Source: a virus. From it: a stretch of 35,005 bases of DNA. Positions 1 to 35,005 of this stretch are shown here, piece after piece. The notes beneath the pieces were generated by a model that saw only the letters and a program-made list of their open reading frames with translations, made no database searches and was not told the DNA's origin. The stretch spans positions 1 to 35,005 of the IMG/VR virus record IMGVR_UViG_3300032246_001599; one strand, given 5' to 3'. Numbering within the stretch: position 1 is the first letter of the stretch; each line of letters opens with the position of its first letter. The translations under genes and the position numbers were made by a program.

Positions 1-354
1 GAGGTGGACACCGTCGAAGGGTTCCCCACGGCGGGCACGGTGGCGGTGGCCGGGACGACCGCCCGGCTCACCTACACTTACACCGGCGTTACGCGCGCGG
101 TGGCAGGCGTGACCGGCGCGAAGTTGACGGGGTGCACCCTCGTTAGCGGCTCGTCGGCTATTGCCATTGGTCAGGCGGTGCAGCTATGCGCGGTGAAGTC
201 GGGAACCGTGCTCAAGGGCCCAGGGTTGACGGTCACGACGACGCGCCCGGCGTTCGACGGCGATACCACGGTGATTATCAACACCGTTACGCCACCGACC
301 ACCGTGCCCTCCGGCACTAATCTGGCGGTTACGGCGTACCCGTTCGGAGGCTAA
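1..354 (+). CDS. C-terminal part of a virion (probably tail) protein, 5' partial
   Basis: The reading frame is open from the first base and ends with TAA at 352-354, so the gene probably continues upstream of the window. A GTG at 4 could be a start, but no ribosome binding site can be seen. The visible 117 residues are rich in Thr, Val, Gly and Ala and alternate like beta strands, as in Ig-like or beta-sandwich domains of phage tail proteins. It sits just upstream of a small fibre-like protein and the lysis cassette, a usual place for the last minor tail genes. I do not recognise a specific family; the tail assignment rests on composition and position. Confidence 0.6.
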   Translation, partial: EVDTVEGFPTAGTVAVAGTTARLTYTYTGVTRAVAGVTGAKLTGCTLVSGSSAIAIGQAVQLCAVKSGTVLKGPGLTVTTTRPAFDGDTTVIINTVTPPTTVPSGTNLAVTAYPFGG

Positions 355-358
355 CCCC

Positions 359-796
359 ATGGCGCAGAGCTACACAACAGTACCGACCCACGCCACCGGC
401 GATTACCTCCCTATGGCGGATTGGAACGGCGCCGCCACCATCCTCAACAGCGGGCTCAGCGTCGTATCGACGCGCGGCACCTACGCCGGGCCAGCCCCGT
501 CGGGCGGTAACGGCCCGGCCCCGTTCTACGTCTATTCAGCTATCCGCGACGACACCACAAACGCCAGCGGCCAACTGAATTTCGCGATCAACGGCGGCGG
601 GTTCCCGAACGGGCTAATTACGGTGATTGCAACCTTGTGCTATCAGAACAGCGCGGGCACGTCCCAGGCGGGGCACACGTTGACGGTGGACTACGCCGCG
701 TCGAGCGGTGCCTCGATCTACCTATGGCACCACAGCGGCGTAACCTCGCAGAACAACTTCCCGACGCGCTACAACGTGCTGGCGATTGGCTACTAA
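359..796 (+). CDS. Small tail-fibre-like or receptor-binding-tip-like protein
   Basis: This 145-residue protein starts at ATG 359 behind a good ribosome binding site (GGAGG at 346-350). It is rich in Gly, Ser, Thr, Asn and aromatic residues. Its second half (about residues 85-145) alternates hydrophobic and polar residues and ends in NVLAIGY, resembling beta-structured C-terminal knob domains of phage fibres. It follows a tail gene and its TAA overlaps the ATG of the endolysin by one base, so it is co-transcribed with the end of the tail operon. No catalytic motif is visible. A role in host contact is an inference from composition and position. Confidence 0.55.
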   Translation: MAQSYTTVPTHATGDYLPMADWNGAATILNSGLSVVSTRGTYAGPAPSGGNGPAPFYVYSAIRDDTTNASGQLNFAINGGGFPNGLITVIATLCYQNSAGTSQAGHTLTVDYAASSGASIYLWHHSGVTSQNNFPTRYNVLAIGY

Positions 797-2046
797 TGAG
801 GCGCCTGGCCCGTAGCGTTGCCGCCGCGTTGAGCGCCGCCCTCATCATGGGCGCCGCCGTCACGTTCACCCCGGCCCCGGCAAGCGCACAGAGCGAGTGC
901 AGCCAATGGCTTCGGATTGCCGATATCAGCAATTGGAACGGCACGCCCAATTTCGACCAGCTAGCCAAGAGTGGAGTAGCGGCGACCTACGTGCTCGTTG
1001 CCGACGGCGGCTGGGTCAACCCGACGTACGGGCCCGACGTGGCCGGGCTCAACCGGGTCGGCCTCCCGTCGGGCGGGTACTATTTCGCGCGGCCCGGTGG
1101 CGGGTTGAGCCCCGAGGCGGCGGCCGACCTGTTCCTCGCCGCCGGTGGAGCCCAAGGCACCCTACCCCCGGCGCTCGACCTAGAGAGCAGCACCCTCGAC
1201 CCCGCCGCGACGGTGGCATGGGCGCAGGCGTGGCTCGCCCGCGTCGCCCAGGCGGGCCGGACCCCGACGATCTACACCGGCGGCGGCTACCCGTGGAGCG
1301 ATCAGCCCGGCCTCGGCGCGTGGCCGCTGTGGCTCGCGGCCTACCCGGCGGGCTACACCCCGGTAAACACCGCCTGCGGGTTGCCTACCGCGACGGCGCC
1401 GGGCCAATGGGGCCAATGGTCGCTGTGGCAGTTCACAAGCTCGGGCACGCTATGGGGCCTGTCGGGCAACGTCGACCTAAGTGCAGTTGAGCCCGCCTGG
1501 TGGGAGACCTACACCGGCGCCAGCACCGCGCCCGCCGGTAGCGCCGGGAACCGCTACCCCCAGCCCGTCTACGTCCCCGGCTCGGTCGGGCCGAAGGTAG
1601 TGCAGATTCAGCAGGGGCTCACGGCCGCCGGGCTCTATGGCGGGCTGTGGGATGGCTACTATTCCACCGGCCCCGGTTCGGTTCAGGCGGGCGTCATGGC
1701 ATGGCAAGCGCGGCTCGGGCTCACCCCCGACGGCGCCTGGGGCCCAGCTACCGAGCGCGCCACCCAAGCCTTCCTCGCGTGGGCCCACGCCCAGCGGGTG
1801 CCACGGCCGCACCCGGTTCTCCGGCCCGGCGACACCGGCCGCAACGTGAAGCACCTCCAGCGCGCGCTCACCGCCGTCGGGATCAGGGCGCACCATCGAC
1901 CCATCCACCGCACCGGCCGATACGACGCCGACACGTCGACCGGCGTGGCGAAGCTGAAAGCGTCATGCCACCTGAACGGCAAGAACCGATACGGCGCATT
2001 GGCGAACCGTTGCCTTCGGGCCCTATTGAGAAAGGCCGGGCGATGA
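796..2046 (+). CDS. Secreted GH25-type endolysin with two peptidoglycan-binding repeats
   Basis: A peptidoglycan muramidase (lysozyme-type endolysin) of 416 residues. I place the start at ATG 796, overlapping the preceding stop, because it gives a textbook Sec signal peptide: MRRLAR, a hydrophobic stretch (about 7-24), then an AxA site (ASA, 29-31). The in-frame extension back to 637 lies over the previous gene. Residues about 40-245 look like glycosyl hydrolase family 25: DIS at 43-45, a GYYFARP strand, LDLE with Asp128 and Glu130 at the catalytic position, WLAAYPAG, WQFTSSG and GNVDLSA. Two PG_binding_1-like repeats follow (about 258-335 and 340-416), each with a GxxGxxVxxxQ-type beginning. 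It opens the lysis cassette. Subfamily is uncertain; a DUF1906-like relative is the main alternative. Confidence 0.88.
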   Translation: MRRLARSVAAALSAALIMGAAVTFTPAPASAQSECSQWLRIADISNWNGTPNFDQLAKSGVAATYVLVADGGWVNPTYGPDVAGLNRVGLPSGGYYFARPGGGLSPEAAADLFLAAGGAQGTLPPALDLESSTLDPAATVAWAQAWLARVAQAGRTPTIYTGGGYPWSDQPGLGAWPLWLAAYPAGYTPVNTACGLPTATAPGQWGQWSLWQFTSSGTLWGLSGNVDLSAVEPAWWETYTGASTAPAGSAGNRYPQPVYVPGSVGPKVVQIQQGLTAAGLYGGLWDGYYSTGPGSVQAGVMAWQARLGLTPDGAWGPATERATQAFLAWAHAQRVPRPHPVLRPGDTGRNVKHLQRALTAVGIRAHHRPIHRTGRYDADTSTGVAKLKASCHLNGKNRYGALANRCLRALLRKAGR

Positions 2047-2435
2047 TCCCCGCCCTCGTTGCGCACCCGACCACCGACCCGCTCGCCCATATCAGCTACT
2101 TTGCATCGGTAGTAATTGCGGTTACCCCGATTGCCGCCGCGCTATGGGCGGCCTACCGTCACCACGAGAAGAAGAAGGCCGAGCGGTTGCAGGATCACAC
2201 CGCGAAAGTGGAGGCGTTGCACGACGTAATCGTGGGGCGTGAGCCGACCATCGAGGACCCGCACCCGAAGCTCGGCATATTCCAGCGGCTAGAGCATATG
2301 GAAAGCAGCCTCGAAGCGTTGGCAACCGGGTTGGAGGACGTACGGCGCGAAGTGACCCCGAACGGCGGCAACACCGACCGGCTCGGCGACCGGGTGAAGC
2401 GGCTCGAAGAATCGTTGACCCGGCGCGGAAAGTGA
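2043..2435 (+). CDS. Single-pass membrane protein with coiled-coil tail (lysis cassette)
   Basis: A 130-residue protein whose ATG overlaps the endolysin stop (ATGA). An uncharged segment at about residues 17-38 looks like one transmembrane helix, followed at once by a basic stretch (RHHEKKKAER) that would stay in the cytoplasm. Residues about 45-130 are charged and heptad-like (ERLQDHTAKVEAL, RLEHMESSLEALATGLEDV), suggesting a coiled coil. This architecture, next to an endolysin and a second membrane protein, suggests a holin partner, antiholin or other lysis accessory factor. I do not recognise a family. The position directly after the endolysin is the main support for a lysis role. Confidence 0.65.
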   Translation: MIPALVAHPTTDPLAHISYFASVVIAVTPIAAALWAAYRHHEKKKAERLQDHTAKVEALHDVIVGREPTIEDPHPKLGIFQRLEHMESSLEALATGLEDVRREVTPNGGNTDRLGDRVKRLEESLTRRGK

Positions 2436-2755
2436 AGCGGCTCGACCGGGCGCTACGCGTGGCCGGGGCCAGGATTACCGCGGCCGTCGGCACGATGTAC
2501 GCCGCCCTCGCGTTTGCCGGGTTGGCCCTAATCAGCCTCCCCGACGCGATCAGGAACGGCCGGGCCGCCATCGTTGCCTGGGTGGCGCAGACGTTTCTAC
2601 AGCTCGTCCTATTGTCGATCATCATGGTCGGCCAGCAGGTGCAGGGCGAAGCTACGGCCCGCATCATCGAGGAGACCCACGCCCTCGCGGAGGAGTCGCG
2701 CCAGCAGATCCTCGAGATATTGCGCACGGTGCACAATATCGACGACGACGCGTAG
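2432..2755 (+). CDS. Holin-like protein with two transmembrane helices
   Basis: A 107-residue protein starting at GTG 2432, overlapping the previous stop by four bases (GTGA). It has a short basic N terminus (KRLDRALR), two hydrophobic helices (about residues 15-37 and 46-67) separated by a short charged turn (DAIRNGRAA), and a charged helical C-terminal tail of about 40 residues ending in DDD. Size, topology and place at the end of the lysis cassette fit a class II-type holin, which would permeabilise the membrane and set lysis timing. A signal-peptide endolysin upstream would then need the holin for membrane depolarisation rather than export. The family is not identified. Confidence 0.6.
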   Translation: MKRLDRALRVAGARITAAVGTMYAALAFAGLALISLPDAIRNGRAAIVAWVAQTFLQLVLLSIIMVGQQVQGEATARIIEETHALAEESRQQILEILRTVHNIDDDA

Positions 2756-2762
2756 GGCTAGT

Positions 2763-2792
2763 GTTGCCGCCCGGCCGGTGCAGCGTGGCAAC
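2763..2792 (+). terminator. Weak hairpin between lysis genes and structural genes
   Basis: The 76-base gap after the holin-like gene contains an inverted repeat, GTTGCC at 2763-2768 and GGCAAC at 2787-2792. The 18-base loop contains the palindrome CCGGCCGG. No T tract follows. It could be a weak terminator or processing site; a promoter in the same gap is not convincing. Confidence 0.25.
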
Positions 2793-2831
2793 ATAGAGTA
2801 ACGCCCGACCCGCCCGAGGAGACCGAACCGG

Positions 2832-3551
2832 ATGCCCCTGACCAACTACGGCGAGCCCTACTGCCTCCAAGCGCTGTTCGGTGGCACCACCAGCCAGCTC
2901 CCCACGCCGACGACGGGCGCCTGGTACGTCGGGCTGATCAAGACCAAGACCACGTACACCACGACGGGTACGTGGCAGCCCGCCACCCGCTACGCCGTCG
3001 GCGACGTGATCGTGCCGACCAACTACAGCTCAAGCGGCGGCACGAACCACATTTACTACGTAACCAGCATCGCCGGGACCGGAACCTCGGCGGCGACCGC
3101 CGGAGCGGAGCCGACCTGGCCGACGGGTGCAGGCGTCACCGTCACCGATAACGCCGGAGCTAACCAAATCGTGTGGACCGAGGCCACCAACTACCTCTAT
3201 ACGTCGGCCAACGTGACCGCGCTCGAGGTGACCGGCACCAACTACGCCCGCATTGGCGCAACCAACGCCCAGGGCACCAGCGGCACCGGCGCCTTCTTCA
3301 TGCAGCCCCCGAGCGGTGCCTCGTTGACGGCCCCGCCCGCCGTGACCTACTACGCCAACGATCTTACGTTCACGGCCAGCGGTGGCAACTGGGGCTATGT
3401 TGTCGGCTTCTTCCTGTCCAACGTGAGCACCGGCGGCAACGCGTACGCGTGGAACACCCTCACCAATTTCGTGCCGGTGCTAGTTAGCGGCATGATCGTA
3501 AAGCTCCCGACGGACCCGACGACACCCGGCCTGAAGATCACGCTGACGTAG
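2832..3551 (+). CDS. Virion structural protein with an inserted carbohydrate-binding-like module
   Basis: A 239-residue protein preceded by GAGGAG at 2816-2821. Residues 1-35 (LTNYGEPYCLQALFG, GAWYVGLIKT) and about 125-239 look like one beta-rich virion domain of the kind found in phage tail-tip or fibre-associated proteins. Between them, residues about 46-118 form a separate module: W-x-P-x-T-x-Y-x-V-G-D-V, then YYVTSIAGTGTS, EPTWPT and IVWTE. That pattern is common in small domains inserted into phage tail proteins and resembles CBM5/12-type folds. The gene lies downstream of the lysis cassette rather than in the main tail operon. A role in host-surface binding is inferred. Confidence 0.6.
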   Translation: MPLTNYGEPYCLQALFGGTTSQLPTPTTGAWYVGLIKTKTTYTTTGTWQPATRYAVGDVIVPTNYSSSGGTNHIYYVTSIAGTGTSAATAGAEPTWPTGAGVTVTDNAGANQIVWTEATNYLYTSANVTALEVTGTNYARIGATNAQGTSGTGAFFMQPPSGASLTAPPAVTYYANDLTFTASGGNWGYVVGFFLSNVSTGGNAYAWNTLTNFVPVLVSGMIVKLPTDPTTPGLKITLT

Positions 3552-3555
3552 TGCC

Positions 3556-4761
3556 GTGACCAGCACGGCCACGATTAGCGAAGTCACGGCGCAGCGAAAG
3601 ACCGGGCGGCTCACCACCGGCACGGCCAGCTACACAATCACGCTGAACGCAACCCCGACGGCGGGCGACCTCATCGTGATTGCCACCACGACCAACGGCG
3701 TCGTAGTCACACAGAACGCCCCGACCTACGGCGGCACGACGGCCACGGTGGCATCGACCGGCGCGCTGAACGGCTCGCTACAAATCAAGACCTGGTACAT
3801 CGTCACCAATTCCACCAATATTGCCGCAGGCGGCACGACGGTTGGAGTTACAAACAGCGCAGCATCGACGACGGCTGGCTACGCCGTAACCGCTATCCGC
3901 AACGCCGACACGACAACTCCAATCGGAGTAACCGGCAACGGCACCGGCAGCGTTACCAATAACGGTTACGCCTACCCGTTCCAAGCGTCGGGCGGAAATA
4001 ACACGGTCAGCACGGCACAAGGTTCTACGTGCCTGTTCTTTGTTACCTTGAACGGCGCCTACAACGGCGCAGCTTTGTATATCAACACGCCGACCACCAG
4101 CATCGGGCTAGGTGGCCAATGGGGACCGGCCACCGGCGCAGCTGCAGACGTGCAATCTGCCTCCGTCCAATTCAGCAGCGACCCGGCGACCGAAATTACG
4201 CTGCCATCGGCATCGACCGGGGGCCCCCTAATGCTCGAAGTGGTCGCCGCCAGCCGCAACTACTCGGCTACTTGGATCTCGATAAACCCCGGCACCTACG
4301 CGCCCCAGGGCGTGCCAATTAGTGAGACCGAGACCGTCGCCGAGACGCAGCTAATCACCACCGACGCGCCGCAAGGTGCGGAAATTACAAGCTCAGCGGC
4401 CGACCTATCTAATTACGAAATTGCCCTCGACGTGCTCACCGGTTCGCCTATCGACATAGGTGCCAGCCCGTCGGCAATCACGTCGACCGCATTGCCGGTG
4501 GTGAAGGGCACCGCCGTCGCAACTTCGGCGGCCGTCATTCCTAATTCGGTTGGCACCGTCGAGGCGAAGGCCACCACCCTCGCCGCCGCGCTCGTCATTC
4601 CCCCGGCCCGGTACACCGAGATAAATAAGCCCATTGACAAGCCGGGCTCGGTGCGCGGTAAGGCCAAGTGGAGCACGAGCACCGGCGCTGCCTCGACGGC
4701 TACCGTCGTCGGCCGGGCACGCTGGTCTACGCTTGTAGGGGATATGGAGGTAATCGGGTGA
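3556..4761 (+). CDS. Beta-rich virion structural protein
   Basis: A 401-residue protein starting at GTG 3556, four bases after the preceding stop, without a clear ribosome binding site; translation may depend on termination-reinitiation. The sequence is low in charged residues and rich in Thr, Ala, Gly, Ser, Val and Asn. Residues about 15-250 look like a beta-sandwich (TASYTITLNATPTAGDLIVIA resembles proteins with Ig-like strands). The C-terminal 60 residues change character, with two related segments, KAKWST and RARWST, about 20 residues apart. It is followed with GTGA overlap by another small structural protein. No enzyme motif is visible. A tail fibre or decoration role is inferred from composition and neighbours. 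Confidence 0.55.
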   Translation: MTSTATISEVTAQRKTGRLTTGTASYTITLNATPTAGDLIVIATTTNGVVVTQNAPTYGGTTATVASTGALNGSLQIKTWYIVTNSTNIAAGGTTVGVTNSAASTTAGYAVTAIRNADTTTPIGVTGNGTGSVTNNGYAYPFQASGGNNTVSTAQGSTCLFFVTLNGAYNGAALYINTPTTSIGLGGQWGPATGAAADVQSASVQFSSDPATEITLPSASTGGPLMLEVVAASRNYSATWISINPGTYAPQGVPISETETVAETQLITTDAPQGAEITSSAADLSNYEIALDVLTGSPIDIGASPSAITSTALPVVKGTAVATSAAVIPNSVGTVEAKATTLAAALVIPPARYTEINKPIDKPGSVRGKAKWSTSTGAASTATVVGRARWSTLVGDMEVIG

Positions 4762-5084
4762 GCATCCAAAGCGTGATCGTCGGAACCGTCGTAAGGTTCT
4801 ACACCAGTAAGCCCTTCTCCAACGCCGACGGCACCCCCGTCGACCCGACCACCGTGGCCTTCGCGTACCAGGTCGGCACCGGGCCCGTTCGGCAAGTGAC
4901 CTACGGCACGAGTCAGCCGTGGGGAGCTATCACCAAGGACGGCACCGGCCTCTACCACGTCGACATCGACACCAGCGGCCAAGCGGGCATATGGTCCTGG
5001 GCGTGGGGCTGTAGCGGCGGCATCCAAACCCGCACCGAAGGACAGCTACAGGTCAACCCGGCCACGGTGCCGATCACGGCATGA
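4758..5084 (+). CDS. Small beta-sandwich-like structural protein
   Basis: A 108-residue protein starting at GTG 4758 behind a strong GGAGG at 4746-4750 and overlapping the previous stop (GTGA). Residues about 8-105 show alternating strands typical of Ig-like folds (VRFYTSKPF, VAFAYQVG, ITKDGTGLYHVDID, GIWSWAWGCSG). The pattern of a D-G-T-G-x-Y-x-V-D-I strand followed by GxWxWxW is frequent in small proteins encoded next to phage tail or head-decoration genes. It is the last gene of the structural block before the helix-turn-helix and phosphoesterase pair. Precise role unknown. Confidence 0.55.
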   Translation: MSIQSVIVGTVVRFYTSKPFSNADGTPVDPTTVAFAYQVGTGPVRQVTYGTSQPWGAITKDGTGLYHVDIDTSGQAGIWSWAWGCSGGIQTRTEGQLQVNPATVPITA

Positions 5085-5314
5085 AGCTCGCCGACGCCGA
5101 AGCGGTAGCGGAGCCGCCGAAGCGATGCAAAGCGGGCGAGATTGTCGACGCCCTTGACGACGAGGACCGCGTCACGTTCGAGCGGTGGACAGAGGAAGGC
5201 CGCTCCGCTTCATGGATTACGGGCGTACTCATAAAGGCCGGTTATCCGGTGGCGCGCGACACCGTCAGAGTTCACCTACGTCGGGAGTGCCGCTGCTATC
5301 AGGGCGTCGCGTGA
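5081..5314 (+). CDS. Small helix-turn-helix protein
   Basis: A 77-residue protein whose ATG overlaps the preceding stop (ATGA). Residues 18-72 resemble a compact helical DNA-binding domain: ALDDEDRVTFERW, then SASWITGVLIKAGYPVARDTVRVHLRRECRC, where the second part looks like a helix, turn and recognition helix. Comparable short proteins in actinobacteriophages are annotated as helix-turn-helix or terminase-small-subunit-like. A clear terminase small subunit is present at 19548, so I do not assign that role here. The gene is followed one base later by the metallophosphoesterase gene, and the two may act together on DNA. Confidence 0.55.
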   Translation: MKLADAEAVAEPPKRCKAGEIVDALDDEDRVTFERWTEEGRSASWITGVLIKAGYPVARDTVRVHLRRECRCYQGVA

Positions 5315-5315
5315 G

Positions 5316-6509
5316 ATGGCACCGCTAAGCGACCATGAGCCCCAGGGGCCCCGGCACAAGTTGAGCCACCCGACCGGCTGGGAGCCGTCGCTTGAATGGT
5401 CGCCGGGCGAAGGTGGCACGATCAGCACGGGCCCGCTCGAGCATGAGCCAACCGACGCAATCTGGCGCGAGATAGTCGGCGATTGGGGGCTCAATCCGAA
5501 AGATGTACGAATCATTTCCGGTTCGGTACAAATCAGAGCCTGGGACGCGCAGACAGCCGACGGCGTGCAGCGGCTCCGGTACTACCGGGCCCGCATCGAG
5601 CCGGTGCACCGCGTCGACGACGCGCCCGACGTGGCCGCCCTATGTCGGATGATCGAACGCCGAAAGCCGCGGCCGGTTCAGACGACGGGCACCGGGCGCT
5701 CCATCGTGGCAAATTGCAGCGATTGGCAAACGGGCAAGGGTGAGGGCGGCGGCACCGAGGCCATGGTGGAGCGAGTGCTCGAAGCGCGCGACGGGCTGGT
5801 GGCGAAGGTGAAGCGCCACCGGCGCGACGGCACCGGCCCCGATCAGGCGGTGCTCGTCGGGCTCGGCGACCTCGTCGAAGGGTGCAGCGAACACTATGCC
5901 GCGCAGACGTACACGGTCGACCTAGACCGGCGAGAGCAGGCGCGTCTAGTGCGCAGGCTGCTCCTAAGCTACGTCGACGCCCTAACCGACCTCGGCCTAC
6001 CCATCATCCTCGCGGCGGTGCCAGGCAACCACGGTGAGAACCGACGAGGCGGCAAGGCATATACCAATATGGCTACCGACAATGACGACCTCGCCGTATT
6101 CGAGCAGCTAGGCGAGATCCTCGCCGCCAACCCCGACCGATATGGAAACGTGAAGATACCGCTCGGCGCCATTGCGGAGGATATGACCGTCACCCTCGAC
6201 GTTTCGGGCGTCGCGTGCAGCTGGGCCCACGGTCACCAAATCACGCGCGGCGGCCCGGAGCAATGGTGGAAAGGTCAGGCGCTAGGGCGTCAGCCGGTGG
6301 CAGACGCGAGTATCCTCTTCCTCGGTCATAAGCACCACCTATGGATTAGCGAGAGCACCGGCCGGACGATTATGCAGATGCCCGCGATGGACGGCGGCTC
6401 GGCCTGGTGGACCGCGCAAACCGGGCAGAGCTCCCCGGCCGGGATGGTGGCCGTAATGGTCGGGCAATCGTGCGGCCCGCGCGGGTGGAGTGACCTCGCC
6501 ATCCTCTAG
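5316..6509 (+). CDS. Calcineurin-like metallophosphoesterase
   Basis: A 397-residue protein with the metal-ligand motifs of the calcineurin-like superfamily in order: SDWQ (135-138, where the usual D-x-H is D-x-Q), GDLVEGC (184-190), GNHGE (237-241), HGHQ (305-308) and GHKHH (337-341). This family includes DNA nucleases of the SbcD/Mre11 type as well as phosphodiesterases, so a nuclease or nucleotide phosphodiesterase activity is likely, but the substrate cannot be read from sequence. Residues 1-125 form a separate N-terminal domain (WREIVGDWGLNPKDVRIISGS, RLRYYRARIEP) of unknown role. The Gln in the first motif is a substitution tolerated in some members. It stands between the structural genes and the early region. 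Confidence 0.85.
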   Translation: MAPLSDHEPQGPRHKLSHPTGWEPSLEWSPGEGGTISTGPLEHEPTDAIWREIVGDWGLNPKDVRIISGSVQIRAWDAQTADGVQRLRYYRARIEPVHRVDDAPDVAALCRMIERRKPRPVQTTGTGRSIVANCSDWQTGKGEGGGTEAMVERVLEARDGLVAKVKRHRRDGTGPDQAVLVGLGDLVEGCSEHYAAQTYTVDLDRREQARLVRRLLLSYVDALTDLGLPIILAAVPGNHGENRRGGKAYTNMATDNDDLAVFEQLGEILAANPDRYGNVKIPLGAIAEDMTVTLDVSGVACSWAHGHQITRGGPEQWWKGQALGRQPVADASILFLGHKHHLWISESTGRTIMQMPAMDGGSAWWTAQTGQSSPAGMVAVMVGQSCGPRGWSDLAIL

Positions 6510-6527
6510 CGGTAGTGTCGTGTCCCC

Positions 6528-6689
6528 ATGGATGCCGCCCCGATTGAGCTCACCGTTACGATGCAATGCGGCCACCGGGTGACGGTGCACCGCGGGCCTA
6601 GCTACGCCGTCAATTTCACGCGGCTACCCCGCACCATTGCCGAGCTCGAGGCGGCTCACGTATGCCGCCCCGCCGCCGCGCGCCAGTAA
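6528..6689 (+). CDS. Zinc-binding-like microprotein (53 aa)
   Basis: A 53-residue open frame from ATG 6528 to TAA 6687-6689. It contains CGH early (residues 14-16) and HVC late (44-46), a spacing that could hold a metal ion, with a short beta-like middle (RVTVHRGPSYAVNF). There is no Shine-Dalgarno sequence before the ATG; instead TAGTGT at 6513-6518 lies 9 bases upstream, which could be a -10 box of a leaderless transcript. Leaderless starts are common in actinobacteria. The gene fills the gap between the phosphoesterase and the first early promoter. It is short, so coding status is moderately supported by frame, codon pattern and position. Confidence 0.45.
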   Translation: MDAAPIELTVTMQCGHRVTVHRGPSYAVNFTRLPRTIAELEAAHVCRPAAARQ

Positions 6690-6711
6690 CCCCACGGCCT
6701 TCGGGCGGTAG

Positions 6712-6760
6712 TTGACGGGTCACGCCTTCCGGTTGCATACTGTAGACACCACCAAGAGGA
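6712..6760 (+). promoter_or_regulatory. Early promoter P1 with conserved leader
   Basis: TTGACG at 6712-6717 and CATACT at 6736-6741 are separated by 18 bases. The -10 is followed by GTAGACAC and then by the ribosome-binding leader ACCAAGAGGA (6751-6760), seven bases before ATG 6767. The same design recurs at 7505, 9660 and 13073, which is the main support. Confidence 0.65.
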
Positions 6761-6766
6761 GAGACC

Positions 6767-7501
6767 ATGATTATCGAGACCCCCGGCTACCCAAGATCCG
6801 AGACCATTACCGAGCCGCGCAAGATGCTCGCCGTGAATTGCACTCGCTGCGGCGGCCAAGGCGGCTACCGCCATTGGATCGGTTACACCTGCTTTAGGTG
6901 CCAGGGCAGCGGCATCGACCCGACCGCCGCCGCCGTCGTCTACCCGTCGTCGTGGAGTGACGAGCAGATCGAGAGCTACCTTGCGAAAGCGGCCGACCGC
7001 CGCGCCAAGGCCGTCGAGCGTCGCGTGGCTAAGCGGGTGAGCGCGCAAGAGGAGCAGCGCGCCGCCAACATGGTCGCGCACCCCGCCCTTGCCGGATTGG
7101 TCGAGGCCATCGAGGAGCTCGACGCGTGGGCCCGCGACATTATCGACAAGGCCGACCGGTTCGAGTTGAGCGACCGCCAAGTGCAGGCCGTCGCCGACCA
7201 CCTGGCAGCGAAGCGGGCCGAGGCCGCCGCCGCCGGTATCGTCGAGCCCGGGCGCCGCATCATCGCGGGCACCATCATTGCCACCAAACACGTCGAGACC
7301 CCGTACGGCCACACGGTGAAGATGCTCCTCGAGACCACCGACGAGAACGGTGGCACCGTGAAGCTATGGGGAACGCGCCCGGCCGCCCTCGTCGAGGCGA
7401 CCAAGGGCGACGCCGTGACCATGACCGCCACCGTCGAGCGCAGCGATAAAGACGCCGCCTTTGGCTTCTACAGCCGCCCGACGAAGGCCGCCATAATTTA
7501 G
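6767..7501 (+). CDS. DnaJ-type zinc-finger protein with C-terminal beta domain
   Basis: A 244-residue protein, first gene behind promoter P1. Residues about 25-49 carry two CxxCxGxG knuckles (CTRCGGQGG and CFRCQGSG), the zinc-binding pattern of DnaJ. Residues about 60-150 are helical and charged (AEAAAAG, KAVERRVAKRVSAQEEQ). Residues about 155-244 look like a beta barrel: GTIIATKHVETPYGHTVKML, TVKLWGTRP and DAVTMTATVERS. This is reminiscent of small OB-fold domains that bind nucleic acid. No J-domain is present, so it is not a co-chaperone of the usual kind. A nucleic-acid-binding role in early infection is inferred. The protein is probably abundant, given its position directly after a strong-looking promoter. 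Confidence 0.65.
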   Translation: MIIETPGYPRSETITEPRKMLAVNCTRCGGQGGYRHWIGYTCFRCQGSGIDPTAAAVVYPSSWSDEQIESYLAKAADRRAKAVERRVAKRVSAQEEQRAANMVAHPALAGLVEAIEELDAWARDIIDKADRFELSDRQVQAVADHLAAKRAEAAAAGIVEPGRRIIAGTIIATKHVETPYGHTVKMLLETTDENGGTVKLWGTRPAALVEATKGDAVTMTATVERSDKDAAFGFYSRPTKAAII

Positions 7502-7504
7502 GGC

Positions 7505-7563
7505 TTGCAATTCCCAGCCCGAGGGCGCATACTGTAGACACAAGGGAAACCAACCGAGAGGAA
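7505..7563 (+). promoter_or_regulatory. Early promoter P2 with conserved leader
   Basis: TTGCAA at 7505-7510 and CATACT at 7528-7533 with a 17-base spacer. The 33 bases from 7531 to 7563 (from inside the -10 box, through GTAGACAC, to the ACCGAGAGGA ribosome binding site) are identical to 13099-13131. An inverted repeat GGGCT/AGCCC (7501-7505 and 7516-7520) overlaps the -35 region. Confidence 0.75.
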
Positions 7564-7569
7564 ACAGCA

Positions 7570-7740
7570 ATGGCAGAGAACGCAAACATCCGAGCAGCCG
7601 CCGAGGAGATGAACCGGGGGCTCGCCCGCGGCACGTTCGGCAGCGCCACCGCCCGCAAGCGCAAGTACGGGCTCACCCAGGCAGAGCTCGAGGAGGCCGC
7701 CCTGTTGGCCCTGGAGCTTCGGCTCGCAGAGAGGGGCTGA
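7570..7740 (+). CDS. Small helical early protein (56 aa)
   Basis: A 56-residue frame from ATG 7570 to TGA 7738-7740, directly behind promoter P2 and the ACCGAGAGGA ribosome binding site (7553-7562). The sequence is helical throughout, with a basic middle (ATARKRKYG) and an acidic, Leu- and Ala-rich C-terminal helix (TQAELEEAALLALELRLAERG). The next gene starts four bases after the stop. I do not recognise the family. Its place as first gene after a well-formed promoter supports it as a real, well-expressed early protein. Confidence 0.6.
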   Translation: MAENANIRAAAEEMNRGLARGTFGSATARKRKYGLTQAELEEAALLALELRLAERG

Positions 7741-7744
7741 GACC

Positions 7745-8032
7745 ATGGCCCGCAGGACCACCACCAAGATCGACCCGGCCGCCGCAGCACGTCGAGCGGC
7801 TCAGCACCCCGACCGCCATGGTCGATTCGAGCGCGGCGACGCCGTCAAGGTGAAGGGCCTACGCGGCACGTTCACCTGGCAGTATGCCAACCGGCGCAGC
7901 GACGGCACGCTCGACAGCTACACCCTCGTTGGCGGCACCGGCGGCCACAAGGCATACCGGAGCGTGGCGCCCGACCGGGTGACCAAGAAGCGCAGCCGCG
8001 CCGACCGCCCCCAGCAGCTTCAGCTCGTCTGA
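7745..8032 (+). CDS. Small basic SH3-like early protein
   Basis: A 95-residue basic protein starting four bases after the previous stop. Residues about 30-80 look like a small beta barrel: GDAVKVKGLRGTFTWQYANRR, SYTLVGGTGGHKAYRSVAPDRV. Similar short domains, with a V-x-V-K-G strand and an R-x-x-x-P-D-R-V ending, are common in actinobacteriophage early regions, where their function is not established. Both termini are rich in Arg and Lys, so nucleic-acid contact is possible. It shares the P2 transcript with its upstream neighbour. Confidence 0.6.
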   Translation: MARRTTTKIDPAAAARRAAQHPDRHGRFERGDAVKVKGLRGTFTWQYANRRSDGTLDSYTLVGGTGGHKAYRSVAPDRVTKKRSRADRPQQLQLV

Positions 8033-8064
8033 CCAATCCAACCCAATACCGAGAGGAATACCCA

Positions 8065-8430
8065 ATGACCACCCGCGGCAATTGCCCCAAGTGTTACCCG
8101 GCCGAACCGGCGCCGATCATCCTCGCGCCCGACACGCGCGCGGTGCTTGTCCGGCTAACGGAGGAGTACCTCGAAGGGTGCGGCTTCCCGCACGCGTCAA
8201 CGTTCGCCCGCCAAATGGTGCAAACCATCGTGCCCGACAACAACCGCTGGCCCGCCGAACCGGCGGAGCTCGAGTACCTCCAGCTGATCACCGAGGAGAT
8301 AAACCGGCTGGCGTTCCCCGAGGCGTTGCAGCCCGCCGTCGACACCCTCGAGGAGACCGTGGCCGTCGCCGTGAAGGCCGCCGCCGATTACGCGGTGGCG
8401 CTCCAAGAGTCCGACCGGTGCCACGCATGA
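8065..8430 (+). CDS. Hypothetical early protein
   Basis: A 121-residue, mostly helical, acidic protein with its own ACCGAGAGGA ribosome binding site (8048-8057), seven bases before the ATG. The N terminus holds CPKC (residues 7-10), half of a zinc knuckle, and a C-terminal Cys-His pair (RCHA). The middle (TRAVLVRLTEEYLEGCGFPHASTFARQMV) and C-terminal helix (TLEETVAVAVKAAADYAVALQESD) have no recognised motif. The function is unknown. Confidence 0.55.
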   Translation: MTTRGNCPKCYPAEPAPIILAPDTRAVLVRLTEEYLEGCGFPHASTFARQMVQTIVPDNNRWPAEPAELEYLQLITEEINRLAFPEALQPAVDTLEETVAVAVKAAADYAVALQESDRCHA

Positions 8431-8454
8431 CCCGCCCGCAGACAGTCCACCGCC

Positions 8455-8478
8455 TACAATCAGAAGAACGTCAGGAGG
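8455..8478 (+). promoter_or_regulatory. Possible -10 box and strong ribosome binding site
   Basis: TACAAT at 8455-8460 is a near-consensus -10, but there is no convincing -35 at 17 bases upstream. AGGAGG at 8473-8478 stands 8 bases before ATG 8487 and decides the start of the next gene. Confidence 0.35.
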
Positions 8479-8486
8479 CAACCGCC

Positions 8487-8708
8487 ATGGCTACTACCAC
8501 CACCGCCCTGCTGGTCGAGGAGGGCACCGGCGCCACCCTGTGCGAGCGCCACCTGCCCGACGGCCTGTTGGCCCAGGTGAGCACGCACCCCGGCCACCCG
8601 CTGTACCACGACGCCGACGCCGTCTGGTGGCGGTTGAGCGACGAGGACCGGCGCGCGTTCACGGAGGCAACCGGCGAGCGGTTCTCGTGCGAGAGCTGCG
8701 GAGCATGA
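8487..8708 (+). CDS. Small zinc-ribbon-like protein (73 aa)
   Basis: A 73-residue protein. I choose ATG 8487 over the in-frame ATG 8427 because AGGAGG lies 8 bases upstream and a -10-like TACAAT precedes it. Potential metal ligands are Cys18, His21 (CERH) and a C-terminal CESC (69-72). The middle (HPGHPLYHDADAVWWRLSDEDRRAFTEATGERFSCESCG) is compact and charged. Similar short proteins with a C-terminal CxxC are frequent in actinobacteriophages. The function is unknown. Its stop overlaps the start of the following winged-helix protein (ATGA). Confidence 0.55.
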   Translation: MATTTTALLVEEGTGATLCERHLPDGLLAQVSTHPGHPLYHDADAVWWRLSDEDRRAFTEATGERFSCESCGA

Positions 8709-9247
8709 CGAGCGGCACCCTGTTCGACTACCCCGCCGAGCTACACCAGCAGCTCACGACCGACGAGTGGCTCAACGTCCACCTGGGTCGGGCGGCCGAG
8801 TCGCCGAACCGTACGACGACGGTGAGCCACGCCTTCCTCAAGCAGCTACGCGACGAGCGCGACGCGATGCAGACCGCCCTCGAAGCGGCGCGCCAGCCGG
8901 TGAGCCGCGCACGGTCGACCGACCCGGAGACCAGCCACCGCGCAGCCGCGGCGCCGACCAACCTCGGCCGGTGGAACGGTCAGCGGCACCGGCTGCTCCA
9001 GGCATACGAGGACGCCCACAACGGCTACCACCCGACCGACGACCTTACCGACGAGGAGGCCGGGGCCATTGCCGGGCTGGCGTTTACGCGGGCTTGCTAT
9101 TGGAAGCGGTGCGGGGAGTTGCGCCAACTCGGATACATCGAGCCCACGGGCGAGCGGGTGAGCAACAGCGGTAATGCCGTAATGACGTGCAGCCTGACCG
9201 CACGCGGTAGGGCGGCCCTCGACGACATTGGACCGCTCCCCCGGTGA
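8705..9247 (+). CDS. Winged helix-turn-helix DNA-binding protein
   Basis: A 180-residue protein starting at ATG 8705 (ATGA overlap). The N-terminal 75 residues are helical. From RARSTDPETSHRAAA (about 69-82) onward it has the pattern of a common phage winged-helix protein: LLQAYEDA, then DDLTDEEAGAIAGLAFTRACYWKRCGELRQLGYIEPTG as helix-turn-helix, and TCSLTARGRAAL as the wing and final helix. It precedes whiB with a GTGA overlap, which suggests a small regulatory operon. Targets are unknown. A transcription or replication role is inferred. Confidence 0.7.
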   Translation: MTSGTLFDYPAELHQQLTTDEWLNVHLGRAAESPNRTTTVSHAFLKQLRDERDAMQTALEAARQPVSRARSTDPETSHRAAAAPTNLGRWNGQRHRLLQAYEDAHNGYHPTDDLTDEEAGAIAGLAFTRACYWKRCGELRQLGYIEPTGERVSNSGNAVMTCSLTARGRAALDDIGPLPR

Positions 9248-9498
9248 GCGTCGACGCGTTCCTAGACGCCATCCAAGACCCGTGGCGGTTAGACGCGAAA
9301 TGTCGAGAAATGCACCCCGACGACTTCTTTATACAACCCGGCGCGCTAATGAGCACGGCCGTCGAAGCGGCCTGCCGGGCGTGCCCGGTTAGTGAGGAGT
9401 GCCTCGACTACGCGTTGGAGCACAACATAAAGCACGGCATATGGGGCGGATTGACGCCCCGCAAACGGCGCGGCCTTCGAGCCGCCAGGAGGAGCTAG
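9244..9498 (+). CDS. whiB: WhiB-family iron-sulfur transcription regulator
   Basis: An 84-residue protein starting at GTG 9244 (GTGA overlap). It has the WhiB signature: four conserved cysteines at 20, 44, 47 and 53 (C-x23-C-x2-C-x5-C), which bind a [4Fe-4S] cluster in this family, the GIWGG turn at 65-69 that contacts the primary sigma factor, and a basic C terminus (TPRKRRGLRAARRS) for DNA binding. WhiB proteins are confined to actinobacteria and their phages, which is the best host marker in the window. In mycobacteriophage TM4 a phage WhiB antagonises host WhiB2; a similar takeover role is possible here but not shown. It sits among other small DNA-binding proteins. Confidence 0.93.
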   Translation: MSVDAFLDAIQDPWRLDAKCREMHPDDFFIQPGALMSTAVEAACRACPVSEECLDYALEHNIKHGIWGGLTPRKRRGLRAARRS

Positions 9499-9503
9499 GA
9501 CCA

Positions 9504-9662
9504 ATGCACGAGCCCGACGACGGCTACCCGTTCAGCGTCGACAAGATCCAGGCACGGCTCGACGCCGGTGCCTACGGCCCCGAAGTTGAGCGGTCGATCA
9601 GCTACCTCCTAGACCAATTGGCAATTACGTCGGCGCTGGTCGACGGGCGGAGTTTCGAGTAG
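9504..9662 (+). CDS. Hypothetical small protein (52 aa)
   Basis: A 52-residue frame from ATG 9504, behind GGAGGAGCTAGGA (from 9488), to TAG 9660-9662. It is acidic, with one amphipathic helix (EVERSISYLLDQLAITSALV). The stop codon lies inside the -10 box of promoter P4, so the end of this gene is also the promoter of the next operon. There is no recognised family. Confidence 0.5.
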   Translation: MHEPDDGYPFSVDKIQARLDAGAYGPEVERSISYLLDQLAITSALVDGRSFE

Positions 9663-9697
9663 TCTGTAGACGGTAGGCATTGCCTACACCGAGAGGA
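9660..9697 (+). promoter_or_regulatory. Early promoter core P4 with hairpin at the predicted transcription start
   Basis: TAGTCT (9660-9665) followed by GTAGAC aligns in register with the CATACT-GTAGAC cores of P1 and P2, but the -35 is poor. An inverted repeat GTAGGC-ATT-GCCTAC (9673-9687) lies where transcription should begin. The ACCGAGAGGA ribosome binding site (9688-9697) follows at once. The repeat could be an operator or an RNA hairpin masking or exposing that site. Confidence 0.55.
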
Positions 9698-9703
9698 GAG
9701 AAC

Positions 9704-9925
9704 ATGAACCGAGAAACCGAGAGCCGTGAAGGCATGACGCCAGAGCTGGCGGCGATCCGTTGCGGATTCGTCGGCTGGGCCATTGCAGTAGTGCCCGCCG
9801 CCATGACGAACGGAACGTGGCCGCAGTACCTCGAGACCGTGCTGGCTGGAGCGTTGGCCGGTTCCCTCGTTGGCTGGGTGGCCGTTTCGGCGCGCATCGC
9901 CCGCAAGACTCGACGACACCCATGA
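9704..9925 (+). CDS. Small membrane protein with two transmembrane helices
   Basis: A 73-residue protein expressed from promoter core P4 with ribosome binding site at 9688-9697. Two hydrophobic helices (about residues 19-36 and 44-66) are connected by a short loop (TNGTWPQYLET). The N terminus is charged (NRETESREG) and the C terminus very basic (RIARKTRRHP), giving a cytoplasmic tail. Small early membrane proteins of this kind are often involved in superinfection exclusion, but nothing here proves it. The next gene in the operon encodes a ribbon-helix-helix protein. Confidence 0.6.
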   Translation: MNRETESREGMTPELAAIRCGFVGWAIAVVPAAMTNGTWPQYLETVLAGALAGSLVGWVAVSARIARKTRRHP

Positions 9926-9936
9926 GAGGAGGAGAA

Positions 9937-10092
9937 ATGAGCACCACCAAGACCAAGACGCTCTCGGCCCGTATGCCAATCGAGGCCGCCGACCGTATTG
10001 AGCTAATTGCGTTTGCGGAGAGGAAGAACCGTAGCGCCCTGATTCGAGACATTCTCGAGAATTACCTGACCAACTACACCGAGGGGAAGTAA
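9937..10092 (+). CDS. Ribbon-helix-helix DNA-binding protein (51 aa)
   Basis: A 51-residue protein behind AGGAGGAG (9927-9934). It matches the CopG/Arc-type ribbon-helix-helix fold: a short beta strand (KTLSARMP), helix 1 (IEAADRIELIAFAERK), a turn with N-R-S, and helix 2 (ALIRDILENYLTNY). Such dimeric proteins usually act as repressors that bind inverted repeats. The nearest candidate operator is the hairpin at 9673-9687, at the promoter of this same operon, which suggests autoregulation (an inference). Confidence 0.8.
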   Translation: MSTTKTKTLSARMPIEAADRIELIAFAERKNRSALIRDILENYLTNYTEGK

Positions 10093-10098
10093 CCAGCA

Positions 10099-10728
10099 AT
10101 GACCGAGAGAAACATTTACCAGCGCATGAGCGCAGTAATGGGCGACGTTGGCCCGGTTGCGAAGGCGGGTTACAACAGCGCGCAGAAGTTCAGCTTTCGC
10201 AGCATCGACGACACCGTGGAGGCCGTGCACCGCGCCCTCGTTGCGCACGAGGTGATCGTGCTCCCCAGGGTGCTCGAGACCGTGGCAACCGAGGTAACGG
10301 TAGGCCAGAAGGCGACGAGAATGAGGCACGTTCAGGTTACGGTCAGCTACACCTACGCCGCCCCCGACGGGTCGAGCGTCGAGACCGTGGCCGTCGGCGA
10401 GAGCATGGACAGCGGCGACAAGGCAACCTCGAAGGCGTTGAGCATGGCCTTCAAGTACGCGCTGTTTCAGACGTTCACCATTCCCACCGGTGAGCGTGAC
10501 GCCGACGCCGACAGCCCCCAGCTCGCTCCGGTGGAGCGAGCGAGCTGCAGCGAGGCCGACCGCCAGGCGATCAGGGCGAAGGCCGAGGCGCGCGGGCTCA
10601 AGGGTAAGGAGCTCGCCGACGCCATTGCGGGTATCCTCGACCGACCGGTGGCCGGGTTCCACGACCTGACCCCCGAGGACGCTAAGACCGTGCTGGAGAG
10701 TCTGGCCGGAGAGGAGGAAGCGGCATGA
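10099..10728 (+). CDS. erf: ERF-family single-strand annealing protein
   Basis: A 209-residue recombination protein. The ERF core spans residues about 4-128, with N-terminal IYQRMSAVMGDVGPVAK, the F-x-F-R-S-I-D-D strand, a beta region (VTVSYTYAAPDGSSVETVAVGE) and the signature MDSGDKATSKALSMAFKYAL (103-122). ERF proteins bind single-stranded DNA, anneal complementary strands and promote phage recombination or circularisation. Residues 145-209 form a helical tail (SEADRQAIRAKAEARGL, LTPEDAKTVLESL). It is followed with ATGA overlap by SSB, its usual partner, and the YqaJ exonuclease at 14167 would supply single-stranded ends. Confidence 0.9.
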   Translation: MTERNIYQRMSAVMGDVGPVAKAGYNSAQKFSFRSIDDTVEAVHRALVAHEVIVLPRVLETVATEVTVGQKATRMRHVQVTVSYTYAAPDGSSVETVAVGESMDSGDKATSKALSMAFKYALFQTFTIPTGERDADADSPQLAPVERASCSEADRQAIRAKAEARGLKGKELADAIAGILDRPVAGFHDLTPEDAKTVLESLAGEEEAA

Positions 10729-11126
10729 ATGTCGCAGGCATTGCGAAGGTAGTGAAGGACCCTGAGCTCCGGTTCAGCCAGGGCGGCAAGGCGTGGCTCG
10801 TCGCGCGCGTCGGCATCGAAAGCCGGGTGAAGAATGGCGACAGCTACGAGACCCGGCTGACGTGGGCCAACCTCAAGGCGTTTGGCAACGCGGCAGAGAA
10901 CGCCGCCGAGCGCATCGCCAAGGGTTCCCGGCTCGTGGTGATCGGTAAGCTCGTCAACGCCGACTGGACAAACGACAAGGGCGAGACCGTCGAGGACCTC
11001 GACCTGTTGGCCGACGAAATCGGCGAGTGCCTCCGGTTCCTCCCCGACCCGGTTGGCAACGGTGGACCCCGCCCGAAGGCCCAGCGCCCCGCCGCCGCGC
11101 CCAGCTATTCGGAGGAGCCCTTCTAA
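10725..11126 (+). CDS. ssb: Single-stranded DNA-binding protein
   Basis: A 133-residue SSB. The N-terminal OB fold (about 1-105) shows GIAKVVKDPELRFSQGGKAWLVARVGI, LTWANLKAFGNAAENAAERIAKGSRLVVIGKL and the closing DLDLLADEIG strand. A Gly/Pro/Ala-rich linker (107-126) leads to an acidic tip ending in SEEPF, which matches the C-terminal protein-interaction tail of bacterial SSB (DDDIPF type). This tail would recruit replication and recombination partners. It is translationally coupled to erf upstream. Confidence 0.9.
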   Translation: MNVAGIAKVVKDPELRFSQGGKAWLVARVGIESRVKNGDSYETRLTWANLKAFGNAAENAAERIAKGSRLVVIGKLVNADWTNDKGETVEDLDLLADEIGECLRFLPDPVGNGGPRPKAQRPAAAPSYSEEPF

Positions 11127-11302
11127 TGGCGCGGCGCGCATCGAGGACTAAGAGCTTTCAAGCGACGGTGGCACAAGCGGCATGGATCGAATGGTATGCC
11201 GAGCACTACGGCGTTACCCAGGCCGACGTAGTGCGCAGTTGTGTTGCCGCGGCGATGAAGCTCGACGACGACCTCGAGAACGTGGACCCGTGGCAGCCAT
11301 GA
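11126..11302 (+). CDS. Small helical protein, possibly ribbon-helix-helix
   Basis: A 58-residue protein whose ATG shares a base with the SSB stop (TAATG). The order is a basic strand (ARRASRTKSFQATV), helix (AQAAWIEWYAEHYG), V-T-Q-A-D, and a second helix (VVRSCVAAAMKLDDDL), which resembles a ribbon-helix-helix or short helix-turn-helix protein. The C terminus is acidic. It overlaps the HNH gene start by four bases. Family assignment is tentative. Confidence 0.5.
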   Translation: MARRASRTKSFQATVAQAAWIEWYAEHYGVTQADVVRSCVAAAMKLDDDLENVDPWQP

Positions 11303-11643
11303 AGCGCAGCCCGCTCGGCCGCCGGACCCCCCTACGCGCGACCTCGTCGCGTAAGCGGGCGCAGGACCGGCGCCGGGCGGTAGTGCGCCGCGCGTTTATG
11401 ATTGCCAACCCCGACTGCGAGCGGTGCGGCGCCATGGCTACCGATTGCCACGAAATCATTAGGCGCAGCCAAGTAACCGACGCCGCCACGCGGCCCGAGC
11501 TATTCGTGGCGCTATGTCGAGATTGCCACCACTGGGCGACCGTCAACCCATGGTCGGGCCACGCCGCGGGCTTCGTGCTGTGGAGCTGGGAGGACAATCC
11601 CAGCGCCCTCGCCCGCGCGCGTGCAACCCGGCGGAGCCGATAG
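11299..11643 (+). CDS. HNH endonuclease
   Basis: A 114-residue protein starting at ATG 11299 (ATGA overlap). After a strongly basic N terminus (about 1-32), residues 40-43 CERC begin the zinc-stabilised beta-beta-alpha metal fold. DCHEI holds the catalytic-type His, and CRDCHHW near residues 73-79 supplies the second CxxC and the last His. This is the compact phage HNH layout. HNH proteins close to terminases often assist packaging, but here it is within the recombination and replication cluster, so a role in recombination or host DNA cleavage is equally possible. Confidence 0.8.
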   Translation: MKRSPLGRRTPLRATSSRKRAQDRRRAVVRRAFMIANPDCERCGAMATDCHEIIRRSQVTDAATRPELFVALCRDCHHWATVNPWSGHAAGFVLWSWEDNPSALARARATRRSR

Positions 11644-11646
11644 CGC

Positions 11647-11682
11647 CACGAGGCCGCCCACGGCGTTCGAGCCGACCTCGTG
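11647..11682 (+). terminator. Nested hairpin after the HNH gene
   Basis: CACGAGG (11647-11653) pairs with CCTCGTG (11676-11682), and the loop contains a smaller CGGC/GCCG stem. It starts four bases after the HNH stop codon. There is no T tract. It may terminate or stabilise the erf-ssb-HNH message. The rest of the 142-base gap (to 11785) shows no gene I can support, apart from the ribosome binding site of the next gene at 11769-11778. Confidence 0.35.
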
Positions 11683-11785
11683 CGGCATTGGCCGCCGCGA
11701 CATAATGAGGCCCGCCAGCGGCCACCTAGCCGCCGTAAACACCGCCCGTAAGGGATTGGGCCACCGACACCGAGAGGAATACGCA

Positions 11786-12547
11786 ATGACCGACCCCGAA
11801 ACCCCCGCCGACGCTATCGAGGTAAAGCGCGCGGGCGAGCCGTTCGCCATGACCCCGGCCTGGCTCATTGAGTCAGCGATCAGCGACCGGGCCGTGAGGC
11901 TATGGGCAATCCTTTGGACCTACGCCGACCGGCGCAGCTACGAGGCGTGGCCCGGCCGCCGTACCCTCGCCAGGCAGCTCGGGTGCAGCGTCGACAGCAT
12001 TGACCGGGCGACCCGTGAGCTCATAAAGGTCGGGGCCCTACGGGTGGAGCGTCGACGCCGGACCAACGGCAGCCAGACCTCCAACCTATATACCCTCGTC
12101 GAGGCCCGACCCGGCCGCACGGTTGCGGCCCCCCCAGCCGCAGGGGTGCGGCCCCCCCAGCCGCAGGGGTGCGGCCCCATAGAACAAGAACCAAGAGAAC
12201 CAGAACCAACTAACGCGCGTGGCGACCGCATCGTGAGCCCAGCGGCGACCACCCTCGCCGGGCAGCTATGCGACGCCATCGAGCGCAGCACCGGCAAGCC
12301 GCACAAGGTCACCAGCGCCAACCTGGTCGAGCTCGACCGGCTGTTGAGGATCGACGGCGCCGACCCGACCGAGGTGGCCGCGACTATCCAATGGGCGACC
12401 GCCGACGACTTCTGGCGGGCCAATGTCCTAAGCGCGAAGGCCCTACGCCGCCACTACCCGCGGCTACGGCTACAGATGGCGCGCGGGTCGAGGGCGACCC
12501 CGTCACGGTCGGCAGAGTTCCTCGAGGCGTTCGAGGATCAGGCATGA
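11786..12547 (+). CDS. Winged-helix replication initiator (replisome organiser-like)
   Basis: A 253-residue protein. ATG 11786 is chosen because ACCGAGAGGA (11769-11778) lies seven bases upstream; the frame is open further back. Residues about 20-107 form a winged helix of the HTH_36 type: MTPAWLIESAISDRAVRLW, RRTLARQLGCSVDSIDRATREL as helix-turn-helix, and VGALRVERRRRTNGSQTSNLYTL as the wing. A low-complexity Pro/Gly/Glu linker (about 108-150) is encoded by tandem repeats. Residues about 155-235 form a second helical domain (AAFIQWATADDFWRANVLSAKALRRHYPRL-like). Phage initiators such as lambda O and SPP1 G38P share this plan. The next gene encodes a loader-like protein, which supports the call. 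(The quoted C-terminal pattern begins VAATIQWATADDFW in this protein.). Confidence 0.75.
   Translation: MTDPETPADAIEVKRAGEPFAMTPAWLIESAISDRAVRLWAILWTYADRRSYEAWPGRRTLARQLGCSVDSIDRATRELIKVGALRVERRRRTNGSQTSNLYTLVEARPGRTVAAPPAAGVRPPQPQGCGPIEQEPREPEPTNARGDRIVSPAATTLAGQLCDAIERSTGKPHKVTSANLVELDRLLRIDGADPTEVAATIQWATADDFWRANVLSAKALRRHYPRLRLQMARGSRATPSRSAEFLEAFEDQA
12125..12178 (+). repeat. 23-bp tandem repeat inside the initiator gene (candidate iterons)
   Basis: Two exact copies of a 23-base unit (12125-12147 and 12148-12170), starting GCGGCCCCC and ending CAGGGGT, plus the first eight bases of a third (12171-12178). Each unit contains GCGGC/GCCGC as an inverted repeat. Because 23 is not a multiple of three, the copies are read in different frames, so the repetition is kept at the DNA level. 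An A-rich stretch (12179-12213, 22 of 35 bases A or T by hand count) follows directly. Confidence 0.8.
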
Positions 12548-12885
12548 ACGCGGAGAACGCCCAGGCGGTGCTCGATAGCGTCGTGGGGATATGGGAGGGC
12601 CCGCCGATGGGGCCCGAGGTTACGCGCGCATGGGCGGAGACCCTAAGGCTTATGGAGTTCGACCGGGCCCGGCGCGCGGTGCGAGACCTCAGCACCACCG
12701 AACCGCGCCGCCCGACCGTTGCCCGCTTTCGCCAGGCGTATCAGGCGCAGGGCACGCCCAGCACCGTCGACCCCCGCCGGGCCGAAGGGTGCGCGACGTG
12801 CAGCGGGTCGGGCTACGTCGACGCCGACCTCGACGAAACGTATCGCGCCGTCGTCGAGTGCCCGACGTGCCAGGTGGCAGAGTGA
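12544..12885 (+). CDS. Helicase-loader-like protein with zinc knuckles
   Basis: A 113-residue protein, ATG overlapping the initiator stop. Residues 1-70 resemble the G39P-type helicase loader of SPP1: VVGIWEGPPMGPEVTRAW, ETLRLMEFDRARRAVRDL and RRPTVARFRQAYQ (helix, W-x-x-x-L, then a Pro-Thr-x-x-x-x-R ending). Residues 80-110 carry CATCSGSG and CPTC, a DnaJ-like zinc pair that the classical family lacks. With the initiator just upstream, it would bring the host replicative helicase to the phage origin. I see no phage helicase, primase or polymerase in the window. The family match was made by eye, so moderate confidence. Confidence 0.6.
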   Translation: MNAENAQAVLDSVVGIWEGPPMGPEVTRAWAETLRLMEFDRARRAVRDLSTTEPRRPTVARFRQAYQAQGTPSTVDPRRAEGCATCSGSGYVDADLDETYRAVVECPTCQVAE

Positions 12886-13064
12886 TCGAAGAACCGACAC
12901 CCCCGCCGGGCAGCATGGCGCGCCAGCTAATCGACCAGGTGGAGCGGTGGCGCGCGGCCCGCATCGAGGACCAGCTACGCGCCGACCTACGGCTCCTCGA
13001 GGAGCTCGACCGGTACGTGAGGGCCCGAAACCCCAATGATTACAAGGGCTTTGAGAAATTCTAG
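12882..13064 (+). CDS. Hypothetical helical protein (60 aa)
   Basis: A 60-residue protein starting at GTG 12882 (GTGA overlap with the loader gene). After a Pro-rich start it is a single charged helix (MARQLIDQVERWRAARIEDQLRADLRLLEELDRYVRARN). An internal ATG at 12915 is an alternative start. It is the last gene before promoter P3, and its end overlaps an AT-rich inverted repeat. Function unknown; it may be an accessory replication protein by context. Confidence 0.5.
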   Translation: MIEEPTPPPGSMARQLIDQVERWRAARIEDQLRADLRLLEELDRYVRARNPNDYKGFEKF

Positions 13065-13080
13065 AAATGGGCTTGTAATC
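13038..13080 (+). promoter_or_regulatory. AT-rich 9-bp inverted repeat spanning the end of a gene and the P3 -35 box
   Basis: GATTACAAG (13038-13046) is the exact reverse complement of CTTGTAATC (13072-13080), which includes the TTGTAA -35 box of P3. The 25-base loop holds the palindrome TTCTAGAA (13059-13066). It is unusually AT-rich for this genome. It may act as an operator or as a terminator of the replication transcript. Confidence 0.5.
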
Positions 13081-13131
13081 TACCGCCGTAGGGTGCAAAC
13101 TGTAGACACAAGGGAAACCAACCGAGAGGAA
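13073..13131 (+). promoter_or_regulatory. Early promoter P3 with conserved leader
   Basis: TTGTAA at 13073-13078 and CAAACT at 13096-13101 are separated by 17 bases. The stretch 13099-13131 is identical to 7531-7563 of P2 and ends in the ACCGAGAGGA ribosome binding site, six bases before ATG 13137. Confidence 0.75.
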
Positions 13132-13136
13132 CCGAA

Positions 13137-13337
13137 ATGGCAACCACCCTGCAAGACAAGTACGGCGACAAGGTCGCCGAGCTCATGGGGCTCATCGTCG
13201 ACGAGGCGCTGCGCTACATGGAGCGCAACGGCTGCACGATGGCAGAGGCCCGCGACGCCGCAGCCGCCTGGGTCTGGGAGACCCAGCCCGCCCTCGCCGC
13301 CGCGATCACCCTGCTTGACGAGGAGGTGGCAGCATGA
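13137..13337 (+). CDS. Small helical early protein (66 aa)
   Basis: A 66-residue acidic, helical protein, first gene behind promoter P3. It has three amphipathic helices (KVAELMGLIVDEALRYMERNG, MAEARDAAAAWVWETQ and PALAAAITLLDEEVAA). I do not recognise a family. Placement after a promoter whose leader duplicates P2 suggests strong early expression. Its stop overlaps the next start (ATGA). Confidence 0.6.
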   Translation: MATTLQDKYGDKVAELMGLIVDEALRYMERNGCTMAEARDAAAAWVWETQPALAAAITLLDEEVAA

Positions 13338-13699
13338 ACGCCGCCACCAACCCCGCCGCCCTCCTGTGGTGCGAGGAGTGCAACCACCGCCGCCGCGGCA
13401 TCATCGTCGGCCCCGATGCAATCTGCGAAACGTGCAGTAGCTACCTGTGCAGCGCGGAGGAGCTCGAGAACATCGACAACAGCCTCGACCTTGAAGGGTT
13501 GGCCGTGGCGATTGGCTATCAGCTCAAAGCCGACGGCGACCTCTACGACTACGACGGCACGTTGACGGTGGACCGCTACCAGGTGCACGGCGACAAGATC
13601 ACGCTCACCCTTGGCGCGGCCTACGGCGCGAAGTACCGCGCGGTGCTTCGGCTCGAGCGCGTCGACACCATCGCCGACCCGCGTGAGGAGGAGCGATGA
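13334..13699 (+). CDS. Zinc-ribbon protein
   Basis: A 121-residue protein with an N-terminal zinc ribbon: CEEC at 13-16 and CETC at 31-34, with an extra Cys at 39 (SYLCS). The remaining part (about 50-121) is a beta-rich domain (GYQLKADGDLYDYDGTLTVDRYQVHGDKITLTLG, YRAVLRLERVDTI). It is coupled by ATGA overlaps to both neighbours. A nucleic-acid-binding or transcription-modulating role is possible, but no family is recognised. Confidence 0.6.
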   Translation: MNAATNPAALLWCEECNHRRRGIIVGPDAICETCSSYLCSAEELENIDNSLDLEGLAVAIGYQLKADGDLYDYDGTLTVDRYQVHGDKITLTLGAAYGAKYRAVLRLERVDTIADPREEER

Positions 13700-13947
13700 G
13701 CAAGCTCGACCCGACGCACGAAGTAATCAGCTGCCCGAAGTGCTCCCAGCGGGTGCAGCGACGCACCTGGGACGGGTGGACCGAGACCCACGACTGCCAA
13801 CCGCGTTGCCTCGATTGCGCCCACAAGCGTTACCAGCACTCCCCGGTATGCGGCGGCAACCCCGGCGACGAGGCGCCCTGCTATTGCCCGCGGTGGAACG
13901 GCCCGGCGTCGCCCCAATTGAGCTTCGACCTGGAGGCGGCACGATGA
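13696..13947 (+). CDS. Small protein with multiple Cys pairs, zinc-binding-like
   Basis: An 83-residue protein with three Cys clusters: CPKC (13-16), the DCQPRCLDCAHKRYQH segment (33-48) and CGG with CYC near 52-64. One or two zinc ions are likely. The motif HDC-x3-C-x2-C-x3-R-x-x-H followed by CxxN suggests two small ribbons. It shares the P3 operon with other zinc proteins, and its start and stop both overlap neighbours by four bases. Function unknown. Confidence 0.6.
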   Translation: MSKLDPTHEVISCPKCSQRVQRRTWDGWTETHDCQPRCLDCAHKRYQHSPVCGGNPGDEAPCYCPRWNGPASPQLSFDLEAAR

Positions 13948-14132
13948 GCGCCCCCAGCATCGAGGACCTCGCCGCCGACCATTTCAGCGCGGAGGAATGG
14001 CGCGCTATCGCAATCCTCAACTACCGCGCGTCGAGCGTGTACCGGGCCCGGTTGGCCGAGTGCACCGACAAGATGGCGGCGGCCCGTGACGAATTGAGGA
14101 GCTACCTCGCCGCCGTCACACCCTCCAAGTAG
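13944..14132 (+). CDS. Small helical protein (62 aa)
   Basis: A 62-residue helical protein starting at ATG 13944 (ATGA overlap). It is acidic at the N terminus and has a long helix (YRARLAECTDKMAAARDELRSYLAAV). Last gene of the P3 operon before the YqaJ leader. No recognised family. Confidence 0.55.
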   Translation: MSAPSIEDLAADHFSAEEWRAIAILNYRASSVYRARLAECTDKMAAARDELRSYLAAVTPSK

Positions 14133-14166
14133 ACCGAAACCAAACCAACACCGAGAGGAACACCGA

Positions 14167-15141
14167 ATGATCCCGACCTGTGAACACCTGAAATACCCGA
14201 CCGTGGTGGCCGATTCGAGCGGCCAGACGCGCGAGGAATGGCTGGCCCAGCGCCACGCCGGTATCGGTGGCAGCGACGCCGCCGCGATCCTCGGGTGCAG
14301 CCCGTGGACCAGCCGCTTCAGCCTGTGGCGCGACAAGACGAGCCCCGAGCCGGTGAGCACCCCCGAGACCCCAGCTATGGCTTTCGGGTCGAAGATGGAG
14401 CCGGTGATTAGGCAGGCGTTCGCCGACGCCACCGGGCTCACCGTCTACGAAGCGCCGTTGACCTACGCGCACCCGGAGCACCCTTGGATGCAGGCCAACC
14501 TCGACGGGCTCGTGGCTACCGGGTTCGAGGGCGTTGACGCGATCCTCGAGGTAAAGACCGCGCGCATTGCCGACGCATGGGCCGACGGGCCCCCGCCGTA
14601 CTACGTGAGCCAGGTGCAGCACTACCTCGCCGTGACCGGGCTCAAGCGCGCGTATGTCGCGTGCCTGTTCGGCGGCGTCGAGTTGAGGACGTACGAGCTC
14701 GAGCGCGACCAGCCCTACATCGACCGGCTTGTGAACGCGGAGGCGGCCTTCTGGCGTGAGGTGCAGGAAGGCACCGAACCGGCCGTGGACGGTTCAGAGT
14801 CGACCTATCAGACGCTCCGGCAGACGCCCGTAGACCCCGGCACCGTGGTCGACCTCGATAGCACGATGGCCGAGCTGGTGACCCGCCGGGCCGAGCTGAA
14901 AGCGCAGATCGGAGAGCTAGAGACAGAGCTCAAGGCGGCAGAGGGCGCCATTATGCGCGCCATGGGCGAGGCCGAGACCGGGCGGATCGACGGCGAGACC
15001 GTGATTACTTGGAAGGCGCAGAGCCGCACCGCCGTCGACACCAAGGCCCTCAAGGCCGCCCACCCCGATATCGTCGCGGAATTCGTGAAGGCGTCGACGT
15101 TCAGGGTGCTCCGTATCCGCGACAAGGCGGCCGACGCGTGA
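14167..15141 (+). CDS. YqaJ-type exonuclease (viral recombinase family)
   Basis: A 324-residue protein with its own ACCGAGAGGA ribosome binding site (14150-14159). Residues about 20-215 show the YqaJ/PD-(D/E)xK nuclease core: RHAGIGGSDAAAILGCSPW (29-47), FGSKMEP with Glu78, LDG with Asp113, EVK with Glu128 and Lys130, and VSQVQHYL with Gln149 and Gln151. This is the lambda-Exo-like 5'-to-3' exonuclease that makes single-stranded tails for an annealing protein, here ERF at 10099. Residues about 230-275 form a coiled-coil-like helix (MAELVTRRAELKAQIGELET), and the C terminus has a small beta-helix domain common to phage YqaJ proteins. Confidence 0.9.
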   Translation: MIPTCEHLKYPTVVADSSGQTREEWLAQRHAGIGGSDAAAILGCSPWTSRFSLWRDKTSPEPVSTPETPAMAFGSKMEPVIRQAFADATGLTVYEAPLTYAHPEHPWMQANLDGLVATGFEGVDAILEVKTARIADAWADGPPPYYVSQVQHYLAVTGLKRAYVACLFGGVELRTYELERDQPYIDRLVNAEAAFWREVQEGTEPAVDGSESTYQTLRQTPVDPGTVVDLDSTMAELVTRRAELKAQIGELETELKAAEGAIMRAMGEAETGRIDGETVITWKAQSRTAVDTKALKAAHPDIVAEFVKASTFRVLRIRDKAADA

Positions 15142-15776
15142 GGGAGCACGGCACGCGCGCGAAGTACGTGGCCGACCGGTGCCGGTGCCAGGCGTGCACC
15201 GCAGCTAACAGCGCGTACCAGCGGGAGCGCGCCCGCTACCTCACCCGCGTTGCCTACGGCATCGAGACCGCCCGGCCCACCCGAATCGACGCCACCGAGG
15301 CGCGCGAGCACCTTCGCTGGTTGTCGACCGTCGGAGTCGGCAAGCGCGAAGCGGCCAAGGCCGCCGGGTTGAGCCTAAGCGCCGTGCAGGAGATTCGGAG
15401 CGGCCGCCGTACCAAGTGCAACCCGTCGACCGCGTCGAAGATCCTCGCCGTAAGCCGGTTGGCCGCGGCCCCAGGCGCGCGCATCGACGCGGGCCCGACG
15501 TGGCGGCTCATTGAGGAGATGCTCCAGGCCGGATACACCCGCGAAAGCGTGGCAAGATTCCTCGGCAGCACAGCCAAGGCCCCGGCGTTGCAAATCAGCC
15601 GCGACAAGGTCACGGCCGCGATGGCCCGCCGGGTCGAGGAGCTACACCACCGGCTCCTGTTTCGCAGCATTGCAGAGAGGCAAACGGCGCTCGAAATGGA
15701 GAACGAACGCCAGCGCAACTACCGCCGCCGCCTGGCCGCCGGTGAAGTGAAGCGCCGCCCCAAGGTGCAGGCGTAA
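15138..15776 (+). CDS. Helix-turn-helix protein with N-terminal HGT/CxxC motif
   Basis: A 212-residue basic protein starting at GTG 15138 (GTGA overlap with the nuclease gene). Residues 3-32 carry HGTRAKYVADRCRCQACTAA, a short Cys-rich module also found in the protein at 16662. Residues about 65-100 look like a helix-turn-helix (GVGKREAAKAAGLSLSAVQEIRSG), and about 120-135 like a second helical repeat (YTRESVARFLGS). The C terminus is a charged helix (MARRVEELHHRLLFRSIAERQTALEMENERQ). DNA binding is likely; a role as an early or late transcription regulator is inferred. Such proteins are common in actinobacteriophages. Confidence 0.65.
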   Translation: MREHGTRAKYVADRCRCQACTAANSAYQRERARYLTRVAYGIETARPTRIDATEAREHLRWLSTVGVGKREAAKAAGLSLSAVQEIRSGRRTKCNPSTASKILAVSRLAAAPGARIDAGPTWRLIEEMLQAGYTRESVARFLGSTAKAPALQISRDKVTAAMARRVEELHHRLLFRSIAERQTALEMENERQRNYRRRLAAGEVKRRPKVQA

Positions 15777-15845
15777 TTGGTGGAGACCTACGACCAAACA
15801 CAAGCAGCCCGGCTCATCATTGAGCGGGCACCGAGAGGAGAGAGC

Positions 15846-16196
15846 ATGAGCCCACACAACTACGACCGGCCGCCCCCGGCCGCCCGCGTCGACGGCATCG
15901 CCGTCACGTTCAGCTGGGAGGACGCCGGGCGCATGGCGACGAAGTCCTGCGACCCGGACTGCCGCGCCATCGAGTGCAGCGTGGCGCGCACAATTGCCAC
16001 CGCCCTTGAGGAGCACGGCACCCCGCCCAGCCCGGCGAAGCCCGACGACGAGACCATGGTGGCCGTCAAGATCCCCCTCGCCGCAATGCGCGACGCGTTC
16101 GACCCAGCTAGCCCCAGCGACGAGCACTGGGGCGAAATGTCGATTATGAACGCCGCCGCGATGGCATACCGAGCAGCACTAGAGGAGGAGCGATGA
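15846..16196 (+). CDS. Hypothetical early protein with Cys cluster
   Basis: A 116-residue protein. ATG 15846 is chosen because ACCGAGAGGA (15830-15839) stands six bases upstream; the frame extends back to TTG 15777, but that start has no ribosome binding site. Residues 34-46 hold CDPDCRAIEC, a possible metal-binding cluster. The C-terminal half contains SPSDEHWGEMSIMNAAAMAYRAALEEER, which ends in the ribosome binding site of the next gene. No known family. Confidence 0.55.
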   Translation: MSPHNYDRPPPAARVDGIAVTFSWEDAGRMATKSCDPDCRAIECSVARTIATALEEHGTPPSPAKPDDETMVAVKIPLAAMRDAFDPASPSDEHWGEMSIMNAAAMAYRAALEEER

Positions 16197-16336
16197 GGCG
16201 GCGACTCACCCAACAGACCGCGCCGGACCATTGGAACGCAAACGGCGCGGCCCATCATCCTCGCCGGTGCCTACTTTGCAATATCAGCCGAATCGGACAG
16301 AAACTAGGAATCATCGGGCCAGAGGAGGAGCGATGA
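16193..16336 (+). CDS. Hypothetical microprotein (47 aa)
   Basis: A 47-residue frame from ATG 16193 to TGA 16334-16336. It overlaps both neighbours by four bases (ATGA), and both its start and the next start are preceded by AGAGGAGGAGCG, so the translational arrangement supports a real gene. The protein is basic and contains CLLC (residues 26-29), half of a zinc knuckle. The function is unknown. Confidence 0.5.
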   Translation: MRRRLTQQTAPDHWNANGAAHHPRRCLLCNISRIGQKLGIIGPEEER

Positions 16337-16665
16337 GCGAGACCACCGCCGACGCCGTGGCGCGGCTTATCGCCCAACACGCGACGCCCGACCCGGTTGC
16401 CGCGTGGCACGTAATCGACGCCTTTATGACGGAGCACTACGGGCCGCCCGACAAGCCGCAGCCCGCCGCGTTGCAGGCGCAGCTCGACAAGGTCTCGAAA
16501 GCCATGGGCGTAATCGCCCAGGCAATACGCGACACCGACGGCATTACGGTTACGTTGACCCGGTTGGAGGCGTCTACGCTCATCCACGGCGCGCGGCACC
16601 GTAGCCAAATGGTCGAATCGGATATCTTCAGCCGGGTTAGGGACGCGCTCGGGGAGGACGTATGA
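16333..16665 (+). CDS. Hypothetical helical early protein
   Basis: A 110-residue protein starting at ATG 16333 behind AGAGGAGGAG. It is helical and acidic, with segments TTADAVARLIAQHATPDPVAA, QLDKVSKAMGVIAQAIRDTDG and the C-terminal RVRDALGEDV. No cofactor or DNA-binding motif stands out. It lies in a run of tightly coupled small genes, so early expression is likely. Function unknown. Confidence 0.55.
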   Translation: MSETTADAVARLIAQHATPDPVAAWHVIDAFMTEHYGPPDKPQPAALQAQLDKVSKAMGVIAQAIRDTDGITVTLTRLEASTLIHGARHRSQMVESDIFSRVRDALGEDV

Positions 16666-16907
16666 GCGAAATAACCCACGGCACCAGCTACGGCTACGCC
16701 CAACACCGTCGAGCCGGTGAGCCCGCCTGCGAATCATGCACCAGGGCCCGCCGCGAGTACCAGCGGCGCTACCGCGAGACCGTCGAGGGCTACCAACGTA
16801 CGCGCGATGCCAACAAATCGAGCGAACGGCGCCGCGCCATGGCCCTAACCTGGGTGAAGGCCAACCGGCCCGACGTATGGGCCAAGATTGTCGAGGCCGT
16901 CGGATGA
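16662..16907 (+). CDS. Small basic protein with HGT/CxxC motif
   Basis: An 81-residue basic protein (ATGA overlap). The N terminus reads HGTSYGYAQHRRAGEPACESCTRA, followed by REYQRRYRE. The same order, H-G-T, a short basic stretch, C-x2-C, then A or R and Y-x-R, occurs at the start of the protein at 15138, so the two share a small zinc-binding-like module. The C-terminal half is a charged helix (ANKSSERRRAMALTWVKANRPDVWAKIVEAVG). Nucleic-acid binding is plausible. Confidence 0.6.
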   Translation: MSEITHGTSYGYAQHRRAGEPACESCTRARREYQRRYRETVEGYQRTRDANKSSERRRAMALTWVKANRPDVWAKIVEAVG

Positions 16908-17008
16908 GCACCCGCCGCCAGCCCAGCGCGACGGCTCAGCTAATCACCGTCGTCGTCTGCCTCGTCGCGTTGACGGTGCTAGCCGTTATGGGCCAGGTGC
17001 ACCGGTGA
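16904..17008 (+). CDS. Tiny single-pass membrane protein (34 aa)
   Basis: A 34-residue frame starting at ATG 16904 (ATGA overlap with the previous gene). A basic N terminus (STRRQPS) precedes one hydrophobic helix (about residues 11-30), and it ends in HR. Its stop overlaps the GTG of the next gene. Position within the coupled gene string supports expression; the function is unknown. Confidence 0.5.
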   Translation: MSTRRQPSATAQLITVVVCLVALTVLAVMGQVHR

Positions 17009-17190
17009 CGTGCAGGCAGGGCCCGCACTACCGCATCGCCGGGCAGGTATTCCACGAAGGCGACGCCGTGCTCGTAATCTGTAGAGAATGGAACGCCGAG
17101 CCCGCGCCCCGCGCCCGATGGCATGACCGCCGCCACCTATTGCGGCGTATTCGTCGCTGGCATCGCCGTCGGGCTCGTCGGATGGCGTAA
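17005..17190 (+). CDS. Hypothetical Arg-rich small protein (61 aa)
   Basis: A 61-residue frame from GTG 17005 (GTGA overlap) to TAA 17188-17190. The first 40 residues look like a small beta domain (GPHYRIAGQVFHEGDAVLVICREW). The last 25 are almost all Arg, His and Trp, and overlap 68 bases of the next gene in another frame. The codon pattern of the first part fits the other genes. Either the overlap is real and extreme for this phage, or the protein's end is a by-product of the downstream gene's codons. Confidence 0.45.
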   Translation: MTCRQGPHYRIAGQVFHEGDAVLVICREWNAEPAPRARWHDRRHLLRRIRRWHRRRARRMA

Positions 17191-17302
17191 GAGCGCAGCC
17201 GCCCGGCGCCGTTTCGCCGACCGCCGCCAGCTATACCGGCTCGACCGTGAGCTAGACCTCCGTTACGTGTTGAGCGTAATAGAGGAGGACCGGCACCCGT
17301 GA
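17123..17302 (+). CDS. Small membrane protein with basic tail (59 aa)
   Basis: A 59-residue frame from ATG 17123 to TGA 17300-17302. An N-terminal hydrophobic helix (about residues 3-20) is followed by a long basic amphipathic tail (RKSAAARRRFADRRQLYRLDRELDLRY). The stop overlaps the GTG of the next gene (GTGA) with GAGGAGG before it, which fits the coupling rule of the operon and supports the frame. It overlaps the end of the preceding frame by 68 bases. Function unknown. Confidence 0.5.
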   Translation: MTAATYCGVFVAGIAVGLVGWRKSAAARRRFADRRQLYRLDRELDLRYVLSVIEEDRHP

Positions 17303-17517
17303 CCGTGCACCAGGACCTCATAGCGGCCAGCACCCACAAGGGCGCCGACGGGCAATACCACGAGACCTACGTGGACCGCGTGCCGGTTGGAGACCCCGCG
17401 CACGGCATCGCGCCCGGTTATTGGTATGCCACCCATTGCACGACCTGCGGCACGATGAAGGGCTGGGGGCCCAAGATGGTCGAGGCCGTTACCGATATGC
17501 GCGACCATGGGCGCTAA
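17299..17517 (+). CDS. Small protein with C-terminal CxxC
   Basis: A 72-residue protein starting at GTG 17299, with GAGGAGG at 17282-17288. The core (ASTHKGADGQYHETYVDRVPVGD, GYWYATHCTTCGTMKGWG) has a H-x-C-T-T-C pair and several His residues that could bind a metal ion. It is joined by a one-base overlap (TAATG) to the next gene. No known family. Confidence 0.5.
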   Translation: MTVHQDLIAASTHKGADGQYHETYVDRVPVGDPAHGIAPGYWYATHCTTCGTMKGWGPKMVEAVTDMRDHGR

Positions 17518-17687
17518 TGGCGGGCTCGACGGGAACGTGGCTGGAGTTCCTACGGGCGGAGTTAGCCCCCGGCGACCGGTGGAGCGTGAAGGCCGACCGG
17601 CTCGAAGCGCTCTTAGCCCAGCTCGAGCAGGCCGACAAGATCACCCCGCCCAGGGTGAAGCTCGCAATGCAGCAGGCGCGGAAATAG
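17517..17687 (+). CDS. Small helical protein (56 aa)
   Basis: A 56-residue frame from ATG 17517 to TAG 17685-17687, its ATG sharing a base with the preceding TAA. It is helical and charged (TWLEFLRAELAPGDRWSVKADRLEALLAQLEQADKI) and ends with basic residues. No known family. The coupled start supports it as real. Confidence 0.5.
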   Translation: MAGSTGTWLEFLRAELAPGDRWSVKADRLEALLAQLEQADKITPPRVKLAMQQARK

Positions 17688-17713
17688 TCAGCATTACCGC
17701 GAAACGCCGCGAG

Positions 17714-17878
17714 ATGCGCGGGCCCGGTAATGGCGCCTTCTGCGGCCGGTGCGCGAAGGCGGTGCGGGACTACCTCGAGGAGCACCCCGAGCACCGTGGC
17801 GCCAGCGTCGAGCTATTGAGCGATCGGTGCAGGGTGACCACCGAGGCGGGCGAAGTATGCCCCACGGGCCACCGATAA
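17714..17878 (+). CDS. Small Cys-rich protein (54 aa)
   Basis: A 54-residue frame starting at ATG 17714, the first start codon in this frame after the preceding gene; it lacks a good ribosome binding site, so the start is uncertain. Potential zinc ligands are CGRC (residues 10-13), Cys39 and Cys49, with a helix between (VRDYLEEHPEHRGASVELL). It is the last gene of the early string before a 128-base leader. No known family. Confidence 0.45.
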   Translation: MRGPGNGAFCGRCAKAVRDYLEEHPEHRGASVELLSDRCRVTTEAGEVCPTGHR

Positions 17879-17896
17879 GGGCTAACCTACGCAGTA

Positions 17897-17977
17897 CGGC
17901 CTGTCTCCCTTGGCAGGCCGCACCGGCCTAGAAGCGGGCGGGGAAGGTATCTTCTCTCGGTTGCCCGAACCGCCCGC
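17897..17977 (+). promoter_or_regulatory. Leader with hairpins between early and packaging genes
   Basis: The 128-base gap holds a 7-bp hairpin (CGGCCTG 17897-17903 with CAGGCCG 17914-17920). A second stem pairs GCGGGCGG (17934-17941) with CCGCCCGC (17970-17977). A third, CGGTT/AACCG (17958-17962 and 17968-17972), cannot form together with the second. The ribosome-binding leader ATCGAGAGGA follows (17988-17997). This looks like a terminator and leader at a boundary of transcription units. Confidence 0.4.
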
Positions 17978-18006
17978 TCGGCCCGTAATCGAGAGGACCG
18001 AGAGCT

Positions 18007-18225
18007 ATGGGAAACGTGGAGCAGCTAGACCGGTTGGCCGAATTGCACGCCGAAATCCGGGTGGCATACCGCGCCCTCGCCGTCGCCGTCGCCGATGGCA
18101 CCGACCCCCAGCACCACGAAAGATACGTGGCGCGTTTATTGGCCGAAACCGAGAGCGCCCGGCGCAAGTATCAAACCCAAGGCACCGACCGCTGGGTGAG
18201 CGTGAACGGGCCCGCCGATGGCTGA
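18007..18225 (+). CDS. Small helical protein upstream of the methyltransferase
   Basis: A 72-residue protein behind ATCGAGAGGA (17988-17997). It is helical and acidic in its first two thirds (VEQLDRLAELHAEIRVAYRALAVAVADG, HHERYVARLLAETESARRKYQ). It overlaps the methyltransferase start by eight bases. It could be a structural or regulatory partner of that enzyme, but no family is recognised. Confidence 0.55.
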   Translation: MGNVEQLDRLAELHAEIRVAYRALAVAVADGTDPQHHERYVARLLAETESARRKYQTQGTDRWVSVNGPADG

Positions 18226-19537
18226 TCAGATCCACCCCGACCTCGAGGCGTTGGCCGTCGACATTGAGCTCCTAAGCCCGTTGCCCGGCAATCCGCGTAA
18301 GGGCGACGTGGAGGCGGTGAAGCGCAGCTACCAGACCTTCGGGCAGCGTAAACCAATCGTGGTGAGGCGCGAAGGCGCGGGCGGCATCGTCATTGCAGGC
18401 AACCACCAGCTCCAAGCGGCGAAGGCCCTCGGGTGGACCCGCATAGCCGCGCTGTTCACCGACGACGACGACCTAACCGCGAAGGCCTACGCGTTGGCCG
18501 ACAATAAGACCGCCGACCTCGGTACGTACGACGACGACCTAGTGGCGGAGCTCCTCGCCGAATTGACGGTGGACCCCGAGCTATTGGCCGCCACCGCCTA
18601 CAGCGAGCTCGAGGTGGCCGGGCTCCTCGGTGAGACCGTCGGCGCCCCCAAGAATGACCCCGACGAAACCCCAGCCGCTCCACGGGTTGCCCACAGCACG
18701 CCGACCGACGTATGGCTCCTGGGTGAGCACCGGCTCGTCGTCGGCGACAGCACCGACCCCGACACGATTGCCCTAGCCCTCGACGGCCGGTTGGCCGACA
18801 TTGTGTTTACGGACCCGCCCTACGGCGTGGAGTACGTCGGCAAGACGAAAGAGGAGCTAACTATCGAGAATGACGGCATGACCGCCGCGGCGTTCGAGGC
18901 GTTCCTCCTCGAGGCGTATGGCGCCATGATCCAGCACACGAAAGAGGGCGGCCCGATCTACGTATGCCACGCCATCATGGCGGCCCCGGCGTTTATGGGG
19001 CAGTTCGAGGCGGCCGGTTGGAGTTTGCGCCAAGTGCTCGTCTGGGTCAAAGATTGTTTCGCGTTGAGCCGCCAGGATTACAACTGGCAGCACGAACCGA
19101 TCCTCTACGGGTGGAAACCCGGCGCCGCGCACCCGTGGCACGGGCCCTTCAACGATTCCACGGTGCACGACTTTGAGCGCAGCGACCTAAACAGCCTCTC
19201 GAAGGGCGACCTAATGGAAATCATCGAGCAGGGCCGCCGGTGGTCCAACGTGATTAGGGAGGACCGGCCGAAGCGCAGCACCGAGCACCCGACGATGAAA
19301 CCCGTAAAGCTAGTGCAGCGGCTTCTAAAGAACAGCGCCACCACCGGCGACACCGTGCTCGACCCGTTCGGCGGCAGCGGGTCCACCCTGATTGCCGCCC
19401 ACGGGCTCGGCATGAAGGCCGCCCTCGTTGAGCTAGATCCAATCTACGCCGACGTAATCTGCAGGCGGTTTGAGGAGCACACCGGCGTTACGCCCATTGC
19501 CGAGGCCACGGGCCAGCCGCACTCGTTCGTCGGATAG
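18218..19537 (+). CDS. ParB-like domain fused to a beta-class DNA methyltransferase
   Basis: A 439-residue fusion. Residues about 12-125 form a ParB/Srx-like domain (LSPLPGNPRKGDVEAVKRSYQTFGQ, IVIAGNHQLQAAKALGW, ADNKTAD) as found in phage ParB-methylase proteins. From about 165 the enzyme domain begins: motif IV DPPY at 199-202 comes before motif I, FGGSGST at 384-390, with HPTMKP at 357-362. This order is that of beta-class amino-methyltransferases, which methylate adenine N6 or cytosine N4 using S-adenosylmethionine. It is just upstream of the terminase genes. Likely roles are protection from host restriction or marking DNA for packaging; the target site cannot be read from sequence. Confidence 0.9.
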   Translation: MADQIHPDLEALAVDIELLSPLPGNPRKGDVEAVKRSYQTFGQRKPIVVRREGAGGIVIAGNHQLQAAKALGWTRIAALFTDDDDLTAKAYALADNKTADLGTYDDDLVAELLAELTVDPELLAATAYSELEVAGLLGETVGAPKNDPDETPAAPRVAHSTPTDVWLLGEHRLVVGDSTDPDTIALALDGRLADIVFTDPPYGVEYVGKTKEELTIENDGMTAAAFEAFLLEAYGAMIQHTKEGGPIYVCHAIMAAPAFMGQFEAAGWSLRQVLVWVKDCFALSRQDYNWQHEPILYGWKPGAAHPWHGPFNDSTVHDFERSDLNSLSKGDLMEIIEQGRRWSNVIREDRPKRSTEHPTMKPVKLVQRLLKNSATTGDTVLDPFGGSGSTLIAAHGLGMKAALVELDPIYADVICRRFEEHTGVTPIAEATGQPHSFVG

Positions 19538-19547
19538 CGTTAGACCC

Positions 19548-20021
19548 ATGGCCCGTACACCCGACCCCGAGGTGATCGACCGCGAGCGAAAGGTGCTCGA
19601 AGCCCGCCTCCTCGGCATGAGCTTCGACCAGATTGCCGCCAGCCTTGGCTATGCCAGTAAGTCAGGCGCGCACCACGCCTACAAGCGCGCGCTCCAGCGA
19701 ACCATTCAGGAGCCCGCCGACGAGGTTCGACAGCAGGAGCTAGAGCGGCTCGACCGGCTATGGCGCGGCATCATCGACCCGGCCAGCCGCGGCGACGTTC
19801 AGGCGATCAACACCGCCCTACGCATCATGGAGCGCCGGGCCCGCTACCTCGGGCTTGACGCCCCGGTGAAGGCCCAGCACGAAGTAACCGTGTATGAGGG
19901 CGGTACGGAAATTGATAGGGAGGTAGAACGGCTTGCCAGGCTCCTCGACGAATCAGCCCAAACCGACAGCGGGCGCCATAGCGACGGCGTCGAGATTCCT
20001 GTGGGAGAGGAGCTGGGCTAG
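19548..20021 (+). CDS. terS: Terminase small subunit
   Basis: A 157-residue protein. ATG 19548 is used; there is no clear Shine-Dalgarno sequence, but TAGCGT (19534-19539) just upstream could be a -10 of a leaderless message. Residues 8-50 form a helix-turn-helix (DRERKVLEARLLGMSFDQIAASLGYASKSGAHHAYKRAL). A helical oligomerisation region follows (LERLDRLWRGIIDPASRGDVQAINTALRIMERRARYLGLDAP), the typical phage TerS pattern with a terminal L-G-L-D-A-P. The C-terminal 30 residues are polar. TerS recognises phage DNA and stimulates TerL. Its 3' end overlaps terL by 89 bases. Confidence 0.85.
   Translation: MARTPDPEVIDRERKVLEARLLGMSFDQIAASLGYASKSGAHHAYKRALQRTIQEPADEVRQQELERLDRLWRGIIDPASRGDVQAINTALRIMERRARYLGLDAPVKAQHEVTVYEGGTEIDREVERLARLLDESAQTDSGRHSDGVEIPVGEELG
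19917..19924 (+). promoter_or_regulatory. Strong internal ribosome binding site for terL
   Basis: AGGGAGGT lies inside terS, eight bases before TTG 19933, the only usable start upstream of the terL Walker A motif. It decides the start of that gene. Confidence 0.6.
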
Positions 20022-21291
20022 GCCCGAGCAGCTACCGCCCGACGGTGATTGGCTCGTATGGCTAATCCTCAGCGGGCGAGGCTGGGGCAAGACCCGCACC
20101 GGCGCAGAATGGCTAGCCGCCCAGGCGGTGAGCCAACCCGGCACGCGCTGGGCCATCGTGGCCGCCACATACGGCGACGCGCGCGATACCTGCGTGGAGG
20201 GCGAGAGCGGGCTGCTCAGTGTCCTAAACCGTTACCGCGTCGTCGGCAACTACAACCGATCAATAGGTGAAGTTACGTTGACCAACGGCTCGCGAATCAA
20301 ACTATTTAGCGCCGACGAGCCCGAACGGTTGCGCGGGCCCCAGCACCACGGCGCCTGGTGCGATGAGCTAGCCGCGTGGCGCTACCCCGAGACCTGGGAC
20401 CAATTGCAGTTCGGCCTACGGCTCGGCACCGCGCCGCGCGTCGTGATCACCACCACCCCCAAGCCGACCCCATTGGTACGCGGGCTCTCGGAGCGCGACG
20501 ACGTGCAGGTGACCAGGGGCTCGACGTTTGATAACGCGCAGAACCTGAGCCCGGCCGCGTTGGCACAATTGCGCGCCCGGTATGAGGGCACCCGGCTCGG
20601 CCGTCAGGAGCTCGAAGGCGAGCTACTAACCGACGTTGAGGGCAGCCTGTGGAACGCCGCCGACATTGACGACCACCGCGTGAGCGAGGCCCCGGAGCTA
20701 GTGCGCATCGTGGTCGCCGTCGACCCCGCCGTGAGCTCGGGCCCCGACAGCGACGAAACCGGCATCGTCGTCGTCGGCAAGGGTTCAGACGGGCACGCGT
20801 ACGTATTGGCCGACCGATCCTGCCGCGACACGCCCTCGGGCTGGGCCCATCGAGCCGTACACGCGTTTGAGGAGTTCGGCGAAATCGGCACCATTGTCGG
20901 CGAGAAGAACCAGGGCGGCGACCTCATTGAGACCACCATTAGATCGGTACGGCCGACGGTGCCGTACAAGGGCATTACCGCGAAGGTCGGCAAGCGGCTC
21001 CGTGCCGAACCGATTGCCGCCCTCTACGAGCAGGGCCGAGTCCACCACGTCGGCACCTACCGAGAGCTCGAAGATCAAATGACCACCTGGCTACCCGATA
21101 GCGGCGTGAGCCCCGACCGGCTCGACGCCCTCGTGCACGCCGTCGCGGAGCTAGGCCTAGCCAAGGGCAGCGCGGCCGACCGGTTCCTCCACGCGCTAGC
21201 GCCACCGTGCCCGTCGTGCGGCGTGCCACAATTGCCAGAGGCAACTACCTGCGCGAATTGCGGCAGGCCGACGACAGGGGAGACCGCGTGA
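19933..21291 (+). CDS. terL: Terminase large subunit (packaging ATPase-nuclease)
   Basis: A 452-residue protein that powers DNA packaging and cuts concatemers. I use TTG 19933: a strong AGGGAGGT precedes it, and no ATG or GTG exists in this frame before the ATPase motifs. Motifs: adenine-binding-like RPEQLPPDGDW, Walker A GRGWGKT (48-54), Walker B WCDE (142-145), coupling motif TTTPKPT (173-179), then an RNase H-like nuclease with VAVDP (Asp264), the GEKNQGGDL loop and SPDRLDALVHAVAEL with a C-terminal acidic residue. The end holds a zinc ribbon, CPSCG and CANCG, about 10 residues apart. The N-terminal 25 residues encoded in the overlap are low-complexity, so a downstream CTG or frameshift from terS cannot be excluded. 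Confidence 0.93.
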   Translation: MPGSSTNQPKPTAGAIATASRFLWERSWARPEQLPPDGDWLVWLILSGRGWGKTRTGAEWLAAQAVSQPGTRWAIVAATYGDARDTCVEGESGLLSVLNRYRVVGNYNRSIGEVTLTNGSRIKLFSADEPERLRGPQHHGAWCDELAAWRYPETWDQLQFGLRLGTAPRVVITTTPKPTPLVRGLSERDDVQVTRGSTFDNAQNLSPAALAQLRARYEGTRLGRQELEGELLTDVEGSLWNAADIDDHRVSEAPELVRIVVAVDPAVSSGPDSDETGIVVVGKGSDGHAYVLADRSCRDTPSGWAHRAVHAFEEFGEIGTIVGEKNQGGDLIETTIRSVRPTVPYKGITAKVGKRLRAEPIAALYEQGRVHHVGTYRELEDQMTTWLPDSGVSPDRLDALVHAVAELGLAKGSAADRFLHALAPPCPSCGVPQLPEATTCANCGRPTTGETA

Positions 21292-21557
21292 AGGTGAGCT
21301 GGACCAACCCGGCATCGGTGACGAGCGCCCTAACCGCCACCCTCGGCAGCGTCGTCGGCATCATCGCCGTCGCGCACCCCGGCTTCAAGTTGCCGACCAG
21401 CGTGGAGGCCAGCCTCGGCGCCGTCGGCTTCATCGTCGCCGGTGCGGCCGGGTTGGCCCATACGTGGCACGTGACCCGCGTACACGTAGCGCATATCACG
21501 AAGCCCGTGGCAGTTGAGGCCGTCGCGCCCGTTGAGCCCGCCGCGCCGACCGCCTAA
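21288..21557 (+). CDS. Small two-helix membrane protein between terminase and portal
   Basis: An 89-residue protein starting at GTG 21288 (GTGA overlap with terL) whose stop shares a base with the portal ATG (TAATG). It has two hydrophobic helices (about residues 14-31 and 42-60), separated by a short loop (PGFKLPTSVE). The C terminus is Val, Ala and Pro rich (VAVEAVAPVEPAAPTA). Size and topology resemble holins, but the location between packaging genes is unlike the lysis cassette at 796-2755. It could be a second holin or a membrane anchor for assembly. Family not recognised. Confidence 0.6.
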   Translation: MKVSWTNPASVTSALTATLGSVVGIIAVAHPGFKLPTSVEASLGAVGFIVAGAAGLAHTWHVTRVHVAHITKPVAVEAVAPVEPAAPTA

Positions 21558-23533
21558 TGGCCCTCCGAGACCGGCTCCGCCGGAAGCCGCAGCCCGACCT
21601 CGCCCGCATCATCGAGGAGGAGGTGGCGAAGGCCCTCTCGTCGACCCCCTACGCCAACAGCGGTGCCAGCGTCGCGAATATCCCCACGGCGGGCGGGCCC
21701 GGTAGCGCCGGTGGCGGCCAGGGGCTCCTCCAGACGCCGACCGTTTCAGCTACGCCCCTACCCCGACCGGCCGACACGTTCGGGGCCCAGCTCGGCCCGG
21801 CGCACCCGCTCCTTCCCGCGCCCATCGACACCCAAGACCCCGACACCGGCCGCGCCATTCCCCGCCGGTGGCAGTACGACGTAGCCTGGAACCTCCAGCT
21901 AAACAGCGACCGCGCGACCCCGTGGAGCGTCCTGAAGGCGTTGGCCGACCAGTGCGACGTAATCCACCGCTGTATTGAGATTCGGATTAGCGAGATGGTC
22001 GGGCTCGACACGAGCTGGACCGTTACCGATTCGGCCGTAATCGAGATTATGAGGCGCGAAGGCGTCAGCCACGCGCGCGCGATGGAGCTAGCGCGCGACG
22101 AGCACGCCGAGGAAATCAGCCGCCTAACCGACTTCTGGCAGAGCCCCTACCCGCACGGAGACCGGCATTGGTCGGAGTGGATTACCGAAGTGCTCTGGCA
22201 GCATTTCGTCCTAGACGCGGTGGCAATCTACCCCAGGCACAACCTCGGCGGCGAGGTGATCGGGCTCGAGGTGATCGACGGCGCCACGATCAAGCCGCTG
22301 CTCGATAACCGCGGAGATACGCCCGCACCCCCGTCGGCCGCGTACCAGCAAATTCTATGGGGATTCCCCCGCGGTGAGTATCAGACCAGCGCGGTCTCGG
22401 ACGGTGACTACTACAGCGGCCCCGGTGAGCATGGGGAATACGCGAACGATCAGCTCGCATATTTCACCCGCAATAAGAGGACGTGGAGCCCGTACGGATA
22501 TTCCACCGTGGAGGAGTGCCTACCGTCGGCGGCGCTGTACCTCGAGCGCCAAACCTGGATGCGCAGCGAATACACCGACGGCACCATGCCCAATACGTTT
22601 ATGTTGACGGATAGCGAGATGAGCCCCGCGCAGCTACCGGACTGGGAGCGGGTGCTCAACGACAACCTCGCCGGGCAGACACAAGAGCGCCGTAAGATTC
22701 GGATGCTCCCCAACGGGTTCAGGCCCGACTACGCGCCCCTCCTCGAGGAGCGGTACAAGAGCGACTACGACGAGCACCTAATCAAGCTCATTGCCGCCAA
22801 GTTCGGAGTGCAGCCGACCCAGCTAGGAATTATCCCGACCACCGGTATCGGCGGCCGCGGCCAGATGGAGGGCGAGCAGGACCAGGCCGAGACCATGAGT
22901 AAGCGCCCGCTCGAGCAATGGCTAGCCTCGATGGTGGAGAGTCTGAGCCGCCGGTTTCTCGGCGCGTCGCGAAACGTCGAGTTTGTGCTACGGGCCCAGG
23001 GCACAACCAACCAGCAGGCCGAGCTCGCCGACGCCCTAAAGAACCAGCTCTACAGCGGGCAGAAGACCCTAAACGCCGTCCAAGCCGAGCTTGGCCAGCC
23101 CCTCTACGAGATGCCCGAGGCCGATGAACCGTTTATCGTCGCCGGGTCGACGGTGACCTTCCTCCGCGGGCTAATGGCAACCGATTCGACCGGCGACACC
23201 GTCGGGCAGATTGGCACCGGCGTCGCCGCCGCGCGCGAAGGCGCCACCCCCGTCGAGCCACCCTCGGAGCCGTCGATTGAGGAGCCGCCCGACGGCATGA
23301 CCGCGGCGCAGGAAACCGAGCTCAAGGTATTTAGGGCCTTCATTGGCAAGCGCCGCCGCACCGGCCGCTGGCGTAATTTCGAGTTTCAGACGTTCGACAC
23401 CGTCACCGCGAAGGCGCTGAACGCCGAGGGCTGCAAGGCCGTTACCGGCGCGGAGCCCAGCGGCGAGGAGGTGCGCAAGGCCAGCCCTTTAGGCGTCGTC
23501 CAATCGTGGACGTACCAGGAGCACAGCGTCTAG
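21557..23533 (+). CDS. Portal protein
   Basis: A 658-residue protein following terL and its small neighbour. The portal core is seen at about residues 95-520: RRWQYDVAWNLQLNSDR, VLKALADQCDVIHRCIEIRISEMVGLDTSW, HFVLDAVAIYPRHNLGGEVIGLEVIDGATIKPLLDNRG, FTRNKRTWSPYGYSTVEECL and LIKLIAAKFGVQPTQLGI. These are recurrent segments of actinobacteriophage portals. A Gly/Pro-rich N-terminal tract (about 30-75) and an acidic, Pro-rich linker (about 565-590) flank it. The last 50 residues (TELKVFRAFIGKRRRTGRWRNFEF) form a basic helix. The portal dodecamer forms the DNA entry vertex. It overlaps the MuF gene by 28 bases. Confidence 0.93.
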   Translation: MALRDRLRRKPQPDLARIIEEEVAKALSSTPYANSGASVANIPTAGGPGSAGGGQGLLQTPTVSATPLPRPADTFGAQLGPAHPLLPAPIDTQDPDTGRAIPRRWQYDVAWNLQLNSDRATPWSVLKALADQCDVIHRCIEIRISEMVGLDTSWTVTDSAVIEIMRREGVSHARAMELARDEHAEEISRLTDFWQSPYPHGDRHWSEWITEVLWQHFVLDAVAIYPRHNLGGEVIGLEVIDGATIKPLLDNRGDTPAPPSAAYQQILWGFPRGEYQTSAVSDGDYYSGPGEHGEYANDQLAYFTRNKRTWSPYGYSTVEECLPSAALYLERQTWMRSEYTDGTMPNTFMLTDSEMSPAQLPDWERVLNDNLAGQTQERRKIRMLPNGFRPDYAPLLEERYKSDYDEHLIKLIAAKFGVQPTQLGIIPTTGIGGRGQMEGEQDQAETMSKRPLEQWLASMVESLSRRFLGASRNVEFVLRAQGTTNQQAELADALKNQLYSGQKTLNAVQAELGQPLYEMPEADEPFIVAGSTVTFLRGLMATDSTGDTVGQIGTGVAAAREGATPVEPPSEPSIEEPPDGMTAAQETELKVFRAFIGKRRRTGRWRNFEFQTFDTVTAKALNAEGCKAVTGAEPSGEEVRKASPLGVVQSWTYQEHSV

Positions 23534-25305
23534 ACGAGATTGCCGCGCACTACGCGCCGCAGCTAGCGGCCGCGGTGAAATCGAGCGTACGCGGCGTTAG
23601 CCACGCGATCAGTAACGCCCTTGCGACGAGTAAGGTGGCAGCGCCCGGCGCCCACGCCGACCCGTCGGGCATTGCCGACGTGTTGAGCCATATTTACGGC
23701 GACGCCTGGGTGGCCGGTGAACGCGTCGCGGCGGAGCAAAGCGGCCTACCGTTGGCGGGCCAGAGCGCAGTAACCGACCTCACGCGGTCAATCGACTGGG
23801 ACAGCTGGAAGCCGGGCAACCCCGAAGCCGCGCTCAAGGCGGCCGACGGCGGGCTGTTGGAGCTACAGAGAGCAGCCAACGCGACGGCCAAGGACATTAG
23901 CGATACCACCATGGCGCGTATCGGCGACATTATTGCCGCCGGGCTCATTGCCGGTTCGGGGCCCAGCGCCACCGCGGGCGATATCCACGACGCCCTCCTC
24001 GACGACGTCAATGAGTACCTAAGCGACCCCGGCCGCGCGTTCGTCATTGCCAACACCGAGACCGGGCGCGCCATGGTCGCGGCATCGTCGGATCAGTACC
24101 AGGCGCAGGGGTTCAGCGGCTGGGCGTGGATTGCCCACGATGGCGCCTGCGACGATTGCGGAGCTATGGAAGATGAGCAGCCCGACGAGGGCTACACCTT
24201 CGAAGTGGAGCAGCCGCCGCTCCATCCGTCGTGCCGGTGCAGCATCGTCGGCGCCGGGGAATTGACGGTGCCCCAGGACGTGCTTGATCAGATCGACGCC
24301 GGGTTGGCAGAGGCCGCAACCGAGGGCGGTGGCGGTGGCATTGGCAACCTCGTTGGCGACGCGTTGCAGATTGCCGCCGACAATTCACGACAGGCGGAGG
24401 AGGCCGCGCGCGTCTACGAGTCAAAGGCGGCGGCGGCCCGTGACCTCGACCTAATCCGCGCCGATATGACGGTGGAGCTCAACGCCGCGCGCGACCGGGC
24501 CCGGTTGGAGCTAGAGCAATTCGGGCAGAAGCTCGGCAAGCCCCCGCGCGCGGTGCGCAGCGTCAACAGCCTCGGCCAGGTGACCTACAGCCGCGGCGGC
24601 CGCGGAGAGTGGGATTGGTACGACAAGCTCGCGCCAGAGGAGCAGAGTCGGCTCCAGCGGCACGCGTTTGTCGTCGAGGACGGTGGCACCCCCGACCAGA
24701 TGGCCGACACCCTCCACCGCGACGGCTTCATGGCCGGGCGGAGTACCGATGAGGTTATGGAGCATTGGCTCGAGCAGACCCGGATTATGGATATGGTCGA
24801 CACCATCGAGAATAAGGGCAGCCTCCCCAGCGACCGGGCCCGCGCGTTGCAGTTCGGCTGGTTCGACGTGTCCACGCTCACGCCCGAGAGCCCGTACAAC
24901 ATCGAGGAGATATACGCGAAGCGCGACCTCGCCGTGAGCTACCTCTACCAGCTACGGGTAGACACGAACGCGGAGACCACCGCGGCCCGTAGCCTTGTGT
25001 TTGACCTAGTCATGCCGCCCGAGCTCGGTGCGGGCCCGTTGGAGTTGAGCCAAGCCGACTACGTCACCGAGACCTTCCGGCTGTGGGAGGCCGTCGACGA
25101 GATTGCCGCGAAGGACAAGGCGTACGCGGAGGCCAACCCCGGCGCGGAGTTCGGCCGCCGCTACACCGACGCCGAGCGCGCCGACCTAGCGCGCTGGGAA
25201 GTGTTTATGCCTAAGAGCCTAGTGCCCGACCTCGACGACGTGGACCCGTGGCAGCTATGGGACCGTATGCAGGCCGTAGCCAAGCTGGCCGACTACCAAG
25301 GATGA
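23506..25305 (+). CDS. MuF-like minor head protein with a long C-terminal extension
   Basis: A 599-residue protein starting at GTG 23506, 28 bases inside the portal gene. Residues about 125-250 are the phage Mu F / SPP1 gp7 head-morphogenesis domain: TARIGDII-like helix, DALLDDVNEYLSDPGRAFVIANTETGRAM, a GAWDDC-type turn (here CDDC at 215-218) and the closing HPSCRC (240-245). These proteins bind the portal and enter the capsid during assembly. Residues 250-599 have no recognised toxin or enzyme motif; they are helical and acidic (LKAADGG, RDLDLIRADMTVELNAARDRARLELEQ, a repeated ERADLARWE element). MuF tails often carry injected effectors, so the extension deserves attention. (The helix before the Cys turn reads TMARIGDIIAAGL.). 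Confidence 0.85.
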   Translation: MDVPGAQRLDEIAAHYAPQLAAAVKSSVRGVSHAISNALATSKVAAPGAHADPSGIADVLSHIYGDAWVAGERVAAEQSGLPLAGQSAVTDLTRSIDWDSWKPGNPEAALKAADGGLLELQRAANATAKDISDTTMARIGDIIAAGLIAGSGPSATAGDIHDALLDDVNEYLSDPGRAFVIANTETGRAMVAASSDQYQAQGFSGWAWIAHDGACDDCGAMEDEQPDEGYTFEVEQPPLHPSCRCSIVGAGELTVPQDVLDQIDAGLAEAATEGGGGGIGNLVGDALQIAADNSRQAEEAARVYESKAAAARDLDLIRADMTVELNAARDRARLELEQFGQKLGKPPRAVRSVNSLGQVTYSRGGRGEWDWYDKLAPEEQSRLQRHAFVVEDGGTPDQMADTLHRDGFMAGRSTDEVMEHWLEQTRIMDMVDTIENKGSLPSDRARALQFGWFDVSTLTPESPYNIEEIYAKRDLAVSYLYQLRVDTNAETTAARSLVFDLVMPPELGAGPLELSQADYVTETFRLWEAVDEIAAKDKAYAEANPGAEFGRRYTDAERADLARWEVFMPKSLVPDLDDVDPWQLWDRMQAVAKLADYQG

Positions 25306-25309
25306 GCCA

Positions 25310-25507
25310 ATGACCACCGAACCGTTGCGCGTGAAGTTCAGAAAGACACCGGGCAAGTTCGACCCGTCGCGGTTCAGGATCACCCTCGACCGCGCCCTCG
25401 CCACCAAGCGACCAGGGTACGGGGTGCCGGTTGCACCACCTAGACCGCTGGCTGACGTACCATTGGCGCAGAGCCCAAGCGCCCGACCGAAGGACCCGAC
25501 CGCATGA
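25310..25507 (+). CDS. Small basic head-region protein (65 aa)
   Basis: A 65-residue protein four bases after the MuF stop, overlapping the protease start by four bases (ATGA). It is basic at the N terminus (LRVKFRKTPGKFDPSRFRITLDRAL) and Pro-rich at the C terminus (VPVAPPRPLADVPLAQ). No known family. The coupling to protease and MuF genes suggests an assembly role. Confidence 0.5.
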   Translation: MTTEPLRVKFRKTPGKFDPSRFRITLDRALATKRPGYGVPVAPPRPLADVPLAQSPSARPKDPTA

Positions 25508-27153
25508 GCGACACGATCACCTACGCGTACGCCGGAGATATCACCAAGACGTACGACGACGACGGCGACCTCGTGGTGATTGGCAAGGCCACGGGCCCGG
25601 ACTTGGACCTTGACGGACAAATTTGTGACCCGACGTGGCTGAAGTCGGCGATGCCCGCATGGATGAGCTTCGGCGGCAATGTCCGAGAGATGCACCAGCC
25701 AATCGCGGCGGGCGTCGGGCTCGAGCTGTCCGAAGATGGTGACGATTGGCACCTTAAGAGCAAGTGTGTCGACCCGGTGACCCGTACCAAGATCGAGAAA
25801 GAAGTGCTTCGCGGGTACTCCATCGGGATTCAGGGCGCAAAGGTTGTGAAGGACAAGGCAGCCCCCGGCGGCCGCATCGTCGGCGGGACTATTTGCGAGA
25901 TCAGCTACGTCGACCGCCCCTGTAACCCGACCGCCGTTATGGCTATTGCCAAGGGTGCAGGATTGACTCAGGCCGTCGAGGCCGCCGACGCGGAGCGCAC
26001 CTACGTCTACGCCGACGAAGTGGCGAAGGCCGAGAGCCCCGACGACGCGAACGTGGCAGAGTGGCACCCCGAGGACAGCTACAACCCCGACAATTCAGAC
26101 GACGCGATCAACCCCGACCCGCACAACCCATGCCCCAATTGCAACGGGCTCGGCAAGCTGCCCGAGACCGGCCAGACGTGCCCGACGTGCAACGGCACCG
26201 GCACGACGGAGGAGCTCGTCGACAGCACCGTGGCATCGAATCCGAACGCGATGATCCCCGACGAGGAGAAGGGCGCCGAGCCCGAGCTCGAGAAGCGCGA
26301 CTACACCGACGCCGAACGCGCCGATATGGAGGAGAGCGGCCAGGCGATGAGCGGCGGCGGGTTCCCGATTAGGACCGTGGCCGACCTCCGCAACGCCATT
26401 AGCTCGATTGGCCGAGCCAAGGACCCCGCCGCAGCGCGGGCCCATATCGCGCAGCGGGCCCACGCCCTCGGCCGTGACGATATGATCCCCGACGCCTGGA
26501 AGGGTGCCGAGGCCGAGCTCGTGAAGGTGGAGCACGACCCCGCCGCGTTGGCCGCGGTGCGCGTGTCGCTCATTGAGCTGATCAAGGCCGAGCTCGACGA
26601 GATGGTGAAGGGCGAGGAGGACGAGACCCTCGACGTTTCGCACCTGTTGGCCGCGTTGCAAATCTTCCTCGAGTGGTGGGAGCACGAGAGCGACGAGGGC
26701 GAGACTACCGGACCCTTCGACACAACCGAAACAGAGATGGAGGAGGACGCCGAAATGGACCTCGTGACCCTCGGCGTCAGCGCCGACATCGTGAAGGCCG
26801 CCAAGACCGGCGGCGACGACGAGCGCGCAGCATTGCGCGCCGACATTGTGAAGGCCCTTGGCATCGACACGATGCTTGAGGAGCTCACCCTCGCTAAGGC
26901 AGCTATGGCGGAGCAGGTCGCAGACCTGAGTTCAGAGCTGGAGCGTGTAAAGACGATGGCGGCCCCAGGCGGGCCCGCTATCACCCGAACGCAGGCACAG
27001 GCGCACAAGAGCGCCGAGGCCGAGCGGCTCAAGATTGAGGCCCAGCGATACAAGGCCATTGCGGAGCAGGTCACCGACCCCGACCTGAAGCACGGTTACA
27101 TCGCCAAGGCCGTCGAGATGGAGCGCAACGCAGCCTCGCTGCTCAACGGCTAA
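25504..27153 (+). CDS. Capsid maturation protease-scaffold fusion with embedded zinc finger
   Basis: A 549-residue protein. Residues 1-150 form the prohead protease: MHQP with His64 and GYSIG with Ser106 match the His/Ser pair of phage serine proteases of the XkdF/S78 type, followed by ISYVDRPCNPTA. Residues 200-219 hold DnaJ-like knuckles CPNCNGLG and CPTCNGTG. Residues about 255-313 match a DUF6582-like segment frequent in such proteases (FPIRTVADLRNAISSIGRAKDPAAARAHI). Residues about 440-549 are a coiled coil (MLEELTLAKAAMAEQVADL, RLKIEAQRYKAIAEQ) that should act as scaffold and be cleaved away. It is directly upstream of the major capsid gene, as expected. Confidence 0.88.
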   Translation: MSDTITYAYAGDITKTYDDDGDLVVIGKATGPDLDLDGQICDPTWLKSAMPAWMSFGGNVREMHQPIAAGVGLELSEDGDDWHLKSKCVDPVTRTKIEKEVLRGYSIGIQGAKVVKDKAAPGGRIVGGTICEISYVDRPCNPTAVMAIAKGAGLTQAVEAADAERTYVYADEVAKAESPDDANVAEWHPEDSYNPDNSDDAINPDPHNPCPNCNGLGKLPETGQTCPTCNGTGTTEELVDSTVASNPNAMIPDEEKGAEPELEKRDYTDAERADMEESGQAMSGGGFPIRTVADLRNAISSIGRAKDPAAARAHIAQRAHALGRDDMIPDAWKGAEAELVKVEHDPAALAAVRVSLIELIKAELDEMVKGEEDETLDVSHLLAALQIFLEWWEHESDEGETTGPFDTTETEMEEDAEMDLVTLGVSADIVKAAKTGGDDERAALRADIVKALGIDTMLEELTLAKAAMAEQVADLSSELERVKTMAAPGGPAITRTQAQAHKSAEAERLKIEAQRYKAIAEQVTDPDLKHGYIAKAVEMERNAASLLNG

Positions 27154-27194
27154 CCCAAGCCACCCCAACCCAACTACCCAAGGAGATTGCCACC

Positions 27195-28877
27195 ATGGCA
27201 CTCGCAGCCCCCCCCATCGAGGAGATGTTCAGCGGACTCTCCCGTACCGAGCAGGTCGACCGGTTCGAGGCCTTCAAGAGCGCCCTCGCCGCGTGCCACC
27301 GTGACGGATTGGCCAAGGCCGCCAGCGGCGCCACCGGCTTCGTCGCAGGCGTCGGCATGACCAAGTCCCACGCCCCCGCCCCGGCCGACGCCATCGAGTC
27401 GCTCCGTTCGGAGATGACCACGAAGGCCATGGGCCCCGGCGTCGCCGCCGAGGTGCAGAGCGCGCTCGACACCCTCGCCCAGGTGAATAAGGATTGGACG
27501 AACACCACGCCGCTCGGCGGGTCGATCCCCGGCACGTACGGTATGGTGCCGTTCGACCTCGACCCGGCGCTCGCGCTGCTCATCCCCCGCAATTTCACCC
27601 TCCGCAACGCGATCAGCCGCATTGCCGGACAGGGTGAGGCCAAGGAGTTCAGGCGCATTACGGGCGTGTCCAACAGCGGCACCGGCGGCATCGGCCTTCA
27701 GTCCCCGTTCTTCTCCAGCGGCAACGCGTCGGCCGCGTTCGGTGGCGGCGTCGTCAACCTGCAGCGCCCGGCCAAGATCAGCTACGCGGCCGACCGTAAG
27801 GTGATCTCCTACGTTGAGCTCGGCCTGTCGGACGAAGTCAACGCAGGCGCGCAGTACCAGGCCCAGGGATACCAGGACCTTCGGCAGCTCAGCCACACCG
27901 CGCTGCTGTGGGCCCACATGATTGCCGAGGAGCGCGCGCTCCTGGGTGCCCGAGGCAACGCCGGTAACGGAAACGTCGGCTTTGTCGGCAACCTCACGAC
28001 CCCCGTGGTGACCGACTTCACGAAGGCAACGGCGTCGACCGGTGGCACGCTCACCGGAACCCTGTACTTCAAGATCACGTACTCGAGCTCCGCGGGCGAG
28101 ACGGTCGCCACCGCCGAGGGTTCGCAGGCCGTGACCGGTTCGACCGCCACCGTTACGCTCACCGCCCCGGCCGCCCTTCCGGCATCCGTCGTGGCGTGGA
28201 ACGTCTACTCGGGTACGTCCACCGGCGTCTACACCGCTAAGACCACCGTGGTCGGCAACAGCGTCACGATCACCGCGGCCGGGTCGGGTTCCTACACCGT
28301 CCCCGGTTCGGAGGCGTCGGCGTCGGCGAACAGCTACGACGGTCTCCTCGCCACCTACACCGACACCACCCAGTCGGGCTACGTGAAGCGGCTCAACGCG
28401 AACCTGTCGACCAGCGAGCCGGGCGCAGAGTGGCAGGACGCCTTCGCGAGCCTCTACTCAAGCGTGATTGCAGACCCGTCGGAGGTGCTCGTCACGGGCG
28501 CCATCCGTCGCGCCCTGTCGAAGGCCATCCAGCAGTCGGGCACGTCGACCGGTTACCGTCTCAGCTACGAGGCCGGAGTGGACGGCATCGCCCTCGGCTC
28601 CGTCGTGACCGGGCTCGCCAACGAGACCACGGGCTCCATGGTCAACGTGACCGCGCACCCGTACATGCCCGCCGGTGCCAGCATCATTTGGACGAAGCAG
28701 CTGCCCTTCCCGGACAGCGGCGTGAGCGAGACCACCCAGGTCGCCTCGGTCCAGGACATGATGGTCATTGACTGGCCGCAGATCCAGCTCAGCTGGGACG
28801 CGTCCACGTACGCCATTCAGACGATGATCCACCGGGCCCCGGCCTGGTCGGGAGCCATTACCGGTATCACCGGCTGA
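27195..28877 (+). CDS. Major capsid protein (HK97 fold) with Ig/FN3-like insertion
   Basis: A 560-residue protein behind AAGGAG (27180-27185). Residues 1-100 resemble a helical delta or scaffold domain to be removed or retained (RTEQVDRFEAFKSALAAC, AIESLRSEMTTKA). The HK97 core runs from about 105: VPFDLDPALALLIPRNFTLRNAISRI, the E-loop and spine region, then LLGARGNAGN. A beta-rich module (about 268-380: YFKITYSSSAGETVATAEG, VVAWNVYSGTSTGVYTAKT, SYTVPGSEAS) interrupts it and looks like an FN3/Ig domain. The core resumes at YDGLLATYTD and ends with a strongly conserved HPYMPAGASIIWT-type strand. Codons differ from most neighbours (no CTA Leu by my reading), as in a highly expressed gene. Confidence 0.92.
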   Translation: MALAAPPIEEMFSGLSRTEQVDRFEAFKSALAACHRDGLAKAASGATGFVAGVGMTKSHAPAPADAIESLRSEMTTKAMGPGVAAEVQSALDTLAQVNKDWTNTTPLGGSIPGTYGMVPFDLDPALALLIPRNFTLRNAISRIAGQGEAKEFRRITGVSNSGTGGIGLQSPFFSSGNASAAFGGGVVNLQRPAKISYAADRKVISYVELGLSDEVNAGAQYQAQGYQDLRQLSHTALLWAHMIAEERALLGARGNAGNGNVGFVGNLTTPVVTDFTKATASTGGTLTGTLYFKITYSSSAGETVATAEGSQAVTGSTATVTLTAPAALPASVVAWNVYSGTSTGVYTAKTTVVGNSVTITAAGSGSYTVPGSEASASANSYDGLLATYTDTTQSGYVKRLNANLSTSEPGAEWQDAFASLYSSVIADPSEVLVTGAIRRALSKAIQQSGTSTGYRLSYEAGVDGIALGSVVTGLANETTGSMVNVTAHPYMPAGASIIWTKQLPFPDSGVSETTQVASVQDMMVIDWPQIQLSWDASTYAIQTMIHRAPAWSGAITGITG

Positions 28878-28913
28878 ACCGGCTAAGTCAGCCATCCACC
28901 GCTGCGCCAAGAT

Positions 28914-28939
28914 GGGGGCCGGGCTTCGGCCCGGTCCCC
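28914..28939 (+). terminator. Strong UUCG hairpin downstream of the major capsid gene
   Basis: An 11-bp stem (28914-28924 with 28929-28939, one G-T pair) closed by the tetraloop TTCG, 37 bases after the capsid stop. No T tract follows, which is common for actinobacterial terminators. It may partially terminate, raising capsid message over tail genes, or protect the 3' end. Confidence 0.7.
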
Positions 28940-28982
28940 GTCGGCGTATCGGGACCAAGTGCAGAGAGAGGAAGGGGAGACC

Positions 28983-29246
28983 GTGAGCAGGCTCGTCGGA
29001 TCAGATAGAGGGCTAAGGGAAGTTGAGCACGGCGGCCGTACGCACCGTCGGCAGAAAGACGGCACCTTCCACGTCGACCCCGTCACGGCGAAGCAGCTAG
29101 TACGCACCGGCGACTTCGCCGTGGCCGGTACTAATTTCGCGCGGGCGCGCGGGTTTGTGTGCCAAGATTGCGGCTTCAACGCCCTCCTCGCCGACCATTG
29201 CGGCCGGTGCAACGGATCGAACCTGGTGGCGGAGGAGGACGCATGA
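28983..29246 (+). CDS. Zinc-ribbon head-region protein
   Basis: An 87-residue protein. GTG 28983 is chosen for the AGGAAGGGGAGA ribosome binding site at 28969-28980; the in-frame GTG 28959 has none. The N-terminal part contains HRRQKDGTFHVDPVTAKQLVRTGDFAVAG, and the end holds a zinc ribbon, CQDC and CGRC, about 15 residues apart. Proteins of this kind commonly follow the capsid gene in actinobacteriophages; their role in the head is not established. It begins the connector and tail operon and overlaps the connector gene by four bases. Confidence 0.6.
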   Translation: MSRLVGSDRGLREVEHGGRTHRRQKDGTFHVDPVTAKQLVRTGDFAVAGTNFARARGFVCQDCGFNALLADHCGRCNGSNLVAEEDA

Positions 29247-30166
29247 GCGGAGTAGTCACCCCGCAGAACATGACCTACAACAATCGCTCGGCCTATATCA
29301 CGGCCAGCGAGTTCAGGCGGTCACCCATTGCCGCGGCCATCGACACCACCCAGCTAATCCCCGGCGGCGACCTCGCGGTGCAGGACCACGCGCTAACCGC
29401 GCTCATCGCCCAGGCAAGCGCAGCCGCCGACACGTACTGCCTCGGCGCCATTGGCACGCTAGGCGCATCGGTCAACGTCGAGACCGGCCGGGTCAGGCCA
29501 AACCGGTACGGGCAGTTTATAATTCATCCGGCCTTCTGGCCGATCCTCGAGGTGCAGAGCTTCGGCGTCGGCAGCACCCCGGCAAGCGTCGGCACGATCC
29601 CGCTCACGTCGAATAATTGTTGGATTGAGCAGCGCCAATTTACGATCACGGCGACGAGCTACAGCACGACGACCGCCGGGCCGCTCGACCTGTCGGGTCA
29701 GCGCGTCGGCAACGCGCGGCCCAGCTTCGCCAAGTGGCAGTACGTCAACGGCTTTTACAATCAGACCCTTGCCGCCGATGCCACCGCCGGGGCCACGAGC
29801 ATTACCGTTACCGACACCACCGGGCTCTACGCCGGGCAGACCGTGACGATCTACGACGCCCCGGTGGAGGAGGCCGTCACCATTGCATCGAGCTGGAACG
29901 GGTCGACTACCACGGTGCCGCTGGTCAGCGCCCTCGCCTACGGGCACGGCGACGGTACGAACGTGTCGGCAATGCCGCCCTCGATCAAGCAGGCCGTAAC
30001 GCACCTGGCCGTCGGGATGATCAAGCAGCGCGGCCAAGGTGGAATCGTGCTCAACGAAATTGGACAGCCGACCGCCGTGAGCGCGACGACACAGACGAGC
30101 CCGGAGGACCTCGGGCGGGCGTATGAGCTGCTCGACCCGTACCGCCAGATATGGGGCCGAGGGTGA
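29243..30166 (+). CDS. Head-tail connector (adaptor) protein with beta insertion
   Basis: A 307-residue protein (ATGA overlap). The N-terminal helices (ITASEFRRSPIAAAIDTTQLIPGG, DHALTALIAQASAAADTYC) and the C-terminal helix (PPSIKQAVTHLAVGMIKQRGQGG, LGRAYELLDPYRQIWG) form the Ad1/gp6-like adaptor fold that sits on the portal. A beta-rich central region (about 75-255) includes TLAADATAGATSITVTDTTGLYAGQTVTIYD, a module often inserted in such adaptors. Gene order after the capsid supports the call. The extra domain could decorate the neck. Confidence 0.75.
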   Translation: MSGVVTPQNMTYNNRSAYITASEFRRSPIAAAIDTTQLIPGGDLAVQDHALTALIAQASAAADTYCLGAIGTLGASVNVETGRVRPNRYGQFIIHPAFWPILEVQSFGVGSTPASVGTIPLTSNNCWIEQRQFTITATSYSTTTAGPLDLSGQRVGNARPSFAKWQYVNGFYNQTLAADATAGATSITVTDTTGLYAGQTVTIYDAPVEEAVTIASSWNGSTTTVPLVSALAYGHGDGTNVSAMPPSIKQAVTHLAVGMIKQRGQGGIVLNEIGQPTAVSATTQTSPEDLGRAYELLDPYRQIWGRG

Positions 30167-30684
30167 GCGTTCGCGCGAAGGTGCGCGCAGCGGTTCAGAG
30201 CTACCTAGACCCCAGCGCCAGCAACATCGACAACCTCGGCCACGTCTACGCGCACCCGGCGAAGTTCACGCCCGAAGGCGACTTCTACGACAACACCGAC
30301 CCCGGCCACATGACGGGCGCCGTTATCTATATCTACCTGGGGCGTCAGAACGAACGCCGGGCCGCCCTCGGTGGAGCCCACGACGGGCGAAAGGTCACCG
30401 AGCTCGAGGTGGTGCTGGATTGTTTCGTCAGGTCCACCAGCCCGTCGGCCGTCGACGCGGGTGAGGCCGCCGACACCTTCCTCGATCAGCTCGTGGACCG
30501 GATCAGGGCCGACCGGAACGCCGGTAACCCCGCGGTGATATTCCAATGGGGAGAGGGCACCTTCCCCGGCGGCACCGATATTGCCGTGGAGGCGCTCTAC
30601 CCCAAGACCCTCCTCGGATCGGCGCAGGTTAGCCAGGTTTATGCCACGGTTCGCACTACAGTTGTAACCGTAGAGGCCACCTAG
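30163..30684 (+). CDS. Head-tail completion or tail terminator-like protein
   Basis: A 173-residue protein starting at GTG 30163 (GTGA overlap); ATG 30151 is an in-frame alternative. The N-terminal helix (VRAKVRAAVQSYLDP) is followed by alternating strands (GAVIYIYLGRQNERR, KVTELEVVLDCFVRST), a helix (AGEAADTFLDQLVDRIRADRN) and a last strand pair (QVSQVYATVRTTVVTVEA). This order matches small neck or tail-terminator proteins (gpU/lambda Z-like) found between adaptor and major tail protein. Assignment is by order and fold pattern. Confidence 0.6.
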   Translation: MSVRAKVRAAVQSYLDPSASNIDNLGHVYAHPAKFTPEGDFYDNTDPGHMTGAVIYIYLGRQNERRAALGGAHDGRKVTELEVVLDCFVRSTSPSAVDAGEAADTFLDQLVDRIRADRNAGNPAVIFQWGEGTFPGGTDIAVEALYPKTLLGSAQVSQVYATVRTTVVTVEAT

Positions 30685-30697
30685 AGGAGCGCCAGAC

Positions 30698-30931
30698 GTG
30701 CCCGAGTTCACCTACACCGGTTCCACAGAGGTTGTATTCATCGGCCTGTCCACCGAGGGCCACGGCGTGCAGCTCAAGCCCGGCGACACCGTCACCCTCG
30801 ACGCCGACCCCGGCGTGCCCGAGCTTGTCGCAGTGACCGACCAGGGCGCTAAGACCAAGGCCCGCACCCCCGCCACCGTTCCCGACGTGGCCCCAGCTAT
30901 CGACCCCGACCCGACCGCACCGCAGGAGTAA
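30698..30931 (+). CDS. Small beta-rich structural protein (77 aa)
   Basis: A 77-residue protein starting at GTG 30698, preceded by AGAGGAG at 30682-30688. The first 50 residues look like a single small beta domain (FTYTGSTEVVFIGLSTEGHGVQLKPGDTVTLDAD). The C terminus is Pro- and Asp-rich and probably flexible. It lies immediately before the major tail gene. No specific family; a neck or tail accessory role is inferred. Confidence 0.5.
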   Translation: MPEFTYTGSTEVVFIGLSTEGHGVQLKPGDTVTLDADPGVPELVAVTDQGAKTKARTPATVPDVAPAIDPDPTAPQE

Positions 30932-30936
30932 CCCTT

Positions 30937-31908
30937 ATGCCGTACGCATCCGTAAACAGCTTTGCCGGGCTCGGCTATGAGTCGACCCCCGGCACGGCGT
31001 CGACCCTCATGAAGTGGCTCCCCGTCACGACGCCGCAGGTTACGCCGATGCAGACCTTTCTCCGCGACGAGGCCTATCGTGGCAGCCCCACGACGGTCTA
31101 CAGCCAGGTTGCCGGAGTTCGACACGATGAGTACGAGGCCAAGGCCTTCGTGTACCCCGAGAGTTTCCCGCTGTTGGCGTTCGCCACCCTCGGTAAGGAC
31201 ACCGTGAGCGGCACCGGCACGTACACGCACACGGTGAAGCTGCTCAACGATGCCACCACCGGGTCGCAGCCGCCCTCGTTGACCATTCAGGACTTCGACG
31301 GTCAGAAGGCGTTTCAGATGACCGACGGCCAGATGGCCGAGCTCAAGCTCAACTTTGGGGCCGAGGCGCCGGTGGAGGCTACGGCGAAGTTCATGGCTAA
31401 CCCGTTCACCGAGATTGCCACCCCGACCGGCGTGAGCATCCCGACCACGACCTTCGTGCCGGGCTGGGACGTGAGCGTGAGCCTCGGCGGATCAGCTAGC
31501 TCCGTGCTGGTTGACGGCGAAATTACGATGAACCGCAGCACCACCCCGATCTTTACGGCCGGGACCGCGTCGCCCTACAAGACCTTTGCCGGGCCGCTCG
31601 ACGTGTCGGGCCGTATGCGATTCGTCGTCGAGTCGACGGACCCCATGCTCCTGTCGGCGAATGGCAAGTGGTCGCTGGTTCAGCTCCCGAAGGTGGTGGC
31701 GTTGACGTTCACCGAGCCCGTTAGCAACACCACCACCATTGTTACGATGAGCCAGGTGCAGTTTCACGACGCGAAGCGCGACCGCGGCAAGGCGTTCGTG
31801 GAGGTCGAGGCGCAGTTCACCGCCCAGGCAAACGCGACCGACGCCGACAGCGGGTACTCCCCTATCAAGATCGTTTCGACGAACAGCATCGCCAGCTACA
31901 CCGCATGA
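30937..31908 (+). CDS. Major tail (tube) protein
   Basis: A 323-residue protein. The N terminus (SVNSFAGLGYESTPGTASTLMKWLPVTT) has the G-x-x-x-E-x-x-x-G-T-A start typical of phage tail tube proteins that are assembled from a two-lobed beta barrel. Further features are SQVAGVRHDEYEAKAFVYPESFPLLAFATLG, SLTIQDFDGQKAFQMTDGQMAELKLNF and the closing VALTFTEPV. The position just before the frameshifted chaperones and tape measure gives strong support. Leu codons favour CTC and CTG and avoid CTA, as in the capsid gene. Confidence 0.85.
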   Translation: MPYASVNSFAGLGYESTPGTASTLMKWLPVTTPQVTPMQTFLRDEAYRGSPTTVYSQVAGVRHDEYEAKAFVYPESFPLLAFATLGKDTVSGTGTYTHTVKLLNDATTGSQPPSLTIQDFDGQKAFQMTDGQMAELKLNFGAEAPVEATAKFMANPFTEIATPTGVSIPTTTFVPGWDVSVSLGGSASSVLVDGEITMNRSTTPIFTAGTASPYKTFAGPLDVSGRMRFVVESTDPMLLSANGKWSLVQLPKVVALTFTEPVSNTTTIVTMSQVQFHDAKRDRGKAFVEVEAQFTAQANATDADSGYSPIKIVSTNSIASYTA

Positions 31909-32351
31909 CGGTTAGGCGCGACCTCCCCGGCGGGTGGATCGAGCTCCGCACCGCCGACGAGGTGCCAGAGCGCGCCGCGCGTCGGCTCGACCGGGCCCGG
32001 CGCGCCGCGTTGGCGCGTGCAGCCGAGCTCGAGGAGGCGGGCTGGGGAACCGACACCACCACCCTCGCCATGGTCGACATTGGCACGGAGGACCGCACCG
32101 TATTCGAGGCGTATGAAGATTGCCTCATTGAGGAGCTCGTCACGGCGTGGAGCTGGGAGACCCCGACCACCGAGGCGGCCGCATTGCCGCGCCGGATCTA
32201 CGCCGCGGTAATCGCGGAGTGCTCCGAGGTGAGGAATCAGCTCGATCTCGATATGACGGCCGACGGCGCATTTACCGACGAGGGTGAGGCCAACCCTTTA
32301 GCCCCTATTGGCAGCTCGAACGGTTCAGAGCAGCCCGCGCCGGGCGCCTAA
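31905..32351 (+). CDS. Tail assembly chaperone (gpG-like, zero-frame product)
   Basis: A 148-residue protein (ATGA overlap with the tail tube gene). It is helical and charged (ERAARRLDRARRAALARAAELEEAG, TVFEAYEDCLIEELVTAW, LPRRIYAAVIAECSEVRNQLD). It ends in a low-complexity tail after a slippery site at 32294-32300, consistent with the lambda G/T system, in which the short form and a frameshifted long form bind the tape measure during tail assembly. Confidence 0.8.
   Translation: MTVRRDLPGGWIELRTADEVPERAARRLDRARRAALARAAELEEAGWGTDTTTLAMVDIGTEDRTVFEAYEDCLIEELVTAWSWETPTTEAAALPRRIYAAVIAECSEVRNQLDLDMTADGAFTDEGEANPLAPIGSSNGSEQPAPGA
32294..32300 (+). promoter_or_regulatory. -1 ribosomal frameshift site in the tail chaperone gene
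   Basis: CCCTTTA fits the X-XXY-YYZ slippery rule exactly: the zero frame reads C-CCT-TTA, the -1 frame CCC-TTT-A. The -1 frame stays open to TAG 32513-32515. Confidence 0.8.
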
Positions 32352-32515
32352 CCGACCCCGTAGACGCGGCCATCCTCGAACGGTGGCGGGAATTGCGCTA
32401 CCGGCGGCTGTTCCACCTGTCACACTATGAGTACCTCGAGGAACCGGCCACGACGGTTACGTGGCTACTAACCCTCGACCAGGTGACGAGCGAGGAAGGA
32501 CCGGGCGATGAGTAG
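32300..32515 (+). CDS. -1 frameshift extension of the tail chaperone (gpGT-like)
   Basis: There is no start codon of its own; it is read after a -1 slip at 32294-32300, giving a long form of about 203 residues (132 from the zero frame and 71 from this part). The extension begins SPYWQLERFRAARAGRL, then DAAILERWRELRYRRLFHLSHYEYLEEP and WLLTLDQV, which looks like a real folded helical domain and not random translation. It fills the 156 bases between the zero-frame stop and the next start, which otherwise would be empty in a phage where genes overlap. Its stop overlaps the next gene by eight bases. Confidence 0.8.
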   Translation, partial: SPYWQLERFRAARAGRLTDPVDAAILERWRELRYRRLFHLSHYEYLEEPATTVTWLLTLDQVTSEEGPGDE

Positions 32516-33050
32516 CAACGTAATTATTACCGGCGCCCGCGAGTTCAGCGCAGCTATTGAGGGCATGGAACGCCGCATGAATATTGCCGCGTACAAGGTG
32601 GTGGTGGAGGGCGGCAAGATCATTACCGAGGCGGCCCGGCGCGAGTTCACCACCCCAATCTTCGACAAGGAAGGCAACGCCGGGTACATGACCCGCAACG
32701 CCGACGGGTCGCGGGTAAAGCGTTCGCAGATGCCCAAGGGGTTCAGCACCAACACCGCGTACCGAGGGCGGCACGTCGGCGGCACCCGCCCGCACACCCG
32801 CACCGGCACCCTCGAGAAGTCAATTGAGACCAGCGACATTACCCAGGTGGGGCGAGGCCGGTGGCAATCGACCACGGGCCCCAAGGCCGACTACGGGCGC
32901 CGCATCGAGCTCGGGTTCACGGGTGAGGACACGAAGAAGCGCCACTACAAGCAGCCCCCCTACCCCTACCTGCAGCCGGGCTTCGAGAAATCGCGGCCCG
33001 CGCTAATCACGATGTACGAGGAGACCTGGAAGGCGGCCCTCCATGGCTGA
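32508..33050 (+). CDS. HK97 gp10-like neck or tail protein
   Basis: A 180-residue protein. It shows the gp10/minor capsid pattern: an N-terminal helix (FSAAIEGMERRMNIAAYKVVVEGGKIITEAARREF), then HTRTGTLEKSIETSD, KADYGRRIELGF and YPYLQPGFEKSRPALITMYEETWKAAL, where the P-Y-L-x-P-G or P-A ending is diagnostic. Such proteins join head and tail and are normally encoded before the tail tube. Here it lies between the chaperones and the tape measure. The unusual place is noted as a finding. Confidence 0.75.
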   Translation: MSSNVIITGAREFSAAIEGMERRMNIAAYKVVVEGGKIITEAARREFTTPIFDKEGNAGYMTRNADGSRVKRSQMPKGFSTNTAYRGRHVGGTRPHTRTGTLEKSIETSDITQVGRGRWQSTTGPKADYGRRIELGFTGEDTKKRHYKQPPYPYLQPGFEKSRPALITMYEETWKAALHG

Positions 33051-34965
33051 AGGATTCCTACCCCCCGTCGTCGCGCACCTAGTCGCCGATATTCGCGAGT
33101 TCCAAGCGAAGATGGGCGAGGCCAAGGGCGAGATGGACGCCCTCGGCGCGAAGGGTGCCAGCACGGGCGCAATGGTGGCGAAGGGGCTCGGCACGGCCGC
33201 CCTCGGCATTGCCGGATTGGCCGCGGGCATTGCCGGTATCGGCATCGCGTCGGCTATCAACTATCAAGAGGCTATGGCGAAGGTCGGGGGCCAGCTAGGG
33301 CTCACCGAGGAACAGACCAAGAAGCTCGGGGACTCGTTCTTCAAGACCGCGCGCCATTCAGAGTATTCAGCCACCGACCTCGCCAAGGCATACGAAGGCG
33401 TGGCCGGGCAAGTGGCGCAGCTAAGCGGCGGCAATGACGTTACGGCGTCGTCGACCGAGGTGCTACGGGCATCTATGGAGCTCGCCACGGCTAAGGGCAT
33501 CGACCTGAGCACAGCCGTATCCGCCGTGGTCGGCAATATGCGCACGTTTCAGACGCCGACGGCCGACGCCGCCGACACGATGGCGCTGCTCTACAACACG
33601 TCGAGCGCCACCGGTATCAGCATCGACAGCCTGAATAGCATTCTCGGCAGGATGAACGCAGCGGTAGCGGGCGTGAAGCCACCGGCGTCGGATCTAGCCG
33701 GGCTCTTGTTGGACCTCGGCCAGCACGGCGTAACCGGTACGCGAGCCATTGGCAGCGTGTCCAATGCCATTGCCGGAATGCTAGACCCGGCCTTCCAAGC
33801 GAAAGCCACGGCGGCCGGGCTGAACCTGCAGGTATACGACACTACGGGCAAGTTCGTCGGGATGCGCAATATCATTGGACAGCTCCAGCCACAGCTCGCC
33901 GGGTTGAGTCAAGAGCAGCAGATTGCCACGCTGAGTAACGCCGGGCTCGGGAGTTCAGCCGAGAAGCTCCTACCGACCATCCTCGCCGGGACCACCGCCT
34001 TCGACAACGCCACGACGGCCGTGCAGAATCACGACAAGGCCCAGGGCGCAGCCGAGGCGGCCGGTAGCACCTTCAAGGGTCAGCTTGAGAAGGTCAAGAG
34101 CGCGGCGCAGGATGCCGCCACGGCGCTCGGCAATATCCTCATGCCCGGCGTTACTAAGGCGTTGGAATGGTTCGCCGGGCCCGGCGCCGACCACCTGCGG
34201 CACTTTATCAACGGCATTAGCGGCAAGGGCCACAGCACCGACTGGATGCACCAGGCGGGCGCGGATCTACGCGCGTGGGCGGGCGACGTGAAGGCAGCCT
34301 TCGCAGCGATCAAGTCGGCATGGGATCTAGTGCCGGGCCCGCTCAAGCCGTTCGTGGTCGGCACACTGGGCGGCGCCATCGTCGGCGCAAAGGTCGGAGG
34401 GCTCCCCGGCGCCGTGGCCGGTGGAGTCGCGGGCGGTACGGCGGGCGGCGTGGCCGGAGCGTCAGACAAGGGCAACGGCTTCTGGGGTCAGCTCGGCGCG
34501 GGCGTTGCCGCCGGTGCAACGGCCGGGCTGGGCGTAGGGCTCCTCAGTGGACCGTTTGCCGAAATTGGAGTGCCCGCCGGGGTGATTGGCGGCGCAGTAA
34601 TCGGCGGCGTGAGCTCCCTCGTGTCGCAGGGCCTAGACGCCCTCTTTGGCGGCGGGTCCCCGGCCGGTGCAGCCGAGCACCCGGCAGCCACCCCGGCGGC
34701 GGGCGTCGGCAATGCCCAGGGCGGCGCAATGGTCGCGGCGATGAACAGCTCCCTAACCGCCATTGCCACGAACACAGCCGGAGCAGCTACGACGCTACAA
34801 ACCTCGGACGGTCGGCTCGAGCGCCATGGCGGGCACCTAGAGCGGATCGACACGTATAACGTCTTCGTGTCCCAGCACACGCGCGAGGCCAACACACACC
34901 TCCAAGACATTGCCCGCGCCGTGAAGGGTAAAGACAAGATCAACGTAAAGGTGCGGCTGGTCTAA
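33043..34965 (+). CDS. Tape measure protein
   Basis: A 640-residue protein, the longest tail gene here, starting eight bases inside the previous one. It has an N-terminal helix, a hydrophobic stretch (about 45-70), the TP901-type core (about 72-270: AINYQEAMAKVGGQLGLTEEQTKKLG, FKTARHSEYSATDLAKAYEGVAG, LATAKGIDLSTAVSAVVG), and a long Gly/Ala-rich region with more hydrophobic helices (about 455-545). The C-terminal tail ends in NVKVRLV. Tape measures set tail length at about 1.5 angstrom per residue, so this protein predicts a tail near 95 nm. It is preceded by the chaperone pair that normally coats it. Confidence 0.92.
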   Translation: MAEGFLPPVVAHLVADIREFQAKMGEAKGEMDALGAKGASTGAMVAKGLGTAALGIAGLAAGIAGIGIASAINYQEAMAKVGGQLGLTEEQTKKLGDSFFKTARHSEYSATDLAKAYEGVAGQVAQLSGGNDVTASSTEVLRASMELATAKGIDLSTAVSAVVGNMRTFQTPTADAADTMALLYNTSSATGISIDSLNSILGRMNAAVAGVKPPASDLAGLLLDLGQHGVTGTRAIGSVSNAIAGMLDPAFQAKATAAGLNLQVYDTTGKFVGMRNIIGQLQPQLAGLSQEQQIATLSNAGLGSSAEKLLPTILAGTTAFDNATTAVQNHDKAQGAAEAAGSTFKGQLEKVKSAAQDAATALGNILMPGVTKALEWFAGPGADHLRHFINGISGKGHSTDWMHQAGADLRAWAGDVKAAFAAIKSAWDLVPGPLKPFVVGTLGGAIVGAKVGGLPGAVAGGVAGGTAGGVAGASDKGNGFWGQLGAGVAAGATAGLGVGLLSGPFAEIGVPAGVIGGAVIGGVSSLVSQGLDALFGGGSPAGAAEHPAATPAAGVGNAQGGAMVAAMNSSLTAIATNTAGAATTLQTSDGRLERHGGHLERIDTYNVFVSQHTREANTHLQDIARAVKGKDKINVKVRLV

Positions 34966-35005
34966 TGGCGACCGATTACGAGGTGGAGGTGGAGATTGCC
35001 CTCGC
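34965..35005 (+). CDS. Start of the next tail gene (3' partial)
   Basis: The ATG at 34965 shares a base with the tape-measure stop (TAATG). Only 13 residues are visible (MATDYEVEVEIAL). By order it should be a distal tail or minor tail protein. The window ends inside it. Confidence 0.55.
   Translation, partial: MATDYEVEVEIAL

Follow-up and report, generated by a model that had tools for sequence, protein, structure and literature searches.

A 15-bp palindrome located where transcription of an early recombination operon is predicted to begin is best read as a DNA operator for the ribbon-helix-helix (RHH) protein encoded within that operon, acting in negative feedback, a reading that we hold tentatively and place somewhat below an even chance. 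The analysis covered a window of 35,005 nucleotides, the whole stretch of viral DNA presented here, and the features discussed are collected in Table 1. The palindrome would operate over the start of a transcription unit comprising a small membrane-type gene and the genes for the RHH protein, ERF and SSB. A repressor made by the phage, most likely the 51-residue RHH protein, would bind the palindrome as a dimer, and further dimers might occupy the 7-bp half-sites on its upstream side, which extend over the -10 element. Once bound, the repressor would block RNA polymerase and keep the output of the operon in a negative feedback loop. The position of the palindrome suits a repressor site, and it is plausible, as well as fairly ordinary, that a phage repressor should switch an operon off through such an element.

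Table 1. Coordinates of the candidate operator, the early promoters and the genes of the operon.
Feature	Position	Strand	Remark
Sister promoter TTGACG-18-CATACT, CTGTAGAC 6740-6747	6712-6747	+	hand reading
Sister promoter TTGCAA-17-CATACT, CTGTAGAC 7532-7539	7505-7539	+	hand reading
Weak -35 candidate TGGTCG, 3/6 to TTGACA	9637-9642	+	17 nt before -10; inferred
7-bp unit array GTAGTCT-GTAGACG-GTAGGCA-T-TGCCTAC	9659-9687	+	candidate extended operator
-10 candidate TAGTCT	9660-9665	+	hand register with sister CATACT, CATACT, CAAACT
Shared element CTGTAGAC	9664-9671	+	common to four early promoters
Palindrome GTAGGCA-T-TGCCTAC	9673-9687	.	predicted +1 or +2 onwards
Ribosome-binding site GAGAGGAGAG of first gene	9691-9700	+	read from sequence
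First gene, 73 aa, by eye with two hydrophobic segments	9704-9925	+	small membrane-type protein
Second gene, 51-aa RHH protein P0001	9937-10092	+	candidate repressor
Third gene, ERF single-strand annealing protein	10099-10728	+	family match
Fourth gene, SSB	10725-11126	+	family match
Sister promoter TTGTAA-17-CAAACT, CTGTAGAC 13100-13107	13073-13107	+	hand reading

The inverted repeat GTAGGC-ATT-GCCTAC described in the initial annotation is present as reported. In RNA it forms a 6-bp stem with an AUU loop; the first and last bases of the loop match as well, which makes the element, read as DNA, a palindrome of 15 bp whose 7-bp arms flank a single T. This extension of the symmetry into the outer loop bases favours recognition as DNA, which could make use of it; for a 6-bp RNA stem closed by a triloop it would be superfluous. 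No other copy of GTAGGC-N3-GCCTAC was found in the record, which holds two more 15-mers within three mismatches of the palindrome. The annotation had placed the repeat at the predicted transcription start and in contact with the ribosome-binding site; the former placement stands, but 3 nt separate the end of the palindrome (9687) from GAGAGGAGAG (9691), and the ATG follows at 9704. The leader core ACCGAGAGGA recurs.

The promoter belongs, by shared sequence, to a family of four early promoters. The window holds five copies of the element CTGTAGAC, where 0.45 would be expected. From the ends of the copies at 6740, 7532, 9664 and 13100 it is 19, 30, 32 and 29 nt, respectively, to a start codon; the fifth, at 31096, lies on the opposite strand within a long ORF. 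Placement of CTGTAGAC directly over and after the -10 element at four early promoters is a tighter likeness than a plain promoter requires. Two of the sister leaders (7501-7563 and 13069-13131) are 86% identical, and an inverted-repeat scan detected no palindrome with 7-bp arms in any of the three. When the leaders were aligned with MAFFT, the palindrome leader was shifted by 7 nt, which paired GTAGGC with GTAGAC, and the ungapped hand register was adopted. The upstream ORF (9504-9662) ends with the TAG of the -10 candidate, which serves as its stop codon. With TAGTCT as the -10 element, transcription would be expected to start at G9672 or G9673; position +7 after this hexamer is G9672, one base before the palindrome. 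The earlier assignment of a promoter is backed by the family resemblance through CTGTAGAC, but the -35 candidate is poor and a consensus promoter scan of positions 8500-11500 found no promoter, and we regard it as a putative one. No terminator-like site was detected in a scan of the same interval, and a 20-mer from the sister promoters had no match in viral_contigs. GTAGAC also occurs at 14129, 38 nt upstream of a start codon at 14167.

The genes downstream are separated by 11 and 6 nt and then overlap by 4 nt, which suggests a single transcript. Family matches of the 73-aa product were all weak or below cut-off, and no relatives of it were found in phages at E 1. The operon had been annotated as encoding an RHH protein, and our searches bear this out: the 51-aa product matched Pfam RHH_1 with 27.1 bits (cut-off 20.5; 26.4 bits in a repeat search) and phrog_7325, which is CopG-like, at 2.7e-05, and it was the only protein of the record with an RHH_1 match. 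A single-chain structure model consisted of helix only (mean pLDDT 83.7, pTM 0.45), as is expected because the RHH strand pairs in the dimer. Of the self-repression proposed in the initial annotation, the site at the predicted start and the RHH_1 protein in the operon stand, and judged from the sequence the protein is a candidate for the repressor. The 58-aa protein encoded after SSB (11126-11302) showed a weak likeness to RHH repressors (phrog_876, 0.027) and had no Pfam match; it is possibly a second RHH protein. Other predicted DNA-binding proteins comprise a WhiB-like protein above cut-off (9244-9498), an HTH_3-like protein below cut-off (15138-15776; 19 bits vs. 23) and a replication-initiator-like HTH_36 protein. 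The host of the phage is probably an actinobacterium, since a WhiB-like gene is carried. Further along, a DNA methylase of the N6_N4_Mtase family, the front part of which resembles ParB_N just under cut-off, is encoded at 18218-19537, before the terminase genes.

Beyond what the initial annotation noted, the palindrome forms the end of a longer array of four 7-bp units, GTAGTCT at 9659, GTAGACG at 9666, GTAGGCA at 9673 and the inverted TGCCTAC at 9681-9687, in which five of the seven columns are identical in all units. We scanned the window for three direct and one inverted unit in either order, with unit lengths of 5-11 and gaps of 0-4. The array ranked second, after a repeat at 18073, and when the whole window was shuffled 200 times, 34 of the shuffles held an array as good at some position. 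Leaders, which amount to 6.7% of the window when approximate starts are used, contain 8 of the 17 GTAGNC sites of the + strand, vs. 4 of 71 on the other strand with the same approximate starts. The corresponding binomial value is 5.6e-6, or 2.6e-4 with the array counted once, for a motif picked post hoc. Half-sites of the GTAGNC type in a 7-bp register favour a DNA-binding site a little. A scan of bacterial genomes with this one heptad also gave 81 stretches in which GTAGNCN arrays include an inverted unit, and 58 of these contain two adjacent identical units, as in simple tandem repeats; with these stretches being largely simple heptamer repeats, the array alone is no RHH signature. The viral scan returned one GTAGNCN array, located between two ORFs of locus L163 (728-778), where GTAGGCT, GTAGGCT, GTAGACC, GTAGGCA and inverted units form a dyad of 7-bp units; the record of this locus has no RHH_1 match. 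Five viral stretches with a direct unit next to the palindrome were rejected as unrelated, all of them having the same downstream gene and clusters of TGCCTAC. These clusters (L158-L162, e.g., L160:4335-4506), in five contigs of one family, often have their units about 10 bp apart, precede a small-terminase-like gene (by eye), and have the look of iteron-type packaging or regulatory sites.

A bolder extension of the operator reading, in which GTAGNC would be the 7-bp unit of one regulator throughout the phage, in the manner of an omega-like heptad code, seems to us improbable. Under it, the RHH protein would act weakly on the single units of the three sister promoters (6742, 7534 and 13102) and strongly on the array of its own operon (9659-9687), and the number of units would set the order in which the early operons are shut off.

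The initial annotation had looked to relatives for the same palindrome at other promoters. The large terminase has 451 relatives (best identity 71%), and our comparison set consisted of 80 terminase-related loci kept from these plus two exonuclease-related ones, i.e., 82 loci and 819,958 bases, many of the records being fragments. The GTAGGC palindrome was found in none of the 82 terminase- or exonuclease-related loci; a relative of the RHH protein is also absent there, so nothing is refuted. With tblastn, the RHH, ERF and membrane-type gene products had no hit in the 82 loci, RHH_1 was matched in none of 8 and none of 16 whole records (23 different ones, as one record was in both sets; 20 belong to the comparison set), and the ERF family in none of 15 records. 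For the RHH protein, no relatives were found in viral_contigs (scan for close relatives) or in phages, no match by sequence in the PDB, and only two matches in plasmids, with E-values of 0.3 and 0.6. ERF had matches in 351 phage records, none of which reached 60% identity, and no relatives in viral_contigs or genome_contigs by a peptide scan for close relatives; two annotated records, of three examined, lack a gene annotated as RHH ahead of ERF, and the third carries no annotation. As both the site and the RHH gene are missing from the relatives, this outcome is compatible with the operator reading and is no test of it. These searches having turned up no RHH relative, a second operator for comparison is lacking, and with neither the palindrome nor the RHH gene in the related loci, the comparison cannot tell an operator from an RNA hairpin.

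Three other explanations of the palindrome have to be weighed. It may be an unselected inverted repeat, with the GTAG units as a by-product of CTGTAGAC and the TAG stop codon. The counts across the window agree with this: inverted repeats with arms of at least 6 and loops of 3-8 numbered 84 vs. 78 +/- 7 in 30 shuffles, odd palindromes with arms of at least 7 numbered 4 vs. 4.1, and even ones 5 vs. 5.0, so over the full window palindromes of such quality are no more frequent than chance predicts. The exact 15-mer was found in 71 stretches of viral_contigs (55 distinct by their flanks), 51 of which lie under an open frame of at least 100 codons, as scattered chance hits would; several others are, judging by eye from the flanks, intergenic hairpins. 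Of 196 palindromes counted by strand over the 82 loci together with the window, 7 stand ahead of a ribosome-binding site and start codon, with no visible surplus (a count made without a matched background). Locally, however, the picture is different. When the 44-nt leader (9660-9703) was shuffled, an odd palindrome with 7-bp arms arose in 27 of 20,000 shuffles. If even ones are counted too, the number is 54, a figure that becomes about 1 in 100 when four promoters could be chosen. Of the nine palindromes in the window with arms of at least 7 bp, only the one at 9673-9687 was found to precede a ribosome-binding site and start. The rarity of the palindrome in its own leader is modest and suggestive. 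Against an operator stand the single perfect site and the many places in the window at which a palindrome might be noticed. On balance, we consider an origin by chance rather unlikely.

Alternatively, the element may work in the mRNA, as a 5'-terminal hairpin from G9672 or G9673 that slows 5'-end-dependent decay or tunes ribosome loading. The RNA of positions 9672-9721 folds at -9.4 kcal/mol with a z of -2.44 (2 of 200 shuffles as good), vs. the three sister leaders, whose values of -0.3, -3.5 and -5.6 (z +1.06, -0.67 and +0.36) lie inside the shuffle range. If transcription starts as predicted, a stable stem would take up the 5' end of the RNA and leave no more than one 5' base unpaired, and the ribosome-binding site is left outside the large hairpin, with a 2-bp helix drawn across part of it. 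One terminase relative, L105, carries the unlike palindrome GCGTAAT-C-ATTACGC (780-794; 7+1+7) in the same place, between a TACAAT that it directly follows and the ribosome-binding site of a 63-aa ORF, as though it were the structure that mattered, not the sequence; yet this is a single case in 82 loci with a leader that is not homologous, too few to argue from. The symmetry reaching into the loop also speaks against the hairpin, as do the z of only -1.86 for the longer RNA (9666-9735; 12 of 200 shuffles as good) and the frequency of comparable stems: a hairpin of at least 6 pairs arose in 510 of the 20,000 leader shuffles, a perfect stem of that size is present in 4 of 52 leaders, the palindrome leader included (the list of starts is approximate, some entries being a few bases off or unchecked), and the folding energy of this leader (-11.2) is outside the six strongest of the 52. 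The window had no match to Rfam families, and no homologous leader turned up that would allow a count of compensatory changes. We regard a role in the mRNA as possible, though unlikely, and as the chief rival of the operator reading. Elsewhere in the window, a very stable G+C-rich hairpin region (28914-28940) without a T run follows a probable capsid gene (by eye), and the 45-nt leader of the gene at 28959 folds at -28.3 kcal/mol. Least probable among the explanations of the palindrome, and in our view decidedly so, is an operator for another regulator, i.e., the WhiB-like or HTH_3-like protein, a CI-type protein encoded outside the fragment, or a host protein. The first two are encoded here, the record may be a fragment, and in two loci (L035:5284-5298 and L065:6606-6620) the same 15-mer occupies the promoter of a divergent gene pair whose translations look, by eye, CI-like and Cro-like, a position that suggests an operator for another protein class. 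These two loci also count for the RHH operator reading, as a precedent in arrangement and not in homology. WhiB proteins, however, usually act with a sigma factor and not on such palindromes, and the RHH gene sits within the operon itself. Integrases of the tyrosine (PF00589) and serine (PF00239) classes were each absent from the one record searched, which may be a fragment; this speaks against a CI-type regulator, and a lysogeny switch accordingly received no support.

If the operator reading with the RHH protein as repressor is true, the recombination genes (ERF, SSB) of this uncultured phage would lie under one simple feedback loop that is open to testing, and the site would furnish a short synthetic promoter for asking whether the number of units tunes RHH repression. 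Even so, the general picture of phage regulation would be unchanged.

Arc, Mnt and CopG are autoregulated RHH repressors of phages and plasmids. As in these systems, a small RHH protein is encoded here in an operon whose promoter has an inverted repeat; unlike in them, the RHH gene comes second, behind a membrane-type gene, and its binding to the site is putative. The bacterial and prophage elements that share single properties with the site are more distant. Tandem repeats of the heptamer TAACTGA are reported for bacterial genomes (PMC4679880). The 7-bp period is common to both, but the phage array has three unlike direct units and one inverted unit, and is placed inside a promoter. With the CI/Cro-type prophage operators of L035 and L065, the site shares an identical 15-mer inside a promoter, but the divergent CI-like and Cro-like genes present there are not seen here, and the shared 15-mer is probably a coincidence.

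The omega protein, whose unit differs in sequence from GTAGNC, offers the comparison for the array. Its unit is a heptad, as de la Hoz 2004 reportedly described. The likeness consists in the RHH family and, for the candidate array, in 7-bp units, direct and inverted, over a predicted promoter. A ParA-type partner (PF13614, one model) was absent from the one record searched, which may be a fragment. According to PMC5016525, omega acts as a repressor at repeats, direct as well as inverted, that extend over promoters, the parS sites of plasmid pSM19035, with 9, 7 and 10 iterons, overlap promoters, and the affinity of the protein depends on iteron number, direct and inverted repeats being bound comparably. 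The phage site has four units vs. the 7 to 10 iterons there. RHH proteins acting on direct and inverted repeats over promoters are an already established kind of regulator, of which the phage site and its RHH protein would be at most one more case.
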